From: Geothrix edaphica
GTDB taxonomy: Bacteria > Acidobacteriota > Holophagae > Holophagales > Holophagaceae
NCBI RefSeq assembly: GCF_030268045.1
Contig: NZ_BSDC01000001.1
Location: 124,001 to 188,000 of the forward strand
Reading direction: 5' to 3'
Length of the DNA stretch: 64,000 nucleotides
Position 1 is the first letter of the stretch. Every line of letters begins with the position of its first letter. The notes beneath the pieces are model-generated. The model was not told where the DNA came from. It did not search any database and was given only the letters and a program-made list of their open reading frames with translations. Positions 1-64,000 of this stretch are shown one piece after another. A program made the position numbers and the translations under genes.

Positions 1-115
1 TGGGCTCGAAGAGCCAGCGGCAGAGCCCGCCCACGCCCAGGGTGGTGAGGCGCGCGAAGGACACGTCCCGGCGATGCGGGACTTTGAGCAGATCATCGGG
101 GAGGCGGCGCGTCAT
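1..115 (-). CDS. murB: UDP-N-acetylmuramate dehydrogenase MurB, N-terminal fragment
   Basis: Only the first 38 codons are present; the gene runs off the left edge. The fragment contains a TTLGVGG stretch, which matches the start of the FAD-binding domain of MurB (the usual form is xTTLxVGGPA). MurB is the cytoplasmic NADPH/FAD enzyme that reduces UDP-GlcNAc-enolpyruvate to UDP-MurNAc for peptidoglycan. The ATG lies 24 nt after the stop of the upstream TetR gene on the same strand, so the two may be co-transcribed. No strong ribosome binding site is visible. The call rests on a short segment and is moderately secure. Confidence 0.55.
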   Translation of the reverse strand, partial: MTRRLPDDLLKVPHRRDVSFARLTTLGVGGLCRWLFEP

Positions 116-139
116 CGGGTTCAGTATGGACGAACCGGC

Positions 140-721
140 TCAGGCGCCCGCTTCCGGCGTGGGCCGGAGGGAGGCCAGCACCATCTCCAGCAGCCCGTCG
201 ATCATGGCGCGGAGCTCCTCGGCGTCCTTGGCGGATTCCTTGAAGCCGTGGACGGCGCGGGTGAGGACGCGGGCGATCTGCCCGGGCGGGAGCGCCTTTG
301 CGGGGGCCGTGGCGCTCAGGGGCGCGAGGATGCCCACCAGCTCGGCCTCGAAGGTGGCGATGGCCTGGTCGATGGCCTCCTTGGCGAAGGCGAGGCCGCC
401 GTGGAGAGGTTCCCGCAGCTCCGGCGAGGCCTCGAAGAACCCGAAGGGACGCACGGCCCAGAGGTCGAAGGCGAAGCGGAGCTTTTCCAGGGGGGTGGGC
501 CGGGCGTCCAGGCCCTGCCGGATCTCCTGCAGCGTGCGGGCCGTGAAGGCGCGGAGGACGGCCTCGAAGACCTCCTCCTTGTTGCAGAACACCAGGTAGA
601 GGGCCGGCCGGGACATGCCCGCGGCGGCGGCGAGGTCGCCCATGGTGGTCCGCCGGTAGCCGAAGCGGAGGAACACGGATTCGGCGGCCTCCAGGACCCG
701 GGCCTTCTTCTCGTTTCCCAT
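140..721 (-). CDS. TetR/AcrR family transcriptional repressor
   Basis: A 193-residue protein, the usual TetR length. Residues about 5-55 form the N-terminal helix-turn-helix, with the typical pattern of an Ala-rich helix, FGYRRTTM, then MSRPALY and the F(C)NKEEVF stretch. The remainder is a helical ligand-binding and dimerisation domain with no recognisable ligand signature. The gene is divergent from the SDR gene. The 90-bp gap between them carries two copies of a dyad (TGACA-N13-TGTCA), so it most likely represses the SDR operon and itself. murB follows on the same strand. The family is clear; the inducer is unknown. Confidence 0.93.
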   Translation of the reverse strand: MGNEKKARVLEAAESVFLRFGYRRTTMGDLAAAAGMSRPALYLVFCNKEEVFEAVLRAFTARTLQEIRQGLDARPTPLEKLRFAFDLWAVRPFGFFEASPELREPLHGGLAFAKEAIDQAIATFEAELVGILAPLSATAPAKALPPGQIARVLTRAVHGFKESAKDAEELRAMIDGLLEMVLASLRPTPEAGA

Positions 722-731
722 GAAAAGAGTG

Positions 732-790
732 TTGACAAAATTTGTCTGATTGTCAATATTGGCCTTCTGACATTATTAGTCATTGTGTCA
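732..790 (+). promoter_or_regulatory. Promoter with two TetR-type dyad operators
   Basis: TTGACA at 732-737 is followed after 17 nt by AATATT at 755-760, a plausible sigma-70 promoter reading into the SDR operon. Two dyads with identical architecture, TGACA-N13-TGTCA, lie at 733-755 and 768-790. The first covers the -35 to -10 region and the second the predicted transcription start. The first dyad also contains the shorter palindrome GACAAA/TTTGTC around a central A. A divergent TetR gene starts at 721. The dyads are seen directly; binding by this TetR is inferred. Confidence 0.65.
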
Positions 791-810
791 AATCGATCAT
801 GGAGAACGAC

Positions 811-1728
811 ATGGCTCAAGAAGGTTGGACCTGGGCCCAGGTCCCCGATCAGACCGGCCGGGTGGCAGTGGTCACCGGGGCCTCCTCCGGCACCGGTTTC
901 GAGGCGGCCCGCATCCTGGCGGCCTGCCGGGCCACGGTGGTCCTGGCCTGCCGGAGCCTGCCCAAGGCCGAGGAGTCGGCGCGGCACATTCGGGCGCTGC
1001 ATCCCGGAGCCCGGGTGGAGGTCCAGGCCCTCGATCTGGCCTCTCTGGCCTCCGTGCGGAGGGCGTCCGCGGACCTGCTGGCCCGCTTCGACCGCCTGGA
1101 CCTGCTCCTCAACAACGCCGGGGTGATGGTCCCGCCCCATGGGAAGACCGAGGACGGGTTCGAGCTGCAGCTCGGCACCAACCACTTCGGCCCCTTCGCA
1201 CTCACGGGTCTCCTGCTGGAGCGCCTGCTGGCCACGCCGGGCTCCCGGGTGGTCACCATGAGCAGCGGGGCCCACCGCAGCGGCCGCATCTATGCCGACG
1301 ACATGGACTTTGACGGCGGCTATCGGGCCTGGGCCGCCTACGGTCAGTCCAAACTGGCCAACCTCCTCTTCGCCTATGAGCTCCAGCGCCGCCTGGAGGC
1401 GGCCGGTTCGACGACGCGTTCCGTGGCCGCCCACCCCGGCTGGGCGAGAACGGAGCTCCAGCGCCATGCGGGCTGGATCCGCTGGCTACGGGCCCTGGGC
1501 CTGGAGGCCCTGCTGAGCCAGGAGGCCTTCGGCGGCGCCCAGCCCCTGCTGCGGGCCGCCACGGATCCCGCCGTGACCGGGGGCGAGTATTTCGGTCCCT
1601 CAGGCTTCCAGGAGCTGAAGGGGGCGCCCGTGCGGGTGCGGTCCACGGCCCGGTCCCGGGACGAGGGCCTCCAGCGCTGGATGTGGCGGCGCTCCGAGCA
1701 GCGCACGGGGGTGGTGTATCCGATCTGA
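811..1728 (+). CDS. Short-chain dehydrogenase/reductase (retinol-dehydrogenase-like)
   Basis: A 305-residue classical SDR. The cofactor motif TGASSGTG is at residues 22-29, NNAG at 101-104, the catalytic Ser near 151 and YGQSK with Tyr177/Lys181. The overall pattern is that of the WWOX/retinol dehydrogenase/protochlorophyllide reductase-like NADP-dependent group; the substrate cannot be read from sequence. The ATG at 811 is chosen because GGAG sits 6 nt upstream; in-frame ATG 799 lacks a ribosome binding site. It is the first gene of an apparent operon with the metallo-beta-lactamase-fold hydrolase and the epimerase-like protein, under probable TetR control. Confidence 0.9.
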   Translation: MAQEGWTWAQVPDQTGRVAVVTGASSGTGFEAARILAACRATVVLACRSLPKAEESARHIRALHPGARVEVQALDLASLASVRRASADLLARFDRLDLLLNNAGVMVPPHGKTEDGFELQLGTNHFGPFALTGLLLERLLATPGSRVVTMSSGAHRSGRIYADDMDFDGGYRAWAAYGQSKLANLLFAYELQRRLEAAGSTTRSVAAHPGWARTELQRHAGWIRWLRALGLEALLSQEAFGGAQPLLRAATDPAVTGGEYFGPSGFQELKGAPVRVRSTARSRDEGLQRWMWRRSEQRTGVVYPI

Positions 1729-1744
1729 CCGTCTCCGCAAGACC

Positions 1745-2875
1745 GTGGCCCTGCTCTTTGCCGCCGCCGTGGCCGGGGGCTTCTGGGCCGCCGGCTCCTC
1801 CCCCGACTTTCTCAGGAGTTCCCGCATGGAACGATCTCCGCAGTGGCGCGATGGGCGCTTCCGCAACCCCCAGACCCTCTGGAACGACCCCTGGGGCGCC
1901 GTCGGCAGCCTCTTCCGGCGGGACCGGAACTCGACGCCCCGGGAGCCCCTGCCCGTGGCGCACCCGACCCGCGCCGACCTGGAAGCGGCCGCTCCTTCGG
2001 GCCTGCGGGCCACCTGGCTGGGCCATTCCACGGTGTACCTGGACGTGGATGGCACGCGCATCCTCACGGATCCCGTGTGGGGTCGCCGGGCCTCCCCCGT
2101 CGGCTGGGCCGGGCCGCGCCGCTTCTACGCGCCCCTCATCCCCCTGGAGGAGGTGCCCGTGCCCCAGGTGGTGGCCATCTCCCACGACCACTACGACCAC
2201 CTGGACGAGGGCACCCTCCGCCGCATGAAGGACTGGGACACGCGCTTCGTGGTGCCCCTGGGCGTGGGCGCGCGGCTCGTGCGCTGGGGCGTGCCCGGGG
2301 CCCGCATCACGGAGCTGGACTGGTGGGAATCGATCCGGGTGGGCGACCTGGAGGTGGTGCTCACGCCGGCCCGCCATGCCTCGGGCCGGGGCCTGCGGGA
2401 CAAGGACCGAACGCTCTGGGGCGGCTTCGCCTTCCTCGGCCCCCGACACCGGGTCTACTTCTCCGGCGACACGGGGATGTTCCAGGGCCTGGTGGACATC
2501 GGCGCTCGCCTGGGACCCTTCGACCTCACGATGATCGAGGCCGGCGCCTACAACCCCGCCTGGCCCGACTGGCACCTGGGCCCCGAGCAGGCCGTGGCGG
2601 CCCACCGGATGGTGCGGGGCCGCGTGCTCCTGCCCATCCACTGGGGCCTCTTCGACCTGGCCGCCCACGGCTGGACCGAACCCGTAGAGCGGGTGCTGGC
2701 CGCCGCGGGGCCCGCGGGCGCCACCGTGGCGCTGCCGAGGCCCGGGGAGGGCTTCGAGCCTGAGGCGTCGCCCCACCAGCGCTGGTGGCCCACGCTGCCC
2801 TGGAAGACTGGGGCCGAGGTCCCCATCCGTGCCACGCTGGATGGGCGACCCGCTGTGCAAGGAGGTCTGCCATGA
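1745..2875 (+). CDS. Metallo-beta-lactamase-fold hydrolase (NAPE-PLD/RomA/UlaG-like)
   Basis: Up to 376 residues. The zinc motif HDHYDH is at residues 147-152, with a later GDTGMF and a terminal HWGLFDL, as in the NAPE-hydrolysing phospholipase D/RomA branch of the MBL fold. The GTG at 1745 keeps an N-terminal hydrophobic segment (about residues 2-18) that would be a membrane anchor or signal. An internal ATG at 1826 has a better ribosome binding site (AGGAG, 7 nt away) and would give a soluble 349-residue protein. The start is therefore unresolved. The stop overlaps the next ATG (ATGA), indicating translational coupling. The fold is secure; the lipid substrate is only suggested by family. 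Confidence 0.85.
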   Translation: MALLFAAAVAGGFWAAGSSPDFLRSSRMERSPQWRDGRFRNPQTLWNDPWGAVGSLFRRDRNSTPREPLPVAHPTRADLEAAAPSGLRATWLGHSTVYLDVDGTRILTDPVWGRRASPVGWAGPRRFYAPLIPLEEVPVPQVVAISHDHYDHLDEGTLRRMKDWDTRFVVPLGVGARLVRWGVPGARITELDWWESIRVGDLEVVLTPARHASGRGLRDKDRTLWGGFAFLGPRHRVYFSGDTGMFQGLVDIGARLGPFDLTMIEAGAYNPAWPDWHLGPEQAVAAHRMVRGRVLLPIHWGLFDLAAHGWTEPVERVLAAAGPAGATVALPRPGEGFEPEASPHQRWWPTLPWKTGAEVPIRATLDGRPAVQGGLP

Positions 2876-3561
2876 AGGTCCTGCTCTTCGGCGCCACGGG
2901 CATGATCGGCCAGGGCGTGCTGCGCGAGTGCCTGCGGGATCCCGGCGTCAGCCAAGTGGTGGCCCTCGTGCGGAAGCCCTCGGGCCAGACGCACGCGAAG
3001 CTGAAGGAGATCGTCCACGGCGACTTCTTCGACTACCGGGCGGTGGAGCCGGACCTCGCCGGGCTGGACGCCTGCTTCTTCTGCCTGGGGGTCTCGGCGG
3101 CGGGCCTGCCGGAGGCCGAGTACCAACGCCTGACCTACGACCTCACCCTGGCGGCGGCGGTGACCCTGGCGCGCCTCAATCCGTCCATGGCCTTCGTCTA
3201 CGTGTCCGGCGCCGGGACGGACAGTACGGAACAGGGCCGCACCATGTGGGCGCGGGTGAAGGGGCGGACCGAGAACGCCCTGCGCCGCCTGCCCTTCCGA
3301 GCCGTCTACCTCTTCCGCCCCGGCCTCATCCAGCCCCTCCACGGCATCCGGTCGCGGACGGGCTGGTACCAGGCCATCTACACCGTGCTGGGGCCCTGCT
3401 TCCCGCTGCTGCGGCGGCTGTTCCCGAAGGCCATCCTCACCACGGAGGAGCTGGGCCGGGCCATGCTCCGCGTGGCGCGGGACGGGGCACCGGCGGCGGT
3501 CCTCGAGGCCGCCGACCTCATCGCCCTGGGGGCGCCTCCAGCGCCAGCAGCCGCGCCTTGA
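2872..3561 (+). CDS. NAD(P)-binding epimerase-like protein (atypical SDR)
   Basis: A 229-residue protein starting with the Rossmann motif GATGMIG (residues 7-13) of the extended/atypical SDR (NmrA/HTATIP2-like) group. It has no classical YxxxK in the usual place. Mid-protein SGAGTDS and the RPGLI segment are typical of YbjT/HTATIP2-like NAD(P)-binding proteins. AAGGAGG precedes the ATG, which overlaps the upstream stop. It is the third gene of the TetR-linked operon. Its 3' end overlaps the convergent ogt gene by 44 nt. The function is unknown; it may be a quinone- or lipid-linked oxidoreductase or a redox sensor. Confidence 0.85.
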   Translation: MKVLLFGATGMIGQGVLRECLRDPGVSQVVALVRKPSGQTHAKLKEIVHGDFFDYRAVEPDLAGLDACFFCLGVSAAGLPEAEYQRLTYDLTLAAAVTLARLNPSMAFVYVSGAGTDSTEQGRTMWARVKGRTENALRRLPFRAVYLFRPGLIQPLHGIRSRTGWYQAIYTVLGPCFPLLRRLFPKAILTTEELGRAMLRVARDGAPAAVLEAADLIALGAPPAPAAAP

Positions 3562-3997
3562 CCTCGGGCGACCCGAAGGCACTCCAGCCGCCGGGTCCGT
3601 CCGCCGCCGTCACCCGGTGGCAGGGCACGAGGATCAGCACGGGGTTCGCCTTCACGGCCTGGCCCACGGCCCGAGCCGCGCCGGGCCGGCCCGCCAGCAG
3701 GGCCACCTCGCCGTAGCTGATCGTCTGACCCGGGGCCGTGGCCCGCAGCGCCTCGGCCACGCGGCGCTGGAATGGTGTGAGGCCGGACAGGTCCACGGGA
3801 ATGCGGGTCAGGTTCTGTGGGCTTCCCGCCAGGTGGGCCATGAGGCGGCGCACGGCCTCCAGAACCCAGGCCGGTGCCTGCGCGGCCTCCTCGCGGTCGA
3901 GGGCGTCTGTGAAGCGCAGGAGGCAGATCCCCTCCGCCGTCCAGCCCAGGCGGAGCCGGCCGAGAGCGGTGGCGAAGGTGAGGGAACGGCCGGCCAT
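3518..3997 (-). CDS. ogt: Methylated-DNA-protein-cysteine S-methyltransferase
   Basis: A 159-residue protein with the alkyl-acceptor motif PCHRV (acceptor Cys126) and the preceding winged-helix DNA-binding segment (TPFQRRV, GQTISYGEVA, AVGQAVKANP). It transfers methyl groups from O6-methylguanine to itself in a suicide reaction, repairing alkylated DNA. Length and motifs fit Ogt/MGMT without an AdaA domain. It is divergent from ruvX, with a 17-nt gap. Its last 44 nt overlap the end of the plus-strand epimerase-like gene. Confidence 0.95.
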   Translation of the reverse strand: MAGRSLTFATALGRLRLGWTAEGICLLRFTDALDREEAAQAPAWVLEAVRRLMAHLAGSPQNLTRIPVDLSGLTPFQRRVAEALRATAPGQTISYGEVALLAGRPGAARAVGQAVKANPVLILVPCHRVTAADGPGGWSAFGSPEVKARLLALEAPPGR

Positions 3998-4002
3998 GCC
4001 GC

Positions 4003-4014
4003 TAGGATGGCAGG
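4003..4014 (+). promoter_or_regulatory. -10-like TAGGAT directly upstream of ruvX (leaderless candidate)
   Basis: TAGGAT occupies 4003-4008 and the ruvX ATG follows after 6 nt. That is the spacing expected if transcription starts at the initiation codon. No -35 element is obvious. The same arrangement precedes recN, the pterin dehydratase gene and the receiver gene in this window. Confidence 0.35.
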
Positions 4015-4452
4015 ATGCGCTGGCTCGCCATTGACCACGGCACGAAGAAGATCGGCCTCGCCTTCTCGGACGAGCTGGAGATCCTGGCCTCGCCCTTCGA
4101 GGTGTGGCCCCAGGAGGAGGCGCGCACGCTGGACCGCCTGGTCCGGCTCTGCAAGGACGAAGGCGTGCAGGCCCTCTGCGTGGGCCTGCCCCGCCACAAG
4201 GACGGCGCCGAGAGCGCCACGGCGCCCGCGGCCCGGGCCTTCGGCGAGGCCCTGGCGGCCCGCACCGGCCTGCCCCTCCGTTTGGTGAACGAGCACCTCA
4301 GCAGCGCCGAGGCCGAGCGCCTGCTGCGGGAGCGCGGCGTGAAGCCCGAGAAGCGCAAGCTTCTGCTCGATGCCGCCGCGGCGGCCGTCATCCTGGGCGA
4401 GCTGCTGGAGGACCGGCGGGCCAGGGGGATTCCGGCTACCCTGCTGGACTGA
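4015..4452 (+). CDS. ruvX: RuvX/YqgF family Holliday junction resolvase-like nuclease
   Basis: A 145-residue RNase-H-fold protein. It begins with the first acidic active-site motif (AIDHGTKKIG), followed by the conserved VGLPRHKDG loop, the VNEHLSSAEAE segment and a C-terminal LDAAAAAVIL, all YqgF hallmarks. YqgF is implicated in resolving Holliday junctions and, in E. coli, in processing pre-16S rRNA. It is a single gene followed 20 nt later by the dehydrogenase. Confidence 0.93.
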   Translation: MRWLAIDHGTKKIGLAFSDELEILASPFEVWPQEEARTLDRLVRLCKDEGVQALCVGLPRHKDGAESATAPAARAFGEALAARTGLPLRLVNEHLSSAEAERLLRERGVKPEKRKLLLDAAAAAVILGELLEDRRARGIPATLLD

Positions 4453-4472
4453 GACCTTCACCCGGAGGGACC

Positions 4473-5348
4473 ATGCGCATCGCATTCCTGGGCCTGGGGC
4501 GGATGGGCGACCCCATGGCACGCCGCCTGGCCGGCGCCTTCGAGCTGGCCGTCTACAACCGGGATGTGGTCAAGGCACAGCCCTTCGGACTGCTCGGGGC
4601 CAAGGTGGCGGGTTCCGTGCGGGAGGCCCTGGAGGGGGCGGAGCTGGCGGTGACCATGCTCGCGGACGACGCGGCGGAGGAGGCCATCACCTTCGGGTCC
4701 GGGGGCCTGCTGGAAGTCATGGCCCCGGAGGCCGTCCACGTCTCCATGAGCACCATCGGCATCGCCACTTCCGCCCGCCTGGCCGAGGCCCATGCCGCGG
4801 CGGGGCAGGGCTTCGTGGCCGCGCCGGTCTTCGGCCGTCCGCCGGCGGCGGCCTCGGGCCAGCTCTGGATCCTGGCCGCAGGACCCGAGGCCCAGGTGGC
4901 CCGCTGCCAGGCCCTGTTCGAGGCCCTGAGCCAGGGTGTCTTCCCCCTGGGGGAGCGGGCCGCCACGGCCCACGCCATGAAGCTGGCGGGGAACAGCCTC
5001 CTGGTCACGGTGGTGGAGGCCCTGAGCGAGGCCTTCGCCTATGGGGAGAAGGCCGGGGTGGCGCCGGAGACCACCCTGAAGATCCTCAACACGGCCCTGC
5101 TGAAGTCCCCCCTGGCCGAGGCCTACGGGGGGGCCGTGGTCCGCGGCGACTTCGAGCCCGCGGGCTTCGCCCTGCGCCTGGGCCTGAAGGACGTGAGCCT
5201 GGCCCTCCGGGCCGCCGAGGCCCTCCAGGCGCCCATGCCCGTGGCCAGCGTCCTCCACGACCGTCTGCTGGCGGCCGTGGCCAAGGGCTACGGCGACCAG
5301 GATCTGGCGGCCCTCTCCCGCATCAGCCGGGAGGATGCGGGGCTCTAA
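4473..5348 (+). CDS. NAD(P)-dependent beta-hydroxyacid dehydrogenase (3-hydroxyisobutyrate dehydrogenase-like)
   Basis: A 291-residue protein opening with the family signature FLGLGRMGDPMA (Rossmann glycines). It has the catalytic-lysine helix KLAGNSLL near residues 170-177 and an all-alpha C-terminal dimerisation domain. Members oxidise 3-hydroxyisobutyrate, tartronate semialdehyde-type or gamma-hydroxybutyrate substrates; sequence alone does not say which. The ribosome binding site GGAGG is 5 nt upstream of the ATG. It converges on the lolD gene with a 4-nt gap. Confidence 0.9.
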   Translation: MRIAFLGLGRMGDPMARRLAGAFELAVYNRDVVKAQPFGLLGAKVAGSVREALEGAELAVTMLADDAAEEAITFGSGGLLEVMAPEAVHVSMSTIGIATSARLAEAHAAAGQGFVAAPVFGRPPAAASGQLWILAAGPEAQVARCQALFEALSQGVFPLGERAATAHAMKLAGNSLLVTVVEALSEAFAYGEKAGVAPETTLKILNTALLKSPLAEAYGGAVVRGDFEPAGFALRLGLKDVSLALRAAEALQAPMPVASVLHDRLLAAVAKGYGDQDLAALSRISREDAGL

Positions 5349-5352
5349 GTTC

Positions 5353-6003
5353 TCATCCCAGCCGCACGGTCCGCATGCAGCGCCCGGCCAGGCCGGGATT
5401 GTGGGTGACGAGGAGGGTGGTGGGGCGCAGCTCGGCGTGGAGGCTCAGCAGGAAGCCGAACACTTCTTCCGCCGTGGCAGGGTCGAGGTTGCCCGTGGGC
5501 TCGTCCAGCAGCCAGAGGGCGGGCCTGCGCACCAGGGCGCGGGCCAGGCCCGCGCGGGCGGCCTGGCCACCGGAGAGCTGGCCGGGCAGCCGCTCGCCGA
5601 GATCGCCCAGGCCCACGGTGGCCAGCAGCCGACCGATCCAGGTTTCCGCTTCGGCGGAGCCATCGCCGTCGATGAGGAGCGGCATGCGGAGGTTCTCCCG
5701 CACGGTGAACTCCGGCAGCAGGTGGGGCTGCTGGAAGGCCAGGCCCACGCGGCGGCGGCGGTAGAGGGCCCGGGCTTCGGCGCCTTCGGGCACGGGGCCG
5801 CCCCCCACGGTGATGGTCCCGCCCTCCCAGTGGTCGAGCCCCGCCACGCAGTTCAGCAGGGTGGTCTTGCCCACGCCGGAGACGCCCACGATGGCGCAGA
5901 GGCTGCCGGCCTCGACATCGAGCGAGAAGCCGTCGAAGACCGGGTGGGCGTTCCCGGGGTAGGTCTTGTGCAGGCCCTGGATGGAAAGCGGCTGTCCGAT
6001 CAT
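5353..6003 (-). CDS. lolD: ABC transporter ATP-binding protein, LolD-type
   Basis: A 216-residue ABC ATPase. Walker A is GVSGVGKTT, the signature is LSGGQAARAGLARAL (note QAARA rather than the usual QQQRV), and Walker B is LWLLDEPTGNLD, followed by a TTLLVTHN H-loop. The size and the E-P-T-G-N-L-D Walker B are typical of LolD/MacB-type ATPases. Its ATG overlaps the stop of the upstream permease (ATGA). The two would form a Lol-like complex that releases lipoproteins from the inner membrane; export of another substrate cannot be excluded. Confidence 0.9.
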   Translation of the reverse strand: MIGQPLSIQGLHKTYPGNAHPVFDGFSLDVEAGSLCAIVGVSGVGKTTLLNCVAGLDHWEGGTITVGGGPVPEGAEARALYRRRRVGLAFQQPHLLPEFTVRENLRMPLLIDGDGSAEAETWIGRLLATVGLGDLGERLPGQLSGGQAARAGLARALVRRPALWLLDEPTGNLDPATAEEVFGFLLSLHAELRPTTLLVTHNPGLAGRCMRTVRLG

Positions 6004-7226
6004 TCGGCCCTCAGCGCATCGACGGGATCCAGGGCGGCGGCCTTCTTGGCGGGGTAGCGCGCGGCCAGCCAGGAGACCAGCAGGGGGAAGACCGCCACCA
6101 GGACGATGTCCAGCAGCTTGAGCCGGAAGGGCATGTAGGTGATGAAGTCGTAGACGGCGGCGGGCAGCTTCAGGAGCTTCCAGTGGTCCAGGACCAGGCA
6201 GAGCGGCACGCTCACGCCCAGACCCCACGCCGTGCCCACGACGCCGATGCGCAGGCCCTGCAGCTCGAAGAGCCGCTGGATCTGCTTCGGCGTGGCGCCC
6301 AGGGCCAGCAGCACGCCCAGGTCGCGCCGCTTCTCCGTCACCAGCAGCACCAGGGATGCCACGATGTTGAAGGCCGCCACCAGCACGATGAGGCTGAGGA
6401 TGGCGGTGAAGGCCCACTTCTCCACGGTCAGGGCGGCGAAGAGGGCCCGGTTGGATTCCCGCAGGTCCGTGGCCTGGAAGGCGGGGCCGAGGGCCTCCAG
6501 CACCCGGGGCTTCACCTTGGCGATGGCCTCGATGCTGCTGGCGCGGACCTCGATCATCTCGGCGCGGCCTTCGGTGTGGGCGATGCGCATGGCGTCCGCC
6601 AGGTGGATGAAGGACCAGGCCTTGTCGTACTCGGAGCTGTGGCTATGGAAGGTGCCCGCCACGCGGAAGGCGGCCACCTTGGGCTGCTGGCCCCCCAGGC
6701 CCAGTTCCATGCGGAACAGGTTGAGCGCCACCGTGTCGCCCACCCGCAAGCCCAGGCGCGTGGCCAGTTCCTTGCCCAGGACGATTTCGCCCTCCTTGAG
6801 CTGTTCGATGGGGGTGGGCTGCATGGAATCGAAGATGCTGGAGGTGCCGTGGGCCGTGGCGGGGTCCACGGCCTTCACCACCACGGCTTCCGGCGGCATC
6901 TCACTACCGGGGCGGAGCAGCAGGCCCTTCTCCAGCCGGATGGGAGAGGTGGCCTGGACGCCGGGGACGGCCCGGATGGTCTTCAGGGCGCCTTCCGTGT
7001 CCGGGATGTCCCCCGCCAGGTTGAACACCGTGAAGTGGGCCGTGGCGCTGAACAGGGTGGCCTGGATCTCTTCGTGGAAGCCGTTCATCACGGCCAGGGT
7101 CACCACCATGGCGAAGACCCCCAGGGCCGTGCCGCCCCGGGCGAAGCGCACCATGATCCGGACGAAGGCTCCCTTGCGGTGGGTCTTCAGATAGCGGTCG
7201 GCGATGGTGCGTTCAAACAAGGGCAT
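6000..7226 (-). CDS. lolC: ABC transporter permease, LolC/LolE family
   Basis: A 408-residue FtsX-type permease. It has one N-terminal transmembrane helix (about residues 20-50), a large periplasmic MacB-like domain, and three C-terminal helices. A coupling segment, ALGATPKQIQRLF, contacts the ATPase. The N-terminus (RYLKTHRKGAFVRIM) resembles LolC/LolE. Only one permease gene is present, so a homodimer (LolF-like arrangement) is likely. The start at 7226 has GGAGCC just upstream and matches the family N-terminus. It is divergent from hflX. Confidence 0.9.
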   Translation of the reverse strand: MPLFERTIADRYLKTHRKGAFVRIMVRFARGGTALGVFAMVVTLAVMNGFHEEIQATLFSATAHFTVFNLAGDIPDTEGALKTIRAVPGVQATSPIRLEKGLLLRPGSEMPPEAVVVKAVDPATAHGTSSIFDSMQPTPIEQLKEGEIVLGKELATRLGLRVGDTVALNLFRMELGLGGQQPKVAAFRVAGTFHSHSSEYDKAWSFIHLADAMRIAHTEGRAEMIEVRASSIEAIAKVKPRVLEALGPAFQATDLRESNRALFAALTVEKWAFTAILSLIVLVAAFNIVASLVLLVTEKRRDLGVLLALGATPKQIQRLFELQGLRIGVVGTAWGLGVSVPLCLVLDHWKLLKLPAAVYDFITYMPFRLKLLDIVLVAVFPLLVSWLAARYPAKKAAALDPVDALRAE

Positions 7227-7283
7227 GGCTCCAGGGTAGCCGGGGGGCTTGATTATTGCCCTCGGACACGGCAGCTTTGCCTC

Positions 7284-8471
7284 ATGGCCGAAACCCCTCC
7301 CCGCTGTCTGCTCATCGCCCGCCAGGGCCCCGAGGACCGGGAGGACCGCATCCAGGATCACCTCCTGGAGCTGGCTGAACTCGCCCGGAGCTGCGGGTTC
7401 GAGGTCCAGACCCGGCGGATCCTGAAGCGGGCCCAGATCGCCACCCGGACCTTCTACGGCTCCGGCCAGCTGCAGGCCCTGGCTGACGAGGCGGCCCGGC
7501 AGGGGGTCCGCCACCTCATCTGCGACGACGAGCTGAGCGGCAGCCAGGTGAACGCCATCGTGAAGCTCACGAACCTCATCTGCCTGGATCGCACGGGCCT
7601 CATCCTCAGCATCTTCGAGCAGCGGGCCCAGAGCCGGGAGGCCAAGGCCCAGGTGGAGCTGGCCCGGCTCGAATACGAATTGCCCCGCCTGAAGGGCGCC
7701 TGGACCCACCTGGAGCGCCAGGGCGGCGGCGTGGGCCTGCGCGGCGGCCCTGGCGAGACCCAGATCGAGGTGGACCGCCGCATGATCCGCACCCGCATCA
7801 GCCAGCTCAAGCGGGAGCTCACCCACCTGGAGCAGGTGCGGGAGACCCAGCGCCAGGGCCGGCCCCAGGGCCTGCCCCGGGTGGCCCTGGTGGGCTACAC
7901 CAATGCCGGCAAGACCACGCTCCTGAAGGCCCTCACGGGTGAAGGCGAGCCTCGCGATCTGCTCTTCGCCACGCTCGACACCACCACCCGCAAGGCCTGG
8001 CTGGGCCAGGACTTCGACCCCGAGACCGGCGCGGGCGACCCCGAGCCCAAGCATTGCCTGGTGGCGGATACGGTGGGCTTCATCCGGAAGCTGCCCCACC
8101 AGCTGGTGGCGGCCTTCCGCAGCACCCTGGGCGAGGTCCGCACCGCCGATGCCCTCCTGGTGGTGGCCGACGCCGCCCATCCGGACCTGGAGGAGCATCT
8201 GCGCGTGGTGGGGGCGACCCTCCGCGAGATCGGCTGCGCCCCCGAGGATGGGAACGCCCAGCCGCGCCTGCTGGTGCTGAACCAGGTGGACCGCCTGCAC
8301 CGCCCCCAGAAGCTGGACCTGAAGAAGCGTCATCCCGGGGCCGTCCAGGCCTGCGCCCTCCAGGGCGCCGGGATCGCCGAGATCCGCAGCTGGCTGCGGG
8401 AGCTGATCCCCGGGCCGCCCCAGCCCCGGGAGCTGGAGGCCTGGGAACTGCCGGATCCGGCCTACTCCTGA
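7284..8471 (+). CDS. hflX: Ribosome-associated GTPase HflX
   Basis: A 395-residue protein. The N-terminal HflX domain includes YGSGQLQAL and GGPGETQIE. The G domain follows with P-loop GYTNAGKTTL, TLDTTTR switch I, DTVGFIRKLP switch II and NQVD. HflX splits stalled 70S ribosomes during stress. The start is placed at ATG 7284, where the protein aligns with the family; the frame is open further upstream but is antisense to lolC there. The last 10 nt overlap the convergent DUF4149 gene. Confidence 0.95.
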   Translation: MAETPPRCLLIARQGPEDREDRIQDHLLELAELARSCGFEVQTRRILKRAQIATRTFYGSGQLQALADEAARQGVRHLICDDELSGSQVNAIVKLTNLICLDRTGLILSIFEQRAQSREAKAQVELARLEYELPRLKGAWTHLERQGGGVGLRGGPGETQIEVDRRMIRTRISQLKRELTHLEQVRETQRQGRPQGLPRVALVGYTNAGKTTLLKALTGEGEPRDLLFATLDTTTRKAWLGQDFDPETGAGDPEPKHCLVADTVGFIRKLPHQLVAAFRSTLGEVRTADALLVVADAAHPDLEEHLRVVGATLREIGCAPEDGNAQPRLLVLNQVDRLHRPQKLDLKKRHPGAVQACALQGAGIAEIRSWLRELIPGPPQPRELEAWELPDPAYS

Positions 8472-8974
8472 TCGCCCCGGGGCAGCATCCCCACGGTGGC
8501 CGCCAGGCCCAGGGCCAGCAGGAGGCGCAGGAAGAAGAGGTTGCGGCTGGTGCCATGGGCCTTGTTGTAGGCCACGCGGTCCGCATGGTCCGGCGCCAGG
8601 GTCTCGATGGGGGCGCCGATGCGGGTCCGGATGGCCCGCACCTTGGGGGTCACCACGAAGGTGCTGGCCAGGCACATGAGCATGGCCACCAGCCAGGCGG
8701 CGCTCCAGAGGCGCATGGGGCCGATGATCTCCTCCTTCACCTCGGCCATCCAGCGGGCGCCCCAGCTGAGGCCGGCCAGCCCGAAGGCCGTCCAGGCCGC
8801 CCAGTCCAGGCGCCCGAGGATCAGTCCGGCGATGTGCCCCGCCACGTCGCGGCTGGGCAGCTCCCGGAAGAAGACCGGCGCGGAGAAGATCCCGAAGCCC
8901 AGTGCGGCGCCGGCCCAGAGCAGCAGGAGGGCCGCCGAGAGGCGATCGAGGAGGTGGAGGCTTTTCGGACTCAT
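8462..8974 (-). CDS. DUF4149 family membrane protein
   Basis: A 170-residue protein with four predicted transmembrane segments. The first (about residues 12-34) includes FGIFSAPVFF, the others LDWAAWTAFGLAGL, LWSAAWLVAMLMCLAS and a C-terminal LLLALGLAAT. A charged loop, TPKVRAIRTRIGAP, lies before the last helix. The pattern matches DUF4149/TMEM205-like integral membrane proteins of unknown function. The upstream pseudopilin gene lies on the same strand 37 nt away and may be co-transcribed. Confidence 0.75.
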   Translation of the reverse strand: MSPKSLHLLDRLSAALLLLWAGAALGFGIFSAPVFFRELPSRDVAGHIAGLILGRLDWAAWTAFGLAGLSWGARWMAEVKEEIIGPMRLWSAAWLVAMLMCLASTFVVTPKVRAIRTRIGAPIETLAPDHADRVAYNKAHGTSRNLFFLRLLLALGLAATVGMLPRGDQE

Positions 8975-9011
8975 GGATCCCCGGACTGAAACCTGAAAAC
9001 TGAAGATCGCC

Positions 9012-9416
9012 CTACCACTCGTTGTAGGGGATCTGGTTGATGGGGCTCTTGTCGGCCGAGCCGCTCCGCACGCGGAAGACACCCAACTCGGCATCGGGGT
9101 TGTCGGGATCCGGGGGCTCCAGCTCCAGCTGCCAGGTGTCCCGGGACTGGGTGATGGGGTCCCAGGGGATGTCCCGCAGGTAGCCCAGCTCCCGCAGGGG
9201 ACCCAGGCTGGAGGGGTACTTGCCGCGGTCCGCCCGGTACTGCTCCAGGGCGTGGTTGATCTGGAAGAGGTTCTCCTTCAGCACGGCCTCGCGGGCGACG
9301 GTCGTCTTGTACCGGTATCCCACCAGGCCCACGGTGGTGAGCAGGGCCAGGATGGTCATGACGACCAGCAGCTCCATCAAGGTGAACCCGCGCTGGCGGG
9401 AAGGGAAAAAGCGCAT
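9012..9416 (-). CDS. Type II secretion/type IV pilin-like pseudopilin (GspG-like)
   Basis: A 134-residue protein with a class III prepilin leader. The cleavage/methylation motif RG|FTLMELLV starts near residue 9, followed by a 20-residue hydrophobic helix and a small C-terminal domain (YPSSLGPLRELGY, IPWDPITQ) typical of GspG-type major pseudopilins. It would be processed by PilD and assembled in the inner membrane. No other secretion genes are adjacent, so it is an isolated pseudopilin whose partners must be elsewhere. Confidence 0.88.
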   Translation of the reverse strand: MRFFPSRQRGFTLMELLVVMTILALLTTVGLVGYRYKTTVAREAVLKENLFQINHALEQYRADRGKYPSSLGPLRELGYLRDIPWDPITQSRDTWQLELEPPDPDNPDAELGVFRVRSGSADKSPINQIPYNEW

Positions 9417-9499
9417 GGGATTACCTTACCTCAATGGGCTGCGGGCCGCCGCGCCCCGGTTCCGGAAGCTGGCATTCTGGGGCCTTTCCAGGAGATTCC

Positions 9500-9976
9500 A
9501 TGGCTCCCGAGCTGGATCTGGCCCTCACCCTCCTCGACCAGGCCTATGACTGCAAGTCCTGGCATGGCGCCAATCTGAAGGGGGCCCTGCGGGGCCTGAC
9601 CGCCGCGGATGCGGCCCGTCGGCCCGGCCCCGGGCGCCCCTCGATCCACGAGCTGGTGGTCCATCTGGCCTACTGGAAATACGCTGTGCTGCGCCAGCTG
9701 GTGGACCTGCCCCGGGGCGCCTTTCCTCTGAAGGGCTCGAACTGGTTCCCCCGTGCTGAAGCCGAGGCCGCTCAGTGGAAGGGCGATCTGGCCCTGCTGG
9801 ACCGCATGCACCGTGAGCTGCGGGCGGCGGTGGCGGCCCTGAAGCCGGCCGACCTGGATCGTCCCTCCGCCAAGGCCAAGTACCGCCTCCGGGACCTGAT
9901 CCTCGGCGTCGCCGCCCACGACCTGCACCACGGCGGGCAGATCCAGCTCATCAAGCGGCTGGGAACGGGGCGTTAG
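9500..9976 (+). CDS. DinB/YfiT-like four-helix protein
   Basis: A 158-residue protein with the DinB-fold pattern. A metal-binding His near residue 56 (HELVVHLAYWK) and the late pair HDLHHGGQIQLIKR supply the usual three-His site. The family includes metal-dependent bacillithiol/mycothiol transferases and hydrolases, but most members are uncharacterised. The ribosome binding site AGGAG lies just upstream of ATG 9500. Just beyond its stop lies the duplicated end of hpd. Confidence 0.85.
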   Translation: MAPELDLALTLLDQAYDCKSWHGANLKGALRGLTAADAARRPGPGRPSIHELVVHLAYWKYAVLRQLVDLPRGAFPLKGSNWFPRAEAEAAQWKGDLALLDRMHRELRAAVAALKPADLDRPSAKAKYRLRDLILGVAAHDLHHGGQIQLIKRLGTGR

Positions 9977-9979
9977 AGC

Positions 9980-10130
9980 ACGCCCCTCTTCTTCTGATCC
10001 AGCTCAATGGTCGCGACCGCCGGGTGGCGAAGCAGGCTCCGGGGGAGCCTGCGAAGCCGGGACACGGCGAGGAGCGAATCACGAAGGGAGGATCACAAGA
10101 CGCCCCTCTTCTTCTGATCCAGCTCAATGG
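9980..10130. repeat. 31-bp direct repeat flanking an 89-bp hairpin element at the hpd 3' end
   Basis: The 31 bp at 9980-10010 recur exactly at 10100-10130, 120 bp apart. Both copies, read on the minus strand, encode the same end (LDQKKRGVL) followed by a stop (TGA in the functional hpd copy, TAA in the distal copy). The 89 bp between them contain a 9-bp perfect inverted repeat (10032-10040 and 10044-10052, 3-nt loop). The layout suggests that a short element was inserted and the gene end duplicated, leaving the protein intact. Confidence 0.8.
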
Positions 10131-11202
10131 AGTCGTACAAGGCCTGGAAGTTGCCCTCCCCGAAACCCATGTTCCCCCGCCGCTGGATGATCTCGAAGAA
10201 GAGCGGCCCGATCTGGTCCTCGGTGAAGATCTGCAGCAGATAGCCGGTCTGGTCGCCGTCGATCTGGATGCCCAGCTCCTTGGCCTCTTCGAGGCTCTCC
10301 CGCACGGTGTAGCCGCTCTTCGCGATGCGGCCGGGCAGCAGCTCGTAGTAGGTGTCGGGCACGCGGAGGAACTTGAAGCCCTGGGCCTGCAGGACGCGCA
10401 GGGTGTGGAAGATGTCGTTGGTGGAGAGGGCGATGTGCTGGACGCCCTGGCCGCGATGGCGGGTGACGTACTCCTGCACTTGGCTCTTCTCGTCCGTGGG
10501 CTGGTTGATGGGGATGATCACGCGGTTGTTGGCGCTCTGCACCACCTTGGAATCCAGGCCCGTGCCGAGGGCGCCGCGGATGTGGAACTCGCGGGTGACG
10601 ACGAAGCCGTAGACGCGCTCGTAGAAGTCCACCAGGGCGTCCATCTCGGCGGGGCCCACATTGTTGGTGAGGTGGTCCACCCGCACCAGGCCGGGCTCGC
10701 AGAGGGCCGAGGCTTCGTCCGGCGCCAGCCCGGGCCAGAAGGTGGCCGGCTCGCCCTTGCGCTCGACCAGGAAGTTCCAGACGTCGCCCACGCCCTGGAT
10801 GGCGGCGAAGCGGACCGAGCCGGCGCCGAGGGCATGGGTCTCGGGCTCCAGCATCACGCGGGCGCCCTGGGCCCGGGCCTGGGCAAGGGCGGCCTCCAGG
10901 TCCTCCACCTCGAAGTTGAGGGCGCAGACCCCTTCGCCGTGGGCCTCGAAGTAGCGGCCGGCCGGGTGGCTCCCGTCCGCCTCGAAGATCAGGATGTCCA
11001 TGCGCTGCTGGCGCAGGTGCACGAAGCTTCCCCAGGCGTGCTGCCCGCTGGCCAGGCGGGCGAAGCCCAGGCGCCGGTAGAGGGGCTCCAGGCGCGCGAT
11101 GGAACCGGTCAGCTGGAAGTGGTCGATGCCCACCAGGCCCAGGGGGTTGCTGGCGGGCTGCCGGTTCGAGGGGGCGGTGAGGGCGAAGCTGGGAGCGGAC
11201 AT
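10093..11202 (-). CDS. hpd: 4-hydroxyphenylpyruvate dioxygenase
   Basis: A 369-residue two-domain vicinal-oxygen-chelate enzyme that converts 4-hydroxyphenylpyruvate to homogentisate in tyrosine catabolism, using Fe(II) and O2. The iron ligands of the C-terminal domain are visible: His in VDHLTNNV, His in VQHIALSTNDI and Glu in LFFEIIQRRG. The ATG at 11202 has a GAGG ribosome binding site 7 nt upstream. The stop lies inside the proximal copy of the duplicated 3' segment. Homogentisate dioxygenase is not adjacent. It is transcribed alone, tail-to-tail with dinB. Confidence 0.96.
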   Translation of the reverse strand: MSAPSFALTAPSNRQPASNPLGLVGIDHFQLTGSIARLEPLYRRLGFARLASGQHAWGSFVHLRQQRMDILIFEADGSHPAGRYFEAHGEGVCALNFEVEDLEAALAQARAQGARVMLEPETHALGAGSVRFAAIQGVGDVWNFLVERKGEPATFWPGLAPDEASALCEPGLVRVDHLTNNVGPAEMDALVDFYERVYGFVVTREFHIRGALGTGLDSKVVQSANNRVIIPINQPTDEKSQVQEYVTRHRGQGVQHIALSTNDIFHTLRVLQAQGFKFLRVPDTYYELLPGRIAKSGYTVRESLEEAKELGIQIDGDQTGYLLQIFTEDQIGPLFFEIIQRRGNMGFGEGNFQALYDSIELDQKKRGVL

Positions 11203-11283
11203 GGGTACCTCGAGGGGAGCAACCGCCCATTCTGGGACCGGGGAGGCGTGACGCGGATCACATGAATAAAGTTTACTCCAACA

Positions 11284-11312
11284 TATTCAACATTTAAACA
11301 CCATTGAGTCAA
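11284..11312 (-). promoter_or_regulatory. Possible hpd promoter
   Basis: On the minus strand TTGACT (11312-11307) is followed after 17 nt by TGAATA (11289-11284), in a short AT-rich patch between the infB terminator and hpd. The -10 match is poor, so this is a tentative call. Confidence 0.3.
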
Positions 11313-11327
11313 TTATGGATCTCAATG

Positions 11328-11354
11328 AAAAACGGGCCCGCAGAGCGGGCCCGT
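11328..11354 (-). terminator. Rho-independent terminator of the rimP-nusA-infB operon
   Basis: A perfect 10-bp stem, ACGGGCCCGC/GCGGGCCCGT (11332-11341 and 11345-11354), with a 3-nt loop is followed on the minus strand by a run of T. It sits 29 nt after the infB stop. Confidence 0.9.
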
Positions 11355-11382
11355 TGTGGATCTGCGCCTGGCGCAGATCGCC

Positions 11383-14300
11383 TCAGCTGAGGCTAGTGGC
11401 GATCACCTTCTCCTTGCTGAAGAACTCGAGGATGTCCCCTTCCTTCAGCTCGTCGTACCCATCAAGGGAGATGCCGCAGTCGAGGCCGTTCTTCACCTCG
11501 GTGACATCCTCCTTGAAGCGCTTGAGGTTCTTGAGGCCGCCCTCGAAGAGGACTTCCTCGCCCCGCTTCACGCGGACCTTGTTCGACTTCTGGACCTTGC
11601 CTTCGGTGACGAAGGAGCCGGCGATGACGGTCTTGCCGATCTTGAAGAGCTGGCGCACCTCGGCCTGGCCGTGGACGGTCTCCTTCTCGGTGGCGTCCAG
11701 CATGCCGACCATGGCCTGCTCGATCTCCTCCGTGACCTTGTAGATGATGTCATGGAAGCGCAGGTCCACGCCCTCTTCACGGGCGAGCTCCTCGGTCTTC
11801 TTCTCGGCCCGGGTCTGGAAGCCGATGATGGTGGCCTTGGAGGCCTCGGCCAGGAGCACGTCGTTCTCGGTGACGGTGCCGGCGGCGCTGTGGATGATGC
11901 GCACCCGCACCTTGTCGGTGCTGAGGCGCTCCAGCTGGCCCACCAGCGACTCCACGGAGCCCTGGGTATCCGCCTTGATGATGAGGGGCAGCTCCTTGAC
12001 CTGGCCGTCCTTGAGGGTGCTGAACAAGGTCTCGAGCGTGGCGCGCTGCTTCTGCTGCGCGGCCTGCTTGGCCTTCTCCTGGCGGAAGGAGACGATGGTG
12101 CGGGCCTTGCCCTCGTCCTCCACCACCTGGAAGTTGTCGCCGGCGCTGGGCACTTCCTCGAAGCCGAGGATCTGCACGGCGGTGGAGGGACCCGCCTCGG
12201 TGACGCGCTGGCCGATGTAGTCGAACATGGCGCGGACGCGGCCCATGGTGGCGCCGGCCACGAAGATGTCGCCGGCCTTCAGCGTGCCGCGCTGCACGAG
12301 CACCGTGGCGACGGGACCGCGGCCCCGGTCCAGGCGGCCTTCGATGATGGACCCGGCGGCGGGGCAGTCGTAGACGGCCTTCAGCTCCTTGAGGTCCGCC
12401 ACGAGGAGCAGGGTCTCGAGCAGTTCGTCGAGGCCCTGCTGGGTCTTGGCGCTGACGAGGACGGCGGGCACATCGCCACCGTAGGCCTCGGTCTGGACGC
12501 TGTACTGGAGCAGGCCCTGCTGGACCTTGTCCGGGTTGGCGCCGGGCTTGTCGATCTTGTTGATGGCGACGACCAGGGGCACGTCCGCGGCCTTGGCGTG
12601 GTTGATGGATTCCACGGTCTGCGGCATGACGCCATCGTCGGCGGCTACCACCAGGACGGCGATGTCCGTGACCTTGGCACCCCGGGCGCGCATCTTGGTG
12701 AAGGCTTCGTGGCCCGGCGTATCGAGGAAGACCACCTTGCGCAGCTCGCCGGTGTTCGGATCCTTCACGTTCACATGGTAGGCGCCCACGTTCTGCGTGA
12801 TGCCGCCGGCCTCGCCCGCGGCCACCTTCGTCTTGCGGATGGCGTCCAGCAGCGAGGTCTTGCCGTGGTCCACGTGGCCCATGATGGTGACGACCGGGGG
12901 CCGGGGCAGCTTCTCGCCCACCACTTCCCCGGATTCGTCGGAGGCGATCTGGACATCCTCCTCGAAGGAGACGATGTCGGCCAGGTAGCCGAACTCGCGG
13001 GCGATGTCCTTGGCCATCTCGGTGTCGAGGGGCTGGTTGATGGTGGCGAAGATGCCGCGGTGGAGCAGCTTGGCGACCACATCCTTGGCGGGCCGGTTGC
13101 ACTTCTCGGCGAGTTCCTTGACCGTCACGCCCTCGGAGAGCATGACGATGCCGATCTCCTCTTCGATGTACTCGCTGGCCACCTGCTGGGCGCGGGAGCG
13201 GGGCTGGCGGAGCTTGAGGTCGAGTTCCTCTTCCTTGCTCCGGACGTAGCCGCCCTTCTTCTTCTTGCCGCCCACGTGGGCGCCGCGACCGGGTCCCTTC
13301 TGGCTGTTGGGATCGATGGGGCCCGAGGCCGGGATGGAGGGACCGCGGCCGGGACCGCCGGGACGGCCGCCAGGGCCGCCGGGACGCGAACCCATGCCGG
13401 GACGGCCGGGGCCGCCGGGACGGGAGCCCATGCCGGGGCCGCCGGGGCGTCCACCGGGGCCACCCGGGCGGGCGCCGGGGCCGCTGGGGCGGCTGCCGGG
13501 TGCAGGACGGGCCTGGGGCAGCTGGATGTAGCGGGCGGGCTCCGTGGATCGGGGCGCGGGGGCCGGAGTATCCGAGGTCTTGATGCGGCTGAAGCCCTGG
13601 TCGGGCCTCATCTCTGTGATGGCAGGCGGAATGTAGGGGCGCCGGCTGGGCGTGACCGGAGCGGGCGCATCATGGCGCACCTCGCCGCGGCCGGTGTTGG
13701 TGGCCATCTGGAGAACGGCCTTCTCCTTCTGGGGCATGCCCGAGCGCTGCACACTGCCGGGCGAGGGGGCCTGGCCGGGGCGCTGCACGATGGGGCGGGC
13801 GCCCGCTTCGGGGCGGGGGCCGGAACCAGCCGACTGACTCGGGGCCGGGGGCTGGCTCGGGCGCTGGGGGGCCTGGCCGCCGGTGGGGCGGGCCGGGGGC
13901 AGCTGGATGTAGCGGGCGGGCTTCTCCTCCCGGGGGGCGGGGGTGGTGCCCGCGGACACCTTCAGGCGGGAGAAGGTCTCCTGGGGGGCCTCGGCGGGCG
14001 CAGGCGCCCTGGTGGCGGCGGCAGGGGCCGGGGCGCCGGGGGCAGGCTCGACTGCCGGGGCGGGCTCAGCGGCCTTCACCTGGTCCGCCGGCTGGGCGGG
14101 GGCCGGGGCTTCGGGTTCCGACTGGGGCTCGGGCCGGGGTTCGGCCTTCTTCACCAGCACGGCGGGGGCCGGCCGGGGCGCTTCGGGCTCGGGCCGGGGC
14201 TCGGCCTTGGCGGCGGCCGGCTGGTGGGGGGCCTTCACCACCTTCACGGCGGCGGAGGGCTTGTGCAGCGCGAGGGGCGGAGCATCGGTCTCCCCCTTGT

Positions 14301-14457
14301 GCTTGCCCTGGAAGCTCCGGCGCAGCTGATCCGCCTGGTCATCGGTGAGGTTGGAGCTGTGGCTCTTCCCTTGGAGGCCCAGACGCTTCTCGCAGGCCTC
14401 GATGACCTCCTGATTGGCGACTCCGAGCTCTTTGGCGAGTTGGTTGATGCGCAGCAT
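11383..14457 (-). CDS. infB: Translation initiation factor IF-2
   Basis: A 1024-residue IF-2. An N-terminal IF2_N helix domain ([12 protein letters not shown]) is followed by a very long disordered Pro/Ala/Gly/Arg-rich region (about residues 60-400). A second IF2_N segment follows ([13 protein letters not shown]). The G domain starts near residue 522 with GHVDHGKT, then DTPGHEAF and NKIDKP. C-terminal domains end in the IF2-C fold ([14 protein letters not shown]). It delivers fMet-tRNA to the 30S subunit. The linker carries a duplicated motif and an RPGGPG-rich stretch. It is the last gene of the operon, 58 nt after nusA, followed by a strong terminator; rbfA and truB do not follow here. Confidence 0.97.
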
Positions 14458-14515
14458 GTAAGCGGATTACCTCGGCCTGGGGGGTGGGGAACGGGAAGGG
14501 CTGCAGGACTACAGC

Positions 14516-15844
14516 CTACTCCCCGAAATGAGCCTGCACGGCATCGATGAGACGGAAGGCCAGATCCTGATCCATGCCATCCACCTGCATGAGCTGCTCG
14601 GCAGTGACAGTGTAAAGGGATTTGGCAGTGGGATAGCCCGCGGCGGCCAGCTGATCCGCGAGGGCAGCGTCCAGACCCTCGGCCTGGATCTCGTCCAGCA
14701 GGGTGGAAGCGGGCGCAGCGGCCTCGGCGGCGGGAGCCGCCTCGGCATCGAGCTCCGGCAGGGCCAGGCCCATGGCGACCTCGGCCTCGCGGCGCTTGTC
14801 AGCCTCGCTGCGGACATCGATGTTCCAGCCCGTGAGCTTGGCGGCCAGGCGGACGTTCTGGCCCCGCTTGCCGATGGCCACGCTGAGCTGCTCGTCGTCC
14901 ACTACCACCTCGACCCGGCGGCTCTCGGGGTCGCCGAGGTTCACGCGGAGGGCCTTGGCGGGATTGAGGGCGTTGGCGATGAACTGGGCGGGGTCGTCGG
15001 AGTAGCGGACGATGTCGATCTTCTCGTTCTTCAGCTCGCGGATGATGGCCTGCACGCGGCTGCCCTTGAGGCCCACGCAGGCGCCCACGGGATCCACATC
15101 GGGATCGAGGCTGTGGACGGCCACCTTGGCGCGGTCACCGGCCTCGCGGACGCAGTTGCGGATGACCACGGTGCCGTCATGGATCTCGGGCACTTCATTC
15201 TCGAAGAGCTTGATGAGCAGCCGCGGATCGGTGCGGCTGACCTGCACCTGGGGATCCTTGGCGCTGCGGTCGACGCTCACGATGACGACCTTGATACGCT
15301 GGCCCTTGTCGAAGCGGTCGCCGCGGAGCGCCTCGCTGCGGCGCAGCATGGCCTCCACGCGGTCGATCTCGAGGATGATGGCGCTCTTTTCGAAGCGCTT
15401 CACCTCGGCCACCACCACCTCGCCGATGCGGTCGGCGAACTCGGTGAAGATGCGCTCGCGCTCGGCCTCGCGGACCTTCTGTACCAGCACCTGCTTGGCG
15501 GCCTGGGCGGCGATGCGGCCCAGCTGGCTGGTGTCCTGGGGCAGCCAGAGGGTGTCGCCCTCGGCGGCGTCGGGGTTCAGGGTCTGGGCCTCGGCCAGGC
15601 TGATCTCGAGATCTTCTTCTTCAACCTCGGCCACGACCTGCTTCAGGGCGTAGACGTGGAACTCGCCGGTCTCCCGGTCCATCTGGGCCTGGAAGTTGCC
15701 GTAGAAGTCCTGGGCGTTGAAGTACTTGTCCGCGGCCTTGGCCAGGGCTTCCTCGACGGCCGCAAAGACATCCTCTTCGGGGATGCCCTTCTCGGCGGCG
15801 ATCATCTTCACGCTATCGAAAAAGGTCGTTGCCACATTTGCCAT
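14516..15844 (-). CDS. nusA: Transcription termination/antitermination protein NusA
   Basis: A 442-residue protein. Domains in order are an N-terminal RNA-polymerase-binding domain, S1 (GEVVVAEVKRFEK onward), KH1 (VGACVGLKGSRVQAI) and KH2 (LSVAIGKRGQNVRLA). It ends in one helix-hairpin-helix repeat (VDGMDQDLAFRLIDA) rather than the two acidic repeats of E. coli NusA, hence the shorter length. It modulates pausing, termination and antitermination. Only one base separates the rimP stop from its ATG (TGAGATG), implying coupling. Confidence 0.97.
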   Translation of the reverse strand: MANVATTFFDSVKMIAAEKGIPEEDVFAAVEEALAKAADKYFNAQDFYGNFQAQMDRETGEFHVYALKQVVAEVEEEDLEISLAEAQTLNPDAAEGDTLWLPQDTSQLGRIAAQAAKQVLVQKVREAERERIFTEFADRIGEVVVAEVKRFEKSAIILEIDRVEAMLRRSEALRGDRFDKGQRIKVVIVSVDRSAKDPQVQVSRTDPRLLIKLFENEVPEIHDGTVVIRNCVREAGDRAKVAVHSLDPDVDPVGACVGLKGSRVQAIIRELKNEKIDIVRYSDDPAQFIANALNPAKALRVNLGDPESRRVEVVVDDEQLSVAIGKRGQNVRLAAKLTGWNIDVRSEADKRREAEVAMGLALPELDAEAAPAAEAAAPASTLLDEIQAEGLDAALADQLAAAGYPTAKSLYTVTAEQLMQVDGMDQDLAFRLIDAVQAHFGE

Positions 15845-15845
15845 C

Positions 15846-16415
15846 TCAGGCCTCCTCGTCCTCGGCGGCGCTTGTCTCTACGCCGTCGGCATCAGGTACT
15901 TCGGTGAATCGGGCGGTCAGGTGCTTGGGCCGCGGGGTTTTCTCTTCGTCGAAGGGCGCCAGGCGCGCCTTCTGGATGCCTTCGATGGGGATGGTCTTGA
16001 GGACGCCATCCTCTTCGAGGGTGATGCTGGCGCCGTCCACGGGGCCGATCCAGCCCTTGAACCGCTTCTGGCCGTTGATGGGGGCGGCGGTCTGCACGCG
16101 GCAGAGCCGGCCCGCAAAGCGCCGGAAGTGGTCGGCCTTCACCAGGGGGCGCTCCATGCCCGGGCTGCTGATCTCGACGCCGAGCTTCTCCCGCAGGTCG
16201 GGGAACTCCACGTCCATCCACAGGAGCAGGCCCTCGTGGGCGGCGGTGCAGTCGTCCAGGGTGATCTTGCGGCCGCTGGTCTCGGCGTCCAGGTGATCGA
16301 TGTAGAGGCGCAGCATCTCGTCCCGGCCTTCGCGGACGAGCTCCAGGTGCACCAGCTCGTAGCCCAGCAGGGCCAGCTGGCGCTCGAGGGGGGGCTGCGC
16401 TTTCTTCAGATCCAA
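15846..16415 (-). CDS. rimP: Ribosome maturation factor RimP
   Basis: A 189-residue protein of the RimP/YhbC family, needed for 30S assembly. An N-terminal alpha/beta domain with the conserved VEISSPGMERPL segment is followed by an SH3-like C-terminal domain, then an acidic tail. The start is TTG at 16415: CGGAG lies 5 nt upstream and no better in-frame ATG gives the conserved N-terminus (LERQLALLGYEL). It is the first gene of rimP-nusA-infB, behind an approximately 80-nt leader with hairpins. Confidence 0.94.
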   Translation of the reverse strand: MDLKKAQPPLERQLALLGYELVHLELVREGRDEMLRLYIDHLDAETSGRKITLDDCTAAHEGLLLWMDVEFPDLREKLGVEISSPGMERPLVKADHFRRFAGRLCRVQTAAPINGQKRFKGWIGPVDGASITLEEDGVLKTIPIEGIQKARLAPFDEEKTPRPKHLTARFTEVPDADGVETSAAEDEEA

Positions 16416-16435
16416 GGAAACTCCGGGCTAACAAC

Positions 16436-16458
16436 AAAAAAGGTGGGCCGAACCCACC
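16436..16458 (-). terminator. Leader terminator/attenuator upstream of rimP
   Basis: On the minus strand the hairpin GGTGGG-TTCGG-CCCACC (16458-16442) is followed directly by six T (16441-16436). It lies between the rimP promoter and the rimP start, so it would end transcripts before the operon. An upstream hairpin built on CACCCG/CGGGTG (about 16467-16482) contains a CCACCC that could pair with GGGTGG of the terminator stem. That would make the two structures mutually exclusive. Confidence 0.65.
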
Positions 16459-16505
16459 CAGTCTTGGCACCCGGGTCCGGGTGGCCATGGCCGAATTGAA
16501 TTCCA

Positions 16506-16534
16506 AGTCTAGCGCTCCTCGCCTGGAATCTCAA
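16506..16534 (-). promoter_or_regulatory. Sigma-70-type promoter of rimP-nusA-infB
   Basis: Minus-strand TTGAGA (16534-16529), a spacer of exactly 17 nt, then TAGACT (16511-16506). This places the transcription start near 16498, about 83 nt upstream of the rimP TTG. Confidence 0.75.
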
Positions 16535-16598
16535 TGAAAGAGAATCTTGATGAGGGCCACAGCCGCCATGCGATTCAATGGAACCTAGGAGCTCTGAT

Positions 16599-17513
16599 AT
16601 GGCCACCATCCTGGACGGCAAGGCGCACGCGGATCGCATGCTCGAGGCGGTGCGCCAGGGGGTGGAGGCCCGGCTGGCCAGCGGACTGCGGGCCCCGGCC
16701 CTGGCCGTGGTGCTGGTGGGCGACGATCCCGCCAGCCACGTCTACGTCCGCAACAAGTCCGCCGCCTGCGCCAAGGTCGGCGTCACCTCCCTCGAGCACC
16801 GGCTGCCGGCGGACACGCCCCAGGCCGAGCTGGATGCCCTCATCGACCGCCTGAACACCGATCCGGCCGTGGACGGCATCCTGGTGCAGCTGCCCCTGCC
16901 CAAGGGCCTGGATTCCAAGGAGGCCCTGCACCGCATCAGCCCCGCCAAGGATGTGGACGGCTTCCACCCCATGAACCAGGGCCTGCTGCTGGAGGGCCTG
17001 CCCGGCCTGCGTCCCTGCACCCCCAGCGCCTGCATGTCCCTGCTGGCCCACCACGGTGTGGCGCTCAAGGGCCTCCGGGCCGTGGTGCTGGGCCGCAGCG
17101 AGATCGTGGGCAAGCCCATGGCCCTCATGCTGCTGGAGCAGCACGCCACCGTGACCATCGCCCACAGCCGGACGAAGGATCTGCCCGCCGTCTGCCGCGA
17201 GGCGGACCTGCTGGTGGCCGCCGTGGGCCGGCCCGGCCTGGTGGAGGGCTCCTGGATCAAGCCCGGCGCCGTGGTGGTGGACGTGGGCATCAACCGGGTC
17301 GAAGACCCGGACCTGGCGGCCCGGATCTTCGCCTGTGAGCCGAAAAAGCTGGAAACCTTCCAGGCCAAGGGCGCCGTCCTCTGCGGCGACGTGCGCTTCG
17401 GCGAGGCCATGCAGGTGGCCTCCGCCGTGACCCCCGTGCCGGGCGGCGTGGGGCCGCTCACCATTGCGGGGTTATTGACCAATACGTTGATGGCGGCAGA
17501 TCAGTCCAAGTAG
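16599..17513 (+). CDS. folD: Bifunctional methylene-THF dehydrogenase/methenyl-THF cyclohydrolase FolD
   Basis: A 304-residue FolD. It has GDDPASHVYVRNK with the catalytic lysine, the ILVQLPLPKG motif, the NADP-binding GRSEIVGKP and the C-terminal PVPGGVGPLT. It interconverts 5,10-methylene-THF and 10-formyl-THF for purine, Met and fMet synthesis. The ribosome binding site TAGGAG precedes ATG 16599. It is divergent from rimP and monocistronic. A repeat-rich hairpin region follows it. Confidence 0.97.
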   Translation: MATILDGKAHADRMLEAVRQGVEARLASGLRAPALAVVLVGDDPASHVYVRNKSAACAKVGVTSLEHRLPADTPQAELDALIDRLNTDPAVDGILVQLPLPKGLDSKEALHRISPAKDVDGFHPMNQGLLLEGLPGLRPCTPSACMSLLAHHGVALKGLRAVVLGRSEIVGKPMALMLLEQHATVTIAHSRTKDLPAVCREADLLVAAVGRPGLVEGSWIKPGAVVVDVGINRVEDPDLAARIFACEPKKLETFQAKGAVLCGDVRFGEAMQVASAVTPVPGGVGPLTIAGLLTNTLMAADQSK

Positions 17514-17637
17514 AAAAGCACTCGCGGAGAATGCTGAGGCTGCAGAGAAAAGAAGAGGAAAGCCTTGCAGATCAAGGCGCCTTCCTCCGCGACCCTCCGC
17601 CTTGCTCTGCGGCCTCTGCGTGAGTTTTCCGCTTTCG
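17514..17637. repeat. Imperfect long inverted repeat of heptad type (CGCAGAG/CGCGGAG units)
   Basis: The gap between folD and the fabG-like gene is almost wholly occupied by an imperfect inverted repeat. The plus-strand left half has CGCGGAG, GCTGAGG and CTGCAGAG units. The right half carries the complementary CTCCGCG, CTCTGCGG and CTCTGCGTGAG units, ending close to both genes. Such CGCAGAG-type heptad repeats form long hairpins and occur between genes in several GC-rich phyla. It could act as a bidirectional terminator or mRNA stabiliser. Confidence 0.6.
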
Positions 17638-17640
17638 CCA

Positions 17641-18399
17641 TCAGGGGCAGAGCCCGCCGTCCACATTGACGATCTGGCCGCTCATGTAGCTGGCCCAGTT
17701 GGAGCAGAGGAAGGCGACCACACTGGCCACCTCTTCCGGTTCGCCCTCCCGCTTGAGGATGGTGGGGGCGAGCAGGTCGCGCTTGGCCTCGGGGGAGACG
17801 TCGGCCGTCAGCTCCGTGTGGATGAATCCGGGATTGACGGCGTTCACCAACACGCCAAAGGGTGCCATTTCCCGGGCCAGGCTGCGGGTGAGGGCGATGA
17901 CCGCGCCCTTGCTGGCACCGTAGTTGGTCTGGCCGGCCATGCCAATGATGCCGGTGGGGCTGACGATGTTCACGATGCGGCCCCACTTCCGGGCCATCAT
18001 GCCGCGCACGAAGGCCTTGGTGGCGTACACCGTGCCCCGGAGGTTCACGTTCATGACCTCCTCCCACTTCTCGTCGCCCATGAGGATGAAGGGGCCGTCC
18101 TGCCGGGTGCCGGCGTTGTTCACGAGGATGTCCACCAGCCCCAGCTCCGCCTTCACGCGATCCGCGGCGGCTTCCAGCTCCGCCTTCACGCGCACGTCCG
18201 CCAGCACGGCCATGGCCCGGCGGCCCATGACGCGGATGTCTGCAGCCACGGCCTCGGCCAGATCCAGGTTCTTCTGGGCGTGGACCACCACATCCGCCCC
18301 CCAGTGGCCCAGTTCCAGGGCGATGGCCCGCCCGATGCCCCGGGAGGATCCGGTGACGAAGGCGATGCGGCCGAGCAGGGGGGGCTGGTTGAAGGGCAT
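17641..18399 (-). CDS. 3-oxoacyl-ACP reductase-like SDR (FabG family)
   Basis: A 252-residue classical SDR. It has TGSSRGIGRA (cofactor), NNAG, the catalytic serine in NIVSPTG, YGASK with the catalytic Tyr/Lys, and a C-terminal MSGQIVNVDGGLCP that is typical of FabG. FabG reduces 3-oxoacyl-ACP with NADPH in fatty-acid elongation. It is not next to other fab genes, so it may serve another 3-oxoacyl or polyhydroxyalkanoate substrate. ATG 18399 gives the standard N-terminus. It is divergent from the pterin dehydratase gene. Confidence 0.88.
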   Translation of the reverse strand: MPFNQPPLLGRIAFVTGSSRGIGRAIALELGHWGADVVVHAQKNLDLAEAVAADIRVMGRRAMAVLADVRVKAELEAAADRVKAELGLVDILVNNAGTRQDGPFILMGDEKWEEVMNVNLRGTVYATKAFVRGMMARKWGRIVNIVSPTGIIGMAGQTNYGASKGAVIALTRSLAREMAPFGVLVNAVNPGFIHTELTADVSPEAKRDLLAPTILKREGEPEEVASVVAFLCSNWASYMSGQIVNVDGGLCP

Positions 18400-18422
18400 G
18401 GCGCGATTCCGGGACAACGGAT

Positions 18423-18433
18423 TAGGATGCCGC
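18423..18433 (+). promoter_or_regulatory. -10-like TAGGAT 5 nt upstream of the pterin dehydratase ATG
   Basis: TAGGAT at 18423-18428 is followed by five bases and the ATG at 18434, as in a leaderless transcript. No clear -35 is seen. Confidence 0.3.
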
Positions 18434-18754
18434 ATGGGGGAAAGCATGTCCAAGGATCTGGTGAGCCCTGACGCCATGGAGGCCTTCCTCACGGCGCATC
18501 CGGAGTGGGTCGCGCAGGGGGATGCCCATGGCCTCACCCTGCGCCGCCGCTATGTCTTCTCGGCCTACCCCCGCGGCCTCGGGTTCGTGATGGCCGCCGC
18601 CGAGCACGCCGAGAAGGTGAACCACCACCCCGACCTGACCCTCGGCTACCGCTGGGTCGTGGCCGTCCTCACCACCCATGTCAGCCTCGGCATCACCCAG
18701 CGGGATCTGGATCTGGCCGAGGCCCTGGACCGGATGTACCAAGAACATATCTGA
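18434..18754 (+). CDS. Pterin-4-alpha-carbinolamine dehydratase
   Basis: A 106-residue protein with the family signature around the catalytic His pair (VNHHPDLTLGYRW) and VLTTHVSLGITQRDLDLA. The enzyme dehydrates 4a-hydroxytetrahydrobiopterin, recycling the cofactor of aromatic amino-acid hydroxylases; in bacteria it usually accompanies phenylalanine hydroxylase. With hpd in the same window this hints at phenylalanine/tyrosine degradation, although no hydroxylase is adjacent. An alternative ATG at 18446 lies after GGGGGAAAGC. Confidence 0.93.
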   Translation: MGESMSKDLVSPDAMEAFLTAHPEWVAQGDAHGLTLRRRYVFSAYPRGLGFVMAAAEHAEKVNHHPDLTLGYRWVVAVLTTHVSLGITQRDLDLAEALDRMYQEHI

Positions 18755-18828
18755 CCGGCCGCCGGGACCCGGCCAGGAGGTCATGTCACGAGACGGCCCG
18801 GGGCGGACTCGGACAGGCGGTGAAGCCT

Positions 18829-19275
18829 CTAATGCCCCGCCGCCGGCACCCGCGGGGCCGGATTGAAGCGATCCTGCATGGATTTCACCCTGGTGAGATC
18901 CAGCTTCTGGGGATTGGACGGGTCGGAGAAGACCATCTCGCCGAGTTCGATCGCGCCGTGGCTGGGTGGTGGCGCCGCAAAGGCCCGCGAGAGGCGGTCC
19001 CGCAGGACCTGGAGGTAGACGCCGAAGGCTTCGCGTCGCGGCGTGTCCCGGTAGGCCAGGTCCCACACCTCCACCGTGGCGCCCGCCTGATCCCGCTGGA
19101 CGGTGCTCAAGGGCCGGGGGGCGGCCTGGAGGATCAGGCCATCCCAGCACCCGGGCCGGACCAGGTGGACCTGGGCGCTGGGATCGGTGCCCAGGTCGGT
19201 GCGCAGGTCCAGACTCCCTGCCTCCTGGGCGGCCAGGAAGGGCGTGAGGAGGAGGCTGGCGAGCAAGGTGCGCAT
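18829..19275 (-). CDS. Secreted protein of unknown function
   Basis: A 148-residue protein with a clear signal peptide: MRTLLASLLLTPFLAAQ, with predicted cleavage near AAQ-EAG. The mature part contains a conserved-looking PGCWDGLILQAAPRPLS segment and a C-terminal region rich in charged residues. I do not recognise the family. It lies 35 nt downstream of the pseudouridine synthase gene on the same strand and could be co-transcribed. The signal peptide and strand continuity support a real gene. Confidence 0.6.
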   Translation of the reverse strand: MRTLLASLLLTPFLAAQEAGSLDLRTDLGTDPSAQVHLVRPGCWDGLILQAAPRPLSTVQRDQAGATVEVWDLAYRDTPRREAFGVYLQVLRDRLSRAFAAPPPSHGAIELGEMVFSDPSNPQKLDLTRVKSMQDRFNPAPRVPAAGH

Positions 19276-19309
19276 GGAAGAAGGATGAGCCGGGCCGGGG
19301 CCCGGTTCC

Positions 19310-21043
19310 TCAGGGCTTCCGGGGCTTGGGCTTGCCGGTGCGCGGCGCGGGCTTGCGCGCGGGGCGCTCGCCCGGGCCCTCCCGGCGCGGGCCCGCGGGG
19401 CGTCCGGCGGCGCCGAAGGTGCGGCGGGGCCGGGCCTCCCCCTCTTCCCGCCGGGGGCGGGCGGGGCGCTCGGTGGTGCCGGAGGCGCGGCGGGGGCGCT
19501 CTTCGCCGTCCTCGCGCCGGGGGCGGGCCGGGCGGTCGCCGGGCGTGAAGGGACGCCGGGGACGCTCGTCGCCGTCCTCGCGCCGGGGCCGGGCGGACCG
19601 CTCGGTGGCACCGAAGGTGCGACGGGGACGTTCGTCACTGTCCGGGCGGGGCCGGGCGGGACGCTCGCCGGGCGTGAAGGGCTTGCGGGGACGGGCTTCG
19701 CCGTCTTCGCGCCGGGGGCGCGCCGGGCGCTCAGCGGAACCGAAGGCGCGGCGGGGGCGCTCCTCGCCTTCGTCACGGCGGGGCCGGGCCGGGCGGTCGC
19801 CGGGCGTGAAGGGTCGCCGGGGACGTTCGTCACCGTCCTCGCGCCGGGGCCGGGCGGGCCGCTCGGTGGCACCGAAGGTGCGGCGGGGGCGCTCGTCACT
19901 GTCCGGGCGGGGCCGGGTCGGACGGTCGCCGGGCGTGAAGGGCTTGCGGGGCCGCGGGGTGCGCGCCGGGGCCTCCTCGCGGGTGTCGAAGCGCTTGGCG
20001 CGGGCCACGCGCTTGAGCTTGTGATCGCGGGTCTCGGTGGGCTGGAAGATGCCCTCCTCGCCTTTCACGCCGGTGACGGCGCGGACAATGCGGGCCTGGT
20101 TGCGCAGGGCCTTCAGGGCCGCCTCCATGTCCGCGGGCATGGGCGCCGTGACCGTGACCTGCTCCTCGGTGACGGGGTGCTTGAAGCCGAGCAGTTCCGC
20201 ATGCAGGGCCTGGCGGTCCAGCAGCGGGCTCTCCACGCCATAGACCTGATCGCCCAGCAGGGGGAAGCCGCGGTCGGCGAACTGCACACGGATCTGGTTG
20301 CGGCGGCCCGTCTCGAGGCGCACCTCCACGACTGTGTGGCCGGGCAGGCGCTCGATCACGCGGTAGTGGGTGACGGCCTCCTTGGCGCCGGCCGGCATGC
20401 GCTTGCCACCGCCGGGGCCCTTGCGGGGCGTGGCCACAGACATCTTCAGGGACTTGGCGTGCTCGATGAGGTGGCCCGCCAGGGTGCCGCTGTTCTCGGG
20501 CAGCTCGCCCACCAGCACGGCGTAGTAGATGCGCTGGAGACGGTGCAGCTCGAAGTGCTTCTTCAGGCCGTGGAGGGCCTCGGGGGTCTTCGCGAAGACG
20601 AGCACGCCGCTGGTGAAGCGGTCGAGGCGGTGGACGATGTAGAGGTTGAAGCGCTTGAAGCCGCGGCGGCGGTAGGACTCGGTGATGGCCTCGGCCAGGC
20701 TGGGCTCGCCGCCCTGTTCCGCCGGCACTGTCAGCAGGCCCGCGGGCTTGAAGACGAAGAGGAGGTGGTTGTCCTCCCAGAGGGTCTCGAAGGGGCCTGC
20801 CTGGAGCTTCCGGGCCGCGGGCAGCACGTCGTAGGTCAGTTCGGGGTCGAAGACCACCTTCACCACGTCTCCGGGGTTGAGCCGGTGGCCGTGCTTCTCG
20901 ACGGTCTCGCCGTTGACCGTCACGCAGTGGCCATCAATGAAACCCTTGGCCTGACGGTGGCTGATCACCATCACCTTGTGCAGTTCCGAGGCCAGCGCCG
21001 AGCCTTCGTGTTCCGCTTTCCATTCCCGTTCGATGCGTGCCAT
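19310..21043 (-). CDS. RluA-family pseudouridine synthase with long Arg/Pro-rich repeat tail
   Basis: A 577-residue protein. An N-terminal S4 RNA-binding domain (about residues 10-75) is followed by the RluA catalytic domain with the active-site HRLDRFTSG and downstream ETGRRNQIRVQ, ending about residue 315. The rest is a highly basic low-complexity tail of about 240 residues, including four tandem 43-44-residue units (RPRREDGDERPRR-, PFTPGDRPARPR- and FGATERP-type blocks). ATG 21043 has GGAGGG 7 nt upstream. Family members isomerise uridine in 23S rRNA or tRNA; the tail probably adds RNA affinity or disorder. Confidence 0.92.
   Translation of the reverse strand: MARIEREWKAEHEGSALASELHKVMVISHRQAKGFIDGHCVTVNGETVEKHGHRLNPGDVVKVVFDPELTYDVLPAARKLQAGPFETLWEDNHLLFVFKPAGLLTVPAEQGGEPSLAEAITESYRRRGFKRFNLYIVHRLDRFTSGVLVFAKTPEALHGLKKHFELHRLQRIYYAVLVGELPENSGTLAGHLIEHAKSLKMSVATPRKGPGGGKRMPAGAKEAVTHYRVIERLPGHTVVEVRLETGRRNQIRVQFADRGFPLLGDQVYGVESPLLDRQALHAELLGFKHPVTEEQVTVTAPMPADMEAALKALRNQARIVRAVTGVKGEEGIFQPTETRDHKLKRVARAKRFDTREEAPARTPRPRKPFTPGDRPTRPRPDSDERPRRTFGATERPARPRREDGDERPRRPFTPGDRPARPRRDEGEERPRRAFGSAERPARPRREDGEARPRKPFTPGERPARPRPDSDERPRRTFGATERSARPRREDGDERPRRPFTPGDRPARPRREDGEERPRRASGTTERPARPRREEGEARPRRTFGAAGRPAGPRREGPGERPARKPAPRTGKPKPRKP
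19421..19942 (-). repeat. Four in-frame tandem repeats (129/132/129/132 bp) in the pseudouridine synthase tail
   Basis: The units run 19942-19814, 19813-19682, 19681-19553 and 19552-19421, each starting with codons for PFTPG. They alternate in length (43, 44, 43, 44 residues), and units 1 and 3 are nearly identical. This points to duplication of an ancestral 261-bp double unit. All changes keep the frame and the Arg/Pro/acidic pattern. Confidence 0.9.
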
Positions 21044-21124
21044 GGCAACGCCCTCCGTCATCGCCCCGCGTCACTCTCAACGCCGAGCGGACATCCAGAG
21101 AACCATGAAAGGCTTTTCCCACCT

Positions 21125-21164
21125 AGCAAAATGGGGGAGCGGCGGACCACTCCCCCATTTTGCT
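21125..21164. terminator. Long inverted repeat, probable terminator after the M16 peptidase gene
   Basis: A perfect 15-bp inverted repeat (21125-21139 and 21150-21164), with AGCAAAATGGGGGAG as one arm and a 10-nt loop, lies 12 nt beyond the peptidase stop. The AT-rich outer stem supplies A and T tracts on both strands. It is consistent with a terminator for the minus-strand gene and insulates the pseudouridine synthase gene behind it. Confidence 0.65.
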
Positions 21165-21176
21165 GGTGATGAATGG

Positions 21177-23990
<2,814 letters not shown>

Positions 23991-24059
23991 GAGACCTCCA
24001 GGTTGTGAAAGATTCCGCACGGAAGCCCTCAGCATACGCGGCACACCGGAAGAGGCTTG

Positions 24060-24662
24060 TTAAGAAATGTTAAGAAGGGTCTGGAGCCGCTGCTCCCACT
24101 CGGCGCGGAGGTCCTCCAGCCGCAGGCCCTTCCCCTTGCCCGGCGCGGCCTGGAGCAGGCCCTGGGCGCTGGGATGGGGCAGGGCGTGCAGCTCGAAGGG
24201 GGGCGCGCCCGGCAACCGCCCCAGCACCCACTCGGCCCGCTTGCCGAAGGCGATGACGCGCAGGGAGGAGCCGCCCTCCGCAGCCCGGTCCAGCTCGGAG
24301 GCCAGTCGGGCCAGGTTGGCCGGGGCCAGCAGCTCTTTGTTGGAGGGCGCGTGGAAGTGCTCTCCGTCTTTCGTGGGGCAGGCGGGGCAGGCGTTGCTGA
24401 GGGCGGTGCCGATCAGGCGTGGCGCCAGGCCCAGGGCCTTGAAGCGGGCGCCGTTCCAGTCTGCCCAGGCGGCCTCGGGCACTACGGCGCGGCCCGTGGC
24501 GCTGAGGGCCCGGTACACCGTGATGCCGGCCCCGTCACCCCAGAAGGGGATGCCCGACTGGTCCGCACCCCGAGGCCCCGGGGCCTCGCCGAAGAGCATC
24601 ACGGACACGGGGCCGGCCTCGGGGAAGAGGGCGGGGACGGGATGACCTTGGATGCGGGCCAT
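24060..24662 (-). CDS. Uracil-DNA glycosylase superfamily protein
   Basis: A 200-residue protein with a UDG-superfamily motif 1 (FGEAPGPRG, then PFWGDGAG) and a C-terminal motif 2 (HPSAQGLL), resembling family 4/5-type enzymes. The four-cysteine Fe-S cluster of family 4 is not evident: only a CPAC pair is visible mid-protein and there is no N-terminal CxxC. The subfamily and activity on uracil are therefore uncertain. It sits 2 nt after the isochorismatase-like gene and is probably co-transcribed. Confidence 0.75.
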   Translation of the reverse strand: MARIQGHPVPALFPEAGPVSVMLFGEAPGPRGADQSGIPFWGDGAGITVYRALSATGRAVVPEAAWADWNGARFKALGLAPRLIGTALSNACPACPTKDGEHFHAPSNKELLAPANLARLASELDRAAEGGSSLRVIAFGKRAEWVLGRLPGAPPFELHALPHPSAQGLLQAAPGKGKGLRLEDLRAEWEQRLQTLLNIS

Positions 24663-24664
24663 GG

Positions 24665-25255
24665 TCAGCCGGGCTGCCCTTCCTTCATGAGCGCGGACAG
24701 GGCCTTGAACTGGGGATGGTTCTTGTCCCGGGCCCACTCGAAGGCCACGGACTCGTGGTTGGTGAGCGTCGCGCCGGCGGCGGCCATGCGGTCCAGCGCG
24801 TGCTGCCGGTACTCCTCGCCCCGGCCGCTGACGGCGTCCCAGCAGAGATGCACCTCGTGGCCCGAGCCCAGCAGCTCGAGCACGGTCTGCATGACGCAGA
24901 CGTGGGCCTCGATGCCCGCCACCACGATCTGGCGCTTCGCGGGCGCCAGGCCGGGCCGGGCCTGCTGGAGCAGGGCCTCGAAGCCCGAGTCGCCGCAGCA
25001 GCCGAAGGCCGTCTTCTCGAGGAAGAACTTCGACGTGGCCAGGCCGTCATAGGTCGCGCGGATGCTCTCCTCCGTGGGGCCGATGCCCTTGGGGTACTGC
25101 TCGGTGAGCACCACGGGCACGGCGAAGAGATCCGCCAGCCTCATGAGGCGGCGCGTGGCCTCCAGCACCAGGGCCGGCCGGTGGACCATGCCCACGAGCT
25201 TGCCCTGGAGGTCGATGACCACGAGGATGCTGCGGCTGGAATCGAGAAGGGCCAT
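24665..25255 (-). CDS. Isochorismatase-like cysteine hydrolase
   Basis: A 196-residue protein with the catalytic triad of the family: Asp in VVIDLQ, Lys in FFLEKTAFGC and Cys in GIEAHVCVMQT. The family includes nicotinamidases, isochorismatases and ureidohydrolases. Without the metal-site His residues of nicotinamidase it is best left as a general cysteine hydrolase. AGGAGG lies 5 nt upstream of ATG 25255. It is followed by the UDG-like gene and preceded 17 nt upstream by the M13 peptidase gene on the same strand. Confidence 0.88.
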   Translation of the reverse strand: MALLDSSRSILVVIDLQGKLVGMVHRPALVLEATRRLMRLADLFAVPVVLTEQYPKGIGPTEESIRATYDGLATSKFFLEKTAFGCCGDSGFEALLQQARPGLAPAKRQIVVAGIEAHVCVMQTVLELLGSGHEVHLCWDAVSGRGEEYRQHALDRMAAAGATLTNHESVAFEWARDKNHPQFKALSALMKEGQPG

Positions 25256-25272
25256 GGGAGCCTCCTTGCCTG

Positions 25273-27345
25273 CTACCAGATCTTCACGCGGTCCGCGGGC
25301 GCCAGGTAGAGCTTCTGGCCCGCCTTCACCTGGAAGGCCGGGTACCAGGCGTCCAGGTTCCGCACGGTGGAGGGCCGGAACGAGGCGGGGGCATGACCGT
25401 CCGTGAGGATCTGCTGGCGGAGCAGGGGCTCGCGGGTCTTCTCGCGCCAGCTCTGGGCGTAGCTGAGGAAGAACTGCTGGTCGCCCGTGAGGCCCTGCAC
25501 CACGGGGGCCTCCTGACCGCCCTGGGACAGGCGGTAGGCGTCGTAGGCCGCGGCGAGGCCGGCCACGTCCGCGATGTTCTCGCCCAGGGTCTGCCTGCCG
25601 TTGATGTGGAGGCCCGGGAAGGGCTCGTAGGCGTCGAACTGTTTCACCAGCTGGTCGGCGGAGGCCTGGAAGTGCTTCAGGTCCTCGGGCGTCCACCAGT
25701 TCTCCAGCTTCCCGGTGGCGTCGAAGAGCGAGCCCGAGTCATCGAAGCTGTGGCTGATCTCATGGCCGATGACCGCCCCGATGGCACCGTAGTCCATGGC
25801 CAGGGGCCGCCTGGGATCGAAGTACGGGGGCTGGAGGATGGCCGCCGGGAAGTTGAGGGCGTTCATCACGGGCAGGTTCACGGCGTTGACGGTCTGGGGC
25901 GTCATCACCCACTCGGTGCGGTCGATGGGCTGGCCGAGCTTCTTCAGGTTCCGCTCGTACTCGAAGCGCTCGGCCCGCTCGGCGTTGCCGAAGGCATCTC
26001 CGGCCACGATCTTCAGGGCGCGGTAGTCGCGCCAGCGGTCCGGGTAGCCCACGCCCACCTTGAGCGCGTCCAGCTTGGCGATGGCCTTGGCCTTGGTGGC
26101 GGGGGACATCCAGTCGAGGCGCTCGATGCGGGTGCGGAAGGCGTCCTTGATCCTGCCCACCATCTGCTGGGCGCGGGCCTTCTCCGAGGGCGGGAAGTAC
26201 TTCGCCACGTAGGCCTTCCCCACGGCCTCGCCCAGGGCCTGATTGGTGGCCTCCACGCCGTAGGTCCAGCGCTCGCGCGGCTTGGCGGCGCCGCTCAGCA
26301 CCTTGCCGTGGAAGGCGAAGGACTGGTCCGCCACGGCCTTGGGCAAGACCCGTGCCCAGTGGTCGAGGGCGTGGAAGGTGAGGTAGTCCTTCCAGACGTC
26401 GAGGGACACATGGGCGGCGAGGGTCGAAAGGCCCGTGACGGCGCCCGGCTGCCAGACCACGAAGGTCTCCGCCCGCGCCAGGCCCGCGGCACCAAAGAAG
26501 GCCTCCCAGTCCAGGCCCGGGGCCTTCCGGGTGAAGTCTGCGCGGCTCCAGTGGTTGTTGCCCTTCCGCACGTCGCCGGACGCCTCGCGGCCCGCGTGGG
26601 CCTGGGCCATGCGCGTTTCCAGGTCCACCACCGCCGCGGCGCGCTCGAGGACGTTCGACAGGCCCGCCAGCTTCAGCATGGCCGCCACATGGGTGATGTA
26701 CTGCGTGCGGACGGCCGCCATGCCTTCGGAGGAATCCAGATAGTAGCTGCGCTCGGGCAGGCCCAGGCCGCCCTGGAGGAGGAAGGGCGCGTAGCGGTCG
26801 GGCTGGTCCAGGTCCTGGGCCACCCAGAGGCCGAGGACGTTGGCCGTGTGGTAGTTGGTGGCGTTCAGCACGTCCACGTCGGCGCGCAGGGTGGTACCCA
26901 GGTAGCGGGCCAGATCCTTGCGGTCGTGGATGGCGCCGATGGCCTGGAAGGTCGGCTTGAGGGGGGTGAGCCCTTTCGCCTCGATGGCCTTCTCGTTCAT
27001 GAAGCTGGTGTAGCAGTCGCCGATCTTGCGCAGGTCGGAGCCCAAGGGCGCCTTGGCGGCCGCGGCGGCCTTGATGAGGGCGGCGGTACGGCGGTCCGTG
27101 AGGTCGGCCACCTCGTGCCCGACGCCGAAGGACCCGCGATCCGCGGGGATCTCCGTCCGCTTCACCCAGGCGCCGTTCGCATAGGCGAAGAAGTCATCAC
27201 CGGGGGCCACGGCGCGGTCCATGCCCGCCAGGTCGAGGCCATGAGACGCGGCCTTGGGGGGCGTCGCCACCAGGGCCTTCGGGGGCGCCGCCACCAGGGC
27301 GTGGACCGCGAGACACAGGGAAAGGAGGGGCAAAGATCCGTGCAT
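25273..27345 (-). CDS. M13 family (neprilysin/PepO) metallopeptidase, secreted
   Basis: A 690-residue protein. It has a signal peptide (LPLLSLCLAVHALVAA), an N-terminal M13 domain (GDDFFAYANGAWVK) and a C-terminal gluzincin domain with HEISH at residues 528-532. The third ligand lies in ENIADVAGL, and the end is CxxW-like VKIW with the cysteine absent. It cleaves oligopeptides in the periplasm or outside. Just after the signal the motif PPKAL/PPKAA is repeated, reflecting a small tandem duplication. GAGG lies 6 nt upstream of ATG 27345. Confidence 0.94.
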   Translation of the reverse strand: MHGSLPLLSLCLAVHALVAAPPKALVATPPKAASHGLDLAGMDRAVAPGDDFFAYANGAWVKRTEIPADRGSFGVGHEVADLTDRRTAALIKAAAAAKAPLGSDLRKIGDCYTSFMNEKAIEAKGLTPLKPTFQAIGAIHDRKDLARYLGTTLRADVDVLNATNYHTANVLGLWVAQDLDQPDRYAPFLLQGGLGLPERSYYLDSSEGMAAVRTQYITHVAAMLKLAGLSNVLERAAAVVDLETRMAQAHAGREASGDVRKGNNHWSRADFTRKAPGLDWEAFFGAAGLARAETFVVWQPGAVTGLSTLAAHVSLDVWKDYLTFHALDHWARVLPKAVADQSFAFHGKVLSGAAKPRERWTYGVEATNQALGEAVGKAYVAKYFPPSEKARAQQMVGRIKDAFRTRIERLDWMSPATKAKAIAKLDALKVGVGYPDRWRDYRALKIVAGDAFGNAERAERFEYERNLKKLGQPIDRTEWVMTPQTVNAVNLPVMNALNFPAAILQPPYFDPRRPLAMDYGAIGAVIGHEISHSFDDSGSLFDATGKLENWWTPEDLKHFQASADQLVKQFDAYEPFPGLHINGRQTLGENIADVAGLAAAYDAYRLSQGGQEAPVVQGLTGDQQFFLSYAQSWREKTREPLLRQQILTDGHAPASFRPSTVRNLDAWYPAFQVKAGQKLYLAPADRVKIW

Positions 27346-27397
27346 GGAGAACCTCAGGACCTTCCAGGGTGGCCTGAAAGGCCCGCTACGGGAAGAT

Positions 27398-27437
27398 CCC
27401 GGGTCGGCAGGGGCGGATCCACCCCTGCCGACCCGGG
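27398..27437. repeat. Perfect 16-bp inverted repeat (hairpin) between LysM and M13 genes
   Basis: The arms at 27398-27413 and 27422-27437 are exactly complementary (CCCGGGTCGGCAGGGG and its complement) with an 8-nt loop. No T-run follows on either strand. It could be an intrinsic pause, a processing hairpin or a protein-bound dyad between the kbp-like gene and the M13 peptidase gene. Confidence 0.7.
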
Positions 27438-27488
27438 AGTCGGGCATCCTCCGGGGCCCGGAGGCGATCAGCCGGGGCCCATGGGATC

Positions 27489-27884
27489 TCAGTCGAGCGG
27501 AACGCGGAGCGTCTGGCCCACCTGGATCTGGTTGGGGTCGCTGAGCTGGTCCTGGTTCGCCTCGAAGATGCGCATGTAGGCGCCGGCATCGCCGTAGAAG
27601 CGCTTGGCGATCTTGGAGAGCGAATCCCCGGGGTGGACTTCGTACGCGGCTTCCTTGGGCGCCAGGGCCGCGTTCACGTCGATGTCGCAGGTCACGTCAT
27701 CCACGTTGGGGTTCACGGTTTTCAGGGCGTCCCAGACCGCGTTCTTCAGCTGCTCGGTGCCTGCGCTCGCCTTCAGGAACAGCTTGTCATCCTGCAGGTG
27801 GAGGTTGTGGACCTGGAACCCGGGGCCGTTCACGATGCTCAGGGCCGGCGAATAGGCGGACTTCAGAAGTTCGAAGCGATCCAT
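27489..27884 (-). CDS. LysM domain protein, Kbp/YgaU-like
   Basis: A 131-residue protein. An N-terminal small alpha/beta region resembles a BON-like domain (LKNAVWDALKTVNPNVDDV). A C-terminal LysM domain runs from about residue 80 to the end (YEVHPGDSLSKIAKRFYG through VGQTLRVP). The size and order match E. coli Kbp (YgaU), a cytoplasmic K+-binding BON-LysM protein; no signal peptide is present. It could alternatively bind peptidoglycan if exported by another route. Confidence 0.85.
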   Translation of the reverse strand: MDRFELLKSAYSPALSIVNGPGFQVHNLHLQDDKLFLKASAGTEQLKNAVWDALKTVNPNVDDVTCDIDVNAALAPKEAAYEVHPGDSLSKIAKRFYGDAGAYMRIFEANQDQLSDPNQIQVGQTLRVPLD

Positions 27885-27994
27885 GGTGGGGCTCCTTGGG
27901 AAGGGGTTGGGGTGGGACGCCAAGTGTAGTCCCGCAAGATCGCCACGCGTCGACCCGACTTGTGAAGATCGGGACCATTTGCGGGGCGGGAGGC

Positions 27995-28939
27995 TCAGGG
28001 GGTGGCCGGGACGGGGGGAAGCGCGTGGCGCCAGTCCCGTCCCGTCAGCAGGATCTGGGGCTTGCCGTCCCGGAGGAACACGGCGGTGTCCCACAGGAGG
28101 CCCGGGAAGGTGCGGACGGGGCCCGGCGCCGCGTCGAAACTGAGGCTGCGGGTGCGGAACCAGCGCCGGTAGACCAGGTGCCAGCTCCCGCCCGCCTGGA
28201 CGAGGAAGGCCCCGTGGAACCGCGGCAGGCCCTTCACGCGGCGGGCGAAGCAGGGCAGAACCTCCGCGGGGCGCGTGGGCGCCAGCTCCAGGGCCTTCAG
28301 TTCCGCCCAGAGGGGGACCTCGTCGCGGGTGCCGCGTCCCACCAGGGAGCGCAGGGCGCCGCGGAAGCCCGTGAGCACGAAGGCCAGGGCCCGCAGCAGC
28401 AGGGGCAGCAGGAGGGCCGTGGCCACCAGCACCATGCCGATCACGGGCAGGGCGATGGCGGGATGGCTGTAGGCCAGGGCCAGCAGGGCCGCCACGCCCA
28501 GGTCCTCGGCCACGCTGAGGACGCTGTGGCTGGCAGGTTCGGGGGCCGTATGGGCCAGGAGCCGCACGCCCATCTTGCTGCCGTGCGTGCCCAGGGCGAT
28601 GGTGCCGCCCGCCAGCAGGGCCAGCACCTTGGCCACGGGGTGCAGCTCGCCCGCGGCGCCCAGGGCCAGCAGGGCGCCGCCGATGGGCCGGATGAAGGTG
28701 TGGAGCCCGTCCCAGATGGGGGTGATGAAGGGCACCTTGTCCGCCAGGAACTCCAGCAGGAACAGCAGGGCCGCGACCCCCAGCACCACGGGGTGGCTCA
28801 GGATGGCGAGATCCGACGGCAGGCCGTGGATCCAGCCATAGCGCTGCCCCGCACCCACTAGGAGCACCGTGAGGTAGAGGTTGATGCCGGAGACGGTGGA
28901 CAGGCCGAGGATGGCCGCCAGGGTCTGCGCTGGGCCCAT
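27995..28939 (-). CDS. DUF4126 family membrane protein
   Basis: A 314-residue protein. The first about 200 residues are hydrophobic with several transmembrane helices and the DUF4126 look (GLSTVSGINLYLTVLLVG at the start, GGTIALGTHGSKMGVRLL in the middle). The last about 110 residues form a soluble C-terminal extension with WHLVYRRWFRTR. The function of DUF4126 is unknown. The start overlaps the stop of the upstream YeaQ-type gene (TGATG), so the pair is translationally coupled. Confidence 0.8.
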   Translation of the reverse strand: MGPAQTLAAILGLSTVSGINLYLTVLLVGAGQRYGWIHGLPSDLAILSHPVVLGVAALLFLLEFLADKVPFITPIWDGLHTFIRPIGGALLALGAAGELHPVAKVLALLAGGTIALGTHGSKMGVRLLAHTAPEPASHSVLSVAEDLGVAALLALAYSHPAIALPVIGMVLVATALLLPLLLRALAFVLTGFRGALRSLVGRGTRDEVPLWAELKALELAPTRPAEVLPCFARRVKGLPRFHGAFLVQAGGSWHLVYRRWFRTRSLSFDAAPGPVRTFPGLLWDTAVFLRDGKPQILLTGRDWRHALPPVPATP

Positions 28940-29193
28940 CAGGCCGAGAACCGCTTGTAGAGGTGGTAGATGCCCAGCAGGATCACCGCGCCCACCACGG
29001 ACATGAGGAAGCCGGCCCCCTGGCCTTCCTGATAGTGGCCCACGGCCCGCCCGATCCAGGTGCCGAGGAACGAGCCCGCGATGCCGAGGACCATGGTGAT
29101 GATCCACCCGCCCGGGTCCTTGCCGGGCATGAGGAGCTTGGCCACGGCACCGGCGATGAGGCCGATGATGCAGGTCCAGATGAGGTGGAGCAT
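28939..29193 (-). CDS. GlsB/YeaQ/YmgE family small membrane protein
   Basis: An 84-residue protein with three hydrophobic segments and the family motif LMPGKDPGGWIITMVLGIAGS, followed by a GFLMSVVGAVILL helix. These transglycosylase-associated/stress membrane proteins are found in many bacteria and are often general-stress induced. ATG 29193 follows GGGGG. It is coupled to the DUF4126 gene. Confidence 0.92.
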   Translation of the reverse strand: MLHLIWTCIIGLIAGAVAKLLMPGKDPGGWIITMVLGIAGSFLGTWIGRAVGHYQEGQGAGFLMSVVGAVILLGIYHLYKRFSA

Positions 29194-29351
29194 GGGAACC
29201 CCCTGATGGATGGAGAGATGGTGGTCCACCCTACGCCCGGTCCGGAACCAGGGTCAATGGATTCCGGGCAGTTCCGAAATTATTTGCAATGGTCCTTGCC
29301 TCGACGGCCGTCCGGGTTGACCCTGGGGCTCCACTTCCTGAGGAGGATGTC

Positions 29352-29744
29352 ATGGGTCTGCTGGACATGGTAGGCGGTCTGCTCGGACAGGGCGGCCAGG
29401 CACAGGGCGGCAACCCGCTCATGGGCGCGGTCATGGGCCTCATTCAGAATCACCCCGGGGGCCTTCAGGGCCTGCTGGGCCAGTTTCAGGAGAAGGGGCT
29501 GGGCGACCAGGTGGCCTCTTGGATCGGCACGGGCGCGAACCAGCCCATCAGCCCCGAGCACGTGCAGGCGGCTCTGGGCTCGGACCAGCTGCAGCAGCTG
29601 GCCGGCCAGCTGGGCGTCTCCCACGACCAGGCCGCCTCGGGGCTGGCGGATCTCCTGCCCCAGGTGGTGGACAAGCTGAGCCCCCAGGGCAGCCTGCCGG
29701 AAGGCGGCATGGGCATGGACCTGCTGAAGAAGTTCCTAAGCTGA
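29352..29744 (+). CDS. YidB/DUF937 family protein
   Basis: A 130-residue, Gly/Gln-rich helical protein with the YidB/DUF937 pattern: an N-terminal MGLLDMVGGLLGQ, a central GLGDQVASWIGTGANQPIS, and LADLLPQVVDKLSPQG. GAGGAGG is 5 nt upstream of ATG 29352. The family is widespread and of unknown function. The protein has no signal peptide. It is convergent with the next gene. Confidence 0.88.
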   Translation: MGLLDMVGGLLGQGGQAQGGNPLMGAVMGLIQNHPGGLQGLLGQFQEKGLGDQVASWIGTGANQPISPEHVQAALGSDQLQQLAGQLGVSHDQAASGLADLLPQVVDKLSPQGSLPEGGMGMDLLKKFLS

Positions 29745-29747
29745 GAT

Positions 29748-30305
29748 CTACAACCTGAGCGCGGTCTCCGCCGCCACGACGTCCCGTTCCTTCAGGTGGT
29801 CGAAGAGGATCAGATACCATCCGAAGGCCGCCAGGATGGCGTGGCGGAAGCGCGCCGAGTGCGCCGAGTTCAGTTCCACATCGCCATGCTCGATGCCCGG
29901 AGGGGAGGTGAGATCCCTGCCGATGCGGGCATGGAGGCGGACCAGGGGGGTGCCTTCCTGATCGGCGAAGGTGCCGCCGGGCCCCGGCCCGGGGTGCCAG
30001 GTCCAGTCGAAGACCGCACCGTCCTGGAATTCCAGCTTCCCGTGCCGGAAGGTGTGGGGATGGAAGGTGGCCAGGTTCGCCTTCCCACCCTCCTCGCGCA
30101 GGGTCACCACCGGGTTCATGACGCCCAGGTGCTTGAGGGTCCAGGTCCCCTCGGCGGTCTCCGCGCGGGCCAGGATGTTCTCGTCATCCAGGAAGACGAG
30201 GGTGGCGAAGACACCTTCGTCGGTCCGCAGGTCGAAGCCCAGGGGGCGGGTGGCTCCCCTCCGCCACTCCAGGGTGCTGCTCGGGCATTCCGTGAGGGAT
30301 TTCAT
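29748..30305 (-). CDS. Conserved-looking protein of unknown function
   Basis: A 185-residue soluble protein with no signal peptide or transmembrane segment. The pattern of alternating hydrophobic strands and aromatic residues (WTLKHLG, FDWTWHPG) suggests a beta-rich barrel like tubby/LURP-type domains, but this is only an impression. Third-position GC is high throughout, supporting a real coding frame. It ends 3 nt from the convergent YidB-like gene. Confidence 0.6.
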   Translation of the reverse strand: MKSLTECPSSTLEWRRGATRPLGFDLRTDEGVFATLVFLDDENILARAETAEGTWTLKHLGVMNPVVTLREEGGKANLATFHPHTFRHGKLEFQDGAVFDWTWHPGPGPGGTFADQEGTPLVRLHARIGRDLTSPPGIEHGDVELNSAHSARFRHAILAAFGWYLILFDHLKERDVVAAETALRL

Positions 30306-30591
30306 GGCGTTCCGCCTGTTCTCGCGGGGGATGCATCCGCGTACCGGAAAGGTACGTCCATCCGGAGGGCGGGGTCAGGGGCCAGTCCCTGAAAAATCCA
30401 GGTCGATCTCAGGAGTGGCGGTGTTTGAGACCCTGTCCGATCTTCGCCTGCAGGAGGGACCCGCCGGGCCTTCCATCCCCCCCGGGCACCCGAGGTCCGG
30501 GTGCAGGAAGTCACGAAACCTGCACCCTGGGGCCGGGCCGGTGGCGCAGGGGGTCGGCAGGCCTATCTTTTAGATTTCACAGGGGAAAGAG
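30306..30591. other. Intergenic region, hairpin-rich, no gene recognised
   Basis: This stretch holds several GC-rich dyads, for example GGTACGTCC/GGAAAGGTACG-type and a GGGCACC...GGTCCGGGTGC stem around 30484-30505. It ends in an AT-rich patch, ATCTTTTAGATT, just before the small ORF. I checked it for cyclic-dinucleotide (GEMM) and fluoride riboswitch cores and saw neither. Confidence 0.4.
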
Positions 30592-30822
30592 ATGGTCTTC
30601 GAGACACAGGGCGACCGGCGTCAGGCGTCGCAGTTGCGGGAGGGCGAGGGCCGTGGGGCCCTCTGGTCCCTGCCCGATGGCCACCGCCTGCCCAACCTGG
30701 TGGACGCGGCCCCCCTGCTGCTGGGGGATCCCGCCCATCCGGCCCGCCTGCGTCCCACGGACCTGGACCACCCCGAGGATTTCCACCACCGCCTCACCGC
30801 CTGGCTGTTGCGCCAGGGCTGA
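30592..30822 (+). CDS. Small protein of unknown function
   Basis: A 76-residue acidic/basic mixed protein, predicted to be cytoplasmic, containing LWSLPDGHRLPNLVDAAPLLLG and a C-terminal FHHRLTAWLLRQG. GGGGAAAGAG immediately precedes the ATG and may be its ribosome binding site. No family is recognised. It is convergent with lysC (7-nt gap). Moderate support comes only from the ribosome binding site and frame. Confidence 0.45.
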   Translation: MVFETQGDRRQASQLREGEGRGALWSLPDGHRLPNLVDAAPLLLGDPAHPARLRPTDLDHPEDFHHRLTAWLLRQG

Positions 30823-30829
30823 GTCCAGA

Positions 30830-32194
30830 TCAGCCGGCCTTCTGGCGCCCCGCAGACCGGGAAGGCCGGGGCCCGTCCACGCACCGCTCGTGCAGGCGCG
30901 GGATGAGGTCGCCCAGCCGGGACTCGGGCACGAGGAAGGCGATGGAGACCGTGCTGCTGCCGGTGAGGAGGCCGCCCACGGGTTCCTGCCCCAGGGCGGC
31001 CAGGTGGCGCAGGGCCGCCAGAGGATCGGCCCGCAGGCCCTCGCCCACCAGGGCCACCACGGCCCAGCCGGTCTCCAGCTCCGGTCCTGAAGCGGCCAGG
31101 GTCTCCATGACTTTGGCGGCGGCCGGTGTGTCCGGTCGCACCGCCAGCAGCGTGCCGGCGGGGCTGGAGACCAGGCCGAAGCGCAGGGCCCCGGCCTCCT
31201 CCAGGCGCCGGGCGGCTTCCAGGGGTGGCTCCAGGCCCTCCGAGGCCGGGAAGCGCAGGAGGCTGAGGCCCTCCTTGTAGGCCACGGAGGTGACGGCCCC
31301 CGGCTCGCGGCGCGGGGGCACCGGCAGGATCTCCGTGCGGGAGGCGCTCGGCCGCAAGGTGTTGGCCACCACGAGCCGGAAGCCCGCCCGGCCCCCGGGG
31401 GCGAGAGAGTCCGCGTGGAGCACCTTGGCGCCGAAGGCGCTGAGCGCCTCCGCCTCGCCCAGGCTCATCTGGGGGATGGGCCGGGCCTCGGGCACCAGGC
31501 TGGGATCCGCCGTCAGCACGCCGTCCACGTCGGTCCAGATCTGCACCTCGTCCGCCGCGAGGGCCTCGCCCAGCAGCGTGGCGCTGGTGTCGGAACCGCC
31601 CCGGCCCAGGGTGGTGGTGAGGCCCTCGGCCGTGGCGCCCAGGAAGCCCTGGGTGATCCACAGGGCGCCGGCCGCCAGCGCCTCGCGCCAGGGGGCGGCG
31701 GCCGCGCGCAGATCCGCGAGCTGGGGCCGGGCCTTGCCGAAGCGGGCATCGGTCCGCATCACCTCGCGGACCTCCCGGAAGGTCCCGCCGAAGCAGGCCG
31801 CCGCCAGGTGCGCCGACAGCGTCTCGCCCACGGCCAGGGCGGAGTCCCGACCCCGGGAGGTGGCCTCGCCCAGCATGGCCATCCCCGTGAGCAGCTGGTC
31901 CAGCCGGTCGAACAGGGGCTCCCACTCGGCCGCGACGGTGTCCAGCAGCCCCAGGCCGGCGGCCGTCCCCCGATGCCGGTCGCGGAGCGCGGCCAGGTGG
32001 GCCTGGGCTTCGGAGACGCGGCCTGCGCCGGCGGCGGCGCAGGCGTCGAGGATACGATCCGTGGTGCCGCGCAGGGCCGATACCACCACGAGGCCGCCCG
32101 AGGGAAGCTCGTCCTTCACGATGGCCGCCGCGCGGCGGAGGGCCTCGGCGCTGCCCACGGAGCTGCCGCCGAACTTGAGGACCTTCAGGCTCAT
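30830..32194 (-). CDS. lysC: Aspartate kinase (monofunctional)
   Basis: A 454-residue protein with the kinase N-terminus [13 protein letters not shown], the GRGGSDTSA nucleotide loop and two C-terminal ACT regions ([18 protein letters not shown]), as in class I monofunctional aspartokinases. It makes aspartyl phosphate for Lys, Thr and Met synthesis. Its ATG overlaps the metA stop (ATGA). As the third gene of the SAM-riboswitch operon it would be repressed with methionine synthesis, which fits a Met-dedicated isozyme. Confidence 0.94.
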
Positions 32195-33126
32195 GCCTGC
32201 CTCCCTTCCACGGGGAGGAGGCCCAGGTCGAAGGGGGCCTCCTGGTAGACGAAGTAGTTCAGCCAGTTGGCGAAGAGCAGGTTGGCGTGGCCCCGCCAGC
32301 GGACCAGGGGCTCGCGGGTGGGGTCGTCGCCGGGGAAGTAGTTCTTCGGGATGCCGATGGGCAGGCCCTTGCCGAGGTCCCGCGCGTACTCGCCCTGGAG
32401 GGTGCCCGGATCGTACTCCGAGTGCCCCGTCACGAAGACCTGACGGCGGTCCGCGGACTGGATCAGGTAGACCCCCGCTTCGTCGGATTCGGCGAGCAGC
32501 TCCAGCCGCGGCTCCGCCAGGATGTCCTCCCGGCGGGTCTCCGTGTGGCGGGAGTGGGGCGCGAAGAACACATCATCGAAGCCCTGCACGATGCGCTCGT
32601 GGCGCGCCAGCGTCCGGTGGGGGAAGACGCCGAACAGCTTCTCCGCCAGGGGATGCTTGGGGACCCCGTAGTAGCGGTGGAGGGCCGCCTGGGCGCCCCA
32701 GCAGATGAAGAGGCTGGAGAAGACGTTCGTCCGCGCCCAGTCCAGCAGCTCCGCCAGCTCCGGCCAGTAGTCCACGGCCTCGAAGGGCAACGTCTCCACG
32801 GGGGCGCCGGTGACGATGAGCCCGTCGAAGGTCTGATCGCGCACCTCCGCGAAGGACACATAGTGCTCCAGCAGATGCTCCGCCGGTGTGTTCTTCGCTT
32901 CGTGGGAGGCTGTGTGGAGCAGCGTGACCTCCACCTGCAGGGGGGTGTTCCCCAGCAGGCGCAGGAGCTGCGTCTCCGTGGCGATCTTGGTGGGCATCAG
33001 GTTCAGGATCGCGATGCGGAGGGGGCGGATGTCCTGCTGGAGGGCGCGGGGCTCCTCCATCAGGAACACGTTTTCCGCTTCGAGGGTGCCGCGGGCCGGG
33101 AGGGATGCGGGGACCTTGACGGGCAT
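32191..33126 (-). CDS. metA: Homoserine O-acyltransferase MetA (probably acetyl-CoA specific)
   Basis: A 311-residue protein of the MetA family, with [17 protein letters not shown], the catalytic Cys in [11 protein letters not shown], His in FVTGHSEYD and the final Glu region. The specificity loop reads [16 protein letters not shown] Glu at this position is established to mark acetyl-CoA-using MetA enzymes, whereas E. coli-type succinyltransferases have Gly (GAPLG). This agrees with MetY (O-acetylhomoserine sulfhydrylase) immediately upstream. Gap to metY is 9 nt; overlap with lysC is 4 nt. Confidence 0.95.
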
Positions 33127-33135
33127 GGCCGGGGC

Positions 33136-34437
33136 CTACGCTTTCGCCAGCGCCTGGTCCAGGTCCCCGATGAGGTCGTCGATGTGCTCGAGGCCCACGG
33201 AGAGGCGGATCAGGTCGTCGGTGACGCCGGTGGCCACGCGCTCCTCCGCGGACAGCTGCGCGTGCGTGGTGCTGGCGGGATGGATGATGAGGCTCTTGGC
33301 GTCGCCCAGGTTGGCCAGGCGCGAGAAGAGCTGCACGGCGTCGATGACGGCCCCGCCGGCCTTCAGCCCACCCCCCGATGCTGTGGACTTGAGGCCAAAG
33401 GTGAGGATGCCGCCGAAGCCCGCGCCCTTGCGGAAGTACCGGGCGGCGGCGGCATGGTTCGGGCTGGTGGGCAGGCCGGGGTAGTTCACCCAGGCCACCT
33501 TGGGATGCGTCGAAAGCCACTGGGCCAGGGCCAGGGCGTTGGCGCCGTGGCGCTCCAGGCGCAGGTGCAGGGTCTCGATGCCCTGGAGGATGAGGAAGGC
33601 GTTGAAGGGGCTCAGGGCCGCGCCGGTGTCGCGCAGACCCTCGATGCGGGCCTTGGTGATGAAGGCCGCGGGGCCGGCGAGGTCTGCCAGGATGGCGCCG
33701 TGATAGGCGGCGAAGGGCTCGGTGAACTCGGGGAACTTGCCGCTCTTCCAGTCGAAGGTGCCGCCGTCCACGATGAGGCCCGCCACGGAGGTGCCGTGGC
33801 CCCCGAGATACTTGGTGGCGCTGTGCACCACGATGTCCGCCCCGACCTTGAAGGGATTCAGCAGGTAGGGGCTGGGCAGGGTGTTGTCCACGATGAGCGG
33901 AATCCCCGCGGCGTGGGCGATGGCGGCGATGGCCTCGAAGTCGGGCACGTCCAGCTTGGGATTCCCCACGGCTTCGATGTAGATGGCGCGGGTCTCGGGC
34001 CGGAGGGCGGCGCGGAAGGCCTCGGGCTTGGTGGAATCCACGAAGGTGGTGGTGATGCCCGCCCGCGGCAGGGTGTGGCTCAGCAGGTTGTAAGTGCCCC
34101 CGTAGAGGTTGTTGCCAGCCACCACGTGGTCGCCGCCCCGCAGCAGGGTGGTGAGCGCGAGGGTGATGGCCGCCTGGCCCGAGGCCGTGGCCAGGGCCCC
34201 GATGCCGCCCTCCAGCTGGGCCACGCGCTGCTCCAGCACGGCCGTGGTGGGGTTCATGATCCGGGTGTAGATGTTCCCCGGCACCTCCAGGTTGAAGAGG
34301 GCCGCGCCGTGCTCCGTGCTGTCGAACACGTAGCTGGTGGTCTGGTAGATGGGCACGGCCCGGCTCTTCGTGTCCGAGTCCGGGCTGTGGCCCCCGTGGA
34401 GGGCGATGGTTTCGAAGCGGGGGGTGGTGGTGCTCAT
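33136..34437 (-). CDS. metY: O-acetylhomoserine sulfhydrylase/aminocarboxypropyltransferase
   Basis: A 433-residue Cys/Met-metabolism PLP enzyme. It has the YTRIMNPT substrate motif, the PLP lysine in HSATKYLGGHG, and a C-terminal LSVGLEHIDDLIGDLDQAL. The length (over 420) and VFDSTEHGAALF segment are typical of MetY, which converts O-acetylhomoserine plus sulfide to homocysteine. ATG 34437 is the family start, with an AGGAGCC ribosome binding site. It is the first gene behind a SAM-I riboswitch with a terminator. Confidence 0.95.
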   Translation of the reverse strand: MSTTTPRFETIALHGGHSPDSDTKSRAVPIYQTTSYVFDSTEHGAALFNLEVPGNIYTRIMNPTTAVLEQRVAQLEGGIGALATASGQAAITLALTTLLRGGDHVVAGNNLYGGTYNLLSHTLPRAGITTTFVDSTKPEAFRAALRPETRAIYIEAVGNPKLDVPDFEAIAAIAHAAGIPLIVDNTLPSPYLLNPFKVGADIVVHSATKYLGGHGTSVAGLIVDGGTFDWKSGKFPEFTEPFAAYHGAILADLAGPAAFITKARIEGLRDTGAALSPFNAFLILQGIETLHLRLERHGANALALAQWLSTHPKVAWVNYPGLPTSPNHAAAARYFRKGAGFGGILTFGLKSTASGGGLKAGGAVIDAVQLFSRLANLGDAKSLIIHPASTTHAQLSAEERVATGVTDDLIRLSVGLEHIDDLIGDLDQALAKA

Positions 34438-34502
34438 GGTGGCTCCTGGAAATGGGATGGGAAGGCCGAGGCCTCGTCTGTCCAAGCAAGTCCAGGAAAA
34501 GC

Positions 34503-34528
34503 AAAAGGGGCCCGATTGCTCGGGCCCC
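34503..34528 (-). terminator. Rho-independent terminator of the metY SAM riboswitch
   Basis: A minus-strand stem of 9 perfect bp (GGGGCCCGA/TCGGGCCCC at 34528-34520 and 34515-34507) with a 4-nt loop is followed by TTTT. It lies between the SAM-I aptamer and metY, so it is the likely off-switch when SAM is bound. Confidence 0.9.
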
Positions 34529-34560
34529 TTCGATGATTGCGTCAGCTCGACACAGCTCGA

Positions 34561-34668
34561 CATCTCTCCGCGCTTGATTGCTCAATCGCGGCAGGAATTG
34601 GCACCTTGCTTTCGCAGGTTGCCAAGGTTTCACAGGGCCCGTCCCTCCACCTTTCTGGATAACTCGCT
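34561..34668 (-). promoter_or_regulatory. SAM-I (S-box) riboswitch upstream of metY-metA-lysC
   Basis: The minus-strand sequence has the S-box core in order: TTATCCAGAAAGG, TGGAGGGA, GGCCCTGTGAAACC, TTGGCAACC, AAGGTGCCAATTCC and a P4 hairpin (CCGCG...CGCGG). The aptamer ends about 60 nt before the terminator at 34503-34528. High SAM should stabilise the aptamer and allow termination before metY. Confidence 0.95.
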
Positions 34669-34997
34669 ATGGAACTGGCAAGGATCTCGTAAGAGAACGG
34701 CCCCGAAGGGCCGGTGAAGAAAGGTATCGCCACGGGTCGGGAGATGCAACCCCTGTTGTCACGGGAATCGTGCGGCGGCTCCGGCCGGGAGCTACCGCAG
34801 TGGGATACCGGGTCTGCCGTGATCTGGCCTTTTATAAAACGCATTCATCACAAGGATGTGATTAGAAAAAATATGAATATGCATAAATAAAAACGAATAA
34901 AATCTGATAGTCGAACCGCCACTTAGACCTTTCGACGGGTCATCCCACGCGCACACTGCACCCTTCCCGCAGAACCTCTGCCCACCAGGGATCCAGC
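34669..34997. other. Intergenic region with AT-rich divergent promoter island
   Basis: The stretch separates the metY riboswitch from the carbamoyltransferase gene. It contains a GGCCCCGAAGGGCC hairpin (about 34700-34716), then a GC-rich stretch, then a markedly AT-rich island (34830-34910) unlike the surrounding DNA. Within it lies a perfect 16-bp palindrome ATCACA-AGGA-TGTGAT (34847-34862) and TATAAA-like sequences in both directions. It probably holds both divergent promoters; I could not fix -35/-10 pairs. Confidence 0.5.
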
Positions 34998-36707
34998 ATG
35001 CTGATCTGCGGAATCAACGCGAGCCACACCGCCTCTGCCGCGCTCCTCCAGGATGGACGGCTGATCGGGGCCCTGCAGGAAGAGCGCCCCACGCGGGTGA
35101 AGAACCGGCGCGGGTTTCCGGAGCAGGCGATCGGGCGGCTCCTCGAAAGCCAGGGGCTGCGATGGCAGGATGTCGATGCCTATGTCTTCGGCGGCTACGG
35201 CTCCTACGCCGACACCGCCCCCGGGGTCAACGAGGCCGCGAGCCGGATCCGCAGCTACAAGGCTGCCTCGCGGCTGGACGGACGGATGAAGGAACTGCTG
35301 GAGAAGACGCCGGTCCGCCGCTTGGTCCACCGCTGGCGCCGCGAACGGCAGATCGAGCGGTTGATGTCCCATGGCGTCGAGCGGCGGAAGGTCTCCACCA
35401 TCGAGCACCACCGCTGCCACGCCGCCACGGCCCACCTGGGCTGCGGGATCGACGAGCAGGCCCTCGTGATCACCCTCGATGGGGCCGGGGACTCCCTCTG
35501 CGCCACCGTGTCCCTGCCCAGGCCCGGAGGGAAGCTGGAGCGCATCGCGACCGTCCGCGAAGAGCACTCCATCGGCAACCTGTGGGAGGTCATCACCGCC
35601 CTCATGGGGATGGTGCCCATGGAGCACGAGTACAAGCTCATGGGCATGGCGCCCTACGCCAGCGGCGACCGGGTCGACCAGGCCAAGCGCCTGTTCCGCA
35701 GCTCCTTCGAGCATGCCGACGGCACCTGGCGCCGGGCCGCCGGCACCCCCAATCCCAGCTTCGCCTATGAGTTCTGGCGCAGGCGGCTGGAGTTCACCCG
35801 GTTCGACCATATCTGCGCGGGCCTCCAGGCGTTCACGGAAGAGTTCATCACCGAGTGGGTCCGGGACTGGCTGAGGCGGACCGGCCAGCGGAAGCTCCGG
35901 CTCTCCGGCGGCGTCTTCATGAACGTCAAGCTCAACAAGGCCATTGGTGAGCTGCCCGAGGTGGACGACCTCCGGGTGTTCCCCTCCTGCGGGGACGAGA
36001 CCAACGCCCTGGGCGCCGCCTGGGCCTTCCTGGCGGACCAGGGGAAGGCGGACCTGATCGAGCCCCTGGAGTCCCTCTACCTCGGCCCGGAACCCGCGCC
36101 AGGCGACTACGACCGGGCCGCCCGGGAGGCCCGGGAGGCGGGATGGGAGGTCTCCACGCCGCCGGACCTCGAAGCCGAGATCGCCGATCTCCTCAGCCGG
36201 GGGGAGATCGTGGCCCGCGTCCATGGCCGGGAGGAGTTCGGCGCCCGGGCCCTGGGCAACCGATCCATCCTGGCGGATCCCACCCGGCCCGATGTGGTCC
36301 GGACCGTGAACAACGCCATCAAGTGCCGGGACTTCTGGATGCCCTTCGCGCCCTCCGTGCTGGCCGAGTGCGCCGACCGGTACATCCACAACCCCAAGGG
36401 TTTCGCGGCGCCCTACATGATCCTCGCCTTCGATTCCCGGAACACGGCCGAGGTCAAGGCGGCCTGCCATCCGGAGGACGGGACCATCCGGCCCCAGGTG
36501 GTGACCCGGGAGCAGAATCCCGGCTACCACCGCATCCTCGAGCGATTCCGGGAACGCACCGGCCGGGGGGCGCTCCTCAACACCTCATTCAACATCCACG
36601 GCGAGCCCATCGTTTCGTCGCCAGCCGACGCCATGGACGTCATGCGCCGGTCCGGGCTGCGCCACCTGGCCCTGGGGCCCTACCTCGTCACCAAGCCGCA
36701 GGCCTGA
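34998..36707 (+). CDS. Carbamoyltransferase (NodU/CmcH/TobZ family)
   Basis: A 569-residue protein. The N-terminal Kae1-like (YrdC-partner) fold has GINASHTASAALL, the metal-site HHRCHAATA and ITLDGAGDS. The C-terminal carbamoyltransferase domain has REEFGARALGNRSIL, MPFAPSVL and LLNTSFNIHGEPIV. The family transfers carbamoyl from carbamoyl phosphate, via carbamoyl-AMP, to hydroxyls of antibiotics, Nod factors or sugars. No biosynthetic cluster surrounds it, so the acceptor (perhaps a surface sugar) is unknown. It has its own AT-rich upstream region. Confidence 0.93.
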   Translation: MLICGINASHTASAALLQDGRLIGALQEERPTRVKNRRGFPEQAIGRLLESQGLRWQDVDAYVFGGYGSYADTAPGVNEAASRIRSYKAASRLDGRMKELLEKTPVRRLVHRWRRERQIERLMSHGVERRKVSTIEHHRCHAATAHLGCGIDEQALVITLDGAGDSLCATVSLPRPGGKLERIATVREEHSIGNLWEVITALMGMVPMEHEYKLMGMAPYASGDRVDQAKRLFRSSFEHADGTWRRAAGTPNPSFAYEFWRRRLEFTRFDHICAGLQAFTEEFITEWVRDWLRRTGQRKLRLSGGVFMNVKLNKAIGELPEVDDLRVFPSCGDETNALGAAWAFLADQGKADLIEPLESLYLGPEPAPGDYDRAAREAREAGWEVSTPPDLEAEIADLLSRGEIVARVHGREEFGARALGNRSILADPTRPDVVRTVNNAIKCRDFWMPFAPSVLAECADRYIHNPKGFAAPYMILAFDSRNTAEVKAACHPEDGTIRPQVVTREQNPGYHRILERFRERTGRGALLNTSFNIHGEPIVSSPADAMDVMRRSGLRHLALGPYLVTKPQA

Positions 36708-36749
36708 TGTCGGCAGGCACTGCACTCAGGGCAGCTGGATCGTGCCGCT

Positions 36750-37910
36750 TCACCGGAATGCCCCGGGCCTGGGCGCGGGATCGGTTGTCGTGGCGCGCTT
36801 GGCCTTGGGTACCGGCCCGGATTCCGCCGCTCTCAAGGCCTGCTCCAGCGGCTGGATCCTGCCTCCTTCGGAGGTGAGGGCCTGGGTGGGTTCGAGCCCC
36901 TGGAACCGGCGGATCGTGAAAGGCTTCTCCTCTTCCACCACCAGATGCTCGAACCGGGAACGGTCCACCTGGGTGAATCGGGCGGTTGCGGGATCGAACC
37001 TCAGGAAGCGCACATCGTCCTTCCAGCCGACCTCCTTGTCGGCCGGCACCGGCCAGAAGCCGGACTGGATGAGCTCCGCCTTCCGGAGCTGGGGGAGCTG
37101 GGACCAGGCCAAGTCGATGTCCGCGCGGTCCAGGGGCAGAAACACCTGGGCCGGGACCAGGATGGATCCGTCCCCATCGAGAAAGGCCTGGCCGAACAGG
37201 GAAGGATTCTGGAACTCCCCCGTGTCCTTGCACAGGGTGACGCCGGCCTCGCCCCAAATATTGGCGTGGAGCAGGTCCACGGACCAGGGTTCCGTGCCCA
37301 CCTGCACCCGGATGGTCTTTCCCGTGGCGGTGAACAGGTAGAAGGCATCGCGGGAAAACGCGGCGGTCATGCGCGCATCGCTGCCGACCTGCACCTCCAG
37401 GAGCCGTGTGGTTTCCCCAGTCAGCAGGTCCACCCGGACCAGGCACTGGGAGACGGCCCCGCCCTTGGGGGACGAGGCTGACCGGGGCTTGGCCTTGGCG
37501 TCCCGGCTCACCTGGAGGAACAGGAGACTGTCTTCCCAGGCCCCCAGGAGCTTCCAGCTTTCCCCTTCTTTGACGGGCAGGGGCTTCGGCTCCGTCCAGG
37601 ACCACTGGCGCTCCCCGGCATCGGTGAAGAAGGCCTTTCCCGAGCAGGCCACCGGATGGCGGTCTTCCGTGAATCCGACCTGATACACCTTGGACCCGTC
37701 CCAGGCCACCTCCATGCGCGCCAGGGACCTCAGGCCGGGCCGGAAGTCCGGCAGGTCGGGGACCGGCGTGAACCTGGGCTCCGCAGCGGTCCGCCGCAGC
37801 ACCTGGCCCTCCAGGATGACCTCCTGCCGATCCGCCAGCGCCACGACGGATTGCCCTGAGAGCAGCCGAGCCACCAGCAGCAGCCATCCACCCATCAGGG
37901 CCAGCCTCAT
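36750..37910 (-). CDS. Secreted protein of unknown function, beta-propeller-like
   Basis: A 386-residue protein with a signal peptide (LALMGGWLLLVARLLSG). The mature part has repeated strand-rich blocks ending in Trp/Asp patterns (VAWDGSKVYQVG, DSLLFLQVSRDAKA, DAFYLFTATGKTIRVQV), reminiscent of a beta-propeller. No enzyme motif is visible. GGAGGGG is just upstream of ATG 37910. It lies 58 nt after the metH start-side neighbour's end on the same strand but does not look metabolically related. Confidence 0.7.
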   Translation of the reverse strand: MRLALMGGWLLLVARLLSGQSVVALADRQEVILEGQVLRRTAAEPRFTPVPDLPDFRPGLRSLARMEVAWDGSKVYQVGFTEDRHPVACSGKAFFTDAGERQWSWTEPKPLPVKEGESWKLLGAWEDSLLFLQVSRDAKAKPRSASSPKGGAVSQCLVRVDLLTGETTRLLEVQVGSDARMTAAFSRDAFYLFTATGKTIRVQVGTEPWSVDLLHANIWGEAGVTLCKDTGEFQNPSLFGQAFLDGDGSILVPAQVFLPLDRADIDLAWSQLPQLRKAELIQSGFWPVPADKEVGWKDDVRFLRFDPATARFTQVDRSRFEHLVVEEEKPFTIRRFQGLEPTQALTSEGGRIQPLEQALRAAESGPVPKAKRATTTDPAPRPGAFR

Positions 37911-37968
37911 GGTCCCCTCCCATGCCCGGTTACTCGACCATTGGAGCATGGCCGGATGGGCCGGGCCA

Positions 37969-40900
37969 TCACACCGAGAAGTACCGCGCCTGGGGATGCC
38001 AGGCCACGAGGGCGCTGGTGCTGTATTCGGGGTCCATCTGGTGGCTGTCGCTGAGGTGGACGCCGATCTCGGCGCCATGGAGCAGGTCGAGGATGGGGCC
38101 GTTGCCTTCCAGGTCGGGGCAGGCCGGGTAGCCGTAGGAGTAGCGCGATCCCTGGTAGCCCTGGGCGAAGAGGGCGCGGCCCGGCAGGTCCTTGGCGTGG
38201 ATGCCCAGCTCCCGGCGGATGCGGGCGTGGAGCCGCTCGGCGTAGGCCTCCGTCAGCTCCGTGGCGAGGCCGTGGAAGGCGAAGTAGTCCGCGTAGCCAT
38301 CCTCCCGGTAGAGCTTGGCCGCATGGTCCGCGGCGGCCTGGCCCAGCGTGACGAGCTGGAGGGCCAGCACGTCGGTGGCCTCGGCCCGGAAGAAGTCGGC
38401 GATGCAGAGACGGCGACCAGCAGCCTGGCGCGGGAAGCCGAGCACGGCGAGGGTGCGGGACCGGTCCGCCGGATCGAGCACCCGCAGCGCGTCGCCCTCG
38501 GCCCGCACGGGGAAGTAGCCGTACCGGGCCTTCGGCTGGAAGACCGGAGCGGCCGCGAGGCGCGCCTTCCAGCGCGCCAGCTGGGGCTCCGCCTTGTCCC
38601 GCAGCACGGCGGCGAAGGCCTCGTCGCTCTGGCTGCCCTGGCTGAAGCCCCAGCGGTTGCGCACCAGGGCGAACTCGTCCAGGTGCGCGAAGAGGTCCAC
38701 GGGCGCGTCCGTCAGCTCCCGCACGCCCCAGAAGGGCGGCTCCGGCGAGGGCGCGTCATGGCGCACCCAGCTGCTCTGGCCCGCTTCTGTGAGCGGCACC
38801 GCGGCGCCCCCTCGCTTCAGGATTTTGATATCGCCAGCCGCGGAGGCGGCGGTTGCAGGAGCCGGGACGCCGGTCTCCCCTGCCACCAATGCCTGCATGT
38901 GGCGCAGGCCCTCGAAGGCGTCCTCCGCGTAGAGCACCGCGCCCGAATAGGACCGCCGGCAGTCGCCCTCCACGTAGTCGCGGGTGAGGGCGGCGCCCCC
39001 GAGGATGACGGGCACGCGCTGGGCCTGCTCCTCCAGAAAGTGCAGGTTCTCCTTCATGATCACGGTGGACTTCACCAGCAGGCCCGAGAGGCCGATGGCG
39101 TCCGCGGGCCAGGCCGCCAGCTCCTTGAGGATGGCTTCGATGGGCTGCTTGATGCCCAGGTTCTTCACCTCGAAGCCGTTGTTGCTGAGGATGATGTCCA
39201 CCAGGTTCTTGCCGATGTCGTGGACATCCCCCTTCACCGTGGCCAGGAGGATGCGGCCCTTCTGGTAGTTGGACTCCCGGGGCAGGTGGGGCTCGATGCG
39301 TTTGATGGCCGCCTTCATGGCCTCGGCGCTCTCCAGCACGAAGGGCAGCTGCATCTCGCCGGAGCCGAAGCGCTCGCCCACCACCTTCATGGCCCCCAGC
39401 AGCACCTCGTTGATGAGCTTCAGCGGGTCGTGGTCCTTCAGGGCCTCGTCCACGTCCGCGAGGATGGCCTGCTTCTCGCCATCGAGGATGCCGCGGTGCA
39501 GGCGCTCCAGCACGGGCAGGTCGGCGCGGTGGTCGTCGGCCACGGAGGCCTTGCGATCGCTGAAGCGCGCCAGGACGGCCTTGAGGGGATCGTAGCCCTC
39601 CGAGCGCCGGTCGAAGATGAGATCCTCGACCATGCGCCGGTCCTCGGGATCGATCTTGGCCACGGGGATGACCTTCGACGCATTGAAGATGGCCATGTCG
39701 AGGCCGTGCCTCACGCCGTGGTAGAGCATGAGGGCGTTGACCACGTGGCGGGAGGAGGGGTTCAGGCCGAAGCTCACGTTGCTCACGCCGAGGATGGTCA
39801 TGACCCCCGGCAGCTCGGCCTTGATGAGCTTCAGGGCCTCGAGCGTCTCCACGGCGGAACCCCGGAATTCCTCGTCGCCGCTGCCCAGGGTGAAGGTCAG
39901 CGGATCGAGGATGAGGTCGCCGGGATCCAGCCCGTACTCGCCCACCACCAGGGCGTGCAGGCGCTTCGCCACGGCCAGCTTCTCCGCGCGGGTCTTGGCC
40001 ATGCCCCGCTCGTCGATGGTGAGGGCCACCACCGCCGCGCCGTAGGTCTTGCACAGGTCCAGGATCTTCCGGGCCTTGCCCTCGCCGTCCTCGAAGTTGA
40101 TGGAGTTCACCACGCACTTGCCGGGGCTGCGCTGGAGGGCTCGCTCGATGACGGGCACCTCCGTGCTGTCGATCATGAGGGGGAGCGTGATCTGGGAGAC
40201 CAGCCGGCCCAGCAGCTCGTCCGCGTCGCGCACCTCGTCCCGGCCCACGTAGGCCACGCAGAGGTCCAGCAGGTGGGCGCCCTCCTTCTGCTGCTCCTTG
40301 GCCAGGGTGATCATGCCGTTCCAGTCCTCGGCGGCCAGCAGGTCGCGGAACTTCTTCGACCCGTTCGCGTTGGTCCGCTCGCCCACGATGAGGGGCGCGG
40401 GCTCCTGCCGGAGCGCGACACTCTGGTAGAGGCTGGCGGCGCTGCGCTCGAGCTTCGGCGCGCGCTTCGGCACGTTCAGCTGCTCCACGCCGGCGGCCAG
40501 GGCCCGGATGTGGTCCGGCGTGGTGCCACAGCAGCCGCCCACGATGGCGAGGCCGAACTCCGAGGCCGCATGCAGCACCTTGGGGGCGAAGGCGGCGGGA
40601 TCCAGTGGGTAGACCACCTGGCCGCCCACGTTTTCCGGCAGGCCCGCATTGGGGAGGCAGCTGATGCGGAAGGGGCTGGCCTCGCAGAGGGTCTGGAGGT
40701 GGGCGTGCATCTCATCCGGCCCCGTGGCGCAGTTGAGACCCAGCACGTCGATGCCCAGGGGCTCCACGCTGGTGAGCACGGCGGAGATATCGGATCCCAC
40801 CAGCAGCGTGCCCGTGGTCTCCACCGTGGCCTGCACCCAGAGCGGGACCTTGCGCTGCTTCGCGGCCATGGCCTCCCGGGCGGCCCGCACGGCCACCTTG

Positions 40901-41391
40901 ATCTGGCCCAGGTCCTGGCAGGTCTCGATGAGGATGGCGTCGGCGCCGCCATCCAGCAGCCCGTCCATCTGCACGCGGTACGAGGCCAGCAGCTCGGCAT
41001 AGCCCACGTGACCCAGCGTGATGAGCTTGGTGCCGGGGCCCACGGAGCCGATGACGAAGCGCGGGCGGTCAAAGCTGCGAGCCACTTCCTTCGCGAGGGA
41101 GGCGGCCTGCACATTCAGGTCGTAGGCCTTGTGGGACAACCCGAAATCGCCGAGCACCAGGGGGTTCGCGCCGAAGGTGTTGGTCTCCACCGCGTCGGCA
41201 CCGGCCTTGAAATAGCTCTCGTGAATCTCGCGGATCCACTGGGGCCGCCGCTCCGTGAGCAGGTCCACGCAGCCCTCCAGCGCCGCGCCGCCGTAGTCCT
41301 CCACGGTGGGCGTGCGGGCGAAGATCTGCGTCCCCATGCCCCCATCCAGCAGCAGCACCTTGTCGTGGAGGAGCGTGTCGAGGGTCGTCAT
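37969..41391 (-). CDS. metH: Cobalamin-dependent methionine synthase MetH
   Basis: A 1140-residue full-length MetH with all four modules. The homocysteine module has zinc ligands Cys221 (GLNC) and Cys287/Cys288 (GGCCGTTP). The methyl-THF (pterin) module contains VGERTNANGSKKF. The B12 module has the axial ligand in DVHDIG (His about 724), and the C-terminal AdoMet reactivation domain ends in YGYPACPDLEG. It methylates homocysteine from methyl-THF via methylcobalamin in the cytoplasm. One base separates the ferredoxin stop from its ATG (TGACATG). It is the third gene of the SAM-riboswitch operon metF-fdx-metH. Confidence 0.97.
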   Translation of the reverse strand: MTTLDTLLHDKVLLLDGGMGTQIFARTPTVEDYGGAALEGCVDLLTERRPQWIREIHESYFKAGADAVETNTFGANPLVLGDFGLSHKAYDLNVQAASLAKEVARSFDRPRFVIGSVGPGTKLITLGHVGYAELLASYRVQMDGLLDGGADAILIETCQDLGQIKVAVRAAREAMAAKQRKVPLWVQATVETTGTLLVGSDISAVLTSVEPLGIDVLGLNCATGPDEMHAHLQTLCEASPFRISCLPNAGLPENVGGQVVYPLDPAAFAPKVLHAASEFGLAIVGGCCGTTPDHIRALAAGVEQLNVPKRAPKLERSAASLYQSVALRQEPAPLIVGERTNANGSKKFRDLLAAEDWNGMITLAKEQQKEGAHLLDLCVAYVGRDEVRDADELLGRLVSQITLPLMIDSTEVPVIERALQRSPGKCVVNSINFEDGEGKARKILDLCKTYGAAVVALTIDERGMAKTRAEKLAVAKRLHALVVGEYGLDPGDLILDPLTFTLGSGDEEFRGSAVETLEALKLIKAELPGVMTILGVSNVSFGLNPSSRHVVNALMLYHGVRHGLDMAIFNASKVIPVAKIDPEDRRMVEDLIFDRRSEGYDPLKAVLARFSDRKASVADDHRADLPVLERLHRGILDGEKQAILADVDEALKDHDPLKLINEVLLGAMKVVGERFGSGEMQLPFVLESAEAMKAAIKRIEPHLPRESNYQKGRILLATVKGDVHDIGKNLVDIILSNNGFEVKNLGIKQPIEAILKELAAWPADAIGLSGLLVKSTVIMKENLHFLEEQAQRVPVILGGAALTRDYVEGDCRRSYSGAVLYAEDAFEGLRHMQALVAGETGVPAPATAASAAGDIKILKRGGAAVPLTEAGQSSWVRHDAPSPEPPFWGVRELTDAPVDLFAHLDEFALVRNRWGFSQGSQSDEAFAAVLRDKAEPQLARWKARLAAAPVFQPKARYGYFPVRAEGDALRVLDPADRSRTLAVLGFPRQAAGRRLCIADFFRAEATDVLALQLVTLGQAAADHAAKLYREDGYADYFAFHGLATELTEAYAERLHARIRRELGIHAKDLPGRALFAQGYQGSRYSYGYPACPDLEGNGPILDLLHGAEIGVHLSDSHQMDPEYSTSALVAWHPQARYFSV

Positions 41392-41392
41392 G

Positions 41393-41680
41393 TCAGAGCC
41401 CGAGGTAGTCGATGGCGACATCGCCGTGGACGACCACCTGGCAGGCGAGGCGCTGGTCGGAAGGGGCGTCCAGGCCCTGCAGGAAGTCGCGCTCCTCCGG
41501 GTTCGGATCGCTACAGTGGTGCAGCCCCTCCGCGACGCGCACGCGGCAAGTGCCGCAGGAGCCCGTGCGGCAGCCGAAGGTGATGTCGGCGCCCGCGGCG
41601 TCCGCGATGCGCTGCAATGAGGTCCCCGCGGGGGCTTCCACCAGCAGGTCTTCGAGGAGGAAGTGGACCTTCACGCTCAT
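41393..41680 (-). CDS. Plant-type [2Fe-2S] ferredoxin
   Basis: A 95-residue ferredoxin with the cluster motif CRTGSCGTC (C-x4-C-x2-C) and a fourth cysteine in RLACQ. It overlaps the metF stop (ATGA) and is 1 nt from metH, so it is made with both. MetH needs a one-electron donor for reductive reactivation of cob(II)alamin (flavodoxin in E. coli), and MetF needs electrons for its flavin. This ferredoxin is a natural candidate for either role; that is inference from position. Confidence 0.93.
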   Translation of the reverse strand: MSVKVHFLLEDLLVEAPAGTSLQRIADAAGADITFGCRTGSCGTCRVRVAEGLHHCSDPNPEERDFLQGLDAPSDQRLACQVVVHGDVAIDYLGL

Positions 41681-43542
41681 GTGTCCTCCCGCTTGGGCAG
41701 CAGCGGCGCGACAAGCTCCACCTGGCCGAAGGGGGCCGACAGCTGGAGGCCGCGGATGCGGGGGCGGATGGTCTCGATGATCTCCTGGGCGATGGCGAGG
41801 CCCTCCTTGATCTGGTCCTCGGCGCTTGACCACTTCGCCATGCGGGCCAGAAGGGCTGGCGGCATGAAGACACCGGGCACCTCGTTGGCCATGAACTCCG
41901 CGTTGCGCAGGCTCTTGAGGGGCCAGATGCCGGCGATGATGGGCAGGCCGCCCCTGCCGTCCAGGGACTCGGTGAAGTCGAGGAAGCGGAAGAGGCTTTC
42001 GGCGTCGAAGACGGGCTGGGTGATGGCCCACTGGGCGCCGGCCTCCACCTTGTAGCGGAAGCGAGCCTTCTCCCGCTCCAGGTCCGGTGCCACGGGGTTG
42101 GCGCCCACGCCCACGCTGAAGGAGGTGGGCTTGCCGATGCCGGCACCGCCCAGGTCGAGGCCGGTGTTCAGGCGCTTGAGCATGTTCACGAGGCCGATGG
42201 CGTCCACATCGAAGACGGCTGTGGCCTGGGGGTAGGGCCCCAGCTTCGGCGGGTCGCCGGTGACGGCGAGGATGTTGCGCAGGCCCAGGCCCGCGGCGCC
42301 CAGCAGATCGCTCTGCATGCCCAGCAGGTTCCGGTCCCGGCAGGCGTAGTGGAGGATGGTCTCCAGCCCCACCTGCTGCTCGATGATGAGAGCCGTGGCC
42401 AGGGCGGACATGCGGGCCATGGCGCGGGGGCCGTCGGGCACATTGATGGCGTCCACGCCCAGGGCGCGGCACTGGCGGGTCTTGGCCACGAGCTTGTCGT
42501 ACTCCATGCCCTTGGGCGGCACCAGCTCCACGGTGTGGACGAACTCGCCCTGGGCCAGCTTGAGGCTGAAGCGACTGCGGTAGGCGAAGGGCACCTCGGG
42601 CTGGGGCTGCTCGTGGGGCTTCAGCTCGAAGCCGCCACCCCCCTGCACGAAGGCCCGCTCCTGGCGGAAGGCCCCGCGCATGGCGCGGATGTGGGCGGGC
42701 GTCGTGCCGCTGCAGCCGCCCACAGCGCGGGCGCCCGCGGCGAGAGCGCGGGCCGCGAAGCCGCCCAGGTACTCGGGGCTGGCCCCATAGATGAGGCGAC
42801 CGTCCACCTGATGGGGCAGGCCGGGGTTGGGCTGGAGGACGATGGGCCTGGCGGTGACGGCCTTCAGACGCTCCAGCAGGCGCAGCTGGGGCGCGGGGCC
42901 GTTGCCACCGATGAGGCCCACCAGATCGGCGCCCCAGGTATCGAGCTGTTTGATGAACCACTCGGGCTCCGCCCCGAACAGGGCCTGGCCATCATCGTTG
43001 GTGGTCATGAGGGCCGCGACGGGCAGGCTTCCGACCTCCCTCGCGGCGAGGATGGCCTGGTGGATCTCGTTCAGATCCTCGAAGGCCTCCAGCACGATCA
43101 GGTCCGCGCCGGCGCCGGCCAGCGCTTCGGCCTGCTCGCGGAAGAGGGCGCGGGCCTCCTCGAAGGAGGTGGGTCCCCAGGGTTCGATGCGGACGCCCAG
43201 GGGCCCGATGCAGCCCGCCACCCAGGCGCGGCTGCCCTGCTGGGCGATGGCCTGCTTCGCGAGGGCCACGCCCTCCCGGTTGATGGCGTCGAGCTGACCC
43301 TCCAGTCCCCGGGCCGCCAGCTTCAGGCGGTTGGCGCCCCAGGTGTTGGTGGTGAGCACCTGGGCGCCGGCGGCCAGGAACTCGCCGTGGATGGCCAGCA
43401 GCAGGTCCGGCGCCTTGAGGTTGCACTCCTCGAAGCTGCGCTGGAGGGTGATCCCGCGGTCATGCAGGGCCGTGGCCGTGCTTCCGTCGAAGAGGAAGCA
43501 CTCGCCCTCGTCGAGGGCCCGCTGGAAGGTGGAAGGGGTCAT
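41677..43542 (-). CDS. metF: Methylenetetrahydrofolate reductase fused to a degenerate homocysteine methyltransferase-like domain
   Basis: A 621-residue fusion. Residues 1-295 are a homocysteine S-methyltransferase (Hcy) fold. Residues about 320-621 are an FAD-binding MetF barrel (INVPDGPRAMARMS, ILAVTGDPP, ITQPVFDAESLFRF). The architecture equals the YitJ-type bifunctional protein, but the Hcy zinc site is damaged: the usual GGCCG is GGCSG (Cys277, Ser278) and the GxNC position near residue 210 reads GLIGGNGP with no cysteine. The MetF half looks intact. It is the first gene behind the second SAM-I riboswitch and overlaps the ferredoxin start. Confidence 0.93.
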   Translation of the reverse strand: MTPSTFQRALDEGECFLFDGSTATALHDRGITLQRSFEECNLKAPDLLLAIHGEFLAAGAQVLTTNTWGANRLKLAARGLEGQLDAINREGVALAKQAIAQQGSRAWVAGCIGPLGVRIEPWGPTSFEEARALFREQAEALAGAGADLIVLEAFEDLNEIHQAILAAREVGSLPVAALMTTNDDGQALFGAEPEWFIKQLDTWGADLVGLIGGNGPAPQLRLLERLKAVTARPIVLQPNPGLPHQVDGRLIYGASPEYLGGFAARALAAGARAVGGCSGTTPAHIRAMRGAFRQERAFVQGGGGFELKPHEQPQPEVPFAYRSRFSLKLAQGEFVHTVELVPPKGMEYDKLVAKTRQCRALGVDAINVPDGPRAMARMSALATALIIEQQVGLETILHYACRDRNLLGMQSDLLGAAGLGLRNILAVTGDPPKLGPYPQATAVFDVDAIGLVNMLKRLNTGLDLGGAGIGKPTSFSVGVGANPVAPDLEREKARFRYKVEAGAQWAITQPVFDAESLFRFLDFTESLDGRGGLPIIAGIWPLKSLRNAEFMANEVPGVFMPPALLARMAKWSSAEDQIKEGLAIAQEIIETIRPRIRGLQLSAPFGQVELVAPLLPKREDT

Positions 43543-43607
43543 GGATGCGCCTGGGGGCGACAGTCCGATAACGGTATCCAGGGGGTCTCGGGTCAGTCTG
43601 AGTCGTT

Positions 43608-43708
43608 CGGTATCTTCCCCCCGGACACGCCGGGGGCAGGAGTTGGCACCTTGCTGTCGCAGGTTGCCAAGGTTTCACAGGGCCTTTCCCTCCACCTTTC
43701 TGGATAGC
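43608..43708 (-). promoter_or_regulatory. SAM-I (S-box) riboswitch upstream of metF-fdx-metH
   Basis: The minus-strand core CTATCCAGAAAGG, TGGAGGGA, GGCCCTGTGAAACC, TTGGCAACC, AAGGTGCCAACTCC plus a strong P4 hairpin (CCCCCGG...CCGGGGG) is nearly identical to the metY copy. No T-tailed terminator is visible before metF. Instead a downstream CTGGATA (43580-43574) can pair with TATCCAG of P1, and CCCCCTGG can compete with P4. Control may therefore be translational or use an unusual expression platform. Confidence 0.93.
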
Positions 43709-43713
43709 GCTAT

Positions 43714-43983
43714 TGAGTGTCTGATGACGACCGGCTGCCTCGCGCGAGGCGTGCCGGGCGAGCGAGGCGAGGAAGGCGAGTCGAAGCGTAGCGGGTACTA
43801 CGCGCGACGAGCGTGACGCGGCATCGCGACGCCCGCCACCCCTCGCCCGGAGGGATGAAGCCAGCCGGGCGCCCCGCCGTGTCAGGTCCCTTGAACAACG
43901 AACCACGTTGCCCTGCGGGCCCTTCCTTGCGGTGCATCCCGGCTGGCTTCATCGCGAGGCGGCCGGACGTCATCAGACACTCA
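43714..43983. mobile_element. 270-bp MITE-like element with 31-bp terminal inverted repeats
   Basis: The ends at 43714-43744 and 43953-43983 are inverted copies matching at 29 of 31 positions and start with TGAGTGTCTGATGACG. A second, nested perfect 16-bp inverted repeat lies at 43854-43869 and 43938-43953. The left interior carries further dyads such as GCGTAG/CTACGC. There is no ORF with coding character and no obvious target-site duplication. It could be a non-autonomous transposon or a large REP-like structured element. Confidence 0.65.
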
Positions 43984-44033
43984 TGGGACTGCCAAAGATC
44001 GAGGAACCAGGATGGTCTGACCACGGTCATCCG

Positions 44034-45467
44034 TCAAGCCTGGGGCGGTTCCTCCGGAGCCGGGTGCGTGGTGAGGCCCTGGCGCTTCATATGGCCCCAG
44101 GTGTTCTTGCCGCGGATCCAGTCGTAGGTGCCCTTCAGGCGCCACCAGACCGTGAGCTGCCGGTAGCCGAAGTTCTCCGCCACGGCCCCCACGAGCAGCA
44201 GGACCAGGGCCTTGAGGCCCTGGTAGCGGTGGCCGCTGATCTCCTGCAGCACCACGGCCACCACGGAGTTCAGCACGCCGAGCAGCAGGGCGACGTAGAA
44301 GAACAGGAGGGCGAAGGTGCCGCCGACGGAGCCGGTCAGGATGGCTACCGCGAACAGCAGGTACCCGCTGACCTCGATGATGGGCGCCAGGGCCTCGAAG
44401 AAGATGAAGTAGGGCATGGAGAAGAGCCCGATGCGGCCGTACTTGGGGTTGAAGCACATGTGGCGGTGCCGCCAGAGGGTCTCCAGGAGGCCCCGCTGCC
44501 AGCGGTTCCTCTGGCGGCCGAGGCCGCGGAAATCCTCGGGCACCTCGGTCCAGCACACGGGGTCGGGCACCAGGGTGATGTGATGGGGGCGCTTCTCCTC
44601 GCGCAGGCAGCGGTGCAGGCGCACGACGAGCTCGAAGTCCTCGCCGATGGTGGAGGTCTCGAAGCCTCCCGCCGTCACGACCAGGTCCTTGCGGAAGACG
44701 CCGAAGGCGCCGCTGACGATGAACATGCTGTCCAGGGAGGCGAGGCCCACGCGGGTGAAGAGGAAGGCCCGCAGGTATTCCACGATCTGGAAGCGGGCCA
44801 GCCAGGAGTCGGGCAGGAAGATGCCACGGATGCCCATGGGCGTGACCTTGCAGCCGTTCAGGGGGCGGACCACGCCACCGGAGGCCACCATGTCCGGCCG
44901 GTCCATGAAGGGCCGGGCGATGCGCAGGAGCGCGTCGTTCTCCAGGAGGCTGTCCCCGTCCATGCAGCAGACCAGCGGGTAGCGGGCGAGGTTGATGCCG
45001 CAGTTCAGGGCGTCGGCCTTCCCACCGTTGGCCTTGTCCACCACCACCAGGTTGGGCACGTAGGCGCTTTCGTAGATGCCGCGGACCTCCCTGGTGGGCA
45101 GGAGCTGGCGCAGGACCCGCTGGCTGGGCTGGAGCTTGAAGGCCTTGACCAGGCGCTCCAGGGTGGCGTCCGTGCTGCCGTCGCTCACCACCACGACCTG
45201 GAACTCGGGATAGCGGAGGCTGATGAGGCTGTTGATGCTCGCCACGACCCCGGCCTCTTCGTTGTAGACGGGGCAGATCAGGGTGATGGGCTTGTAGTGG
45301 CTGGTCTCGAAGGCCGTGTCCAGGCGGTCAATCCCGACGGCATCCAGGTAGTTCCGGATGGAGAAGAAGGCGCGGAGGATCAGGGCCAGGTGCGTCAGGT
45401 TGGTGGCCAGGAAGTAGCTGAGGATGCTCCACTCGACGGTGGCGGTGAGGAAGGCCCGCAAGGTCAC
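44034..45467 (-). CDS. Processive family-2 glycosyltransferase (polysaccharide synthase), membrane
   Basis: A 477-residue protein. One N-terminal transmembrane region spans about residues 12-36. The GT2 catalytic domain has SDGS (Asp96), MDGDS (Asp170/172), GED (276-277) and QRNRW (319-323), the D,D,D,QxxRW set of processive synthases such as PgaC, BcsA and hyaluronan synthase. Three or four C-terminal transmembrane helices (about 345-430) follow. There is no PilZ domain. It would polymerise and translocate a beta-linked polysaccharide. The start overlaps the HEAT gene stop (ATGA), the end of a five-gene operon. Confidence 0.93.
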   Translation of the reverse strand: MTLRAFLTATVEWSILSYFLATNLTHLALILRAFFSIRNYLDAVGIDRLDTAFETSHYKPITLICPVYNEEAGVVASINSLISLRYPEFQVVVVSDGSTDATLERLVKAFKLQPSQRVLRQLLPTREVRGIYESAYVPNLVVVDKANGGKADALNCGINLARYPLVCCMDGDSLLENDALLRIARPFMDRPDMVASGGVVRPLNGCKVTPMGIRGIFLPDSWLARFQIVEYLRAFLFTRVGLASLDSMFIVSGAFGVFRKDLVVTAGGFETSTIGEDFELVVRLHRCLREEKRPHHITLVPDPVCWTEVPEDFRGLGRQRNRWQRGLLETLWRHRHMCFNPKYGRIGLFSMPYFIFFEALAPIIEVSGYLLFAVAILTGSVGGTFALLFFYVALLLGVLNSVVAVVLQEISGHRYQGLKALVLLLVGAVAENFGYRQLTVWWRLKGTYDWIRGKNTWGHMKRQGLTTHPAPEEPPQA

Positions 45468-46537
45468 ATGTGCCCCCGTTCATCCGCCCACTCGAGCCGC
45501 TCCCGGGCGATGTCGCGGGCGAAGCGGTCGGCGGCGGGATCGTTCGCCAGCCAGGTCAGGGCCGAGACGCCAGAGTGGCCGAGGTCCACGAGGCTCTGGG
45601 CGGCGTTCCGGCGCACTTCGTACACGGGATCGGCCATCAGGGGCAGCAGGTCGGGAACGGCGGAGGGGCCCCCCAGCACGCCCAGGGCCCGGGCGACCTG
45701 GGTCCGGATCTCCCAGGCGGGGCTAGAGGCGAAGCTGCGCACCTTCGGGTACACCGCCGGATCCGCGAGGATGATGAGGGCCTTGAGCACCGAGGCGCGC
45801 AGGTCCACGTTCGGAACCTCCAGCAGCCACAGCAGGCGCGGCAGGGATTCCCGGTGCCGGTGGGAGCCCGCCAGGAGGGCGTAGAGGATCCAGGGCTCGG
45901 GGTTCTGGTTCGGGGACTCCAGGTTCTCCTTCATCCAGGGCAGCAGGGTGGGGCCGAAGCCTTCGAGCACCCGGAGCAGCCGCTCCCGCTGGTAGAGCTC
46001 CTCGCGCATGACCCAGGCCAGCACGGGCTCGGCGTACTTCAGGCTCCGGCTGCGGGTCAGGGTCAGAGCCGCCGTGTGGGCGACGAAGGGGACGGGATCA
46101 TCGAGGAGGGGCAGCACCTGATCGAGGTAGCCCTCCATGCGGACGCCGGGCTTCCAGCGCCAGGGCCGCTCCGTCACGGGTGGCGGCGCGTGCTCCGCCG
46201 GCTCGTCCAGGCGGAAGACGGCGATCTCCTTCGCCGCCTGGGCCCGGATCTTGGGGTCGCGGTCCTGCAGGCGCCCGGGCAGGGAGGTGTGGATGCCCAT
46301 GCTCAGGTAGAGCTCCCGCAGCAGCTCGGATTCCTGTCCCGCGATCGTGGACTGGTAGCGCGCAAGGAAATCCCGGAACAGCCACCGGTCGGACCAGGCG
46401 ACCTGCCCGAAGCCGTCGCGCTCATAGCCCCTCTTGAAGAGGTAGTCCGTGAGCTGGCCCTCCCAGGCCTGGTAACGGGCGATGCGATACCGGTTCCGCC
46501 GGTCCTTGAGGTACTGCATGATGACGCCCACGACCAC
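45464..46537 (-). CDS. HEAT-repeat protein, probably membrane-anchored
   Basis: At least 357 residues. The bulk (about 90-350) consists of HEAT/PBS-lyase-type helical repeats (DRDPKIRAQAAKEIAVF, NVDLRASVLKALIILAD, EIRTQVARALGVLGG, YEVRRNAAQSLVDLG). The GTG start at 46537 cuts through a hydrophobic segment. The same frame is open back to 46627, just after the receiver gene's stop, and would add a full transmembrane helix (LGLVSLVAALVVVGVIMQYL) followed by the basic KDRRNRYR. The true start is thus probably further upstream at a non-ATG codon (CTG or ATC). It is likely a scaffold for the GT2 synthase, whose gene it overlaps. Confidence 0.82.
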   Translation of the reverse strand: MVVGVIMQYLKDRRNRYRIARYQAWEGQLTDYLFKRGYERDGFGQVAWSDRWLFRDFLARYQSTIAGQESELLRELYLSMGIHTSLPGRLQDRDPKIRAQAAKEIAVFRLDEPAEHAPPPVTERPWRWKPGVRMEGYLDQVLPLLDDPVPFVAHTAALTLTRSRSLKYAEPVLAWVMREELYQRERLLRVLEGFGPTLLPWMKENLESPNQNPEPWILYALLAGSHRHRESLPRLLWLLEVPNVDLRASVLKALIILADPAVYPKVRSFASSPAWEIRTQVARALGVLGGPSAVPDLLPLMADPVYEVRRNAAQSLVDLGHSGVSALTWLANDPAADRFARDIARERLEWADERGHM

Positions 46538-46627
46538 CAGGGCTGCGACCAGACTGACCAGACCGAGGGTCGCCCAGTGGAGGATCGGCAGCAGCGTGCT
46601 GTGGGGCAGGTGGATGGGGAAGATAGA

Positions 46628-47032
46628 TCACCCCGCGCGGTGGGATCGTTCGAAGAGCCGCCACAGCCGCTCCACCATCACCTGGACGGAGATCGGCTTG
46701 GCCATGTAGTCGTCCGCGCCGGCGGCGAGGCATCGCACCATGTCCTGCTCGCTGTGGTTGCTGGAGAGGAGCAGGATGGGGATGCGGCCCTTCGGGGGTG
46801 GGAGGTCCCGGACTTCCTGGACCAGACGGAAGCCGTTCATGGCCGGCATCATCAGGTCGGTGGAGATCAGATCGACCTTCTCCCGCTGGAGAACATCGAG
46901 GGCCTCCATGCCATTTCCGGCTACGAGGACCTTCAGCCCCTCCATCTCCAGGCGGACCTGGATGATCTTGGCAGTCGCAGGGTCGTCTTCGACCACCAGG
47001 ACTGTCGTCTGTTCCGGCCAATGTCGGGTCAT
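46628..47032 (-). CDS. Stand-alone response regulator receiver domain
   Basis: A 134-residue CheY-like protein with no output domain. The acidic pocket is EDD at residues 15-17, the phosphoacceptor Asp59 is in STDLMMP, Ser90/91 is the switch residue and Lys112 is in AKPIS. No histidine kinase is adjacent. It sits between the TPR/barrel and HEAT genes of the polysaccharide operon, so it probably acts by protein contact on the synthase complex. A TAGACT (47045-47040, minus strand) lies 7 nt before the ATG and no ribosome binding site is seen. Confidence 0.93.
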   Translation of the reverse strand: MTRHWPEQTTVLVVEDDPATAKIIQVRLEMEGLKVLVAGNGMEALDVLQREKVDLISTDLMMPAMNGFRLVQEVRDLPPPKGRIPILLLSSNHSEQDMVRCLAAGADDYMAKPISVQVMVERLWRLFERSHRAG

Positions 47033-47039
47033 CGGAAAA

Positions 47040-47045
47040 AGTCTA
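47040..47045 (-). promoter_or_regulatory. Possible internal leaderless -10 element before the receiver gene
   Basis: Minus-strand TAGACT ends 7 nt before the ATG of the receiver gene, which lacks a Shine-Dalgarno sequence. It would allow separate transcription of the receiver-HEAT-GT2 half of the operon. Confidence 0.3.
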
Positions 47046-47053
47046 TCGCATTT

Positions 47054-48751
47054 CTACCAAATCCAGCGATTTCCACGGATCCGGATCCCGAAGCGGAGGG
47101 TGTGATCCCGATAGCTGCTGGGATCGAGGGGATCCGAGATGGGAAGTCCCGCCACGCTCTGGTCCCAGGAGGCGAAGAGGGAGGCGGCCGAGCCTCCGGG
47201 CGTCCAGGTCGCGGCCACGGTGTACCCCCAGGTGAACTGGCTGGAGGCCTGGTTCACCGTCTGCCTCCCGCCCCAGGCGTCGAGGGCGAGTTCCCAGCGC
47301 TCCTCCCGCCTCGCCGAGGCGCCGGCGGTGGCGCCGTAGTACCGGTACCGCTCGGGATTGAAGAACCCGAGCCGGAGGCTCCGGTCCTGGTCGATGAGGC
47401 GGCTCGACAGCCCCGCGCGCCACTCCCCCCCCTCGACGGGGAACCGTTGTCCAGCCTCGAGGCGGAGGCCCGTCCGCGCGGCGCCGGCGGAGAGGAAGGC
47501 GCGGTCCAGGGACAGGCCCACGTGGTCGAGGGTCTGGTTGAAGACCCAGTTCCCCCCCAGGGTCCAGGTCCGGGTGTAGGTGCGGAGGTCCACGGCCAGG
47601 GGCGTGGCCAGGTTCGGCGCGGCGCTGTGCGACAGGACCAGGGTCAGGCCCGGGGCGGCGCGCAGTCCCAGGGAGAGGTTGTGGAAGCTGGCCGGCTCGC
47701 CGCCCACGTCATCCACCCGGCCCACCTGGGCCGAGGCCCGGAGGCGGGAGCCCAGGGGATGGCTGATCCCCAGTGACCATTCCCGGGGTTTCCGCTCGGT
47801 CCCTCCACTCTGGCTGAGCAGATCGAAGGCGCCGCCCAGCCGCAGGCTCCCGTCGAAGAACGGGACTGCCGCATCCACCCGCTGGGCCTGGGCGCGCAGG
47901 CCCTCGTTGGAGTCCGTGCGGATCTGGGAGAGCTCGATCCAGGGCCCCTGGGCATCCACGAGGCCGCGCAGCCGGGACTGGGCGTCCTCGCGGATGTCCG
48001 GGTTGCCCAGCTGCGCTTCGGTCCGGGTCCGGGCCTGGCGAAGGCGGCCCATGCGCTGGTCGATCTGGGCGCGCAGGAGCTCGGCCTCGGGGGTCCTGGC
48101 GTCTTCGGGGCCGAGGCCGGCCAGGCGCTGGTCCGCCGCCTCGGGATCGCCCGCCCAGAGATCGAGCTGGGCGAGGCCCAGCCTCGCCTCCCGGTCCCCC
48201 GGACTCTGGAGGAGGACCTCCTGGTAGGTGCGCCGGGCCTGGTCGTGCCGTCCGCGCCAGCCCAGCACCCGCCCGCGGTTGATGAGGAAGTCCCGGTCCG
48301 CGGGGTGCGCCTTCAGCCAGGCGCCGGTCAGGGCTAGGCTCCGGTTCAGCTGACCGTCCCAGCTCAGGTAGGTGGCGGTATCCAGGGTGGCCTGGCGGTC
48401 CCCCCGGGCCACGTAGGGCTGGAGGATCCGGATGGCTTCCTTGAACTGCCGGGACCAGGCGGTCACCCGCGCCAGGACGGGCTCGGATTCCGCCGCGAGC
48501 TCCGGATGGACCTCCCGGTGCCGCTTGAGGTCGCGGATGGCCTCGTCGAACCGCTTCATCCAGCTCAGCGTCCGGGCCCGCTCCAGGAGCGCGTCCGGGT
48601 GGTCCTTCCACAGCTCCAGCATGCGCGTGTAGACCGCCACGGCCTCGGGCAGCCGCTTCTGCGAGCGCAGGTCCCGGGCCTGCCTTAGGAGGGTGGCGGC
48701 ATCCGGCGTCGGCGCGGGTTCCTGCAGGGCGGGCGGTGCGGGGTGGATCAT
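47054..48751 (-). CDS. TPR protein with C-terminal outer-membrane beta-barrel (PgaA/YaiO-like)
   Basis: A 565-residue protein. Residues about 15-270 are tetratricopeptide-like repeats (PEAVAVYTRMLELWKDHPDA, DQARRTYQEVLLQSPGD). Residues about 290-565 show the alternating pattern of an outer-membrane barrel ending in a terminal aromatic (RWIW). This combination is typical of exopolysaccharide export porins (PgaA, BcsC, AlgK/E-type). The N-terminus (MIHPAPPALQEP) shows no signal peptide, which is odd for a barrel protein. The start overlaps the glycoside hydrolase stop (ATGA), so the start position is well fixed. Confidence 0.85.
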   Translation of the reverse strand: MIHPAPPALQEPAPTPDAATLLRQARDLRSQKRLPEAVAVYTRMLELWKDHPDALLERARTLSWMKRFDEAIRDLKRHREVHPELAAESEPVLARVTAWSRQFKEAIRILQPYVARGDRQATLDTATYLSWDGQLNRSLALTGAWLKAHPADRDFLINRGRVLGWRGRHDQARRTYQEVLLQSPGDREARLGLAQLDLWAGDPEAADQRLAGLGPEDARTPEAELLRAQIDQRMGRLRQARTRTEAQLGNPDIREDAQSRLRGLVDAQGPWIELSQIRTDSNEGLRAQAQRVDAAVPFFDGSLRLGGAFDLLSQSGGTERKPREWSLGISHPLGSRLRASAQVGRVDDVGGEPASFHNLSLGLRAAPGLTLVLSHSAAPNLATPLAVDLRTYTRTWTLGGNWVFNQTLDHVGLSLDRAFLSAGAARTGLRLEAGQRFPVEGGEWRAGLSSRLIDQDRSLRLGFFNPERYRYYGATAGASARREERWELALDAWGGRQTVNQASSQFTWGYTVAATWTPGGSAASLFASWDQSVAGLPISDPLDPSSYRDHTLRFGIRIRGNRWIW

Positions 48752-51048
48752 CGGGGCATCCTCGGTTCGTCGGGGGTGTCGGCCAGGGCCTTCTGGTAGA
48801 TCGTGTAGGACTGCTTGCGGAAGCGGTGGAAGGTCGGCTGGGCCCAGGTGGCCCAGCTGAAGAGCGGCGGCAGGGGAATGCGCCCCCGGCTGGTGGCGGG
48901 CAGGGTCAGGCGGACGGTGCTCTTTCCCTCCCCCAGCGGTTTGTCGGCATCCAGGACCGCCAGCACGAATCTGAACCCCGGAGTGATGGTCGTCGCCAGG
49001 GGGCTGGGGGGCTTCGCCTCCGGATCGTCGAGGACTGAGCGGCTGCTGGGGTCCGTGACATGCAGCAGCGCCCAGGGGATCCGGGCCTCGAGGAAGCCCC
49101 GGCCATCCGGGCTCCGGCCCACCTGCCACTCGGCCCGGGAATCGAAGGCCGGGTCCGCGCGGTCCTGGGTGCCCTGGCGGAGCCAGCCGATCTCGGTGCT
49201 GTGGCCCGGGAACCGCGCGCCATCGCGGCCCATCCGCGGATGGTTGCTCTTCGCGGTGGCCAGGACGAAGCGGCCCTCGTCGTTGGCGAGGCTCCGGTAG
49301 CGCTGCTGGGGCATGGGCCGGTACTCGGGAACGGCGTAGGGTGCGTCGACGAACACGCCGGTGCGGCCCGGGCCCTGGAACAGGACCGCGAACTCCAGTC
49401 CCGCCTCGCTGCGGAGGTCCGGGGTCCAGGGCAGCCGGTGGTCGCCCCGGTCGGGGTCCAGGGTGTCGATGCCCACCAGGAAGGCCTGCTTCGAGAAGTC
49501 CACGGGGGCCGGAAGGAACAGGGCCAGGTGGAGCCAGCCCTCGTCCGCCACCACCTTCAAAGTGAGGCCGTCGCCTTCCAGGTAGACGGGAACCCGGGCC
49601 CAGTCCTCGGCCTTGCCGTCGATGAGGACGGTGGGCCCTTTCGTGCCTGGACGGTAGGCGATGAGCCCGTAGTTCTCCTCCGCATCCAGGACGTTGTACC
49701 AGAGGGGCTTCCGATCGGAAGGAAGTTCAAAGGGCAGGGTCAGCCAGTTCTTCTTGAACCATTCGTCGATCCAGGCGAACAGCACGCCCCCTGCGCAGCC
49801 CGCCTCGTAGATGTTGCGCTGGAGCCGGGCATCCTGCTCGCCCTGCTCCCGTTCGCTCTGGCCGCCGTGGGTCAGGCCCTGGGCCTGCCAGTGGGCGACC
49901 ACACGGGAAGAAGGAACCCCGAACTCCGCGATGAGCACGGGGTGGCGGGCATGGTGCTTCACCAGGTCGGCGAGGTACCCGGCATAGTGGCTGGGCCCCA
50001 GGTGGTCCCTGGCCTGGGCGTAGCCGGGATCCAGGTTCATGAAGTCTGGATAGTACGGATAGGCGTGGTAGCTGGCGAACAGGCCCGCCAGGAGCTCGGG
50101 CGTCCCGGCGAACTTCTCCATATCCAGGCCGACCGCATCCTCATCCTCGGGTTCGGCGTTGATCTTCTCGACCGGCAGGCCCAGCTTCTGGCGGAGGGCC
50201 CGCTCCTCCTGCTCCGTGGGCTCCGTGATGTGGAAGAGGGGGTCCAGGGTGGGCCAGTTGGTGAAGGCGATGGGCCGCTGGGCGTGGAACCGGTCCCACT
50301 CGAGGGCCAGGAAGCGGTCCATGCTCCGGGCCAGGAACTGTTCCATGGCATGGCCGCCCCGCAGGGTGACGAAGCGGCCGGACCAGTCCGAATCTCCCGG
50401 ATGCCGGCGGTTGAAGGCCACCACGCTGGAGGATTCCCACTCGCGGCCCAGGATGACGGCCAGGGTCCAGGGGCTGACATCCGCTCCGTAGACGCCATCG
50501 GCATGTCCCGGGCGCACGGGGATGCGGGCCCGGCCGTGGAGCACCTCGGCCACCTCCTGCATCTCCCGGTGCCACGCGGCGAGCCAGCCCGGGTCCAGGA
50601 AATCGTGGCGGGGGGGCAGCTCGGTCCAGACGCCGTGGATGAGCCATAGAGGTTTCCGGGCGGCGAGGTTGTAGGCGTGCAGGGCCTCGTAGAACGCGGG
50701 CGGGTGGATGGTGTAGACGCGGACGGTGTTGATGCCCGCTTCGGCCATCTCCCGCAGCCAGCCGTCGTAGGTGGCCCGGTCGGGGAACTCGCTGGGATAC
50801 TTGCCGGGCAGGGCCGCGCCGAGGTTCATGCCCTTGACGTAGAAGGGCCGCCAGCCACCATGGCCATCGGCCACTTCCAGCCGCCGCTCATGGGCCCGGG
50901 CCGGGATCTGCGGCTGGGAGGGCCGGGGGGCGGGGGCTGTCTTCCGTGGCGGCAGGGCCCGCCTGGCCATGGCAGCGGTCCCCGGCCCTGGTTGACCAAG
51001 GGAAAAAACGAGACTCGCGCACAGCAGAACCGGTAATGGCAGGATCAT
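48748..51048 (-). CDS. Secreted glycoside hydrolase-like protein with C-terminal beta-sandwich domain
   Basis: A 766-residue protein with a signal peptide (LPVLLCASLVFSLG). A TIM-barrel glycosidase-like domain covers about residues 65-470: YVKGMNLGAALPGKYP, INTVRVYTIHPP, candidate acid/base Glu203 or Glu205 in GREWES, and candidate nucleophile Glu375 in LIAEFG. A CBM9/DOMON-like domain follows (VLIDGKAEDW, WLHLALFL, LEARIPWALL). It resembles clan GH-A enzymes without a family I can name. GAAGG is 5 nt before ATG 51048. First in the polysaccharide operon, it could trim or cleave the polymer, as PgaB, BcsZ or PelA do. Confidence 0.82.
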   Translation of the reverse strand: MILPLPVLLCASLVFSLGQPGPGTAAMARRALPPRKTAPAPRPSQPQIPARAHERRLEVADGHGGWRPFYVKGMNLGAALPGKYPSEFPDRATYDGWLREMAEAGINTVRVYTIHPPAFYEALHAYNLAARKPLWLIHGVWTELPPRHDFLDPGWLAAWHREMQEVAEVLHGRARIPVRPGHADGVYGADVSPWTLAVILGREWESSSVVAFNRRHPGDSDWSGRFVTLRGGHAMEQFLARSMDRFLALEWDRFHAQRPIAFTNWPTLDPLFHITEPTEQEERALRQKLGLPVEKINAEPEDEDAVGLDMEKFAGTPELLAGLFASYHAYPYYPDFMNLDPGYAQARDHLGPSHYAGYLADLVKHHARHPVLIAEFGVPSSRVVAHWQAQGLTHGGQSEREQGEQDARLQRNIYEAGCAGGVLFAWIDEWFKKNWLTLPFELPSDRKPLWYNVLDAEENYGLIAYRPGTKGPTVLIDGKAEDWARVPVYLEGDGLTLKVVADEGWLHLALFLPAPVDFSKQAFLVGIDTLDPDRGDHRLPWTPDLRSEAGLEFAVLFQGPGRTGVFVDAPYAVPEYRPMPQQRYRSLANDEGRFVLATAKSNHPRMGRDGARFPGHSTEIGWLRQGTQDRADPAFDSRAEWQVGRSPDGRGFLEARIPWALLHVTDPSSRSVLDDPEAKPPSPLATTITPGFRFVLAVLDADKPLGEGKSTVRLTLPATSRGRIPLPPLFSWATWAQPTFHRFRKQSYTIYQKALADTPDEPRMPR

Positions 51049-51129
51049 TTGCCTTCATTAGACCGGATTTTTCTGAAGCCCGAGCATGAAATTGGTGATG
51101 AATGGGTTGAATCGGCTCCAGCGGCGCCG

Positions 51130-52092
51130 TCACCAGGCCAGGAGCCGCTCCAGGGTGGACCGCACCGTCTTCGGCCCTGGCAGGAAGGCCGCTTCCAGGG
51201 GCGGGCTGGCGGGCGTGGGCGTATCGGCGGCGCCCAGGCGCATGACGGGGGCATCCAGCCAGCCGAAGCAGGCCTCGCCGATGCGGGCCGCCAGCTCGGC
51301 GCCCGGGCCGTAGGTGAGGCTGGCCTCCGTGAGCACCAGGACGCGATGGGTGCGCTGCACCAGCTCGGCGATGGCCTGGTCGTCCAGGGGCCAGAGGGTG
51401 CGGAGATCCAGCACCGCCACGTCCAGATCGGCCACGGCCTCGAGGGCCACGTGCTGCGCGGCGCCATAGGTGACGATGCAGGCCTTGGAACCGTTCTTCC
51501 GCAGGGCGGCCTCGCCGAGCCGGGCCGTGGGAGCCTCGTCCCAGTGGTCCTTGAGGCGGCGGTAGAGGCGCTTGTGCTCGAAGAACAGCACCGGATCCGG
51601 ATCATCTATGGCCGCGCGGAACAGGGCGTAGGCATCCCGCACGGTGCCCGGCGCCACCACCTTGAGGCCGGGGCTGCCCAGGAAGTGGCCCTCGGGGTTC
51701 TGGCTGTGGAAGGGGCCGCCGCCGTTGCCGCCGCCCGAAGGACCGCGGAACACGGCGGGCACGGTGGCCCCCCAGCGCCAGTGGGCCTTGGCCGCGAAGT
51801 TCACCATGAGATCCGAGGCCAGCAGGGCGAAGTCCATGAACTGGAATTCCGCCACAGGGCGCTGTCCCATCAGGGCCGCGCCGATGGCCGCGCCTACGAT
51901 GGCCTGCTCGGAGATGGGCGTGTCGATCACGCGATCCGGGCCGAAGCGCTCCAGCAGGCCCTCCGTGGCCCGGAAGGCGCCGCCGTAGGCGCCGATATCC
52001 TCGCCCAGGCAGCAGACGCGCGGATCGGCCTCCATGGCGTCGAAGAGCGCCCGGCGGATGGCCTCGACGTAGGTGCCGGAGAAAGCGGTCAT
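51130..52092 (-). CDS. 2-oxoacid dehydrogenase E1 component, beta subunit
   Basis: A 320-residue transketolase-fold protein with the E1-beta pattern: LGEDIGAYGGAF, DTPISEQAIVGAAIGAA, MVNFAAKAHW, LFFEHKRLYR and VLDLRTLWPLDDQAI. E1-beta works with an E1-alpha (ThDP) subunit plus E2/E3 in pyruvate or branched-chain 2-oxoacid oxidation. No alpha subunit, E2 or E3 gene is adjacent. Its ATG overlaps the stop of the cystathionine-synthase-like gene, so it is co-translated with a PLP enzyme instead. Confidence 0.92.
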   Translation of the reverse strand: MTAFSGTYVEAIRRALFDAMEADPRVCCLGEDIGAYGGAFRATEGLLERFGPDRVIDTPISEQAIVGAAIGAALMGQRPVAEFQFMDFALLASDLMVNFAAKAHWRWGATVPAVFRGPSGGGNGGGPFHSQNPEGHFLGSPGLKVVAPGTVRDAYALFRAAIDDPDPVLFFEHKRLYRRLKDHWDEAPTARLGEAALRKNGSKACIVTYGAAQHVALEAVADLDVAVLDLRTLWPLDDQAIAELVQRTHRVLVLTEASLTYGPGAELAARIGEACFGWLDAPVMRLGAADTPTPASPPLEAAFLPGPKTVRSTLERLLAW

Positions 52093-53087
52093 GCCTCTTC
52101 CAGCAGGCCCCGCTCCGCGAGCCAGGCATCGTTGAAGATGCTGCTGAGGTAGCGGCCGGCGCCGTCGGGGAACACGGTGACGATGCGCGCAGGGCGGTCC
52201 ATGGGCGGCAGCTTGGCCGCCACCTGCCGCACCGCCCACAGCGCGGCGCCGCTGGAGCCGCCGCCCAGGACGCCCTCCTCCTTCACCAGCCGCCGCGCCT
52301 GGTGGAAGGCATCGCGGTCCGTCACCTGGACCATCTCGTCGATGAGCTCGAACTCCATGGTGGGGATGAGGAACTCGTCGCCCAGGCCCTCGATCTTGTA
52401 GGGTCCCGCCTTCGGATTCGCTTCGCCATGGAAGTGGGGGGTGAACACGGAGCCCACCGGATCCACGGCCACGATCTTGATGCGCGGGTCCTGCTCCTTG
52501 AGGTAGCGCCCCACGCCGCCAATGGTGCCGCCGGTGCCCGCGCCGGCCACCAGATAGTCGATGCGGCCCTCCATCTGCTCCCAGATCTCGGGGCCCGTGC
52601 CGGCGTAGTGGGCGGCGTTGTTCTCCCGGTTGCCGTGCTGGTCGGGGAAGAAGCAGTTGGGCGTCTCCCGGGCCAGGCGGGGGGTGATGTTGTTGTAGCT
52701 GTCCGGGTGTTCCGGCGGCAGGCTCGTGTCCACCTTGTGCACCTGGGCGCCGAGCGCCAGCAGTTGGTTCAGCTTCTCCTGGGAGATGGTGTCGCGCACC
52801 ACCACCTTGAGCTTGTAGCCCTTCTGGATGGCCATGAGCGCCAAGCCCATGGCCGTGTTGCCGGAAGAGTTCTCGATGATGGTGTCGCCGGGCTTCAGTC
52901 GGCCGTCGCGCTCGGCGGCCTGGATCATGTGCTTCGCGATGCGGTCCTTGCTGCTGCCCATGGGGTTCAGGAACTCGAGCTTGGCGAAGACTTCCACCGG
53001 CAGGTCCGACACGACGCGGCGAAGCCGGACCAGCGGCGTGTTGCCGATGGCCTCCAGGACGCTGCCGCAGGGCTTCCGGTAGAGCAT
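52089..53087 (-). CDS. Cystathionine beta-synthase/cysteine synthase family PLP enzyme
   Basis: A 332-residue fold-type II PLP enzyme. The PLP lysine is in MGSSKDRIAKHM, the substrate loop is NSSGNTAMG, and the phosphate loop is AGTGGTIGG. NAAHYAGTGPEIW and GGGSSGAA are shared with cystathionine beta-synthases. There is no C-terminal CBS-domain pair. It either condenses serine and homocysteine or acts as an O-acetylserine sulfhydrylase. GGAGGAATC precedes ATG 53087. It is coupled by ATGA overlap to the E1-beta gene. Confidence 0.9.
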   Translation of the reverse strand: MLYRKPCGSVLEAIGNTPLVRLRRVVSDLPVEVFAKLEFLNPMGSSKDRIAKHMIQAAERDGRLKPGDTIIENSSGNTAMGLALMAIQKGYKLKVVVRDTISQEKLNQLLALGAQVHKVDTSLPPEHPDSYNNITPRLARETPNCFFPDQHGNRENNAAHYAGTGPEIWEQMEGRIDYLVAGAGTGGTIGGVGRYLKEQDPRIKIVAVDPVGSVFTPHFHGEANPKAGPYKIEGLGDEFLIPTMEFELIDEMVQVTDRDAFHQARRLVKEEGVLGGGSSGAALWAVRQVAAKLPPMDRPARIVTVFPDGAGRYLSSIFNDAWLAERGLLEEA

Positions 53088-53423
53088 GAGATTCCTCCGG
53101 ATGCCAGTATGACCGGGGAGTCGGCTGGAGGCTGGAGACCGGAGGCACCGCTTTTTGAGGTGGTGCCCCGCGCCGCGACTCCCTTTATGCGACAGGCGCA
53201 TGCAGCGCATCGCCCTGATCCAGCAGCTGAATGTCATCGCCGCCGCCCCTGTTCCCCACGGCCTGGGCCAGGAGAGGAAATCCATTTGAAGGAGGCGCTC
53301 CTTCATTCTGATCTGGTGCCCTGCTTCAGACATCGGGTCGACATCGTTTAAACCAATTAAACTAATAATTTTAATACTTAGGCACAACCCTTGCACAGTC
53401 CCCCACGTGATCAGGGAGGCTCC
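53088..53423. other. Intergenic region with AT-rich promoter island
   Basis: A long gap between divergent genes. It contains an 8-bp hairpin TGAAGGAG-GCG-CTCCTTCA (53287-53305) and an AT-only-like stretch (about 53347-53379) with TTTAAACC, TAATAATTTTAATA and similar. This is the likely site of both divergent promoters. No convincing -35/-10 pair could be chosen and no protein-coding frame with good support is seen. Confidence 0.5.
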
Positions 53424-53567
53424 ATGGGCAAGAATCGTCCGACATTCGCTCATGCCCTCGGAGCCCTTGAAATTCAGGTTCGCGTCAGCCCCAGTGCGAG
53501 TCCGATTCGGGGTGGGACTTGGGATGCGGGGAACAACCTGAATGGGATCGGGCCAGCCGAAGGGTGA
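53424..53567 (+). CDS. 47-residue leader/small ORF upstream of the DUF3943 gene
   Basis: ATG 53424 follows a strong ribosome binding site, AGGGAGG, 4 nt upstream, and the frame stops (TGA 53565-53567) three bases before the DUF3943 ATG. The peptide starts MGKNRPTFAHALGALEIQ and has no signal peptide or known motif. The tight spacing suggests a leader peptide that couples translation of the next gene. It could instead be a chance frame. Confidence 0.45.
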   Translation: MGKNRPTFAHALGALEIQVRVSPSASPIRGGTWDAGNNLNGIGPAEG

Positions 53568-53570
53568 TGT

Positions 53571-55157
53571 ATGAGGCGCGGGCAGCCCACATGGAGAGCC
53601 TTGCCTGCCGTCTTGTGGCTGGGTTGGTGGCTTCTTGTAAAGAGCTCGGTTCTTGCCCAGGGAGATGATGTCCCCAGCCCCCCTCCTGAAAAACCGCCCA
53701 GCGCAGAGGGGCAAGCGATCCCACAAAAAGCGGGGGCCGCCCCCGTCGCCTCTGGGTCAACAGTGGATCTTCCCGCCGCCGACGCAGCATGGATGAAGGA
53801 ACCGCCTGCAGGCAAACTCCAGACCCGCTCCTGGGGAACCGGTTCGAGCAAGAGTTACCTCATCCCGGCCCTCGAGATTCCGGCCTTCCTCGTGCTTCTC
53901 AACGGGTACGACCGGAAGGCCTACCCCAACCAAATGGAGGACGGAAAGAAGGTCTACAGCGTGAACCTCTCGACTTTCTGGAACCATGTCACGCACGGGC
54001 CGTGGGTGGTCGACAAAGACGCCTTCGCCATGAACCAGTTCAACCATCCCTATGGTGGAACGATGTACCACGGCTTCGCGCGATCCGCGGGCCTCAGCTA
54101 CTGGGAGTCGCTGGCCTACGACCACATGGGCAGCCTGCTCTGGGAAATGGGTGGGGAGACCACGAAGCCTTCCTATAACGATCAGATCAGCACGGGCTTC
54201 GGCGGGAGCTTCCTGGGCGAGGTGCTCTTCCGTTTGTCCAACCTGGTGCTCGAAAGCGATGACAGCGGCAGCCTGGGATTCTGGCGCCACCTGGGGGCGA
54301 CGATGCTATCGCCGGCCACGGGAATCAACCGGATGGCCTTTGGGGACCGATTCAAGCCCGTGTTCCCCAGCAACAACCCCAGCCTCCGCTGGCGCCTGCA
54401 ACTGGGTGAGAATCTGCATTCGGACCTGAACACCCGGGGCGTCACCACCACCTCATTCAAGAAGGAAGCGGCGCTGGATTTCGATATGGCCTACGGGCTT
54501 CCCGGCAAGTCTGGCTACAGCTACGACCGCCCTTTCGACTACTTTGATTTTGAATTCCGCAGTCTGGGAAACCTCGACAACCCCGTCGACAACATCATGA
54601 TCCGCGGTCTCCTCTATGGGACGGATTACGGACTTGGCGATTCCTATCAAGGGATCTGGGGACTCTACGGCGGCTACGACTACATCTCGCCCTACATTTT
54701 CCGCATCTCAAGCACCTCTGTGTCGCTGGGGACCACCTTTCAATGGCAGATCTCGCAGGCAGCGGCCCTCCAGGGTTCGCTGCTTGGGGGCGTGGGGTAC
54801 GCGGCGGCCGGCAACGTCACGCAAGTGGGAGACCGCGACTACCACCTCGGTGTGGCTCCCCAAGGGCTCCTCGCGCTGCGCTTCATCCTTGGCGAAAGGG
54901 TCATGCTCGATGTCACGGGGCGCCGGTACTACATCACGGGCATGGGGGGCGATGATCCGGGAGGCCGGGAGGCCATTGTCCGCCTGAACATGGGCTTCAC
55001 GATCCGCATCTACGACCGGCATGCCCTGGGCATCCAGTACATCGCCTCCAAACGAAATGCCCACTATCCCGACCGGCCCGACAGCCGGCAGTCGGTGGGA
55101 ACCGTGGCCATCGTCTACAACCTTCTTGGCCACGCCGGATTCGGTGCAACCAAGTGA
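53571..55157 (+). CDS. DUF3943 family outer-membrane protein
   Basis: A 528-residue protein. It has an N-terminal signal (LPAVLWLGWWLLVKSSVLAQ) and a Pro/Ala-rich linker. A DUF3943-like region includes FNHPYGGTMYHGFARSAGLSYWES and FLGEVLFRLSN. The C-terminal half is rich in amphipathic strands and aromatic residues, consistent with an outer-membrane beta-barrel. The function is unknown. The codons use more A/T than neighbouring genes. Two further envelope genes follow on the same strand. Confidence 0.82.
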   Translation: MRRGQPTWRALPAVLWLGWWLLVKSSVLAQGDDVPSPPPEKPPSAEGQAIPQKAGAAPVASGSTVDLPAADAAWMKEPPAGKLQTRSWGTGSSKSYLIPALEIPAFLVLLNGYDRKAYPNQMEDGKKVYSVNLSTFWNHVTHGPWVVDKDAFAMNQFNHPYGGTMYHGFARSAGLSYWESLAYDHMGSLLWEMGGETTKPSYNDQISTGFGGSFLGEVLFRLSNLVLESDDSGSLGFWRHLGATMLSPATGINRMAFGDRFKPVFPSNNPSLRWRLQLGENLHSDLNTRGVTTTSFKKEAALDFDMAYGLPGKSGYSYDRPFDYFDFEFRSLGNLDNPVDNIMIRGLLYGTDYGLGDSYQGIWGLYGGYDYISPYIFRISSTSVSLGTTFQWQISQAAALQGSLLGGVGYAAAGNVTQVGDRDYHLGVAPQGLLALRFILGERVMLDVTGRRYYITGMGGDDPGGREAIVRLNMGFTIRIYDRHALGIQYIASKRNAHYPDRPDSRQSVGTVAIVYNLLGHAGFGATK

Positions 55158-55216
55158 GATGCCGTGAATAGGGAGTCTTCCTCAACCGATAGAAACCACA
55201 CTGGGACATTTTCCAC

Positions 55217-56068
55217 ATGATTCTGCTCCGCCCCTCATGGGCCCTCCCCCTCGCGCTCGCGTTCCTGCCCTTGGTTTCAACCAGCCCCCTGTTTGCCAAC
55301 GAGACACCAGGCTTTGCCGCGCGCCCACTGCCTGCCGCCGTGGTCGATGCCATTCCAGTGCTGCTCGACACCGCGGCGAAGCAGAAGCTCATGGCCTCCG
55401 GCAGCTACAGCTCCTTCTCGGAGGGCCAACCCAAGGTTGACCTGTGCCCCGACAAAGCCGCGGGTGCCGACATCATCCGCACCCTCAATGCCACCCACCC
55501 CAACATCGGCATCCAAACCCTCGTGGTAGCGGCCATGCCCGCGGGCCTCATCGCCCGGACGGACCGGCCCCTCGCGCTCTACAACCTCATTCATCAGTTC
55601 CGCACGATGGAAGGCCTCCAGTATTTCTCATCCACACACAACAAGGTCCGGACTCTGTTCACCACCTCTCATCTGGTCAAGGCCCGGAAGGACCGCAACA
55701 GCCTGGGTGACCCACACTACTCAGCCATCGAACCCACCCACGATCTCTACCTCGAACAGGACGACACGACCTTCGGCAAGAACCTCTATGTGGTGACCGT
55801 GAAGGGGCACGAAGGTGGAAGCGTTGAACTCAGCATGAGCAACGCAGATCGCGTCTGGTGGGGCCTCGTGCCGGTGCTTGGTCCAGGCGCCCTCCATCTC
55901 ACCCTGGTCATCCAGGCTTCGGCCGACGGGGGATTCCTCTATTTCTACGGCAATGTCGGCATTACGACCACCAAGGTCTTCGGCATGGAAGAGCAGGTCC
56001 GCACCAGCTTCTACAACCGTGTCATCGCCCTGTACAACTGGTTCTCCAAACAAGCTGCCGGTTCGTGA
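55217..56068 (+). CDS. Secreted protein of unknown function (possibly DUF6675-like)
   Basis: A 283-residue protein with a signal peptide (LPLALAFLPLVSTSPLFA). The mature part has a FRTMEGLQYFSSTHNKVRTLF segment, a strand-rich middle (LYVVTVKGHEGGSVELSMSN) and ends FYNRVIALYNWFSKQ. This resembles a small family of periplasmic proteins I associate with DUF6675; the name is uncertain. It lies between the DUF3943 gene (59-nt gap) and the PAP2 gene (21-nt gap), suggesting one envelope operon. Confidence 0.7.
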   Translation: MILLRPSWALPLALAFLPLVSTSPLFANETPGFAARPLPAAVVDAIPVLLDTAAKQKLMASGSYSSFSEGQPKVDLCPDKAAGADIIRTLNATHPNIGIQTLVVAAMPAGLIARTDRPLALYNLIHQFRTMEGLQYFSSTHNKVRTLFTTSHLVKARKDRNSLGDPHYSAIEPTHDLYLEQDDTTFGKNLYVVTVKGHEGGSVELSMSNADRVWWGLVPVLGPGALHLTLVIQASADGGFLYFYGNVGITTTKVFGMEEQVRTSFYNRVIALYNWFSKQAAGS

Positions 56069-56089
56069 TGGGCCATCCCCGGTGTCCCA

Positions 56090-56950
56090 ATGATCTGTAA
56101 CTTCCCCTTGGGTCTGGCGCTCCTCGCCTTGGTGTTCCTGCCCTTGCGGGGGCAGGAGGGAGTCCCTCCAGAGCCCAGGGCGGAGGAGAAGGACAAACCC
56201 TCCGAAGTCGCGACCACGGGAATCTCCGCCGTTCCGAAGATCCTGTGGGACGACACCTTCTTCATCCTGAAGTCGCCTTCGCGATGGGATAGGCAGGATT
56301 GGCTGCATGCGGGTGAAGGCTTCGCCGTCGTGCTGGGTACAGCTTTGTTGCTGGATACCCGCGCGCGCGACGAATCCCAACGACATCGCGGCACTGAAAC
56401 GGACAGGGTGGCCAAGCAGATTCAACATTTCGGCACCAGCTACGCATTCCTGGCCGTGGGTGGTTTCTGGGTCTACGGCAAGCTCGCCGGGGCTTCGAAC
56501 GCCGTGGACACGGCCCTCGACGCGGCGGAAGCCAGCTTCATCTCGGGTGCCGTCCTCAGCCCGCTCTTGAAAACGGCGGTGGGACGCAGCCGCCCCTCCG
56601 ATGGACAAGGTGCCTTCCACTTCAAACCCTTCGGAGGAGGCGTGTCCTCCCCCTCGGGGCACACCACCGAGGCCTTCACCTTGGCCAGGGTCATCACCGA
56701 ACACTATCCCCAGGCCTGGGTGCAAGGCCTTACCTATGGGATCGCGGCCCTCGTGGGGGCTTCCCGGATCCAGCAGAACGCTCATTTCGCATCGGATGTG
56801 GTGAGCGGGGCCCTGCTTGGAACGCTCGTGGGCCGCACCGTGGTGCGCCGCAACCAGAAGCGGCGTGAGGGGCCAAGTAAGGTCGCGGTGTCCATCAACG
56901 CCAGCTTCGGAACCGGATACCAGGGAGCGACCCTGTCCGTGCGTTTCTGA
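56090..56950 (+). CDS. PAP2 family phosphatase
   Basis: A 286-residue protein with a signal or anchor (LGLALLALVFLPL). The complete phosphatidic-acid-phosphatase triad is present: KTAVGRSRP (K-x6-RP), PSGHT, and SRIQQNAHFASD (S-R-x5-H-x3-D). Such enzymes dephosphorylate lipid phosphates such as undecaprenyl pyrophosphate, lipid A or PA at the periplasmic face. Linkage to a DUF3943 outer-membrane protein suggests a role in outer-membrane lipid modification. Confidence 0.9.
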   Translation: MICNFPLGLALLALVFLPLRGQEGVPPEPRAEEKDKPSEVATTGISAVPKILWDDTFFILKSPSRWDRQDWLHAGEGFAVVLGTALLLDTRARDESQRHRGTETDRVAKQIQHFGTSYAFLAVGGFWVYGKLAGASNAVDTALDAAEASFISGAVLSPLLKTAVGRSRPSDGQGAFHFKPFGGGVSSPSGHTTEAFTLARVITEHYPQAWVQGLTYGIAALVGASRIQQNAHFASDVVSGALLGTLVGRTVVRRNQKRREGPSKVAVSINASFGTGYQGATLSVRF

Positions 56951-57042
56951 GGCATCATGCTTCCCCCCGTCAACGCCGCCGGAGCACCTCGGGCCAGAGC
57001 TGCCCATGCCTCCGAACTCCAGACTCGATCCCTGCCCTCCGC

Positions 57043-57054
57043 TAGACTGGTCCC
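57043..57054 (+). promoter_or_regulatory. -10-like TAGACT 6 nt upstream of recN (leaderless candidate)
   Basis: TAGACT at 57043-57048 is followed by six bases and ATG 57055, and no Shine-Dalgarno sequence is present. It is the same hexamer as the -10 of the rimP promoter. Confidence 0.4.
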
Positions 57055-58737
57055 ATGCTTTCATCCCTGCGAATCCAGAATCTGGCCCTGGTGGAGGACC
57101 TGTCCCTGGAGTGGGGGCCGGGCTTCACGGTGCTCACGGGCGAGACCGGCGCGGGCAAGTCCCTGCTGGTGGACGCGTTGTCCCTGCTGGTGGGGGCCCG
57201 GGGCGACGGGGAGCTGGTGCGCCACGGGGCGGAGCGGGCCACGGTGGAGGCCGTGGTGGAGGGTCGCTTCGAGGCCTGGCGGGGCTTCCTGGCCGACCGG
57301 GGCCTGCCTGAGGACCAGCCGGTGGTGCTGCGCCGGGAAGTGGGGCCGGGCCGCAGCCGGGCCTGGATCAATGGCGCCAGCTGCGCCCTGGCGGATCTGC
57401 GGGAGGCCGGCCGCCTCTGGATGCGCCTCACGAGCCAGCACGACCACCAGTCGCTGCTGGGCGAGGACCGGCACCTGACGCTCATCGATGAGGTGCTGGG
57501 CCTCGACCCCGACCTGGAATCGCAGGCCGCCGCCGTGCGCGAGGCCGAGGCGGCGCTGAAGGCCCGGCGTCGCAGTGAGGCCGAGCGGGAGCAGCGCCTG
57601 GAGCAGTTGGCCGAGGCCCTGGCGGACCTGGAGAAGCTGGCGCCGAAGCCCGGCGAGTGGGCCCAGCTCAAGGCCGATCGCGAGCCCCTGCGCCATGCGG
57701 TCCACCTTGAGCAGGCCTTCCGGGAGGCGGCGGAGGCCCTGGATGGCGGCATTCCCAAAGTGGAGCTGGCCCACAAGGCCCTGATGCGCGCCGTGGCTCA
57801 CTGGCCGGACGCGGTCGCCGAGCAGGATCGCCTCCGCTCCGCCGTTCTGGAGCTGGAGGACCTCCTGGCCCTGTCCCAGGACCAGGCCCTCCGCTGGGCC
57901 CAGGCCGGCGCCGACCGCATCGAGGCCATGGAGGCCCGCCTGGCCCTCTACGAGCGCCTGGCCCGCCGCCACCGCTGCGAACCCGAGGAGCTGGCCGCAC
58001 GCCAGCAGATCCTCAGGGACGAGCAGCGGGCCCTGCTGGCCGGCGACGTCTCCGTGAAGGAGCTGGAGAAGGCCCTGGCGAAAGCCGCGGAGGCCTACCG
58101 GCAGGTGGCCGAGGCCCTGCATGGCCGCCGGTCCGAGGCCATCCCGAAGCTCGAAGCCGAGGTCCAGAAGCGGCTGGGCCGCCTGGGCATGAAGGGGGCG
58201 CGGCTCCAGCTGCGGCTGTCCCTGGCGGAGGAATCCGGCAGCCCCGTCCAGCAGAGCGGGCGGCCCGTCCGCGTGTCGGCCCAGGGCTTCTCGGCCCTGG
58301 CCATCTGGATCGAACCGAACCCCGGTGAAGGCTTCCGCCCTTTGGCCAAGATCGCCTCCGGCGGCGAGCTGAGCCGCCTCATGCTGGCCCTGGTGGGCGC
58401 GGGCCTGGCCCTGGGCGCAGGTGTGAAGGACGGGCTGACGCTGGTCCTCGATGAAGTGGACGCGGGCCTGGGCGGCGAGACGGCCCTGGCGGTGGGCAAG
58501 GCCGTGGCGGAACTCGGCCGGGCCCATCAGGTGCTGGCGGTGACCCATCTGGCCCAGGTGGCCGCGCGGGCGGATCGGCACGGCCGCCTGCACAAGGAGA
58601 CCGAGGGTGGCCGCACCCGCAGCGCCCTGGGCTGGGTGGCCGGCGAGGCCCGCAACCGCGAGCTGGCGAGGCTCCTGTCGGGCCACCCTGACCGCCCCGA
58701 GGCCCTGGAGCACGCGAAGGTTCTGCTCGAAGGATAA
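57055..58737 (+). CDS. recN: DNA repair protein RecN
   Basis: A 560-residue SMC-like ATPase. The N-terminal Walker A is GETGAGKSLLVDAL. A long coiled-coil region covers about 150-360. The C-terminal ABC signature is ASGGELSRLMLAL, with Walker B LVLDEVDAGLGG and a D/H-loop (VTHLAQVAA). It acts in double-strand-break repair by tethering DNA ends with RecA. Its own short promoter-like element precedes it and a bidirectional terminator follows. Confidence 0.96.
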   Translation: MLSSLRIQNLALVEDLSLEWGPGFTVLTGETGAGKSLLVDALSLLVGARGDGELVRHGAERATVEAVVEGRFEAWRGFLADRGLPEDQPVVLRREVGPGRSRAWINGASCALADLREAGRLWMRLTSQHDHQSLLGEDRHLTLIDEVLGLDPDLESQAAAVREAEAALKARRRSEAEREQRLEQLAEALADLEKLAPKPGEWAQLKADREPLRHAVHLEQAFREAAEALDGGIPKVELAHKALMRAVAHWPDAVAEQDRLRSAVLELEDLLALSQDQALRWAQAGADRIEAMEARLALYERLARRHRCEPEELAARQQILRDEQRALLAGDVSVKELEKALAKAAEAYRQVAEALHGRRSEAIPKLEAEVQKRLGRLGMKGARLQLRLSLAEESGSPVQQSGRPVRVSAQGFSALAIWIEPNPGEGFRPLAKIASGGELSRLMLALVGAGLALGAGVKDGLTLVLDEVDAGLGGETALAVGKAVAELGRAHQVLAVTHLAQVAARADRHGRLHKETEGGRTRSALGWVAGEARNRELARLLSGHPDRPEALEHAKVLLEG

Positions 58738-58765
58738 AAAAGGGCCGCCCGGAGGCGGCCCTTTT
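58735..58765. terminator. Bidirectional Rho-independent terminator
   Basis: Stem GGGCCGCC/GGCGGCCC (58742-58749 and 58754-58761) with a CGGA loop. It is preceded by six A and followed by TTTT, so it serves recN on the plus strand and the M4 protease on the minus strand. Confidence 0.92.
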
Positions 58766-58782
58766 CGTGGTGCAGATCGAGA

Positions 58783-61212
58783 CTACTTGACGCTCACATC
58801 GTCGATGACGAAGGAGGTCTGGAGGCTGCTGTCCTCCACCGAGTAGAAGCGCAGGCGGATGGTCTGGCCCTTGTAGGCGCTGAGGCTCAGCGACTGCTGG
58901 GTGTAGCCCGTGTTCTTGTTCAGGTTGGAGTAGGTGGCCAGGGTGGCCAGCACGGTGCCGGAGGTGTTGAGCACCTGCACCTTCATGGTGTCGTAGGCGG
59001 TGGTGGTGGTGGTCTCCGCCGTGTCGACGTGGAGCCAGAAGGTCAGGGTCCCGGTGGCGGTGCTGGGGATCGCGATCTGCTGGTAGACGTAGTCGGTGTG
59101 GGCGGAGCCGTAGCCGCACATCCAGGCGTCGTAGGATCCGCCGTGGGCGGGTTCGCCGGTGAAGGTGCCGATGACGCCGGAGGTCTGCGTCCAGCTGGTG
59201 GCACCGCTCTCGAAGCCGCCGTTCAGGACCAGCTCGGCGCCGGAGGTGGCGTTGGACACCGTGAAGCTGACACCGGTGCTGGTGCCGACGTTGCCGGCCG
59301 CGTCATAGGCCTTGGCCGTCAGGGTGTGGGAGGCATTGGTCAGCGTGGTGCTGTCCAGGGTCATGCTGTAGGGGCTGGTGGTGTCGCTGCCCTTCAGCGC
59401 GCCGTCCACGTAGAACTCCACCTTGGTGACGCCGACGTTGTCGGAGGCGGTGGCGGAGAAGGTGATGGTGCCGCTGGTGCCGGACTCGGTGGCCGAGACG
59501 GTGGGAGCGGTGGTGTCCGAGGAGCCGCTGGTCCAGGCGGCGCCCACGTTGATGCCGTGGAAGGCGTTCCAGACGGCCTGTTCCTGGGCGCTGCCGGCCC
59601 CGTAGAGGTCCTTGGCGGCGTTGATGGCGGCGGTGCGGGCCCCGGCGTAGTTGGTGCTGGAGGTCATGTAGACCGAGAGGGCGCGGAACCAGATGCGGGC
59701 CGCGGCGTCATTGCCGATGCCGGTCATGCCACTGGGCAGGTAGGTGGTGCTGGTGTTGCCGCTGGTGGTGGCGCCCTGGCTCAGGAAGTAGAAGCAGCGG
59801 TTCATGGGGCCGCTGGAGTAGTGCACGTCCAGGTTGCCGACGGTGGAGGACCAGGCATCGGGGCTGGAACCGTCCAGGCTGGGCTTGTACATCCAGCGCA
59901 GGGGATTGGTGGCCAGCTGCTCGCCGATGGTCCAGTTGCCGCCGGTGTTGCCGATGGTCGAACCCGACCCGCCACGGGCGTAGAACTCGATCATGGTGCC
60001 GAAGATGTCCGAGTTGGACTCGTTCAGGCCGCCCGACTCGCCCGAGTAGGTCAGGTTCGCGGTGCGGGCGCAGACGCCGTGGCTCATCTCGTGGCCCGCC
60101 ACGTCGAGGGCGGTGAGCGTGGTGAAGGAGGAACCATCTCCGTAGGTCATGCAGAAGCAGCTGTCCGACCAGAAGGCGTTGTCGTAGCTGTTGCTGATGT
60201 GGACGCGGCTGTAGGTGGCGGTGCCGGCACCGTCGATGCCATTGCGGGTATGGACGTTCTTGTAGTAGTCCCAGGACTTGATCATGCCGAACATGGCGTC
60301 CACGGCCGCGGTCTCGCCGTTGGCGGCGGTGGTGGAGCTGCCTTCGACGTAGTTGGCGCCATCGCCCCAGGTGTTGTCGGCATCGGTGTAGAGGGTGCCG
60401 GTGGCGGTGCTGGTGGTGGCGGCGTGGGCCATGTTGGTGACCACGTTGTTGCCGAAGGAGCCGCCGGTGCCGCGGGTCGTGTCGCGCAGCTCGTAGGTGG
60501 TGCCGGTGTAGTTGGTGGGCAGGGAGACCGTGCCGTTGTACTGGCTGTTGCCGGTGCCCGTGGCCGCGGTGGTGTGGAGGGTGTTCCAGGTCTTCAGGAT
60601 GGCGCCGGTGTGGGCGTCCACCAGGTAGTCGGTGTGCTTGATGCCGTCCTGGTCATTCTCGAGCTCGGTGTGGACGTGATAGGCCAGGGTGTAGCGGAGC
60701 ACCTGGCGGGACACATCCTCGGCGTTCAGGTCCGCGGTGGCCTTGCCCGCGCGGCGGACGACCTCGGCCATTTCGGGGTAGACCACCAGCTCCGTGGTCG
60801 GAGCGTAGGCGTAGGCGCCCTTGGGCGCCAGGTCCCCCTGGACCACGGCGAGCGCCTCGGCACTGCCGAGGGCCGGGGTCACATTGAGCTGGATGCCCTT
60901 GAGCAGGGCGTTGGTGAGCGGGAGCTCGGCGCCGTCCTTGCCGGTGTGGGTGATGACATCGCCGCCCCAGACCTTCACGCCCTTGTAGGTCTGCTGGAAG
61001 TGGGCGTGGGCCTGGCCGAGCTGGTCGGTGTGCGCGCCACGGAGCAGGAAGGCGTGATCGCCGTCCAGGCCCAGCTGTGCGCGGCTGGCCAGCAGCCGCT
61101 GGGCGGCCGCTTCACCGCGCAGCGAATCCTGGGGCAGGCGGGCGTTGAGGGTACCGGCGGCGAGGGCCGCGGCGAGGAAGGACAGGGCCATGCGGCCCGT
61201 GGCGATCGCCAT
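58783..61212 (-). CDS. M4 (thermolysin-like) secreted metallopeptidase with Ig-like and jelly-roll C-terminal domains
   Basis: An 809-residue preproprotein. A signal peptide (LSFLAAALAAGTLNA) is followed by FTP and PepSY propeptide regions (to about residue 205). The M4 catalytic domain has the zinc motif HEMSH (residues 374-378) and GGLNESNSD supplying the third ligand. A bacterial Ig-like domain (about 560-655) follows, and then a C-terminal beta-sandwich (NGGFESG to the end). It is exported and self-processed to digest proteins outside. AAGGAG lies 5 nt before ATG 61212. An AT-rich upstream region (61330-61430) is probably its promoter. Confidence 0.95.
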   Translation of the reverse strand: MAIATGRMALSFLAAALAAGTLNARLPQDSLRGEAAAQRLLASRAQLGLDGDHAFLLRGAHTDQLGQAHAHFQQTYKGVKVWGGDVITHTGKDGAELPLTNALLKGIQLNVTPALGSAEALAVVQGDLAPKGAYAYAPTTELVVYPEMAEVVRRAGKATADLNAEDVSRQVLRYTLAYHVHTELENDQDGIKHTDYLVDAHTGAILKTWNTLHTTAATGTGNSQYNGTVSLPTNYTGTTYELRDTTRGTGGSFGNNVVTNMAHAATTSTATGTLYTDADNTWGDGANYVEGSSTTAANGETAAVDAMFGMIKSWDYYKNVHTRNGIDGAGTATYSRVHISNSYDNAFWSDSCFCMTYGDGSSFTTLTALDVAGHEMSHGVCARTANLTYSGESGGLNESNSDIFGTMIEFYARGGSGSTIGNTGGNWTIGEQLATNPLRWMYKPSLDGSSPDAWSSTVGNLDVHYSSGPMNRCFYFLSQGATTSGNTSTTYLPSGMTGIGNDAAARIWFRALSVYMTSSTNYAGARTAAINAAKDLYGAGSAQEQAVWNAFHGINVGAAWTSGSSDTTAPTVSATESGTSGTITFSATASDNVGVTKVEFYVDGALKGSDTTSPYSMTLDSTTLTNASHTLTAKAYDAAGNVGTSTGVSFTVSNATSGAELVLNGGFESGATSWTQTSGVIGTFTGEPAHGGSYDAWMCGYGSAHTDYVYQQIAIPSTATGTLTFWLHVDTAETTTTTAYDTMKVQVLNTSGTVLATLATYSNLNKNTGYTQQSLSLSAYKGQTIRLRFYSVEDSSLQTSFVIDDVSVK

Positions 61213-61329
61213 GGAAGCTCCTTAGCTTGGGGGGGGGGAGGGCCTTCCCGCTTCGCAGTCGCGAGGGCGGAGGCTCGGTTGGGGGAAAGATCGGAAAGGC
61301 GGAACCAGAGTCCCCGCGGCCCGTCAACC

Positions 61330-61430
61330 CCTCAAGTTAAGGCTTGTTAATTTTCTTGAGAATCATTTCTATTAAATTTTGTAATGATCAAATCATTTTA
61401 TTTGAATGATTAATAAACAATCGAGAGGTC
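61330..61430 (-). promoter_or_regulatory. AT-rich upstream region of the M4 protease gene with AATCATT repeats
   Basis: An about 100-bp AT-rich island in GC-rich DNA holds four copies of AATCATT/AATGAT in both orientations, including an exact 7-bp inverted repeat (61391-61397 and 61405-61411). A TGAGAATCATTTCTA at about 61345-61359 partly resembles a Fur box. The exact promoter hexamers could not be assigned. Confidence 0.4.
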
Positions 61431-61447
61431 CTGTTTGAGTGTTTTGG

Positions 61448-62704
61448 TCAAGGGACCCGACGGACGACCTTGCCACCCTGGAGCACGAAGGGGACGCGCT
61501 CCAGGGTGGTGATGTCCTTCAGTGGATCGCCATCCACGGCGATGATGTCCGCCGCCCGGCCGGCCTCCAGGGTGCCGACCTCCGAATCGAGCCGGAGCAG
61601 CCGGGCCGCGACCACGGTGGCGCTCTGGATGGCCTGCAGGGGGGTCATGCCGTAGTCCACGAGATAGCGGAAATCCATGGCCACCAGGCGGTGTTCGAAG
61701 ACGCCGATATCGGTGCCGTAGGCGATGGGAAGCCCCGCATCCAGCGCGGCTTTGAAGCCCGCCCGGCGCAGGGGCAGGATCGTGCGGGCCTTGGCGATGG
61801 AACCTTCGGGGAAGTGGTAGGGGTTGCCGGGCAGCAGGATGGATTCGAGGGCGTACAGGGTGGGCACCAGGAAGGTGCCGCGCACCTTCATCTCCCGGGC
61901 CGTGGCGGGGCTCAGCAGGCTGCCGTGCTCGATGGAGCGCACGCCCGCCAGGGTGGCTTCGAGGATGCCCGCATCCCCGTGGGCGTGGGCGCAGACGTCC
62001 ATGCCGCGGCGGTTCGCCTCCTCCACGATGGCCTTGAACTCGACCGGGCTGAAGCTGGGGGCGCCGGGATCGTCGTGGTTGGAGAGCACGCCGCCCGTCG
62101 CATGGATCTTGATGAGGTCCACGCCGCGCTTGCGCCATTCGCGCACGACGTGCCGGCCCTGGTCCGGAGAATCGACGATGTGCTCATCGCCGGTGTGGAG
62201 GTGGGGCGGGAAGCCGTTGAGGTCGCCGTGGCCGCCGGTGATGGACAGGGAGGGCCCCGCCACCAGCATCCGCGGTCCGGGGATGTCGCCCCGGGCGATG
62301 GCATCACGCAGGGCCACGTCGCCGAAGCCCGCGGAGGCGCCCACGTCCCGCACGGTGGTGAACCCGGCTTCGAGCACCTTCCGGGCGTTCACCACGCCAT
62401 CGAGGAGCAGGGCTCCCTGGCTGCGCTTGAGGTAGCCCAGCTCTCCGAGGCCCGCCGGAAAGAGCAGGTGGGTGTGGCAGTCGATGAGGCCCGGTAGCAG
62501 GGTGCGGTCGCCCAGATCGAGGGTCTCGGCATTGGCGGGCGGCGGGCCGGGCTGGATCCGGCCATCCTTCACCCACAGCCGCCCAGGGGTCTCCACCTTC
62601 CCGGTGCGGACGTCGAGAAGCCTGGCCGCCTTGAGGAGGAGCGGCCGCTCCTGGCCGCAGAGGGCGAGGCAGAGAAGGCTGGCGAAAAGGCCGCGCAGGA
62701 TCAT
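61448..62704 (-). CDS. Secreted amidohydrolase (imidazolonepropionase/Xaa-Pro dipeptidase-like)
   Basis: A 418-residue protein with a short signal peptide (LRGLFASLLCLALCG). The amidohydrolase metal site is intact: DCHTHL, the carbamylated Lys in IKIHATGG, HAHGD, EHGS, and the final Asp in YGTDIG. The N- and C-terminal composite beta-domain (LLDVRTGKV, ADIIAVDGDPL) is typical. Such exported members hydrolyse cyclic imides or proline dipeptides. GGAG lies 5 nt before ATG 62704. It lies upstream of the M4 protease on the same strand, separated by an AT-rich gap. Confidence 0.9.
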   Translation of the reverse strand: MILRGLFASLLCLALCGQERPLLLKAARLLDVRTGKVETPGRLWVKDGRIQPGPPPANAETLDLGDRTLLPGLIDCHTHLLFPAGLGELGYLKRSQGALLLDGVVNARKVLEAGFTTVRDVGASAGFGDVALRDAIARGDIPGPRMLVAGPSLSITGGHGDLNGFPPHLHTGDEHIVDSPDQGRHVVREWRKRGVDLIKIHATGGVLSNHDDPGAPSFSPVEFKAIVEEANRRGMDVCAHAHGDAGILEATLAGVRSIEHGSLLSPATAREMKVRGTFLVPTLYALESILLPGNPYHFPEGSIAKARTILPLRRAGFKAALDAGLPIAYGTDIGVFEHRLVAMDFRYLVDYGMTPLQAIQSATVVAARLLRLDSEVGTLEAGRAADIIAVDGDPLKDITTLERVPFVLQGGKVVRRVP

Positions 62705-62771
62705 GGGGACTCCGGAGTGTGGCCTACGATAGCCCACCCGCTCGCGGAATTCCTGCAACTTTGGAGTGGGA

Positions 62772-64000
62772 CTACGGCCGCTTGGTGGACTTCTGCCGGA
62801 CCCGCTTAGGCGGTGCGCTCTTGCCCTTCTTCGGGGCCTGCTTGGCGGCGGGCTTGGGGCCTTCCTTCTTCTTGGGGCGGGGCTTGGCCTTGACCTTGTC
62901 CACCCGCTGGGCCTGGAGCGATTCGTTGCTGCGGGAGGGCTTGAGGCCTTCGCCAGGATCCAGGATGCGGCGCACGGCGGCGACCTCCGCCTCCTCGCCT
63001 TCGCCCTTCTTCTTTTTCTGGACGCTGAGGCGCAGGGGTACGCCTGCCAGGCCGAACTGCTCGCGCAGGCGGTTCTCCAGGTAGCGGACGTAGCTGAAGT
63101 GCAGCCCGCGGTCGGTGTTGGCCTTCACCACGAAGCTGGGGGGCCGCACGCCCACCTGGGTCATGAAGTAGAGCTTGGGCAGCTTGCCGTCGATGGCGTG
63201 GGGGCTCATGGCGGCGACAGATTCCCGCAGGAAGCGGTTCAACTCGCCCGTGGAGATGCGGCGGCCGTGGGCCTCCGCCAGCTCGTCGATCATGCCGAAC
63301 AGTTTGGACACCCGCTGTCCGGTGAGCGCCGAGAGGAAGATCATGGGGGCGTGGTGCAGGAAGCCCAGGCTCCGGCGCAGGTCTTCCTCGGCGCCGTAGA
63401 TGGTGTGGGTGTCCTTCTCGACGAGGTCCCACTTGTTCACGACGAGGATGACGGCGGCGCCGGCCTCCTGGGCGTAGCCGGCGATGACGGCGTCCTGGTG
63501 GGTGGCGCCCTCCACGGCATCCAGCAGCAGCAGGCTGACATCGGCCCGGGCCATGGCCTGCTTGGCCTTGAGGATGCTGAGCTTCTCGGCGCCCTCGTGG
63601 GTCTTCCCCTTCTTGCGGATGCCGGCCGTATCGATCATCCGGTAGACCTTGTCCTTCACGTGGAAGACCGTGTCCACCGTGTCCCGCGTGGTGCCGGCGA
63701 CCTCGCTGACGAGGCTGCGCTCATAGCCCAGCATGCGGTTGGTGAGGGAGGACTTGCCCACGTTCGGCCGGCCGATGAGGGCGAAGCGGAGCTCGTCCGA
63801 GAGCGAGTGGATTTGGGCTTCTTCCGGTGTCCGGTGGAAGGGCAGGTGGGCGCGGAGGGCCTGGATCAGCTCGGGCACGCCCGCCCCGTGGGCGGCGGAG
63901 ATGGCAAGCACTTCATCGAAGCCCAGGCCGTAGAAGCCGGCGTCGGGGGCGCCGCCCTTCATGCCGTCCAGCTTGTTGATGACGAGGAGGATGGGCTTGC
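62772..64000 (-). CDS. der: Ribosome-assembly GTPase Der (EngA), C-terminal part
   Basis: The gene is cut by the right edge. Visible are the end of the first G domain (NKLDG), the complete second G domain (GRPNVGKSS, GTTRDTVDT, DTAGIRKKG, NKWD) and the KH-like C-terminal domain (KLYFMTQVGVRPPSFVV). A Lys/Pro-rich tail of about 80 residues beyond the usual end is unusually long and basic. Der has two tandem GTPase domains and is essential for 50S assembly. Confidence 0.95.
   Translation of the reverse strand, partial: KPILLVINKLDGMKGGAPDAGFYGLGFDEVLAISAAHGAGVPELIQALRAHLPFHRTPEEAQIHSLSDELRFALIGRPNVGKSSLTNRMLGYERSLVSEVAGTTRDTVDTVFHVKDKVYRMIDTAGIRKKGKTHEGAEKLSILKAKQAMARADVSLLLLDAVEGATHQDAVIAGYAQEAGAAVILVVNKWDLVEKDTHTIYGAEEDLRRSLGFLHHAPMIFLSALTGQRVSKLFGMIDELAEAHGRRISTGELNRFLRESVAAMSPHAIDGKLPKLYFMTQVGVRPPSFVVKANTDRGLHFSYVRYLENRLREQFGLAGVPLRLSVQKKKKGEGEEAEVAAVRRILDPGEGLKPSRSNESLQAQRVDKVKAKPRPKKKEGPKPAAKQAPKKGKSAPPKRVRQKSTKRP

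Follow-up and report, generated by a model that had tools for sequence, protein, structure and literature searches.

A run of five consecutive open reading frames on the minus strand of the Geothrix edaphica (Acidobacteriota) window, the whole 64,000-nucleotide stretch of DNA that we analysed, probably encodes a synthase-dependent polysaccharide machine built around a receiver-HEAT-synthase core, and we found no description of this five-gene set in the open-access literature. The genes fill positions 44034-51048, and the five-gene, one-strand cluster of the original prediction was recovered with every frame in place:

48748..51048, minus strand: secreted glycoside hydrolase, GH157-like (signal peptide by eye; AlphaFold model)
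47054..48751, minus strand: candidate porin for polysaccharide export, with a TPR domain and a 16-stranded barrel (Pfam TPR; model and fold matches)
46628..47032, minus strand: stand-alone CheY-like receiver (Pfam Response_reg)
45464..46624, minus strand: HEAT-repeat protein with an N-terminal transmembrane segment (Pfam HEAT; probable ATC start at 46624)
44034..45467, minus strand: candidate membrane GT2 polysaccharide synthase without a PilZ domain (Pfam Glycos_transf_2)

Two ATGA junctions had been reported in this cluster. Read from the sequence, the hydrolase/TPR junction is ATGA, but the HEAT/GT2 junction is GTGA, the GT2 gene starting with GTG. The HEAT frame contains no ATG, GTG or TTG between the receiver stop and the transmembrane segment, and its first ordinary start, GTG at 46537, would truncate that segment. 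An ATC codon behind a Shine-Dalgarno-like GGGGTGA is kept in all seven Geothrix loci, and HEAT translation probably starts at this ATC (46624). Stop readthrough giving a receiver-HEAT fusion is disfavoured: no open reading frame in 115 loci carries both matches, and the ATC start is simpler. A programmed frameshift joining the hydrolase and the porin was rejected, as no good slippery site was visible by eye at the conserved CCCCGATGA. Compared with the four closest Geothrix genomes (L040-L043), all five genes gave dN/dS values of 0.08-0.29; values were higher against L044 and L045, reaching 0.87 for the TPR gene. The five flanking genes tested comprise a methionine synthase, a homocysteine methyltransferase/MTHFR, a PDH E1-beta-like protein, a member of the cysteine/cystathionine synthase family and one gene without a match. 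Promoter and terminator scans of the locus gave matches at chance level, the Rfam scan for a c-di-GMP riboswitch returned only two SAM riboswitches, and a PHROGs search with three of the five proteins gave a single weak GtrB-like match, to the GT2.

Conservation of the cluster

What the analysis established directly is how the genes are conserved and linked, the predicted folds, the conserved motifs and the exporter's absence from the Bacillota and archaeal loci. We collected 113 loci through the GT2 alone, keeping the best 80 of 533 relatives in the scan of genome contigs and removing L109 and L115, which duplicated L041 and L035. To score synteny we called ORFs ourselves, set distance rules and trained the HMMs on these very loci, for which reason a separate control set was used; a TPR or hydrolase gene counted wherever it lay in the flanks, on whichever strand. 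A HEAT gene was present in 110/110 GT2 loci with enough upstream sequence, compared with 1 of 32 other GT2 loci, the control set having flanks of only ~1.5 kb. In 106 of the 110 it is the gene immediately upstream, on the GT2 strand, and by eye L093 makes a 107th adjacent case. TPR, receiver and hydrolase genes were found in 3/32, 1/32 and 0/32 control loci, respectively. Independent annotation of six plasmid loci names a 'HEAT repeat' protein beside the glycosyltransferase in five; the sixth is 'hypothetical'. A receiver is near the GT2 on the same strand in 84/100 loci and not near in the other 16 by the distance rule. The conserved core is (receiver)-HEAT-GT2, and the co-occurrence across genomes that the original prediction asked for holds for this core. 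A defined set of synthase, TPR porin, hydrolase, receiver and HEAT protein is likewise widely conserved, but its genes are arranged in several ways, the complete five-gene operon being one of them.

By the taxon labels given in the sequence records, the loci are spread over Acidobacteriota, Bacillota, Bacteroidota, Pseudomonadota, at least about ten other phylum labels and one haloarchaeon (one of three listed haloarchaeal loci was examined). The GT2 was found in 33/149 sampled Acidobacteriota genomes (E<=1e-60); the matches used were the window's own and 28 others from these 33 genomes, with G099 (a 3.9 kb contig), G038, G141 and G121 left out. At E<=1e-140, counting the GT2 match alone, it was present in 40/148, 13/149 and 8/150 genomes sampled from the phyla to which Daejeonella, Paenibacillus and Stutzerimonas belong, respectively, each count including the genome on which the sample was centred. 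One Geothrix-genus genome lacking this GT2 has pgaABC homologues instead (n=1), hinting at an equivalent role. In a tree built by a quick method from the window's GT2 and those of 54 of the 113 loci, with several long reference branches, a single branch (SH-aLRT 99) separates the GT2 family from E. coli PgaC, BcsA and YaiP and from the Geothrix-genus PgaC.

Predicted functions of the five proteins

The GT2 matches Pfam Glycos_transf_2 (8.8e-20) and not PilZ; its best NCBIfam match, PgaC_IcaA, scores 134.5 bits against a cut-off of 422.3, which is not reached. The invariant residues of a 16-row alignment include the processive-type motifs DGS-D, D-x-D, ED and QR-x-RW. It had been called a processive synthase, and a membrane GT2 with such motifs it is, processivity itself being read from the motifs. 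The HEAT protein matches HEAT_2 (9.5e-19) and HEAT (7.9e-15) in Pfam; a relationship to phycobilisome lyases or NblB was rejected, since the four NCBIfam matches lie far below cut-off. An N-terminal hydrophobic segment occurs in 100/110 HEAT relatives, and K/R are richer after the segment in 93 of those 100, so the HEAT domain is predicted to be cytoplasmic.

The AlphaFold model of the porin (pLDDT 89), from an alignment of 17 of 22 rows (L035, L100, L110, L131 and L046 left out), has about eight TPR-like helical hairpins and 16 strands. Its best fold matches are BcsC (6tzk, Z 27.2) and PelB (9h80, Z 26.8), and it matches the 'polysaccharide outer membrane secretin' 4y25, which we take to be PgaA, with Z 26.6 and an rmsd of 2.5 A over 277 residues. 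Among loci with full flanks, the TPR/barrel gene is in 0/22 from Bacillota and in 0/1 from Archaea, compared with 53/61 other loci, the pattern expected of an outer-membrane exporter. Counting against the machine as proposed, eight of the fully flanked bacterial loci outside Bacillota gave no TPR/barrel match, and in the window's lineage no signal peptide is recognisable by eye in the porin gene. TIGR04390, the YaiO domain, is matched by 8/10 porins tested from relatives and is not among the NCBIfam matches of the window porin at E<=0.1.

The hydrolase has no Pfam or NCBIfam match, and a sequence search of PDB chains found none. Its AlphaFold model (pLDDT 87; built from 29 of the 32 initially aligned rows) is a TIM barrel with a C-terminal beta domain that matches TIM-barrel glycoside hydrolases, best of all LaGH157 of family GH157 (Z 32.7, rmsd 2.3 A, 314 residues, 15% identity). 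The GH157-like fold suggests a beta-glucan product, possibly beta-1,3-linked. At this identity the modelled fold is weak evidence for linkage, since two of the three LaGH157 entries (Z 29.5 and 29.0) score only 1.0-1.5 above the best GH2 row (28.0). Candidate catalytic residues are E203 (GREWE), nearly invariant, and E375 (IAEFG), invariant in the 29-row alignment. Among the loci gathered by GT2, the hydrolase was seen only in Bacillota, Acidobacteriota, one Deinococcus locus and one deltaproteobacterial locus.

Taken together, the membrane GT2 would polymerise an activated sugar and thread the chain across the inner membrane. Its near-constant partner would be the HEAT protein, held in the membrane by a single N-terminal helix, with cytoplasmic repeats and in the position that PgaD or BcsB has in other systems, and the small receiver may dock on this scaffold, its phosphorylation state setting synthase activity. 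In most diderms the chain would leave through the TPR/16-strand barrel, and the secreted GH157-like hydrolase would trim or release it. The identity of the polymer, a physical complex, and the existence and direction of a switch are what we infer here.

Control of synthesis and alternative explanations

The window receiver is a clear Response_reg match (1.3e-27) with D16/D17, the phospho-acceptor D59, S90 and K112. Counting the window, 72/89 receivers of the family retain the phospho-acceptor Asp; in the other 17 it is replaced by Glu (13) or Asn (4). With 16/100 loci lacking a near receiver as well, phosphorylation cannot be a universal switch; switching of the synthase by phosphorylation is plausible. 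Proteins bearing both a receiver and GGEEF occur at 8/113 loci, some of them of the Hpt-REC-GGDEF-REC type, and lie directly upstream of HEAT at four (L098, L099, L116 and L127); outside the locus, 11 GGDEF and 3 PilZ matches were counted in the host genome. The evidence does not support the proposal that receiver and HEAT protein replace c-di-GMP control; given the GGEEF proteins at eight loci, c-di-GMP is not simply replaced. These findings, together with the 17 receivers without phospho-Asp, speak for a different account, in which the HEAT protein serves as a co-polymerase, either c-di-GMP-responsive or purely structural, the receiver merely docks or localises, and c-di-GMP controls output. 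Neither HEAT nor GT2, however, matches PilZ or any other c-di-GMP family in Pfam, three of the GGDEF domains tested (L080, L113 and L139) score weakly and lack GG[DE]EF, and most receivers keep the Asp; we consider this account possible but on balance doubtful. We are about as tentative over a broader form of the phosphorelay reading, in which a phosphorylated receiver would bind the membrane-anchored HEAT scaffold and turn the GT2 on or off, making a phosphorelay-gated GT2 family of Bacteria and Archaea with no need for c-di-GMP. The Asp-to-Glu receivers of the Paenibacillus type would then be locked in an active-like state, and the product would be a beta-1,3-type glucan with dedicated GH157-like processing where present.

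A divergent Pga/PNAG (poly-GlcNAc) system, with PgaB and PgaD replaced by other proteins, would explain why PgaC_IcaA is the top NCBIfam match of the GT2, why 4y25 is among the matches of the barrel and why a sibling genome has Pga homologues instead; a deacetylase-domain gene also lies near one alphaproteobacterial locus (L093). The shortfall of the PgaC score from its cut-off, the separate GT2 clade, the lack of PgaD and deacetylase matches in the five window proteins and the GH157 and GH2 enzymes as best fold matches of the hydrolase make it improbable. We hold it about as improbable that the GT2 decorates a lipid or a glycan of the cell wall (LPS or teichoic-type). LTA-synthase/sulfatase-family genes near two Bacteroidota loci and a Bdellovibrio locus would fit this, but the processive-type motifs and the secreted hydrolase fit a secreted chain, and a TPR/barrel of polysaccharide-porin fold is linked in those 53/61 non-Bacillota bacterial loci. 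We favour the synthase-dependent machine with its receiver-HEAT-synthase core.

Comparison with known systems

Neither the five-gene set nor the GT2/HEAT pair was found described in the open-access literature; the set does not appear in the available parts of PMC10434189, PMC12419801, PMC3691769, PMC13194489, PMC3684757, PMC10229575, PMC8461298 and PMC7710045, and the word HEAT is absent from the available main text of the review PMC8461298. The phrases 'HEAT repeat domain-containing protein' and 'response regulator' each occur in the accessible text of PMC9040617 (Myxococcus). As originally predicted, no PilZ, BcsB, PgaD or deacetylase match was found in the five proteins (Pfam, NCBIfam). Assignment to Pga was accordingly rejected, the PgaC_IcaA cut-off being missed as well, and so was assignment to Bcs, for which PilZ on the GT2 and BcsB were unmatched.

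Like E. coli pgaABCD, the cluster combines a GT2 synthase, a small membrane partner, a TPR plus barrel porin (the Pga/PNAG-type 16-strand exporter is present by model) and a periplasmic hydrolase, but it has HEAT and receiver proteins and a GT2 of another clade, and sets of its type, with no porin gene close by, also occur in Bacillota and in a haloarchaeon. It shares with bcsABZC of E. coli a membrane GT2, a hydrolase and a same-fold exporter, BcsC being the top match; it differs in its receiver and HEAT protein and in its GH157-like hydrolase, BcsZ being GH8 according to the available text of PMC7710045. Clostridial Ccs pairs a synthase with a cognate hydrolase in a Gram-positive, and the specificity of the hydrolase served to identify the polymer; CcsZ is GH5 in a ccsZABHI locus, and the available description, which mentions neither HEAT nor receiver, sets it apart (PMC7710045). 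Shewanella mxdABCD, needed for biofilm, has a GT2 (MxdB) with a partner affecting c-di-GMP (MxdA); it differs by its available description, in which MxdC is efflux-pump-like and HEAT and porin do not figure (PMC3691769). The E. coli yaiP-yaiX-yaiO region (with yaiS) also joins a GT2 to a YaiO barrel, the domain found in relatives' porins, but neither HEAT nor receiver is annotated there, the region also includes a deacetylase gene and a broken acyltransferase gene, YaiP falls outside the GT2 clade and the window porin lacks the YaiO match.

If the switch is real, two-component signals would act directly on a polymer synthase; either way, the set marks an as yet uncharacterised matrix polysaccharide in genera that can be grown in culture, among them Mesorhizobium, Paenibacillus, Flavobacterium and Geothrix. 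Cellulose, alginate, Pel and PNAG are well-studied synthase-dependent polymers and standard cases of c-di-GMP control (PMC8461298, available text). Unlike these, the set seen here, spread over many phyla and reaching a haloarchaeon, has a HEAT scaffold and a receiver as its most constant parts.

The five-gene cluster and the HEAT-GT2 pair

All five neighbouring genes of the original prediction were found on one strand of the window, which spans positions 124001-188000 on contig 1 of the 3.16-Mb host genome, taken as that of a Geothrix (Acidobacteriota). Two SAM riboswitches lie in the same window.

51048-48748, minus strand: GH, secreted GH157-like hydrolase
48751-47054, minus strand: TPR/barrel protein (candidate export porin)
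47032-46628, minus strand: receiver
about 46624-45464, minus strand: HEAT protein
45467-44034, minus strand: GT2 synthase
43607-43710, minus strand: SAM riboswitch, downstream of GT2 and just upstream of a homocysteine methyltransferase/MTHFR gene
34557-34665, minus strand: second SAM riboswitch

Flanking genes having a family match function in methionine, cysteine and pyruvate metabolism. The dN/dS values of 0.08-0.29 for all five genes, measured between the window and the four nearest Geothrix genomes, indicate that the genes are real and maintained. The GT2 matched Glycos_transf_2/Glyco_tranf_2_3 in Pfam and no PilZ domain was found on it in that database; its top NCBIfam model was PgaC_IcaA (134.5 bits vs a cut-off of 422.3). 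Across 16 aligned rows its catalytic motifs do not vary. In a quickly built maximum-likelihood tree, a branch with an SH-aLRT of 99 separates the 55 members of the family from 13 other GT2s.

We collected 113 non-duplicate loci of GT2 relatives, 110 of which had at least 500 bases 5' of GT2. Conserved co-occurrence, proposed earlier as the check on the system, held for HEAT and GT2 (110/110) and largely for the receiver (near GT2 in 84/100 testable loci); of the 84 loci with full flanks, 53 have the TPR/barrel protein and 33 the GH. At 106 of these 110 loci the HEAT gene (Pfam HEAT_2 in the window) is the immediate upstream neighbour of GT2 and has the same orientation; among the remaining four, it adjoins GT2 by eye at the alphaproteobacterial locus L093, and three Nitrospirota loci are rearranged. 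Control loci (flanks about 1.5 kb), 30 of them Acidobacteriota GT2 loci retrieved with the E. coli PgaC sequence and two belonging to relatives of the GT2 in the own genome, gave matches to HEAT in 1/32, receiver in 1/32, TPR in 3/32 and GH in 0/32. Six annotated plasmid loci were opened, and in five of them the independent record annotation named the HEAT protein, the Emticicia record calling it 'hypothetical'; a Paenibacillus plasmid record has no annotation at the locus. This near one-to-one linkage across phyla and in an archaeon points to the HEAT protein as the synthase's partner. A hydrophobic N-terminal segment is present in 100/110 HEAT relatives, and Lys/Arg residues are more frequent after than before it in 93 of the 100 (the reverse in 5), by which the HEAT repeats should be cytoplasmic.

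The receiver and HEAT genes share a common frame (window 46537-46630 and the six other Geothrix loci). No in-frame ATG, GTG or TTG occurs in the window between the receiver TGA and the HEAT transmembrane segment; the second codon past the receiver stop, behind an SD-like GGGGTGA, is an ATC kept in 7/7 Geothrix loci, and L041 and L042, two of the nearest, have an additional ATG three codons further on. A pN/pS of about 0.7 (10 pairs, five loci) gives modest support for translation of this stretch.

Export and hydrolase modules

The porin model (pLDDT 89) contains about eight TPR-like hairpins and 16 strands. Structures of BcsC and PelB, together with the polysaccharide outer-membrane secretin 4y25, which we take to be PgaA, make up its five top VIA-align rows (Z 26.6-27.2); rmsd was 15-18 Å for the two long BcsC rows and 2.5-3.3 Å for the others. 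With full flanks, the porin occurs in 0/22 Bacillota, 0/1 archaeal and 53/61 other loci, as predicted for an outer-membrane exporter. The gene starts MIHPAPPALQEP... (window 48690-48751), and no signal peptide was recognisable there by eye in the window or the four nearest genomes; two further Geothrix loci, L044 and L045, have a short hydrophobic start and several other relatives a normal one.

The GH had no family match in Pfam or NCBIfam. Its model (pLDDT 87) best matched the GH157 enzyme LaGH157 (Z 32.7, 2.3 Å over 314 residues, 15% identity), with Z 29.5 and 29.0 for two sister LaGH157 entries and 28.0 for the top GH2 row. Of the candidate catalytic residues, E375 never varies over 29 aligned rows and E203 hardly does. 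With full flanks, GH was found in 20/22 Bacillota, 12/25 Acidobacteriota and 1/1 Deinococcota loci; in Deinococcus, and in one or more further Acidobacteriota genomes, the protein carries an N-terminal TPR domain (L034 3403-5829, L048 4612-7500). For CcsZ, a synthase's cognate hydrolase served to identify its polymer (PMC7710045).

In L044 and L045, GH and TPR form a separate pair inverted relative to receiver-HEAT-GT2 (L044 4130-8385, L045 9026-13281). Compared with the window, their TPR protein (dN 0.73) and GH have diverged far more strongly than GT2 (dN about 0.10), which suggests that export and trimming may be exchangeable modules. Possible polymer modifiers are encoded by Sulfatase/LTA-synthase-family genes in the vicinity of two Bacteroidota loci and the Bdellovibrio locus (L128 9396-11441, L075 3444-5810, L037 9149-11116) and by a polysaccharide-deacetylase gene near L093 (2870-4900).

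Receiver variation and distribution

The original prediction was that phosphorylation of the receiver may switch polymer synthesis. The phospho-Asp is present in 72/89 receivers and the Lys in 86/89. Against a simple phospho-switch, 17/89 receivers, with Glu (13) or Asn (4), are not phosphorylatable in the usual manner, 16/100 loci have no receiver near GT2 by the distance rule used, and c-di-GMP enzymes occur within some clusters and elsewhere in the host genome. GGEEF was found in 8 receiver-bearing ORFs (8/113 loci), directly upstream of HEAT in L098, L099, L116 and L127, and in some loci the receiver forms the end of a larger protein of Hpt-REC-GGDEF-REC or REC-REC type. The receiver adjoins HEAT instead of GT2 at two of the three rearranged Nitrospirota loci. 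Paenibacillus-type loci (L119, L124, L126, L132-L135, L138, L140, L142, L145) have a Glu at the acceptor site (e.g. TELNLY), possibly phosphomimetic, and the receiver gene downstream of GT2. Given the receiver's frequent position just 5' and the predicted cytoplasmic HEAT repeats, the simplest reading is that receiver, HEAT protein and GT2 would form a complex.

Searching by GT2 alone, we found matches in 33/149 Acidobacteriota genomes (E<=1e-60) and, at E<=1e-140 with centre genomes included, in 13/149, 8/150 and 40/148 genomes of the phylum samples of Paenibacillus, Stutzerimonas and Daejeonella, respectively. The best 80 of 533 relatives gave genome loci under many phylum labels, and plasmid matches came from haloarchaea, Deinococcus, Mesorhizobium, Erythrobacter, Emticicia, Paenibacillus and Bacteroides, among others. 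L122, a receiver-TPR-HEAT-GT2 locus, lies on a MAG contig labelled Klebsiella pneumoniae, a species label that is apparently doubtful.

Comparison with known systems

Seven of ten same-genus genomes, the own included, carry the GT2; G040, G065 and G076 are without it. G040 has pgaA-pgaB-pgaC homologues in order (L181 5155-10537), its PgaC being 50% identical to that of E. coli, with no pgaD match at this locus at E<=1e-5; neither G065 nor G076 had a PgaC match that scored comparably. For the five-gene set, identity with Pga and with Bcs was rejected on the features tested, E. coli yaiP/yaiO is a partial parallel only, and full-text searches for the set or its components turned up no description of it among the open-access papers listed. 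We accordingly class the set as a probable synthase-dependent exopolysaccharide system built on a receiver-HEAT core.
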